From the NCBI GenBank assembly GCA_020201075.1, contig JAIVHL010000004.1, positions 1 through 33,259 of the forward strand: a stretch of 33,259 nt of DNA, given 5' to 3'. Position 1 is the stretch's first letter. Each line of letters opens with the position of its first letter. Under the pieces are notes generated by a model. It made no database searches. It was not told where the DNA came from and worked only from the letters and a program-made list of their open reading frames with translations. The translations under genes and the position numbers were made by a program. Positions 1 to 33,259 of this stretch are shown in pieces. Source of the DNA: Halomonas sp. Its GTDB lineage: Bacteria; Pseudomonadota; Gammaproteobacteria; Pseudomonadales; Halomonadaceae.

Positions 1-169
1 GAGCGGCGCAAGGCGACACATCGACTGCTGGCGACTGCTCGGGGCTGATCCGGGGGAAGGCCTTCGAGGAGGCGCTGTGAACCCCTCCCTGGGCGCTACC
101 GACGCCATCCCTGGCGTAGGACCCCCTCCAGGCCTGTCCCCTGCTCCCCTCAGCGAAGAAGTCCCTGCC

Positions 170-197
170 TTGCGCCGCGCGTTGAGGGTGCGATAAT
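170..197 (+). promoter_or_regulatory. Candidate sigma70 promoter for accA (TTGCGC-N16-GATAAT)
   Basis: -35-like ttgcgc at 170-175 and -10-like gataat at 192-197, about 75 bp upstream of the accA ATG. Confidence 0.35.
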
Positions 198-272
198 TCC
201 AGATACCTCATTTTTTGCGCCGCGCCTGGTCTCGACGGGCAGGGCGGTGAAACACAACAAGGCATTCGGCCA

Positions 273-1226
273 ATGAACCCCAACTATCTCGACTTCGAAC
301 AGCCCATCGCTGAACTTCAGGCCAAGATCGAAGAGCTGCGTCTGGTTGGCAATGACAGCCAGGTAAGCCTCAGCGACGAGATCGGTCGCCTTGAAGAGAA
401 GAGCCGTCGGCTCACCGAATCCATCTTCAAGGACCTCACCCCCTGGCAGGTCTCCCAGCTCTCTCGCCATCCCCAGCGCCCCTACACGCTGGACTACCTG
501 GAGCACGTCTTCACCGACTTCGACGAGATCCATGGCGATCGCCAGTTTGCCGACGATGCCGCCATCGTCGGGGGCGTGGCCCGCCTCGATGGGCGTCCGG
601 TGATGGTGATCGGTCACCAGAAGGGCCGCGACGTGAAGGAGAAGGTTCGTCGCAACTTCGGTATGCCGCGCCCCGAAGGCTATCGCAAGGCGTGCCGACT
701 GATGGAGATGGCCGAGCGCTTCAAGATGCCGGTGCTGACCTTCATCGACACCCCGGGAGCCTATCCGGGTATCGACGCAGAGGAGCGCGGTCAGTCCGAG
801 GCCATTGCCCACAACCTGGCCGTCATGTCGCGCCTGCGCACGCCGATTATCGCCACCGTGGTGGGCGAGGGTGGTTCCGGCGGGGCGCTCGCCATCGGGG
901 TCTGCGATGAACTGGCCATGCTGCAATACTCCACCTACTCGGTGATCTCTCCCGAGGGCTGTGCCTCTATCCTGTGGCGCAGCGCCGATAAGGCCTCCGA
1001 CGCCGCCCAGGCCATGGGCGTCACGGCCGAGCGACTCCAGGAGCTGGGCTTCGTCGATACCCTGATACCCGAACCGCTGGGCGGTGCCCACCGCCAGCCG
1101 ATCACCACCGCCGAGCGGGTCAGGGAGGCGCTGCTGGCGAGCCTCGACCGCCTCGACGCCATGGATGCCGACGCCCTTCTCGAGCGACGCTACAAGCGCC
1201 TGATGAGCTACGGCGCGCCTGCGTAA
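273..1226 (+). CDS. accA: Acetyl-CoA carboxylase carboxyltransferase subunit alpha
   Basis: 317 aa [26 protein letters not shown]-terminus and [15 protein letters not shown] / [14 protein letters not shown] motifs typical of AccA; full length. Confidence 0.97.
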
Positions 1227-1230
1227 CAGG

Positions 1231-2508
1231 ATGCCCGTGCAAGCTTTTATCGACAGCGCCCTGGCCCATACCTCGCCGGGGCGCTGCGTTTGGGTGGCCC
1301 TATCGGGCGGTCTCGATTCTTCGCTGTTGCTGACGCTGGCCGCCGAGGCGTGCCGCCGTCATCCCCGCCCGCTGCATGCTCTGCATGTCCACCACGGACT
1401 GCAGGCTGACGCCGACGGCTTCGAGATCCACTGTCGCCGGCTCTGCTCGCGGCTCGGCGTGCCGTTGTTCGTTGAGCGGGTCAGCGTCGACACGGCGGCG
1501 GGGCAGGGACTCGAAGGGGCGGCCCGGGAGGCGCGCTACGTCGCCTTTGCCCGCCGCGTGGCGCCGGGCGACACCCTGTGGCTGGCCCAGCATCGTGACG
1601 ACCAGGCCGAGACCTTTCTGCTCGCTGCACTGCGCGGCAGCGGCGTGCGCGGCCTGGCCGGCATGCCGCCGGTACGGGCCTGGCGGGGCCGCCGGCTGGT
1701 GCGCCCGCTGCTCGGCATTGCCCGGGCCGAGCTCGAAGCCGAGGCGGCGCGCCTGGGGCTCGACTGGATGGAGGATGCCTCCAACGCCGATGAGAGTCTC
1801 GATCGCAACTATCTCCGTCACAGCGTATTGCCGAGGTTGGCGGCGCGCTGGCCCCACGCCGCGGCGTCGCTGTCACGTAGCGCCGCCCTGGCTCTTGAGG
1901 CCGAGGGGCTGCTCGGCGAGCTGGCAGAGCTCGATCTCGAGCGCCTGGGCGGTGATCCGGCCCGCCTGCCCACCGTGGCGCTGACGGCCCTCTCCGCGGC
2001 CCGACAGCGCCTGCTGCTGCGCCACGCCTGTGCGCGATTGAGCCTGCCGAGTCCGCCGGCGGCTCGCCTGGCAACGCTGCTGGATCAGCTGGCACCGCAG
2101 CGGGATGCCGAGGTGCGGGTAGCCTGGGAGGGCGTCGAGGCGCGGGTCTGGCGCGAAGGGCTTTACCTGCTGGCACCACTGCAATATTTGCCGGAGGGCT
2201 GGGAAACGAGTTGGAGTGGCGGGACGCCGCTGATGACGCCGCTGGGTATTTGCGCCGTGGGACTGAGCCATATGGCGGAAGAGACCGGCTCGCTGCTGCT
2301 GCGGCAACGCCGCGGTGGCGAACGGATTCGCCTGGCGGGTCGCGGCTCCCGCGACCTCAAAAGGCTGCTGCAGGAACTGGAGGTGCCGCCATGGGAGCGC
2401 CAGCGTCTGCTGGTGGCCTGGAGCGGCGAGACGGTAGTGGCGGTTCTCGACCCGGTGACCGAGCGCTGGCTGTTAAAGGCATCGGAATGGCGGGGCGAAT
2501 CGCCATGA
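1231..2508 (+). CDS. tilS: tRNA(Ile)-lysidine synthase
   Basis: 425 aa; PP-loop SGGLDSSLLL, HVHHGLQ, QHRDDQAETFLLAALRGSG; directly follows accA. Confidence 0.95.
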   Translation: MPVQAFIDSALAHTSPGRCVWVALSGGLDSSLLLTLAAEACRRHPRPLHALHVHHGLQADADGFEIHCRRLCSRLGVPLFVERVSVDTAAGQGLEGAAREARYVAFARRVAPGDTLWLAQHRDDQAETFLLAALRGSGVRGLAGMPPVRAWRGRRLVRPLLGIARAELEAEAARLGLDWMEDASNADESLDRNYLRHSVLPRLAARWPHAAASLSRSAALALEAEGLLGELAELDLERLGGDPARLPTVALTALSAARQRLLLRHACARLSLPSPPAARLATLLDQLAPQRDAEVRVAWEGVEARVWREGLYLLAPLQYLPEGWETSWSGGTPLMTPLGICAVGLSHMAEETGSLLLRQRRGGERIRLAGRGSRDLKRLLQELEVPPWERQRLLVAWSGETVVAVLDPVTERWLLKASEWRGESP

Positions 2509-2533
2509 AAAACTGCGCCCAGGGGTGTCAGGC

Positions 2534-3705
2534 TCAGGGCGACGACATTAGCTTCAGTGTGAAGCCGGCAGCCTGCTGGTAGCTGCACTCCTGCTCCAAG
2601 TCCGTGAGCAGCAGCATGGGGTGGCCTGGTCGTCGTCGAGCCCCCAGGCGTCGCGTACCTGATCGAACAGGGCAGCGGCGCTGGTGGCCACGTTGGTCGC
2701 CTGACGCTCATCCACCCCGTAGCGGCGTTCGAGCAGCTCCAGGCTCTTGAGTCGAGAGTCCTCGGGGCTGTTGCGCCCCGCCATGTCGTAGAGCACCCCC
2801 TCGCGCAGAGCGCCGTCGGCGTAACGCATCTCTGCCAGGCCGAAGGCCTCGAAGACGGCGCCGAGTACCGCGATGCCGGCGGGAAAGACCCTGGCCCGGT
2901 CGGGCTTGAGACCCTCCATGGAGACCTTGTCGAGGCGCTTGCAGCGGATCAGCCGCTCGCGCAGGGCGGCGAGTCCCTCCCGGGTGATCACACCTTCGGT
3001 GGCGTCTCCGGCGGCGTGGATCACCGCAGCGGCCGCCTTGATAGTGCCGCTGGAGCCTACCGGGTCCTCCCAGCCCAACTCGCGGTACTGGCGGCGGATA
3101 TTGGCCAGCTCCGAGAGCGCGGCGAGTTCTGCCTTGCGCATGCGTTTGTCGGTGATCTCTCCATTTTCGAAGAAGCGCCGGGTGAAGGTCACGCAGCCCA
3201 TTCGCAGACTCTCCAGCGCCAGCGGCTCGAAGCGCTCGCCGATGATGAATTCGGTGGAGCCCCCACCGATATCGACAATCAACCGGCGCCCTCCCTCGGC
3301 CAGGGCGTGGGCAGCTCCCAGGTAGATTAGACGCGCTTCTTCACGTCCGGCGATGATCTCGATGGGGCACTTGAGCAGTGCCTCGGCGCGTTCGATCAGC
3401 GCCTGGCTGTTGGCTGCATCTCGCAGGGCATTGGTGCCCACCACCCTGAGCTGTCCCGGGGCGATGTCTTCCACGAAGGGAGCGAAGCGGGCCAGGCAGT
3501 CAAGGGCTCGTCCCATGGTTACCTCGTCTAGCAGGCCCTCCTCGTCGAGGCCGGCCGCCAGCTGCACCTTTTCTCCCTGTCGTGCCACCACCTGCAGACG
3601 CTCATCCTGATAGTTAGCGACCAACAGGTGGAAACTGTTGGAGCCCAGATCGATAGCGGCGAGGCGTCGGGTGGGGGGCAGAGCCGGCTCCACTGGCGAG
3701 GTCAT
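2534..3705 (-). pseudogene. ppx: Exopolyphosphatase (Ppx/GppA family) with internal deletion and frame loss
   Basis: N-terminal part (AAIDLGSNSFHLLVANY, VDIGGGSTEFIIGE, SSGTIKAAAAV) is intact to ...DAWGLDDDQA, then becomes non-homologous and stops at 2554. A Ppx-like C-terminal peptide HPMLLLTDLEQECSYQQAAGFTLKLMSSP* is encoded in another frame immediately after the junction (~2621-2632) and stops at 2534. Confidence 0.85.
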
Positions 3706-3776
3706 GGTGAGTCCTTGAAATTGTCTGGGTGGGAAAGGTTGCGGTGCGCCCCTCGCTCTGTCAATCGCCGCGGGGC

Positions 3777-3805
3777 TTGCGTTCCCCTGGGCCCTTGTCT
3801 AGTAT
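3777..3805 (+). promoter_or_regulatory. Candidate sigma70 promoter upstream of the (trxA-)rho locus (TTGCGT-N17-TAGTAT)
   Basis: ttgcgt 3777-3782, 17-nt spacer, tagtat 3800-3805. Confidence 0.45.
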
Positions 3806-4136
3806 CGAGACGTTCACCTGATTTGCATGCTTTAGGACCGTCTTTCGGCAATCCCGTCTCGGTCAACCCCAAGTCGTCAGTCAGCCCACTATACCCAGCA
3901 CCCAGCGATACCCAGACAAGCCGCAGCCGCTGGTCAGGCGAAAACGAATCTATTCCCTCGACTTCCTATCGGCCGGCCATCCCCTGCGGTTGCCTATCCC
4001 ATGGCCATCTGGATACAAAATGACGAGTGTTACCTCTCCGGGCTCTGAACGCACCTCACAAGGCGTTATCGTCTCGCCTCCCGCCACACGCGGCGCCCCG
4101 ACGCCCGGCTTCCACGAGCAATCTCTGATCACACCG

Positions 4137-6212
4137 ATGAATCTTACCGACCTCAAGCAAAAGTCCGTGCCAGATCTCCTGGAGATCGCCCGCGAGATGG
4201 GCATCGATAACCTGGCGCGCTCCCGCAAGCAGGACATCATCTTTGCCATTCTCAAGAAGCACGCCAAAAGCGGTGAGCCAATTTACGGCGACGGCGTGCT
4301 GGAGATTCTGCAGGATGGGTTCGGCTTCCTTCGCAGCGCCGACAGCTCCTATCTGGCCGGACCCGATGACATCTACGTCTCGCCTTCCCAGATCAGGCGT
4401 TTCAACCTGCGCAAGGGTGACTCGATCTCCGGCAAGATCCGACCGCCCAAGGAGGGCGAGCGCTACTTCGCGCTGCTGAAGGTCAATGACATCAACTTTG
4501 ACCGCCCGGAGAACGCCAAGCACAAGATCCTGTTCGAGAACCTCACGCCGCTGTTCCCCGATGAGCGCCTGCGCATGGAGATCGGCAACGGTTCCACAGA
4601 GGATCTCACGGCGCGAATAATCGATCTCACAGCGCCGATCGGCAAGGGCCAGCGCGGTTTGCTGGTCTCTCCGCCCAAGGCGGGCAAGACGCTGATGCTG
4701 CAGAACATTGCCACCTCTATCACCCGCAACAGCCCAGAGTGCCACCTGATCGTGCTGCTGATCGACGAGCGCCCGGAAGAGGTGACGGAGATGTCGCGTA
4801 CCGTGCGCGGCGAGGTGGTGGCCTCGACCTTCGACGAGCCGCCGGCACGCCACGTGCAGGTGGCCGAGATGGTGATCGAGAAGGCCAAGCGGCTGGTCGA
4901 GCACAAGAAGGACGTAGTGATTCTGCTGGACTCCATCACCCGTCTCGCCCGCGCCTACAATACCGTGGTCCCGAGCTCCGGCAAGGTGCTCACCGGCGGC
5001 GTGGACGCCCATGCCCTGGAGAAGCCCAAGCGCTTCTTCGGCGCGGCGCGCAACATTGAAGAGGGCGGCAGCCTGACCATCATCGCCACGGCGCTGGTGG
5101 ATACCGGCTCCAAGATGGACGAAGTGATCTTCGAGGAGTTCAAAGGCACCGGCAACATGGAAGCTCACCTGGATCGCAAGCTGGCCGAGCGCCGCGTCTA
5201 CCCGGCGATGAATATTCGCCGTTCCGGTACTCGCCGCGAGGACCTGCTCGCCTCCGAGGACGAGATGCAGCGCATGTGGATCCTGCGCAAGCTGCTCAAT
5301 CCCATGGAAGACACCGCAGCCACGGAGTTCCTGATCGATCGCCTCAAGGATACCAAGACGAACCTGCCGGGAAAACCGAATGAAGTACAAGGACCTGCGA
5401 GACTTCATCAGCGCCCTGGAGGCCCGGGGCGAACTCCAGCGCATTACCGCCGAGGTGGACCCCTACCTCGAGATCACCGAGATCTGCGACCGCACCCTGC
5501 GTGCCGGTGGCCCGGCGCTGCTGTTCGAGAACGTCAAAGGCCACGATATGCCGCTGCTTGGCAATCTCTTTGGTACGCCGAAGCGAGTTGCCCTGGGCAT
5601 GGGCCAGGATTCCGTGGCCGCCCTGCGCGAGGTGGGCGAGCTGCTGGCCTTTCTCAAGGAGCCGGAGCCTCCCAAAGGCTTCCGCGACGCCTGGGACAAG
5701 CTGCCGATCTTCAAGCAGGTGATGAGCATGGGGCCGAAGAAGGTCCGCTCGGCACCGGTACAGGAGAGGGTCTACGAGGCCGACGAGGTGGATCTCGGCC
5801 TATTGCCGATCCAGCACTGCTGGCCGGGCGACGTCGCCCCGCTGGTCACCTGGCCGCTGGTGATCACCCGCGGTCCCCACAAGAGGCGCCAGAATCTAGG
5901 CATCTATCGCCAGCAGAAGCTGGGCAGGAATCGCTTGATCATGCGCTGGCTCTCCCACCGCGGCGGCGCCCTGGACTTCCAGGAGTTCCAGAAGGCGCAC
6001 CCCGGCGAGCCCTTTCCAGTGGCCGTGGCATTGGGCGCCGATCCGGCGACCATCCTCGGCGCGGTGACGCCGGTGCCCGACTCGCTTTCCGAATATGCCT
6101 TCGCCGGGCTGCTGAGAGGTTCGCGTACCGAGCTGGTCCAGTGCGGCCACGCCGATCTGGAGGTGCCGGCTTCGGCGGAGATCATCCTGGAGGGTTTCAT
6201 CTATCCGGATGA
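4137..6212 (+). CDS. rho: Transcription termination factor Rho; native homology ends at ~5363, the rest of the ORF is out-of-frame read-through into ubiD
   Basis: [40 protein letters not shown] start; Walker [11 protein letters not shown]; ...[16 protein letters not shown] then non-Rho sequence. ORF-track start at 3990 is an upstream extension; the ATG at 4137 matches the canonical Rho N-terminus. Confidence 0.93.
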
Positions 6213-6867
6213 CACGGCCCCGGAAGGCCCTTACGGCGACCACACCGGCTACTACAACGAGATCGACCACTTCCCGGTGTTCACGGTGACGCGCATGACC
6301 ATGCGCCGTGACGCTATCTATCACTCCACCTACACCGGTCGGCCACCCGACGAACCGGCGATCCTGGGCCTCGCGCTGAACGAAGTGTTCGTGCCGATCC
6401 TGCGCCGCCAGTTCCCGGAGATCGTCGATTTCTATCTGCCACCGGAAGGCTGTTCCTACCGCATGGCGGTGGTGACCATGAAGAAGCAATACCCGGGCCA
6501 CGCCAAACGGGTGATGATGGGCGTATGGAGCTTCCTGCGCCAGTTCATGTACACCAAGTTCGTGGTGGTGCTCGATGACGACGTCAGCGCCAGGGACTGG
6601 AAGGACGTGATCTGGGCCATCACCACGCGCATGGATCCGGCCCGGGATACTGTGCTGGTGGAGAATACCCCTATCGACTATCTGGATTTCGCATCGCCGG
6701 TCTCCGGCCTGGGGTCCAAGATGGGCATGGATGCCACCAGCAAGTGGCCCGGTGAGACCGACCGCGAATGGGGAGTGCCCATTGTGATGGACGAGGCCGT
6801 CAAGGCCCGCGTCAGCGAGCGCTGGAACGAGCTGGGTATCGAGCTTCCCGATAACACGACCCCCTGA
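5380..6867 (+). CDS. ubiD: 4-hydroxy-3-polyprenylbenzoate decarboxylase (UbiD)
   Basis: 495 aa; [22 protein letters not shown] start, [28 protein letters not shown]; full length. Confidence 0.96.
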
Positions 6868-6885
6868 CAACCGCATGAGGTATTC

Positions 6886-7665
6886 ATGACGCCAAGGACC
6901 CTGACCTGCCTGGTCGAAGAGGTCGAGGACCTCACCCCGGATGTTTTCCGGGTACAGATGGAGGGCCGCCCCGAGGCGGTGGCCCATGCTCCGGGCCAAT
7001 ATCTGGAGCTCAGACTCGACGACGAGACCTGGGTGCCCTTTTCCATTGCCAACGCCTACGGCGGCGACGGCGTGATCGAGCTGCATATCCAGCACTGGCC
7101 GGAGCGCGAAAACTCCGCGAGGATGCGCGAGCTGCTCCAGGTGGCCAGTCGGCTGACCCTGCGGCTGCCCGGCGGGGACTGCGTACTCGATCCGTACAGT
7201 ACCCGCCCGCTGCTGCTGATCGCCGCCGGCACCGGTTTTTCCCAGATGAAAGCGATCTCGGAGGCCGCTCTGGCACAGAACCCCGGGCGACAGATCGACC
7301 TGTGGTGGGCGGCCCGCGAGCGGCGTCAGCTCTATCTGGAGCGCCTGCCCATGGAGTGGGCCGAGGCCCACCCCGGCTTTCGCTTTCACCCGGTGACCGA
7401 GTTGGTCCCCTCGGAGCCCTGGGCGGGAGAGGGCGTCATCGGCCACCGTGGGCGCATCGACGAGGCCCTGGCCGAGGGGCTCGACGATGTCTCGGGCCAG
7501 GACGTCTATCTCTCTGGGTCGCCGGGCATGGTCTACGCCTGTGTAGACGTGCTGGCCTCGCTGGGGTTATCGCCCTCGCGGACCTTCTCTGACGTCTTCG
7601 CCTATGCGCCCCGCGACCCGCTGGTCCCGGTCACCGGCAGCCTGGTCAAGGAGCGCCGTGAATGA
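6886..7665 (+). CDS. fre: NAD(P)H-flavin reductase-like FAD/NAD-binding oxidoreductase
   Basis: 259 aa; APGQYLELRL, PFSIANA, LLLIAAGTGFSQMKAI, VYLSGSPGMVYA; neighbour of ubiD as in other gammaproteobacteria. Confidence 0.85.
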   Translation: MTPRTLTCLVEEVEDLTPDVFRVQMEGRPEAVAHAPGQYLELRLDDETWVPFSIANAYGGDGVIELHIQHWPERENSARMRELLQVASRLTLRLPGGDCVLDPYSTRPLLLIAAGTGFSQMKAISEAALAQNPGRQIDLWWAARERRQLYLERLPMEWAEAHPGFRFHPVTELVPSEPWAGEGVIGHRGRIDEALAEGLDDVSGQDVYLSGSPGMVYACVDVLASLGLSPSRTFSDVFAYAPRDPLVPVTGSLVKERRE

Positions 7666-8375
7666 GCGCCTCGCCGATCCTGATCACCGGCGGCGCTCAG
7701 CGTCTCGGGCGTCACTGCGCCGAGCGTCTGGTCGACGACGGCCATCCGGTGATCATCAGCTATCGCCGTGAGCGGCCCGAACTCGACGCGCTGCGGGAGC
7801 GGGGCATCGTCACCTTGCCGGCCGATTTCTCGACCGAGGCGGGTATCCTCGATTTTCTTGAGCGGCTCAAAGCCGAGACCTCGTCGCTGCGGGCCATCGT
7901 CCACAACGCCAGCGACTGGGCGCCGGATTCCAGCGGCCCCGAGGCCGGCGGTACTTTCGAGCGACTGTTCCGGGTGCATATGCTGGCCCCCTACCTGATC
8001 AATCTACACGCCCGCGAACTGCTCGAAGCGTGCAGCGAGCCCCAGCGCGATATCGTGCATATGACCGACTATGTGGTGCAGAAGGGCTCGAAAAAGCACG
8101 CGGCCTACGCCGCCAGCAAGGCGGGGCTGGACAACCTGACCCTGTCGTTCGCCGCCATGTATGCGCCGGCAATTCAGGTCAATGCCATCGCGCCGGCGCT
8201 TATCATGCTCAACGAGGGCGACGACGAGGCCTACGCGGAGAAGGCCCGCGCCAAATCCGCCATGGAAATGGTTCCCGGGCCTGGGGTGATCTATCAGAGC
8301 CTGCGCTACCTGCTCGACAACCGCTTTGTGACAGGCGTCACCCTGCCCGTGGACGGTGGGCGCCACTTGCGCTGA
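7662..8375 (+). CDS. folM: Short-chain dehydrogenase, probable dihydromonapterin reductase (FolM)
   Basis: 237 aa; LITGGAQRLGRHCAERL, YAASKAGLDNLTLSFA, VTLPVDGGRHL; ATGA overlap with the upstream gene. Confidence 0.8.
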   Translation: MSASPILITGGAQRLGRHCAERLVDDGHPVIISYRRERPELDALRERGIVTLPADFSTEAGILDFLERLKAETSSLRAIVHNASDWAPDSSGPEAGGTFERLFRVHMLAPYLINLHARELLEACSEPQRDIVHMTDYVVQKGSKKHAAYAASKAGLDNLTLSFAAMYAPAIQVNAIAPALIMLNEGDDEAYAEKARAKSAMEMVPGPGVIYQSLRYLLDNRFVTGVTLPVDGGRHLR

Positions 8376-8461
8376 GCCGCGCCCCGGGGGTTTTGCGTTC
8401 CGAGCCAGTCGATTCCACCCGAACATCACCACATATGACCACCACTCGGAGTTGATGACCC

Positions 8462-9487
8462 ATGAACCCTTCCCCTGCCGCCGCCCCCACCCAGACTGAT
8501 CCGGACGCCGTCGCGCAGGAGACTGCCGGTTCGGGGGGCGCCGCGTCAGCCATTTCCCGCCGTCTGCTGCCAACGGCCGGCGAGTTACGCCGCGCCCTGC
8601 CGCTGGGAGCCGACTTGGCTCGACAGATTGAGGAGCAGCGCCAGGCCATCCGCGACATTTTCGCCGGCCGCGATGACCGCCTGCTGGTGGTCGTCGGCCC
8701 CTGCTCCATCCACGATCCCCAGGCGGCTCTGGAATACGCTCGCCGCCTGGCCGCGCTTTCCGCGCAGGTGTCCGACCGCCTGGTGCTGGTCATGCGGGTC
8801 TACGTGGAGAAGCCGCGCACTACCGTGGGTTGGAAGGGGCTGGCCTATGATCCGAGTCTGGACGGCAGCGATGACATGGCCCGCGGCCTCGACGTCTCCC
8901 GGGAGCTGATGCGCGAGATAGCCGCGTTGGGCCTGCCGGTGGCCACCGAGCTGTTGCAGCCGATGCTGGCCCCCTACCTGGAGGACCTGCTGTCCTGGGT
9001 GGCCATCGGCGCCCGCACGACGGAATCCCAGCTGCACCGCGAACTGGCCAGCGGCCTCGACGCCGTGGTCGGTTTCAAGAATGCCACCGGCGGTGACACC
9101 GGGGTGGTCCTGGACGCGATGCGCGCCGCTGCTCACCCTCACAGCCATTTCGGTCTGGACCCGGAGGGTCGCCCGGTGGTCCAGCAGACTGCCGGCAACG
9201 CCCACACTCACCTGGTGCTGCGCGGGGGCCACGGCGAGCCCAACTATACGACCGCTCACGTACAGGCGGCGCGCCGCGCGCTGGAGGAGGCCGGGCTCAC
9301 CCCGAGAATGATGGTGGACTGCAGCCATGCCAACGCCCGCAAGGACCACCGCCGCCAGAGCCAGGTGTTCCTCGATGTGCTGGCCCAGCGCCTGGGGGGG
9401 GAGACCGCCCTGGCCGGGCTGATGATCGAGAGCCACCTGCACGAGGGCAAGCAGGCGCTGGCGCCTGGCCGGTTAAGGGCCGACTGA
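8462..9487 (+). CDS. 3-deoxy-7-phosphoheptulonate synthase (class I DAHP synthase), C-terminally truncated
   Basis: 341 aa; VVVGPCSIHDPQAALEYA, RVYVEKPRTTVGWKG, MVDCSHANARKDHRRQ, IESHLHEGKQAL, then APGRLRAD*. The usual ...YG.SITDACIGW..T..LL C-terminal segment is absent. Confidence 0.92.
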   Translation: MNPSPAAAPTQTDPDAVAQETAGSGGAASAISRRLLPTAGELRRALPLGADLARQIEEQRQAIRDIFAGRDDRLLVVVGPCSIHDPQAALEYARRLAALSAQVSDRLVLVMRVYVEKPRTTVGWKGLAYDPSLDGSDDMARGLDVSRELMREIAALGLPVATELLQPMLAPYLEDLLSWVAIGARTTESQLHRELASGLDAVVGFKNATGGDTGVVLDAMRAAAHPHSHFGLDPEGRPVVQQTAGNAHTHLVLRGGHGEPNYTTAHVQAARRALEEAGLTPRMMVDCSHANARKDHRRQSQVFLDVLAQRLGGETALAGLMIESHLHEGKQALAPGRLRAD

Positions 9488-9498
9488 TCAGCCTGGCC

Positions 9499-9942
9499 AT
9501 GGCCGGCCAGCTGATCATCTTCGGGCTGGTCTTCTCCCAGCTGCTGCAGCTGGCCTTCGACGGCGGCTTCTGGCTCAACGTGGTAGGGGTGCTGCTGGGA
9601 CTGGTGACCACCAGCATGGTCTTCGCTGTGCTGCGAGAGCGCCCCTGGATGACCGAAATGCGTTACGTCTGGCAGCTCAAACACCATCTGTCGCGTGTCA
9701 GCGCCTATCTGCCTGCGCTGCGCCGCGCCGTGGAGGAAGACAACGGGACGGCGCTGGCCATTCTTACCTTCTACCATCAGGGCATGGCCCAGCTTGCCGA
9801 GCTCAACGGGCGCACTCTCGACGACGATTCCGAACTGCTCGCCGAGCGCCAGAAAGTGTACCTGGCCCGCCAGGAACGCGGCCTTCCCGAGCGGGTCGAC
9901 GGCTTCGACCCTGAGGACCTGGCCGCCTTCAAACGCGGCTGA
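9499..9942 (+). CDS. DUF3087 family membrane protein, probably lacking its N-terminus
   Basis: Transmembrane segments followed by LKHHLSRVSAYLPALRRAVEEDNGTALAILTFYHQGMAQLAELNGRTLDDD, resembling DUF3087. The homologous frame (..VKGRLISLAMAGQLIIFG) extends upstream of the only available ATG into the DAHP synthase ORF. Confidence 0.65.
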   Translation: MAGQLIIFGLVFSQLLQLAFDGGFWLNVVGVLLGLVTTSMVFAVLRERPWMTEMRYVWQLKHHLSRVSAYLPALRRAVEEDNGTALAILTFYHQGMAQLAELNGRTLDDDSELLAERQKVYLARQERGLPERVDGFDPEDLAAFKRG

Positions 9943-10034
9943 TGCGACTTTGCCGCCTTACTTCTTCGATGCCTTTATCGCCCCCTCTTTCTGTGAGTCT
10001 CACTCCTCGGAGGCGCCCTGTTCTCCGAGAACCA

Positions 10035-12245
10035 TCAGGCCTTGGCAGCGTAGGCGTAGAGCAGCGTCTCCTGGGCGCTGATCGGTGCCGCGTCGCCCGG
10101 CTGCTGCTTGACGTAGCTGCCGTCGGACTGCAGTCGCCAGCTCTGGCAGTTGTCCACCAGGTAGGTCTCCAGGTCCTTGCGTACCCGGGCGGCAAGCTTC
10201 TTGTCGAGCAGCGGGAAGCAGGTCTCCACCCTGTGAAACATGTTGCGGCTCATGAAGTCGGCGCTGGATGCCCACACCTCGGCCTTGCCGTTGTTCTGGA
10301 AGTAGAACACCCGGGTGTGCTCCAGGAAGCGGCCGATGATCGAGCGCACCCGGATGTTCTCCGACACGCCGGGGAGCCCGGGCCGAAGGCAGCACATGCC
10401 GCGGATGATCAGGTCGCACTCGACGCCGGCGCGTGAGGCGCGATAGAGAGCCTGGATCAGCTTGGGTTCGGTCAACGAGTTGCACTTGATGATCAGATGG
10501 GCGCGGCGGCCACGGCGGGCATGTTCCGCCTCGCGCTCGATCATCGCTAGCATCCCTTCGTGGAGCGTGAAGGGCGCGTGCAGCAGGGTCTCGATGTGCC
10601 GCGCGCGGCCCATGCCCGATAACTGCTGGAACACCTGATGCACGTCCTCGCAGAGCGCTTCGTTGGCGGTGAGCAGGCTGTAGTCGGTATACAGCTTGGC
10701 CGTCTTGGAGTGGTAGTTGCCGGTGCCCAGATGCACGTAGTAGCGCAGCCGTCCCTTCTCGCGGCGGACGATATGCATCATCTTGGCGTGGGTCTTGTAG
10801 GCCATCACTCCGTAGATAACGATGGCACCGGCCTCCTGCAGGCGCGAGGCCAGCACCAGGTTGTCTGCTTCATCGAACCGGGCGCGCAGTTCGATGACCA
10901 CCGTCACCTCCTTGCCGCCACGGGCCGCCTCCACCAGCGAGTGGACGATGGGGGAGTCGGCGCCGGTGCGGTAGAGCGTCTGCTTGATGGCCAGTACCGA
11001 GGGGTCCCGCGCCGCCTCGGCGAGCAGCTCCTCCACCGGTGCGAAGGACTGGAAGGGGTGATGGAGGAGGATATCGCCGGCAGCAATGACATCGAACAGG
11101 CTGCCATCCTTCTTGAGGTTCTTGGGCAGCCCCGGGATGTAGGGGCGGTAGAAGAGTTCGGGGCGTTCCAGATCGCCCAGCAGAGACATCATGCGGGTCA
11201 GGTTGACCGGGCCCTTGACCCGATAGAGGTCGTCCTTGCCCAGCGCGAATTCCCTGAGCAGAAAGGCCGCCAACTCGTCGGGGCAGGTGTCGACCACCTC
11301 AAGCCTTACGCCGCTGCCGTAGCGGCGGGCCAGCAGCTCGCCTCGCAGCGCCGAGGCCAGGTCCGAGGTCTCTTCCGGATCCACCGTCATGTCGGCATTG
11401 CGGGTCAGCCGGAACTGGTAGCAGCCGCGTACCGTCATGCCCGGGAACAGCTCCTCGGCGTGGGCATGGATCATCGAGGAGAGGAAGACGGCCTCGTTGA
11501 AGCCCTCCTCGCAGAGCTCGGCGGGCAGGGCGATCACCCGGGGTAGTGAGCGCGGCGCTGGCAGGATGGCCAACCCGCCCTCGCGGCCGAAGGCGTCCTT
11601 GCCCTCGAGCTTGACGATAAAGTTGAGGCTCTTGTTGACCAGCCGCGGGAAGGGGTGCGAGGGATCCAGCCCGATGGGGCTGATCACCGGCATTATCTCT
11701 TCGTCGAAGTAGTCGCGCACCCAGGCGTGCTGGGCCTCGGTCCACTCGCTGCGCCGCCGGAAGCGCAGCCCTCGCTCCTCCAGCGCCGGCAGCAGCTGTT
11801 CATTGAGAATGCGGTATTGTCGCTCGATCTGCTCGTGGGCGATCTGCGAGATTTCGGCGATGACCGAACTCGGAGAGCGCCCGTCGAAGCCGGTGCCTTC
11901 ATCGCCCAGCGCTACCCGGTGCTTGAGGCCGGCTACCCGGATCTCGAAGAATTCGTCCAGGTTGGAAGAGAAGATCAGCAGGAACATCAGCCGGTTGAGC
12001 AGCGGGTGAGCATCGTCTAGGGCCTGCTCCAGCACCCGGATATTGAACTGCAGATGGGAGAGCTCACGGTTGAAATAGAGGCTCGGGTCGTCGAGCTCCG
12101 CCTCCGGCAGCGCCTTGGGCTTGATACCGGTGCGGGTCTGGTTGAGACGCGGTGCCGGCGTGTCGGGTGCGCTCTCATCACCCGGCGCGTCGGCGGCGCG
12201 GACCTCGGGCGGGGGCGTGGCGGACTCTTTGCTGCGGTCTTCCAT
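10035..12245 (-). CDS. ppk1: Polyphosphate kinase 1
   Basis: [65 protein letters not shown]; start taken as MEDRSKES at 12245 rather than the ORF-track start at 12323. Confidence 0.95.
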
Positions 12246-12288
12246 GGCTAACTCTCTTGGGGTCCTGGAAGGGGCGCAGCCCCCTCCG

Positions 12289-13314
<1,026 letters not shown>

Positions 13315-13346
13315 TCACCGCGCTGACAGTAGTCTGGCGTGGCGGA

Positions 13347-13364
13347 ATGACAGTTTGATGACTT
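13347..13364 (-). promoter_or_regulatory. Candidate PHO box upstream of hemB-ppk1
   Basis: Minus strand AAGTCAT-CAAA-CTGTCAT; two 7-bp direct repeats with a 4-bp spacer, 12/14 repeat positions matching CTGTCAT-N4-CTGTCAT. Confidence 0.5.
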
Positions 13365-13419
13365 TCGTTCGGCGCTGTCCACGAGTATATCAGTGCACCG
13401 GTGCGCCGAAAGTCTCGCC

Positions 13420-13448
13420 TTGTCGCACCCGGGCGTTCGCTCTAGAGT
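13420..13448 (+). promoter_or_regulatory. Candidate sigma70 promoter for elbB (TTGTCG-N17-TAGAGT)
   Basis: ttgtcg 13420-13425, 17-nt spacer, tagagt 13443-13448. Confidence 0.4.
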
Positions 13449-13505
13449 ATCCGATCAGTTAACTGGGCCCGCTGGTTGGCGGGTGACCCTTGCAAGGAGA
13501 CAGGC

Positions 13506-14168
13506 ATGACCAAACAGGTGGCGGTGATCCTCTCGGGCTGCGGCGTCTTTGATGGCGCCGAGATTTACGAGACCACCCTGACGCTGCTGCGGCTCGACCA
13601 GTTGGGCATCGGCTATCGCTGCTTTGCCCCCGATGTCGAGCAGCACCACGTGATCGACCACCGCAGCGGCGAGGTGGCCAAGAATGAGTCCCGTAATGTA
13701 CTGACCGAGTCGGCGCGCCTGGCGCGGGGCGAGATCTCAGCGCTCTCGGAGCTTGCCGCCGACGACTTCGATGCGGTGATCCTGCCGGGCGGCTTCGGGG
13801 CAGCCAAGAATCTCTCTAGCTTCGCCGAGGCGGGGGCCGATATGGAGGTGCTTGACGAACTCAAGGAGGCCCTGGCCGACTTTCATGAAGTGCGCAAGCC
13901 GATCGGGCTGATGTGCATCGCCTCGGTGATGGTGCCCAAACTGCTGAGCCCGGGAATCGCCGTGACCATTGGCCAAGATCCGGGCGTCTCCGGGGCTATC
14001 AGTGCGATGGGCGGTTTGCACCGCACCTGCGCCGTGGAGGATATTGTGGTGGACTTCGAGAACCGCGTGGTCACCACCCCGGCTTACATGCTGGCGACTC
14101 GCATCAGCGAGGCGGCCACCGGTATCTTCAAGCTGGTCGACCGCATTGACGAGATGATGGACCGGTAG
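13506..14168 (+). CDS. elbB: Isoprenoid biosynthesis glyoxalase ElbB
   Basis: MTKQVAVILSGCGVFDGAEIYETTLTLL, ILPGGFGAAKNLSSFA, PIGLMCIASVM; start moved to the ATG at 13506. Confidence 0.92.
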   Translation: MTKQVAVILSGCGVFDGAEIYETTLTLLRLDQLGIGYRCFAPDVEQHHVIDHRSGEVAKNESRNVLTESARLARGEISALSELAADDFDAVILPGGFGAAKNLSSFAEAGADMEVLDELKEALADFHEVRKPIGLMCIASVMVPKLLSPGIAVTIGQDPGVSGAISAMGGLHRTCAVEDIVVDFENRVVTTPAYMLATRISEAATGIFKLVDRIDEMMDR

Positions 14169-14225
14169 GCGCCTGGGAAGCTCAGCCCCGAGCCCTCAGC
14201 CACCCTATCCAACACGCCCTACCCA

Positions 14226-14270
14226 AGACACCCCTGCCGGATGAGATTCGGCAGGGGTGTCTGTCTTTTC
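14226..14270. terminator. Bidirectional intrinsic terminator between convergent elbB and tatC
   Basis: Perfect 14-bp stem agacacccctgccg (14226-14239) / cggcaggggtgtct (14249-14262), 9-nt loop, followed by gtctttt. Confidence 0.85.
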
Positions 14271-14286
14271 AGGAATACTTGCTTCG

Positions 14287-15063
14287 CTAATCTCTCTCCG
14301 TCTCGCCTTGCGCTTCGCGGCGTTGCTTCTTGCGCTGAGCCAGGCGACCGAACAGCAGGCCGACTTCGTACAGCAGGTACATGGGTATTGCGAGGAGGCT
14401 TTGGGAGATCACGTCAGGCGGGGTGAGCAGCATCCCCACCACGAAGCAACCGAGGATGATGTAGGGCCGCTTCTTGGAGAGGCTCTCCACGGTGGTGGCG
14501 CCTGAGGCGATCAGCAGAAAGGTGGCGATGGGGATCTCGAAGGCGACGCCAAAAGCGAAGAACAGTTTGAGAACGAAGTTGAGATAGGAGTTGATATCGG
14601 TCATCACCGCCACGTTCTCCGGCCCGGTCTGGGTGAAGAACTGGAACAGTAGCGGGAAGACCACGTAGTAGGCAAAGGCAGCTCCGGCGTAGAACAGCAT
14701 CACGCTGGAAGCCAGGATCGGCATCGCCAGGGCCTTCTCGTTGTCATAGAGGCCAGGTGCCACGAAGGCCCAGGCTTGGTGAAGCACATAGGGAATGGCG
14801 ATGAACACCGCCACCACCAGGGTCAGCTTGAAGGGTGCCAGAAAAGGCGAGGCTACTTCGGTGGCGATCATCTGGGAACCTTCCGGCAGCAGCGCCATCA
14901 GCGGCTGAGCGACGAAGGTGTAGATGTCATTGGCGAAGGCGTAAAGACCCAGGAAGATCACCAGGATCGCCACAACGGCGCGCAGCAGGCGCGAGCGCAG
15001 CTCGATCAGGTGTTCAATCAGCGTGGCCTGCTGCTGTTCCGGGCTGTCACCGGTCTTGCTCAT
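14287..15063 (-). CDS. tatC: Sec-independent protein translocase TatC
   Basis: 258 aa; LIEHLIELRSRLLRAVVAIL, FKLTLVVAVFIAIPYVLHQAWAFVAPGLY. Confidence 0.96.
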   Translation of the reverse strand: MSKTGDSPEQQQATLIEHLIELRSRLLRAVVAILVIFLGLYAFANDIYTFVAQPLMALLPEGSQMIATEVASPFLAPFKLTLVVAVFIAIPYVLHQAWAFVAPGLYDNEKALAMPILASSVMLFYAGAAFAYYVVFPLLFQFFTQTGPENVAVMTDINSYLNFVLKLFFAFGVAFEIPIATFLLIASGATTVESLSKKRPYIILGCFVVGMLLTPPDVISQSLLAIPMYLLYEVGLLFGRLAQRKKQRREAQGETERD

Positions 15064-15135
15064 CGTGGGGAAGCGTCCTTGTCGGCAGCGGAAGGCACGG
15101 GGCGTTCATCGGGACGTTTATCGGGGCCATCATCG

Positions 15136-15207
15136 CCGTCTGAGCCGTCTGAGCCGTCTGAGCCGTCTGAGCCGTCTGAGCCGTCTGAGCCGTCTGAGCC
15201 GTCTGAG
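15136..15207. repeat. Minisatellite: 8 perfect tandem copies of the 9-bp unit CCGTCTGAG plus a partial copy
   Basis: Copies start at 15136, 15145, 15154, 15163, 15172, 15181, 15190 and 15199; partial ccgtc at 15208. Confidence 0.98.
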
Positions 15208-15210
15208 CCG

Positions 15211-15501
15211 TCACGGCGGGCACGGGCCAGGGCGGCGGTCGGGCTCGGCGATGCTTTCCACGTCGCGCTGAACCTGGCGCACGCTTTCGTCGAGCTTCTT
15301 CTGTTGCTCGTTGAGTTTCTGGCGCAGTTCTTCCGCCTCCAACTGGGCACTGATGTCACGCTGCATGCCCGAGACGGTTCGCTTGATCTTGCCGATCCAC
15401 AGCCCGAGGGTGCGTGCTGCCTTGGGCAACCGCTCCGGGCCGAGCACCAGCAGGCCAACTACGCCGATGAACATGAGTTCGAGAAAACCGATGTCAAACA
15501 T
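15211..15501 (-). CDS. tatB: Sec-independent protein translocase TatB, frameshifted near its C-terminus
   Basis: MFDIGFLELMFIGVVGLLVLGPERLPKAARTLGLWIGKIKRTVSGMQRDI. The ORF ends at 15211; the likely native tail (..ALARARRDGSDGSD...ADKDASPR*) lies in another frame and ends at 15060 with an ATGA overlap with tatC. Confidence 0.9.
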   Translation of the reverse strand: MFDIGFLELMFIGVVGLLVLGPERLPKAARTLGLWIGKIKRTVSGMQRDISAQLEAEELRQKLNEQQKKLDESVRQVQRDVESIAEPDRRPGPCPP

Positions 15502-15507
15502 AGCGGC

Positions 15508-15777
15508 TTATTTGCGCTCTTCCTGTTCTTCAGGCTTGCGCTCAGCCTGGACGTCGTAAGTGTTGGTCTCTTCCTTGTGGTCGACGCGGGCCTGGGCCTG
15601 CTCTGCCGTTTCCTCCTCGGCTTTCTCGGCTTTTTCCTCTTCGCTCATCGCCTTCTTGAAGCCCTTCACGGCGCCGCCGAGGTCGGTGCCGACGTTGCGA
15701 AGCTTCTTGGTGCCGAAGACCAGGATGATAATGCCGAGTACGATCAGCAACTGCCAGATACTGATACCACCTAACAT
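15508..15777 (-). CDS. tatA: Sec-independent protein translocase TatA
   Basis: [44 protein letters not shown]; start moved to the ATG at 15777. Confidence 0.95.
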
Positions 15778-15841
15778 GAGTGTTTCCTCTGATTGGGGTT
15801 CCGGTCTATCCGGAACAGCCAGTGATCTTGTGTGTAGCGAT

Positions 15842-16177
15842 CTATTGCGGCCTCGAAGCCTTCTCGTCGTGCCCCGAGATGCCAAAGCGGCTGGCCAGTT
15901 CGTCGAGCACCTCTCGATGGTCGAGGTCGAGGTGCGAAAGCATCACCAGGCTATGAAACCACAGGTCGGCGGTTTCGGCGATCAACGCCTTACGCTCGGC
16001 CTCTCCTCCGCGTTCGGCGTCCTTGGCGGCCAGCAGGGTTTCGGTAGCTTCCTCGCCAACTTTCTCGAGTATCTTGTTCAGGCCCTTGTGATGCAAGGCG
16101 GCGACGTAGGAATCCTGTGGGTCTGCCTGGCGGCGTTGATCCAGGACAGCTTGAAGGCGGTCGAGAATGTCGCTCAT
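15842..16177 (-). CDS. hisE: Phosphoribosyl-ATP pyrophosphatase
   Basis: 111 aa; [42 protein letters not shown]. Confidence 0.94.
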
Positions 16178-16234
16178 GAAGGCTCCGTTGCTGTCGAGAA
16201 TGAAGGTGATAGGGGGTCGGGGCGCAAATCCGGG

Positions 16235-17860
16235 TCAGTGCCACGCCAGCAGTGCTAGGCCGATGATGGCGCCAGCCAGGGCCGGCCAAGGCTGGTCGCC
16301 GGCCCATTGAACCAGCGGCTGCCAGGCCAGCGCCAGCGCCACCAGCAGAAGCCCCAGACGCAGCCGTTGGCCGCGCCGGCTTTCGCGGATCAGCTGCTGG
16401 CGGATGCCGCCAAGCGCCTCGCCCTGGCGGCGGCGTTGGCGCTTCTCTTGTTCCATCTGGGATAGCGCCTGATGCGCCAGCACGGGCAGCTCGGGCATCC
16501 GCCGGGTCAGCTCCGGGGCCTGCCGCTTGATGGATTCCCACAAGCCCATGACGCCGGCGCGTTCCTGCATCCATTGCTCGAGGAAGGGCTTGGCGGTCTT
16601 CCACAGGTCCAGATCGGGGTAAAGCTGGCGGCCTAGCCCCTCGATGTTGAGCAGGGTCTTCTGCAGCAGCACGAGTTGGGGCTGAACCGCCATGTCGAAG
16701 CGCCGGGCAGTCTGGAACAGGCCCAGCAGCACCTGGCCAAAGGATATATCCTTGAGTGGCTTCTCTAGGATCGGCTCGCACACCGTGCGGATCGCTGCAG
16801 CGAACTCGTTGGCCCGGGTATTTTCACCCACCCAGCCTGACTCGATATGCAGCGCCGCCACCTCATAATAGTCCTGATGAAAGAAGGCTAGCAGGTTGCG
16901 GGCCAAGTAGTCCTGATCCTCGCGGGTGAGACTGCCGACGATGCCGCAGTCGATGGCGATGTACTGGGGGTCATGGGGATGCCCCTGGGTGACGAAGATG
17001 TTGCCGGGGTGCATGTCGGCATGGAAGAAGTTGTCGCGAAACACCTGGGTGAAGAAGATCTCCACGCCGCGCTCGGCGAGCTTCTTGAGGTCGGTTTCCT
17101 GGGCCTGGAGTGCCGCCATGTCGGCGACCGGGATGCCGTAGATGCGCTCTTGCACCATGACCCGCTGTCGCGTCAGCTCCCAGTGGATCGCCGGCACATA
17201 CAGCAGCGGTGAGTTCTTGAAGTTGCGCTTGAGCTGGGAGGTGTTGGCCGCTTCCTTGTGCAGGTCGAGCTCGTCGAATAGCGTGGATTCGTAGTCGCGG
17301 ACCACCTCGACAGGGCGTAGGCGTCGGGCTTCGGGCACCAGGGTCAGCAGCTGAGCGAAGCGATACAGCAGCGCCATGTCCTGCCGCATGACCCGCTCGA
17401 TGGTGGGGCGGATGATCTTGACGACAACTTCCTCGCCGGTATGCAGGCGCGCGCCATGCACTTGGGCGATGGAGGCCGAGGCCATGGGGTCGGCGTCGAA
17501 GCGGGCGAAGGCCAGCGCTACCGTCATGCCGAGCTCTTCTTCCACCACCGCGAGGGCCTGATCGCTTGGGAAGGGCGGTACCTGATCCTGCAGCCGTTTC
17601 AGCTCGTCGGCGATGTCCTCGGGAAGCAGGTCGCGGCGGGTGGAGAGCATCTGGCCGAACTTGACGAAGATCGGTCCCAGCGCTTCCAGCGCCAGTCGGA
17701 GGCGTGCTCCGCGAGAGCGCTCGCCGATGGGCACCAGGCGCAGCGGCGAGAGGCGCAGCAGGGTTCGCAGCACCCAAGGCAGCCGCTCCAGGGGGATCAG
17801 GGTGTCGAGTCGGAAGCGGGTGATCACCCAGATGATGCGCAGCAGCCTCAGCAGCATCAT
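16235..17860 (-). CDS. ubiB: Ubiquinone biosynthesis kinase-like protein UbiB
   Basis: [27 protein letters not shown] (KxGQ motif), [11 protein letters not shown]; start MMLLRLLRI at 17860, ATGA overlap with ubiJ. Confidence 0.95.
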
Positions 17861-18531
17861 GGCGCGACCTGCTCGTCTTTCTGATCTGTTATCTGTCCCG
17901 TCGGCTGTGCCGCGAGGCGGCGGTGCAGCCTGGCCAGGCGTGCCTCCAGGCGGTCGACGGAGACCTCCATTTCGGTGAGGTGGTCGCGCAGCACCTCCAT
18001 CTGGGCACGACCCGGCAGCAGGCGGGCTTCCTCCACCAGGTACTCCGCAAGGTCGGCGCGGAACTCGTCGCGAGTGCGCAGCCCGAAGCGGCCTAGACGG
18101 CGCAGGCCCTCGGCCAGGCTGTTGGCGGGAATGTCGCCGAGCCAGCGGGCCAGCTCTCCCTCCCAATCCAGGTCGAGGTCGAGCAGAAGATCGCGGGTCG
18201 CCTCCAGTAGCTGGATGCGCCCTCGCACACCCAGCCGGCCCTGAAACATCAGTCGTTCCATTGAGGCGCCGCCGAGCATTGCGCCGGCGGTCTCGGCGTC
18301 AACTTCCACCACGGCATCAAAGGCCTCTTCCTCGATACCATCCGGGCGAAGCAGATCGAGGCCCTGGGGGTGGTAATGGATGGCCAGGGCGAGCTCGGGA
18401 TTCTCCAGGCGGAGCAGCAGCCTCTGACCGGCGAGCCGGGTCAGACGCGAAGGGGAAGCCGGGTCTCTAGCGAGCAGAGCATTTAGGGTTCGCTCCAGGC
18501 CGGCCAGAAGCAGGGTCGAAGTCAACGCCAT
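17857..18531 (-). CDS. ubiJ: Ubiquinone biosynthesis accessory factor UbiJ (SCP2 domain)
   Basis: SCP2-like protein [30 protein letters not shown] located between ubiE and ubiB. Confidence 0.88.
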
Positions 18532-18538
18532 GCCCACC

Positions 18539-19306
18539 TCAGAGTTTGATGCCGCGATGCAGGGCAACGATGCCCCCGGTGAGATTGGTATACTCCACCC
18601 GCTCCAGGCCGGCCATTTCCATCATCGCCTTGAGCGTTTCCTGGTCCGGGTGCATGCGGATCGATTCGGCCAGGTAGCGGTAGCTGTCGGCGTCATTGGC
18701 CACCAGCTCGCCAATCTTCGGCAACAGGCGGAAGGAGTACTCGTCGTAGGCCTTCGAGAGTAGCGCGTTGTCTGGCTTGGAGAACTCAAGCACCAGCAGT
18801 CGCCCGCCGGGCTTGAGCACTCGGGCCATGGAGCTCAGGGCGGCGTCCTTGTCGGTGACGTTGCGCAGCCCGAAGGCAATCGTGATGCAGTCGAAGCTGT
18901 TGTCGGGGAAGGGCAAGCATTCGGCGTTGGCCTGGACATACTCGACGTTGCCGCCGACGCCATGGTCCAGCAGCTTGTCGCGTCCCACGCGCAGCATCGA
19001 TTCGTTGATATCGGCCAGCACCACTCGACCGCGCGGCCCCACCAGGCGCGAGAACTTGAGCGTCAGATCGCCGGTGCCGCCGGCGATGTCGAGCACGCTA
19101 TGGCCCGGGCGCACACCGGCGCGCTCGACGGTCAGACGCTTCCAAAGGCGGTGTATGCCCATCGACATCAGGTCGTTCATAACGTCGTAGCGGGCAGCCA
19201 CGGAGTGGAATACGTCGGCCACGCGGGAGGCCTTTTCCTCGAGGGGCACTTCCTGGTAGCCGAAGTGGGTGGTCTGCTCGTCCCTGGAGCTGGGGTTGGC
19301 GCTCAT
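18539..19306 (-). CDS. ubiE: Ubiquinone/menaquinone biosynthesis C-methyltransferase UbiE
   Basis: [63 protein letters not shown]; start at 19306. Confidence 0.97.
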
Positions 19307-19397
19307 GCGATGGGGCTCCCGAATCGCTGCATGACAGAGGCGGTGCCTCGGATGAGCGCCATTGTAGCCTTCCATGGTGGCCATTGTCTTGAAGGGG

Positions 19398-19781
19398 TTA
19401 GAGCTGCTTGATCTCGATGCCCAGCGGCTCACGGCTAGCGCCGGCGTCCGCCAGGCGCTGCAGGTAGTCCTCCCAGTTGGTCTCACGATGCTCGATCAGC
19501 CACCACAGGTAGTCCCAGCTGAAGAGGCCGCTGTCATGGCCGTCGTCGAAGTGCAGCTTGAGGGCATAGCGGCCGGTCTGGGTGATGTCCTTGAGGCCGA
19601 CGAATTTCTTACCCACCTGCAGGGTGGCGGTATCGCGGCCGTGGCCGCGCACCTCGGCGGAGGGGGAGAAAACCCTGAGATACTCGATGGACAGGCGGTG
19701 ACTCTGGCCGTCGGCGTAGCCGAGCTCTAGCTCCTGGGCCTTGCGGTGGTAATGCACTCGGGTCGGGATAGGGGCTGTCAT
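19398..19781 (-). CDS. DUF971 domain protein (gamma-butyrobetaine hydroxylase-like N-terminal domain)
   Basis: 127 aa; [41 protein letters not shown] overlap with hslU. Confidence 0.88.
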
Positions 19782-21100
19782 AGGATATACCGCGACAGGT
19801 CCTCGTCCTTGGCCAGTTCGCCGAGCTGGGAATCCACATAGTCGGCGTCGATGGTCAGCGGTGTGCCGACATCGCTGCCTCTGAATGAGGCTTCTTCAAG
19901 CAGGCGCTCCATCACGGTATGCAGCCGGCGCGCGCCGATGTTCTCGGTGCCCTCGTTGACCTGCCAGGCGATCTCGGCGATGCGCTCAATGCCATCCGGG
20001 GTAAATTCGATCGCCAGCCCTTCGGTGGCCAACAGCGCCTGGTACTGTCGTGTCAGCGAGGCGGACGGCTCGGTGAGGATGCGCTTGAAGTCCTCCGGCG
20101 TCAGGGCGTTGAGCTCAACGCGAATCGGCAGGCGACCCTGCAGCTCGGGTATCAGGTCCGAAGGGCGCGACAGGTGGAAGGCACCGGAGGCGATGAACAA
20201 GATGTGGTCGGTCTTCACCATGCCGTGTTTGGTGGACACCGTGGAACCCTCGATCAGCGGCAGGAGGTCGCGCTGCACGCCCTCGCGGGAGACCTCACCA
20301 CCGCTGGACTGGCCGCTGCCTTTGGTGACCTTGTCGATCTCGTCGAGGAAGACGATGCCGTGCTGCTCCACCGCCTCGATGGCGCGCGCCTTGATCTCCT
20401 CCTGGTTGATCAGCTTGCTGGCTTCTTCGTCACGCAGCAGGGCGAAAGCATCCTTGACCGAGACTCGACGGGTCTCGGTCTTCTGCTTGCCCATGCCGGA
20501 GAACAGGCTCGAAAGCTGCTGCGTCATCTCCTCCATGCCCGGCGGGGTCATGATGTCGACGTTGGGGCCCTGTTGGGTGAGCTCGATGTCGATTTCCTTG
20601 TCATCGAGCTGACCCTCGCGCAGTTTCTTGCGAAATATCTGGCGAGTCGAGCTGTCCTGGCGAGGCTCATCCTCCTGACCGCGAGGCGGCGGCAGGAGGG
20701 CGTCGAGGATGCGATCCTCGGCGGCGTCCTCGGCGCGGTGGCCCACCTCTTCTTTGGCCTGCTCGCGCACCAGCTTGATGGCGGCCTCGGTCAGGTCGCG
20801 GATGATCGAGTCGACGTCGCGGCCCACGTAGCCCACCTCGGTGAACTTGGTGGCCTCCACCTTGATGAAGGGCGCCTTCGCCAACTTGGCCAGGCGCCGG
20901 GCGATCTCGGTCTTGCCCACCCCGGTGGGACCGATCATCAGGATGTTCTTGGGCGTCACTTCCTGGCGGAGGTCGGCGTCGAGCTGCATGCGCCGCCAGC
21001 GGTTGCGCAGGGCGATGGCGACGGCGCGCTTGGCGTCCTGCTGGCCGATGATGTACTGGTCCAGGGCGTGGACGATCTCGCGGGGGGTCATCTGGGTCAT
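19778..21100 (-). CDS. hslU: ATP-dependent protease ATPase subunit HslU
   Basis: [55 protein letters not shown]; start at 21100. Confidence 0.97.
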
Positions 21101-21111
21101 GGTGGCGGCCT

Positions 21112-21630
21112 TCAGAGCGTTTCGAGGGTGACGTTGTGGTTGGTGAACACGCAAATATCGCCGGCGATATTCAGCGACTTTTCGGTGATCTCCTTCGCCG
21201 ACAGGTCGGTGTTCTCGAGCAGCGCCCGGGCCGCGGCAAGGGCGAAATTACCGCCGGAGCCAATGGCGATGATCCCGCGCTCGGGTTCCACCACGTCGCC
21301 GTTGCCGGTGATGATCAGCGAGGCGTCCTTGTTGGCCACGGCCAGCAGCGCCTCAAGGCGGCGCAGGGCGCGGTCGGTACGCCAGTCCTTGGCCAGTTCC
21401 ACGGCGGCCTTGACCAGATTGCCCTGGTATTTATCTAGCTGCGCCTCGAAGCGCTCGAACAGAGTGAAGGCGTCGGCGGTGCCGCCGGCGAAGCCCGCCA
21501 GCACTTCGCCGCGGTAGAGACGGCGCACTTTGCTGGCATTGCCCTTCATCACGGTGTTCCCCAGCGACACCTGGCCGTCACCGGCCAGCGCCACCTGGTC
21601 ACCGCGGCGTACGGATACGATCGTGGTCAT
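21112..21630 (-). CDS. hslV: ATP-dependent protease subunit HslV
   Basis: 172 aa; [37 protein letters not shown]. Confidence 0.97.
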
Positions 21631-21722
21631 GGAGGAGAATCTCCTTGAGGGAGCGAGTGGCTCCCGATGACTTGCGGCGCCGCGGGGATGGTCCCGGGCG
21701 CCATAACTGAGCTGAATTAAGA

Positions 21723-21750
21723 AGTGCGGGCGCCGGGGGAGTATTTCAAC
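21723..21750 (-). promoter_or_regulatory. Candidate heat-shock (sigma32) promoter for hslVU
   Basis: Minus strand GTTGAAA-N13-CCCGCACT, resembling CTTGAAA-N(11-16)-CCCCATNT; about 95 bp upstream of the hslV ATG. Confidence 0.4.
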
Positions 21751-21759
21751 CGTCAGGGG

Positions 21760-22485
21760 TCAGTTCTGGAGGCGAATCAGCAGCGGCTCGATGCCCTGGG
21801 TGACCATCAGATCCTCGGCGCGGTTGAGTTCGCGGCTGTCACTGTAGGGGCCGACCTGAACGCGATGCCAGGTCTCGCCGCCGGAGGCCTTGACCTCGCT
21901 GACCTGGGCCAGCAGGCCGAAGTCGCGCAGCCGGCGCTGCAACCGCTGGGCGTCGCCGGGTTCTCGGAAGGAGGCCGCCTGCAGCATGTAGCGGTGGTCG
22001 TTGGCGGCGGGACTCGGAGCGGCGGGCTCCGGGGCGCTGTCGGCGGCCAGGTTGGCGGCGATCACCTGTGCGATGGGATCGTCGCCGGCTTCGGCGGTAG
22101 CCGTCTCCTCGGCGGCAGGCGGTGCCGGCGGACGCGCCGTCGAGGCGGGCATCTCGCTGCGCGGGGCAATCACTTCGGACTCCGGTAGCAGCGTATAGAA
22201 CTCGAAGGTAGGCATGCGCGGTTCGCTGGGCGCTTCCGGGACCGAGGGTGTGTCCTGGGTCTCCGTCGGGGCGCTGCGCGGCAGCACCGTGGCCAGAGGG
22301 GAATCCGCCACCTGCCAGGGGGCCACGCCGTGCTGGTGCTGGGAGAGCAGGAAGCCGGCTGCCAGGCCGGCCAGGCCCCATACCCATCCGGGTAAGCGCC
22401 ACTCGCCGCGCGGCTTCTTGGCAGGCTGGCGGCGGCTGCTGGTGGCGCCTCGCCGCTTCGGGGGCGGCTGTTTACGGGTCGCCAT
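21760..22485 (-). CDS. SPOR domain protein (FtsN-like)
   Basis: N-terminal basic region plus single TM segment; C-terminal YMLQAASFREPGDAQRLQRRLRDFGLLAQVSEV...WHRVQVGPYSDSRELNRAEDLM SPOR domain. Confidence 0.88.
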   Translation of the reverse strand: MATRKQPPPKRRGATSSRRQPAKKPRGEWRLPGWVWGLAGLAAGFLLSQHQHGVAPWQVADSPLATVLPRSAPTETQDTPSVPEAPSEPRMPTFEFYTLLPESEVIAPRSEMPASTARPPAPPAAEETATAEAGDDPIAQVIAANLAADSAPEPAAPSPAANDHRYMLQAASFREPGDAQRLQRRLRDFGLLAQVSEVKASGGETWHRVQVGPYSDSRELNRAEDLMVTQGIEPLLIRLQN

Positions 22486-22488
22486 GAC

Positions 22489-24174
22489 TTACATCTCCTC
22501 GGGGGCACTGACTCCCATCAGGTCCAGGCCGTTGCGCAGGACCTGGCGGGTGGCCAGGCCCAGGGACAGGCGAGCATTGCGCAGGGCGTCGTCCTCGACC
22601 ATTACCTTGACCGCGTTGTAACAGGTGTGGAAGTCGGCGGCCAGGTCCAGCAGATACTGGCCGACCTGCTGGGGTTCCCGGGAGGCGGCGGCGTGCTCCA
22701 CCACCTCGGGATAGCGAGCCAGGCGGTTCATGAGAGCCTTCTCTTGAGCTTCCTCGAGCAGACCCAGGTTAGCCATGGCCAGAGGGTAGTCGAAAGGCAG
22801 ACCGTCGGACTCTGTGCGGCGCAGCATGCTGCACACCCGGGCGTGAGCGTACTGCACGTAATAGACCGGGTTGTCGTTGGATTGGGAGCGGGCCAGGTCG
22901 ATGTCGAAGGTCAACTGGGAATCCGCGCGGCGAGCGGCCAGGAAGAAGCGCGTGGCGTCGCGGCCGACCTCGTCGATCAGATCGCGCAAGGTGACGTAGC
23001 TGCCGGCGCGTTTCGAGAGCTTCACCTCCACGCCGGAGCGGGTGACCATCACCATCTGGTGCAGCACGTAGTCGGGCCAACCCTGGGGGATGCCGGCCTC
23101 AAGGGCCTGCAAGCCGGCGCGGACCCGGGTCACGGTGGAGTGGTGGTCGGCGCCCTGTTCATTGACCACGCGGCTGAAGCCGCGCTGCCATTTGTCGAAA
23201 TGGTAGGCCACGTCGGGCAGGAAGTAGGTGTACTGCCCGTCGGACTTGCGCATCACCCTGTCCTTGTCGTCACCGAAGTCGGTGGTACGCAACCACAGGG
23301 CTCCGTCCTGCTCATAGGTGTGTCCCTTCTCGATAAGGCGCTCGACGGCGGCCCCGACCTTACCGTCCAGATAGAGTGAGGATTCCAGGAAGTAGACGTC
23401 GAACTGCACCCCGAAAGCCTTGAGGTCAAGGTCCTGCTCGCGGCGCAGGTAGGCCACGGCGAAGGCCTGGATGGCGTCGAGATCGTCCGGGTCGCCCTTG
23501 GCGATAACGTGGCGGTCATCGGCATGGACCGTATCGCCGGCCAGGTAGGCGTTGGCCACGTCGATGATATAGCCGCCGCGGTAGCCGTCCGCGGGCCAAT
23601 TCTCATCCTCCGGGTCGAGTCCCTTGGCACGGGCCTGCACCGAGAGCGACAGGTTGCTGATCTGGGCGCCGGCGTCGTTGTAATAGAACTCGCGCGTGAC
23701 GTCGAAACCGGTAGCCTCGAGCAGCCGGCAGATGCAGTCGCCGATGGCAGCGCCGCGGCCGTGACCCACATGCAGCGGCCCGGTGGGGTTGGCGGAGACG
23801 AACTCCACTTGGACCTTGCCGCCCTGTCCGGTCAGGCTTCGGCCGTAGGCGTCACCCGAGTCGAGCACCTGGCTCACCACCTGAGCGGCGGCGTCGGTAG
23901 CGGCAAAGAAGTTGACGAAGCCAGGGCCGGCGATCTCCACCTGGCGGATGGCGTCGCTCTCCGGCAGGGCGGCGATCAGGGCCTCTGCCAGCTCACGGGG
24001 GGTCTTGCCGGCGGGCTTGGCCAGCATCAGCGCGAGGTTGGTGGCGTAGTCGCCGTGGGCCTTGTCCCGGGTCGGATCGACCTTGATGGGCGGGGCGAGG
24101 TCGGCGGGCAGCATGCCCTGCTGCTTGAGGGTGTCGAGGGCGCCTTCGAGCAGCGAAACGATGGTTTCTTTCAT
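22489..24174 (-). CDS. argS: Arginyl-tRNA synthetase
   Basis: [26 protein letters not shown] (HIGH-type motif), [27 protein letters not shown]; start at 24174. Confidence 0.97.
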
Positions 24175-24328
24175 GGAACGTTGATTGTCCTGTGGCGCCG
24201 AGCGGGGCGAACGGCCGATGAACCGGCGGTGACGAGGCGCTCGCCCGAGGCGCGGGAATGTAAGCGGGGCCTTGATGGGCACGGTCGGTCATTATCGGCA
24301 ATTGTGGTGCGGCTTTAAAGGGCGGTCT

Positions 24329-26566
24329 TCAGCTTAGCGTCTGGGGGTCGATATCCAGCGACCAGCGCGTGCGACGCGCCTCGGGGGTGGCTTCCAACCA
24401 GCGGGTCAACCAGGCGCAGGCCTGGTGGAGGGCGCTACGCTTTTCGGCACCCAACATCACCTGCAGGTGATAGCGTCCCTGACGGCGCTCCATGGGGGCC
24501 GGCACCGGACCCAGGCAGTCTACCGCGAGCTCGCCATCGGTCAGCCAGCTGCGCAGGGCGCCGGCGGCGCGTCGGCCGAGCTCGTTGGCGGCCTCCTCCT
24601 TTGCGCTCTCCAGCCTCAGCAGGGCAAGGAAGCGGAAGGGCGGCAGGGCCGCGGCGCGTCGCTCCTCCAGCAGCTGCTCGGCCAGGGCGGCGTAGCCACG
24701 CTCGGCCAGCAGGCGCAGATGCGGATCGTCCGGATGCAGGGTCTGTACGAGCACACGCCCGGGATGGGCGGCGCGTCCGGCACGCCCGGCCACCTGCTCC
24801 AGCAGCTGGGCGCTCTGTTCCAGAGCGCGGAAGTCGCTGGCGTAGAGGCCGGCGTCGGCGTTGACCACCACTACCAGGGTGACATGGGGCAGGTGGTGCC
24901 CCTTGGCCAGCATCTGGGTGCCCACCAGCAGGCAGGGCTCGCCGCGGCGCACCTCGGCCAGTATCTGCTCGAAGGCGTCGCGTCGCCGGGTGCTGTCGCG
25001 GTCGATGCGATGCACCGGTACCTTTGGAAATAGCCCGGCCAGGGTCTCCTCGGTGCGCTCGGTGCCGCTGCCCAGTGGGCGAAGATCGATGCTGCCGCAC
25101 GTCGGGCAGCTCTCGGGCAGGACGCGACGGCGATCGCAGTGGTGGCAGGCCAGCAGAGGCGGTTGGCGGTGCAGGGTCATGCGTGCATCGCAGGCGTCAC
25201 ACTCGGCCAGCCAGCCGCAGGCGTGGCAAGCCAGCGTTGGCGCGAACCCCCGTCGGTTGATGAACACCAGCACCTGGTGGTTGGCGGCAAGGGTCTCGCG
25301 GATGGCGTCGAGTACCGGCGGAATCAGCCCCCCCTGGCGGGGGCGGCCGCGCAGGTCGATCAGTTCCAGCTTTGCGGGTCCATGCCGGGTGGCGCGGCGG
25401 GTCAACGTCAGGTGGCGCCACTCGCCGCTGCGCGCCTTGGCCAAGCTTTCCAGCGAGGGAGTGGCGCTGCCCAGCAGCAGCGGGATGCCGTGGTGATGGG
25501 CGCGGGCCACGGCCAGGTCACGGGCGTGGTAGCGCAGGCCATCCTGCTGTTTGTAGGATCCGTCATGCTCCTCGTCGACGATGATCACGCCGGGCCGCGC
25601 TAGCGGGGTGAAGATCGCCGAGCGCGTCCCGATCACGATGGGCGCGCGTCCGCTGGCGGCGGCTTCCCAGGCGTCCAGGCGCTCATGGTCGGTGAGCCCC
25701 GAGTGCAGCGCCACTACCGGCACCCGGAAGCGCTTGCGAAAACGCGACAGGGTCTGAGGGGTCAGGCCGATCTCCGGCACCAGCACAAGCGCCTGGCGGC
25801 CGCGGCCCACCACCGCCTCGATCAGCTGCAGGTAGATCTCGGTCTTGCCGCTGCCGGTGACGCCCTCCAGCAGGCAAGGGTGGTAGGCGTCGAGCCGCTC
25901 ATGCAGGGTCGAGAGCGCCACGGCCTGCTCGCGGTTGAGCGGCAGGGCGGGGTCGGCCAGCAGATGGTCGGCGTCCGGCTGGGAGCACGCGGTGAGAGGT
26001 TCTTCGCGGGAGTCCACTAATCCCTTTGCGGCTAGCGCCTTGAGCTGTTCGCGGGAAAACGACTGGGCCAGGATCGCCTGGGTGGCCAGGCCGTGAGGGT
26101 GCTGGTCGAGCATCGCTAGCAGCTCGGCCTGGCGAGGAGCCCGGGCCAGGGCCTCGGCAGGAACGTCGCGACCCGCCGCGGTGAGCTGCCAGCGCTCCCG
26201 GGTGCGTCCCTCCAGGGCGCGCCCCTGGCGCAGCAGTACCGGCATCGCCTGGTGGAGGGTGTCTCCCAGAGAGTGCTGGTAATAGCGAGCCGTGAAGCGG
26301 CATAGCCACAGCCAGTCTGCGGGCAGCGGGGCCGAGTCCAGGCAGGTGCTGACGGACTTGAGCTCGGTCAGCGGCAAGTCGCTGCGTTCTCTGCACTCCA
26401 TCACCACACCCACCACCTCGCGCCGGCCGAACGGCACTCGTACGCGCAGTCCCGGTGCCCAGCCTCCGGACGGGGCCGAGCCACCGGGGCGGTAGTCGAA
26501 CAGGCGTCGCAGCGGCGAGGAAATTGCTATGCCCAGTACGCGGGGGGGCGATGTCGAAGTGGGCAA
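24329..26566 (-). CDS. priA: Primosomal protein N' (PriA helicase)
   Basis: LEGVTGSGKTEIYLQLI, VDEEHDGSYKQQDGLRYHARDLA, LLGSATPSLESL, C4 zinc motifs CHACGWLAECDACD / CHHCDRRRVLPESCPTCGS. The ORF is open to 26683, but a TTG at 26566 with upstream GGAGG fits the PriA N-terminus better. Confidence 0.92.
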   Translation of the reverse strand: MPTSTSPPRVLGIAISSPLRRLFDYRPGGSAPSGGWAPGLRVRVPFGRREVVGVVMECRERSDLPLTELKSVSTCLDSAPLPADWLWLCRFTARYYQHSLGDTLHQAMPVLLRQGRALEGRTRERWQLTAAGRDVPAEALARAPRQAELLAMLDQHPHGLATQAILAQSFSREQLKALAAKGLVDSREEPLTACSQPDADHLLADPALPLNREQAVALSTLHERLDAYHPCLLEGVTGSGKTEIYLQLIEAVVGRGRQALVLVPEIGLTPQTLSRFRKRFRVPVVALHSGLTDHERLDAWEAAASGRAPIVIGTRSAIFTPLARPGVIIVDEEHDGSYKQQDGLRYHARDLAVARAHHHGIPLLLGSATPSLESLAKARSGEWRHLTLTRRATRHGPAKLELIDLRGRPRQGGLIPPVLDAIRETLAANHQVLVFINRRGFAPTLACHACGWLAECDACDARMTLHRQPPLLACHHCDRRRVLPESCPTCGSIDLRPLGSGTERTEETLAGLFPKVPVHRIDRDSTRRRDAFEQILAEVRRGEPCLLVGTQMLAKGHHLPHVTLVVVVNADAGLYASDFRALEQSAQLLEQVAGRAGRAAHPGRVLVQTLHPDDPHLRLLAERGYAALAEQLLEERRAAALPPFRFLALLRLESAKEEAANELGRRAAGALRSWLTDGELAVDCLGPVPAPMERRQGRYHLQVMLGAEKRSALHQACAWLTRWLEATPEARRTRWSLDIDPQTLS

Positions 26567-26595
26567 TTGGCCTCCGGGTTTGGCTCTGGTAGAAT
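26567..26595 (+). promoter_or_regulatory. Candidate sigma70 promoter for rpmE (TTGGCC-N17-TAGAAT)
   Basis: ttggcc 26567-26572, 17-nt spacer, tagaat 26590-26595; divergent from priA. Confidence 0.55.
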
Positions 26596-26771
26596 GCTGG
26601 CCCTCCTTGTCTGCCGAGTGCGGCGAGGATGGTACAGCCGGTTTGCACTCGCGCTTTTGGCTTTCATGATTAATAGACTTCATGACCCATAGATGGCGCG
26701 ACCGATAGACAACCCGTATGCGGTGCCTGGCAGCAGATCAGGTGGCGGCATACAGCTCAACGAGGCTCAAG

Positions 26772-26984
26772 ATGAAACAAGGTATCCATCCCGAATACAA
26801 GACGGTCAATGTGACCTGTTCCTGCGGCGCTAAATTCAAGGTGGGCTCCACCTCTGATCATGACTTTTCCCTGGACGTCTGCTCTGAGTGCCACCCCTTC
26901 TACACCGGCAAGCAGAAGCAGGCGACCACCGGTGGTCGTGTCGAACGCTTCAACAAGCGTTTCGGTGCTGCCATCAAGCGCTGA
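26772..26984 (+). CDS. rpmE: 50S ribosomal protein L31 (cysteine-containing, zinc-binding type)
   Basis: [65 protein letters not shown]. Confidence 0.96.
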
Positions 26985-26994
26985 TTACGCCGTT

Positions 26995-27046
26995 CTCAAG
27001 ACCGTCGAGAAACCCGCCCATCGTGGCGGGCTTTCTCGTTCTTGAG
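26995..27046 (+). terminator. Intrinsic terminator downstream of rpmE
   Basis: Hairpin cgagaaacccgcc...ggcgggctttctcg with flanking outer pairing ctcaag/cttgag. Confidence 0.75.
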
Positions 27047-27179
27047 GGGTGAAGTCGCTAGTTGCAGCGGGAGAACGGCGAAAAGCTAAGGGTCATGCTC
27101 ACGTTTTCGGCCATCAATTGCTGTAAATATCCGGCATCGGCGTCAAACGAGCATACAACAGGCGGGAACCCCCAACAGC

Positions 27180-27208
27180 TTGAGCAATGGAACGTTTTTC
27201 TATATCGT
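27180..27208 (+). promoter_or_regulatory. Candidate sigma70 promoter for the malic enzyme gene (TTGAGC-N17-TATCGT)
   Basis: ttgagc 27180-27185, 17-nt spacer, tatcgt 27203-27208, about 37 bp upstream of the ATG. Confidence 0.4.
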
Positions 27209-27244
27209 GACATTACGATTCCACACTGACCGGAATGTATCTGT

Positions 27245-28513
27245 ATGAGTGACGCAAGACAGGCTGCGCTGGATTATCACGCTAAGCCGATTCCCGGAAA
27301 GCTCTCCGTTGAACTGACCAAGCCCACCGCCACTGCCAGGGATCTCGCCCTGGCTTACAGCCCGGGTGTAGCCGAGCCGGTACGCGAGATTGCCCGCGAC
27401 CCCGAGAATGCCTACCGCTATACCGGGAAGGGCAATCTAGTGGCGGTGATTTCCGACGGCACCGCTATCCTGGGGCTGGGCAATCTGGGTGCCTTGGCCA
27501 GTAAGCCGGTCATGGAAGGGAAGGGCGTACTGTTCAAACGCTTCGCCGGCATCAACTCCGTGGATATCGAGGTCAACTCCGAGAGCCCTCAGGCTTTCAT
27601 CGACACCGTGGCGCGCATTGCCGATACCTGGGGCGGCATCAATCTCGAGGATATCAAAGCGCCCGAATGCTTCGAGATCGAACAGGCGCTGATCGAGCAG
27701 TGCAACATTCCTGTTTTCCATGATGACCAGCACGGCACCGCCATCGTCACCGCGGCGGGCATGCTCAACGCCCTGGAGATCGCCGGTAAGCGCCTGGAAG
27801 AAGCGAATATTGTCTGCCTGGGAGCCGGTGCGGCGGCCATCGCCTGCATGAAGCTGCTGGTGGCTTGCGGTGCGCGAGCCGAAAATCTGGTAATGCTGGA
27901 TCGCAAAGGCGTTATTCATACCGGTCGCGAGGATCTCAACCCCTACAAATCGATGTTTGCCGTCGACACGGACAAGCGCACCCTGGACGATGCCATCGAC
28001 GGTGCCGATGTCTTCGTTGGGCTATCGGGGCCGGGGCTGATGACGGCCGACCATATTCGCAAGATGGCGCCCAATCCTGTGGTCTTTGCCTGCACGAATC
28101 CGGACCCGGAGATTCACCCGGACCTGGCCCGCGAAGTGCGCCCCGATGTGATCATGGCCACCGGCCGTTCGGACTACCCGAACCAGGTCAACAACGTGTT
28201 GGGCTTCCCCTTCATCTTTCGCGGGGCGCTCGACGTGCGTGCTGCCCGTATCAACGAGGAGATGAAGGTCGCCGCGGTCCACGCCCTCAAGGACCTGGCC
28301 CGCGAGCCGGTGCCCCAGGTGGTGCTGGACGCTTACGAGATGGAGGCGATGAGCTTCGGGCGCGAATACATCATCCCCACACCGGTGGATGTTCGCCTGC
28401 TCGAGCGAATTACCTCCGCGGTGGCCCAGGCGGCGGTGGATTCCGGCGTGGCGCGTCGGCCCTATCCGTCCCATTATCCCCTGAAGAGCGTGGACGACGT
28501 CTACGGTCTTTGA
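27245..28513 (+). CDS. maeB: NADP-dependent malic enzyme, short form without a phosphotransacetylase domain
   Basis: 422 aa; LALAYSPGVAEPVREIA, FHDDQHGTAIVTAAGMLNAL, GLSGPGLMT, ACTNPDPEI. Confidence 0.92.
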   Translation: MSDARQAALDYHAKPIPGKLSVELTKPTATARDLALAYSPGVAEPVREIARDPENAYRYTGKGNLVAVISDGTAILGLGNLGALASKPVMEGKGVLFKRFAGINSVDIEVNSESPQAFIDTVARIADTWGGINLEDIKAPECFEIEQALIEQCNIPVFHDDQHGTAIVTAAGMLNALEIAGKRLEEANIVCLGAGAAAIACMKLLVACGARAENLVMLDRKGVIHTGREDLNPYKSMFAVDTDKRTLDDAIDGADVFVGLSGPGLMTADHIRKMAPNPVVFACTNPDPEIHPDLAREVRPDVIMATGRSDYPNQVNNVLGFPFIFRGALDVRAARINEEMKVAAVHALKDLAREPVPQVVLDAYEMEAMSFGREYIIPTPVDVRLLERITSAVAQAAVDSGVARRPYPSHYPLKSVDDVYGL

Positions 28514-28559
28514 CGCCGTACCGGCTTGACCTGACCGCTGCCAACAATAAGAGATCAAC

Positions 28560-28590
28560 AAGAAGGCCGGCCCATCGGGCCGGCCTTCTT
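28560..28590. terminator. Intrinsic terminator downstream of maeB
   Basis: Perfect 14-bp stem aagaaggccggccc / gggccggccttctt with a 3-nt loop (atc). Confidence 0.88.
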
Positions 28591-28697
28591 GATTCAGTCG
28601 TGATGCCATGAGTCTGGGAGGGCAGACTTGTGCGCTTGCTGTGCGAAGCCGGTAGGCGCCAACAGTGCGGCGCCCCAGGAGTTTGGCAATCAGCGGC

Positions 28698-31226
28698 TCA
28701 GAAGATCGCCTCGTAGGCCCCCGTACCCTGAGAACCGCTGTGCTGTTCCACTTCTCTTTCGATGCGGCGGGGCTGAAAGCTGGGCATGTAGTCCGGGTGG
28801 AAGAGTTCGCTGATGCCCCCGGCGTAGCCGTCGGGCAGCAGGCGGCCGCTGTCTGCATCGACCCTAGCCGTGACCAGGCTGGCGGGACGTTCGTGTTTTG
28901 CCTCAGGACGGCCTTCAAGGGCATCCCCCATGAAGTCGATCCAGATCGGCAAGGCGGCGTTGGCGCCGTACTCGGCAGTGGTCTCATTGTTGTCCTTGCC
29001 CACCCACACGGTGGCCACCAGGTCGGCATTATAGCCGGCGAACCAGGCATCCCGCTGGTTGTTGGTGGTGCCCGTCTTACCGACAATATCGCTGCGGCCC
29101 AGCGACTGGGCGGCGCGACCTGTGCCGTTGTCGATCACGTCGCGCAGCATGTCGGTCAGGATGTAGGCGGATACCGGATCCACGACCTGTGGGGCCACCG
29201 GATGGCGGCGACCGTCAATCTCGACCTCTGTCTGGCCATTGCGGCAGTCGCGGCACACCACCGCAGGGGTGGCCTCTTCGATCAGCGTATCGTCATCGCC
29301 GCGGGTGACGCGTTCGATGAACCATGGGGCGACCTGATAGCCGCCGTTGGCCAGCACCGCATACGCGTTGGTCATCTCCAGCGGAGTCAGGTTGGCGCTG
29401 CCCAGTGCCAGCGAGAGCCCGCGGGGCAGGCGTGAGCTGGCGAAGCCGAAGCCCTCGAGGAAGTCGATGGTGGCATCGAGCCCTACCTGCTGCAGCACGC
29501 GGATGGTGACCAGATTGCGCGAGCGGGCAAGCGCCACACGCAGACGGGTCGGGCCCAGGAAATCGCCGCTGGCGTTGACCGGACGCCATAGCTCGTTGCT
29601 GCCGTCCTGAATCACCACCGGCGCATCGTTGACCACGCTGGCGGCGGTCATCAGGCCGCTGTCCAGCGCTGCCAGGTAGACAAAGGGCTTGAAGATCGAC
29701 CCCGACTGGCGCTGGGCCTGAACGGCGCGGTTGAATTTGCTGGCCTGGAAGCTGAAGCCGCCCTGCAGCGCCAGGATGGCGCCGGTATCGGGGTCCATTA
29801 CCACTAGAGAGCCCTCGGCATCGGGGCGTTGGGCCAGGCGCAGGCTACCATCCTCGAGCTCAAGCACGCGCACCAGATCTCCATTGGCGGCGATCTCGGC
29901 AGCAGAGCCGGGCTCCGGGCCGCGTGACTGCGCACTGCGATAGGCGCGTGCCCAGGAGAGGCCATCCCACGCGATACTGCGCAACTCCCCGCCGCGGAGG
30001 AGTACCTGCATCTCGCGGCCGCTGCTCTCAACCACGATGGCAGGCTGCAGCGGGCCGAAGCCCGGCGTGCGCTCCAGCACTTGCAACCAATTGCTGACGT
30101 CTCCCTCGATGCCCTCGATTTCCGTCTGGCTGCGTTCGGCGGCTAGCCGGGCGGTCTCCAGGATCTCGGGAGACTCGTCCAGTTCTTCTTCCAGTCCACG
30201 CCGGTCGGTTCGCGCCTGGGCTTCCACAAGGCTGGCGGGGAGATCGCGCTCCTCAGCGCCACGCCACCCGTGTCGGGTGTCGTAAGCGATCAGGCCGTTG
30301 GCCAGGGCGTTACGAGCGAAGGGCTGCAAGTCGGCGTCCAGGGTGGTGTGAATGCGATAGCCGCCGGTATAGGCGGTATCGCCAAAGCGCTCCACGGCGA
30401 ACTGACGGGCCATTTCGGCAACGTATTCGGCGTCTACCTCGGTCTGAGCAATATAGCCACGGGCAGTGATCGGTGCCTGGACCGCCTCGTCATAAGTGAC
30501 CGGATCGATATAGCCAAGCTCCCGCATGCGGTAAAGAATCCAGTTGCGGCGAATCAGCGAGCGCTCCGGGTTGGCTAGCGGATTGAAGGCCGAAGGTGCC
30601 TTGGGTAGGCCGGCAATCATCGCCTTCTCGGCCAGAGTCAGCTCGGCGAGTGGGCGGTTATAGTAGGTCTCGGCGGCAGCGGCGATGCCGTAGGCGCGGT
30701 TGCCGAGGAAGATCTTGTTGACATAGAGTTCCAATATTTCTTGCTTGTCGAGTACCTGTTCCATCTGCAGCGCCAGCAGGATTTCGCGGATCTTGCGGGT
30801 GAAAGTGCGGTCCAGGGTCAGCAGGTAGTTGCGCGCCACCTGCATGGTGATGGTGGAGCCGCCGGTCTGGATCTCGCCGCCGCTGGCGGCCAGCTCGAGG
30901 CCGGCGCGGGCCAGGCCCTTGGGGTCGACTCCCCGGTGTTCGAAGAAGTTGGCATCCTCGGCAGACAGTAGCGCCTGGATAAAGTCCTCGGGGATTTCAT
31001 CGAAATCCACCGGCATGCGGCGCTCCTCGCCGAACTCACCGATCAGCTTCCCGTCACGGGTGAAAATGCGCAGTGGGGAGTGGAGCTCGAAGTCCTGCAG
31101 CTGGCGCACATCGGGCAGTCCTGGGGCGAAATAGAGCGCCGCGCCCACCACGCCCAGGGCCACGGCCGCGGTAAGCGATACCAGCAGCCAGACCAGAGAA
31201 AAGAGCAGGGTTCTGATAAACGTCAT
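28698..31226 (-). CDS. mrcA: Penicillin-binding protein 1A (bifunctional transglycosylase/transpeptidase)
   Basis: 842 aa; ALLSAEDANFFEHRGVDPKGLARA, GGSTITMQVARNYLL, QRQSGSIFKPFVYLAAL (SxxK), GKTGTTNNQRDAWFAGY. Confidence 0.96.
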   Translation of the reverse strand: MTFIRTLLFSLVWLLVSLTAAVALGVVGAALYFAPGLPDVRQLQDFELHSPLRIFTRDGKLIGEFGEERRMPVDFDEIPEDFIQALLSAEDANFFEHRGVDPKGLARAGLELAASGGEIQTGGSTITMQVARNYLLTLDRTFTRKIREILLALQMEQVLDKQEILELYVNKIFLGNRAYGIAAAAETYYNRPLAELTLAEKAMIAGLPKAPSAFNPLANPERSLIRRNWILYRMRELGYIDPVTYDEAVQAPITARGYIAQTEVDAEYVAEMARQFAVERFGDTAYTGGYRIHTTLDADLQPFARNALANGLIAYDTRHGWRGAEERDLPASLVEAQARTDRRGLEEELDESPEILETARLAAERSQTEIEGIEGDVSNWLQVLERTPGFGPLQPAIVVESSGREMQVLLRGGELRSIAWDGLSWARAYRSAQSRGPEPGSAAEIAANGDLVRVLELEDGSLRLAQRPDAEGSLVVMDPDTGAILALQGGFSFQASKFNRAVQAQRQSGSIFKPFVYLAALDSGLMTAASVVNDAPVVIQDGSNELWRPVNASGDFLGPTRLRVALARSRNLVTIRVLQQVGLDATIDFLEGFGFASSRLPRGLSLALGSANLTPLEMTNAYAVLANGGYQVAPWFIERVTRGDDDTLIEEATPAVVCRDCRNGQTEVEIDGRRHPVAPQVVDPVSAYILTDMLRDVIDNGTGRAAQSLGRSDIVGKTGTTNNQRDAWFAGYNADLVATVWVGKDNNETTAEYGANAALPIWIDFMGDALEGRPEAKHERPASLVTARVDADSGRLLPDGYAGGISELFHPDYMPSFQPRRIEREVEQHSGSQGTGAYEAIF

Positions 31227-31294
31227 GAAAAGGCGGTATCCGTGCAGTGAACTGGGGCGTTGCGATGGCGACGTGTCGAAAAGACCGAAACGCT

Positions 31295-31300
31295 ATTATA
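31295..31300 (-). promoter_or_regulatory. Candidate -10 element (TATAAT) for the PBP1A gene
   Basis: Minus strand TATAAT; weak -35 (TGGTGA) 17 nt upstream. Confidence 0.4.
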
Positions 31301-31498
31301 GGAATCTAGGCGCGGGGTCACCAGCGTTGAGGGCGCAGGTTTGCGGTTAGCCGTGTGAGGATCGGCAATATCATGTAACCTCAATTTACAGGGGGCTAGT
31401 CCCCGGGGCTTACCCGACTCCTACCTCGAGGGGCGTGAACAAGGGGTGAGCGTAACAACAAGCGGCAATCCGCATGGATCAGCAGGGGTAGGACGGAG

Positions 31499-32560
31499 AT
31501 GCGATTCAGAGCATCCAGCAAGGGACTAATCGGTGTCGATATTACTTCGGCAACCGTAAAGCTCGTGGAACTCAGGCGTGCTGGCGCCAACTATCAAGTC
31601 GAGAGCTATGCAGTGCGACCATTGCGCGAAGGTGCCGTGGTTGAAAGGCGAATTCAAGACATGGGAGAAGTGGTCGATGCACTGTCACGGGCGGTGCAGC
31701 AGGCCAAGCCTCATTCCCTGCGTGCCGTGGTGGCCGTGCCCGCCAGCGCCGCCATTACCAAGACATTGATTCTGCCCGCGTCGCTCAGCGATGATGAAGT
31801 TGAAGCTCGTATTCAACTAGACTCAGACAAACATATTCCATTTCCGTTCAGTGAGGTCGCCTTCGATTTTCAGCGGCTGGGGCTCAACGCGCGCTATGCC
31901 GACCAGCAGGACGTGTTGTTGGTGGCATGTCGTCAGCAGGATGTCAGTCAGCTGACGGATGCCCTGTTACAGGGTGGGTTGACCCCCGAGGCGGTGGATG
32001 TTGAAACCTTCGCCATGGAGCGTGCCTTCACCGAGGTGCGCCATCAGTTGCCCCAGCTGACCGGCGAAGAGGACTGCGTGGCTCTGGTGGATATTGGTGC
32101 CACGATGAACACCTTTCACGTGCTGCGCGAGGGGCGTGTCGTTTACAGCAGAGACACTGTTTTCGGCGGCCGCCAGCTTACCGATGAGATCCGCAACCGC
32201 TACGGCCTGAGCCTTGATGAGGCTGGCCTGGCGAAGAAGCGCGGTGGTCTGCCCGAGGACTATCAACGCAGCGTGCTCGACCCCTTCCTGGATACCCTGG
32301 TGCAGCAGGTAGGGCGTTCACTTCAACTCTACTACACCGCGGGCCGCAAGCAGGAGGTTCGCCGCATGGTGCTGGCCGGCGGTACCAGCATGCTGCCGGG
32401 CCTGGCCGAGCGGCTGGCACAGGAGAGCGGCATGGAGGTCTCCATCGCCAACCCCCTGGCGCGAATGAAGGTCAACACTCGCATCGATGTGCAGACCCTT
32501 TCCGGTGATGCTCCGGCGCTGCTGACCGCCTGCGGCCTGGCGATGAGGTCCCGCCCATGA
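31499..32560 (+). CDS. pilM: Type IV pilus assembly protein PilM
   Basis: 353 aa; GLIGVDITSATVKLVEL, VDIGATMNTFHVL, AGGTSMLPGLAERL (actin-like ATPase fold). Confidence 0.95.
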   Translation: MRFRASSKGLIGVDITSATVKLVELRRAGANYQVESYAVRPLREGAVVERRIQDMGEVVDALSRAVQQAKPHSLRAVVAVPASAAITKTLILPASLSDDEVEARIQLDSDKHIPFPFSEVAFDFQRLGLNARYADQQDVLLVACRQQDVSQLTDALLQGGLTPEAVDVETFAMERAFTEVRHQLPQLTGEEDCVALVDIGATMNTFHVLREGRVVYSRDTVFGGRQLTDEIRNRYGLSLDEAGLAKKRGGLPEDYQRSVLDPFLDTLVQQVGRSLQLYYTAGRKQEVRRMVLAGGTSMLPGLAERLAQESGMEVSIANPLARMKVNTRIDVQTLSGDAPALLTACGLAMRSRP

Positions 32561-33147
32561 CGATCGAGATTAACCTGCTGCCCTGGCGCGAGGAGCTTCG
32601 CGCCCGCCGCAGCAAGCGCTTCTTCATAATTCTGGGGTTGGCCGCTGTGCTTGGCCTCGCTGGAGGCTACGGCCTGACCTGGTATTACGAGCAGGAAACC
32701 GCTTCCCAGCAGCAGCGCAACGCCCATATTCAGGAGCAGAGTCGCCAGCTCGATTCGGCGATACGCGAGATCAGCGAGCTGGAGGCGATCCGCGAAGAGA
32801 TGCTGGAGCAGGTGCGTGTGTTTACCGAGCTGCAGATGGGGCGCACACAGACCGTTCACGTGCTCGGCGACTTGACCACTAGCCTGGTGGATGGCGTGCA
32901 CTACACCCAGCTTACCCGCCAGGGTGACAGTCTGCGTCTGGCCGGCCTGGCCGAGAACAATCGTCAGGTCTCCGACCAGCTAAGGGCACTGGCCGCCGCG
33001 GGTTCCTTCACGGTGCCGGTGCTCTCGGAGGTGGAGTCCGAGGGTGGCGGCGAGCGTCGCCGCTTTAGCCTTAGCATGGGCCAGCAGCTCCCCGCAGCCG
33101 TGGAAGATAGTGAAAATAGCCAGGCGTCCCTGGAGGAGGGTTCATGA
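32557..33147 (+). CDS. pilN: Type IV pilus assembly protein PilN
   Basis: 196 aa; INLLPWREELRARRSKRFFIILG; ATGA overlap with pilM. Confidence 0.94.
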   Translation: MTIEINLLPWREELRARRSKRFFIILGLAAVLGLAGGYGLTWYYEQETASQQQRNAHIQEQSRQLDSAIREISELEAIREEMLEQVRVFTELQMGRTQTVHVLGDLTTSLVDGVHYTQLTRQGDSLRLAGLAENNRQVSDQLRALAAAGSFTVPVLSEVESEGGGERRRFSLSMGQQLPAAVEDSENSQASLEEGS

Positions 33148-33259
33148 GTCTCAAGGGAGAGATGCGTCGCCTGCGTGAGCTGGACTGGCGCGAACTGGAT
33201 ATCAAGGAAGCCGGCGTCTGGCCCTGGTCCCTGCAGCTGCTCTGCTATCTGCTGGTGCT
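33144..33259 (+). CDS. pilO: Type IV pilus assembly protein PilO, 5' part cut by the window edge
   Basis: MSLKGEMRRLRELDWRELDIKEAGVWPWSLQLLCYLLVA...; ATGA overlap with pilN; pilMNO order. Confidence 0.85.
   Translation, partial: MSLKGEMRRLRELDWRELDIKEAGVWPWSLQLLCYLLV

Follow-up and report, generated by a model that had tools for sequence, protein, structure and literature searches.

The DNA analyzed here, hereafter the window, is a contig in its entirety (C217; length, 33,259 bases) and belongs to a draft genome assembled into 260 contigs (2.81 Mb; completeness, 85.6%). The nearest relatives of the window are Halomonas and kin. On the plus strand, codons 1–409 of a canonical rho gene (4137..5363) encode the N-terminal and RNA-binding domains and the RecA-type ATPase domain of the protein, all of which are present (Pfam Rho_N, Rho_RNA_bind and ATP-synt_ab). 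Using phmmer, we found that residues 1–409 aligned without gaps to residues 1–409 of E. coli Rho, the chains of which (1pv4 among others) have 419 residues, and the missing part therefore corresponds to the last 10 Rho residues. Direct reading showed that Asn409 (ending at 5363) is followed by the bases CTGCCGGGAAAACCGA and then by the ATG of ubiD at position 5380; the deposited letters running across 5363 are ...AAGACGAACCTGCCGGGAAAACCGAATG... The ubiD gene (5380..6867, plus strand, 495 aa) is intact, as judged from its Pfam domains (UbiD, UbiD_C and UbiD_N) and from 80 related loci. The frame that begins with the ATG at 4137 stays open to a stop ending at 6212 and thus spans 691 aa, of which the 282 codons after Asn409 (5364..6212, plus strand) spuriously prolong the rho frame across ubiD, which is read there in the wrong frame. 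The junction lies within one contig, with no Ns at it. A previous sequence-only reading had described a Rho that is canonical to Asn409 and lacks its last ~10 codons, with no stop and a predicted product of 691 aa; direct reading confirmed both descriptions, and the ungapped alignment also confirmed the former.

We compared this arrangement with that of related genomes. Among 24 other genomes of the same genus, 23 carried rho and ubiD on one contig, and one was left out because its rho runs off its contig. Within the 80 related named loci, the end of rho was readable in 70, and the window was furthermore aligned to five relatives. A tail of 10–13 residues of the type [LIDEAN][ED]FFxxM[KR]R, followed by a stop, was present in all 70 readable loci, and the same-genus rho ends read (I/L)EFFEAMKRR plus a stop. 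The matching blocks of rho and ubiD were 92–609 nt apart in 23/23 same-genus genomes; this is the comparison of spacers with sister genomes that the earlier reading had proposed, and it agrees with the claim made there that the normal rho stop, 3' end and spacer are missing. In the same-genus loci so read, a hairpin of the type AGGGGCAGCATGCTATGCTGCCCCTTT lies ahead of ubiD, and a folding energy of –25 kcal/mol (z –6.2) was obtained for one of these hairpins.

At the junction in the window (5363..5367), the rho tail (10 codons), the stop, the spacer and the terminator hairpin of relatives are all absent. The window is shorter here by about 280 nt compared with G006, by 129 nt compared with G003 and by 92 nt compared with G014; because the relatives belong to other species (rho DNA identity of 82–91% within the genus), the length of the missing rho–ubiD segment is only bracketed, and the exact breakpoint in rho is uncertain by a few bases. 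The absence of the conserved C-terminal tail of ~10 residues is no argument against the identity of rho, since we attribute it to lost sequence. No terminator-like site was found at the rho–ubiD junction of the window, and no second copy of the rho tail was found elsewhere in the source genome. Neither the junction nor an extended tail occurred in any of the 23 same-genus genomes or the 70 named loci. Recoding or frameshifting at the end of rho was also considered and rejected; the tail and stop are found in no other frame, and the sequence is simply absent.

There is nothing unusual about the long open frame in ubiD. It extends over 277 codons in the window when the count starts at the base preceding the ubiD start, and the same frame was open for 3 to 503 codons (median 36) in 38 related loci, with at least 277 codons in five of them (277, 277, 355, 497 and 503). 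Nothing beyond composition is needed to account for it. Selection for a long out-of-frame ORF was rejected given this variation in open length among relatives.

Alignment to relatives revealed four further junctions in the window. At the second (2622..2623), 343 nt are missing inside ppx (2554–3705, minus strand) and the frame is shifted. At the third (9472..9485), about 200–350 nt are missing, and an aroF-type DAHP synthase gene lacks the part encoding its C-terminus while the next gene lacks its 5' end. At the fourth (19781..19782), the interval separating hslU from the next gene on the minus strand is about 160–270 nt short, compared with four of the five relatives. The fifth (24320..24328) is intergenic and corresponds to 166 nt in G006; it could represent natural variation, as the G006 spacer contains a heptamer repeat. 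This spacer (L023, argS–priA) holds about ten GGCTTAC heptamers opposite 24320–24328, and none is present in the window.

Other features of the window also concern spacers and repeats. Compared with the five relatives, the spacers at 8373–8588 and 28507–28697 are replaced by unrelated or shorter sequence, with up to ~0.8 kb less; these differences are not clean joins and may be natural. The left contig end (1–170) consists of a dispersed intergenic repeat of ~115 nt, which has ~30 matches in the source genome and 19–42 matches in three relatives; one copy sits in the G006 spacer that is missing opposite 19781. The tatB/tatC region (15060–15270) contains a short tandem repeat that reads SEPSEP... 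or DGSDGS... in alternative frames.

We then sampled 12 other contigs (314 kb) of the source genome, bringing the total sequence read to 347 kb. Matching stretches for these contigs were taken from the complete genome G006 for eleven and from G003 for six. A clean loss was defined as a join at which one of the two aligned sequences has ≤20 nt and its counterpart ≥80 nt. In 389 kb of alignment, we counted 51 clean losses in the source genome and 6 in the relatives, where the comparisons with G006 and G003 are summed and some junctions are counted twice, such that a p-value based on such counts is no more than indicative; relative-to-relative controls were balanced (18:14 and 3:1). Compared with G006 alone, 32 losses were found in ~240 kb aligned, or roughly one per 7–8 kb, and most contigs examined in the source genome carried losses. 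Among the 29 losses shorter than 1 kb in this comparison, 18 were wholly within one gene, and 13 of these 18 shifted the frame (5/9/4 by length modulo 3). The coding share of the lost bases was 85.4%, compared with a background of 85.9%, and their GC content was 0.679, compared with 0.680. As regards coding sequence, frame and GC, the losses thus fall at random, with no sign of selection, and a few of them, mainly intergenic, may be natural. GC-dependent dropout was rejected, as there was no difference in GC.

The genes hit included ppx, mutS, polA, lolD, a lolC/E permease gene, apt, the aroF-type DAHP synthase gene, nadA, pdxJ, dxr and valS. In the loci on other contigs (L145–L164), clean losses have cut short many housekeeping genes or put them out of frame, including dxr, valS, polA, mutS, lolD and apt. 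Both dxr and valS are required for growth in such bacteria, and each is present as a single copy. The dxr reading frame changes at C95:10324, where the parts encoding residues 8–164 and 299–398 meet, and ~134 codons are missing. Similarly, residues 1–937 and 968–994 of valS are encoded in different frames, which meet at C204:11651, with ~30 codons missing; the further valS matches in the genome, which are weak (≤34% identity), are probably to a related synthetase. In nearly all broken genes, what is left showed about 73–96% protein identity and was nearly always free of stops. Because both flanks are well conserved and almost without stops, the broken genes are not decaying genes or old pseudogenes.

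Runs of 10, 41, 62 and 180 Ns were present in the 347 kb read, and the assembly thus holds scaffold gaps. Only two of these runs were measurable, namely those of 10 and 180 Ns, which correspond to 135 and 471 nt, respectively, in a relative; gap lengths are therefore underestimated by some 125–290 nt. Because the same type of junction breaks dxr, valS, ppx, aroF, polA, mutS and lol genes, we ascribe the rho–ubiD junction to a technical cause. We hold with very high confidence that it is an assembly artefact, in which contigs were abutted over a short unsequenced gap without Ns. Neighboring contigs would have been set side by side over a gap of ~0.1–0.6 kb, going by the relatives, and a scaffolding or gap-closing step would have written no Ns. 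Gaps estimated at zero or less may have been turned into direct joins at 5363 and elsewhere; alternatively, Ns may have been removed in a later step, which would have the same appearance. We infer the exact software step from the two measured N-runs. In either case, the record would have lost the 3' end of rho together with the stop, the terminator and the rho–ubiD spacer, such that the rho frame appears to run into ubiD.

The arrangement could instead be a real deletion, in which the last 10 codons of rho were removed along with its stop and terminator; the product would then be a Rho of 691 aa bearing an unrelated tail, and the same transcript would also serve for translation of ubiD in its own frame. 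If this were true, the tail of Rho would come from an alternative ubiD frame, and loss of the terminator would couple rho and ubiD transcription. An N-free junction within one contig and a frame open for 282 codons are what such a deletion would leave. However, the recurrence of this junction type in the genes listed above, its absence from all relatives compared and an open frame of a length that composition alone can yield in GC-rich ubiD genes make a real deletion highly improbable. A real truncation with read-through was rejected, as the same defect is found in many unrelated and essential genes. We give next to no credence to the fixation of many deletions, that in rho included, in a genuinely decaying or reduced genome such as that of a host-restricted Halomonas. 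The 2.8-Mb assembly is smaller than those of most relatives (2.6–5.0 Mb) and most contigs examined show losses, but this small size also fits the completeness of 85.6%, and the N-runs reveal scaffold gaps. Moreover, the losses are heedless of gene boundaries and frame, the conserved flanks of broken genes contain almost no stops, and the only dxr and the only valS are among the broken genes.

Another form of misassembly, such as the collapse of strain variants or dispersed repeats, might have produced the junctions rather than scaffold joins without Ns, and the conclusion regarding Rho would be unchanged. Dispersed repeats do occur in the spacers of some relatives, and the left contig end is such a repeat. 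This explanation is nevertheless unlikely, as the repeat was assembled intact inside many contigs of the source genome and most losses are in coding sequence of average GC. For the same reason of intact assembly, we rejected the collapse of dispersed repeats as a general cause.

On the preferred reading of an N-less scaffold join, the Rho of the organism itself is most likely an ordinary protein of 419 aa with a LEFFEAMKRR-like end, its gene being succeeded first by an intrinsic terminator and then by ubiD. It is almost certain that no 691-aa Rho exists, and the extended form should not be annotated. Thus, the statement in the sequence-only reading that rho reads out of frame into ubiD holds for the deposited letters and, on present evidence, not for the organism. 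Of the two interpretations offered there, that of lost sequence receives strong support from clean losses that recur genome-wide and cut essential single-copy genes; the other, that Rho as a global termination factor has been modified in an extraordinary way, is not supported. The extended Rho is an assembly error, not real biology. This case serves as a warning that a contig of a species-representative draft genome can be free of Ns and yet contain silent joins. Fusions, truncations, frameshifts and overlapping genes in this genome, or in pangenome or gene-loss studies that use it, are not to be trusted without reads, and any claim of gene loss in it needs read support.

With respect to known systems, the deposited Rho and E. 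coli Rho (PDB 1pv4; Pfam PF07498, PF07497 and PF00006) share residues 1–409 without gaps and all domains; however, the final 10 residues and the stop are missing from the deposited sequence, which we ascribe to assembly. The order of rho and ubiD is the same as in Halomonas and other Halomonadaceae (e.g. G006), and rho shows the within-genus identity given above, whereas those loci contain the tail and its stop, and their spacer holds a GGGGCAGCATGCTATGCTGCCCC-type hairpin plus a T-run, all of which are lacking in the window. Gene truncations and fusions arise at scaffold gaps in draft assemblies, and a literature search on this subject returned no paper. As in such cases, the losses observed here are clean, ~0.1–0.5 kb in length and random in frame and position within genes, with N-runs present elsewhere. 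The difference from the usual cases is that most joins in the source genome carry no Ns at all, such that a gene finder meets fused or shifted frames.
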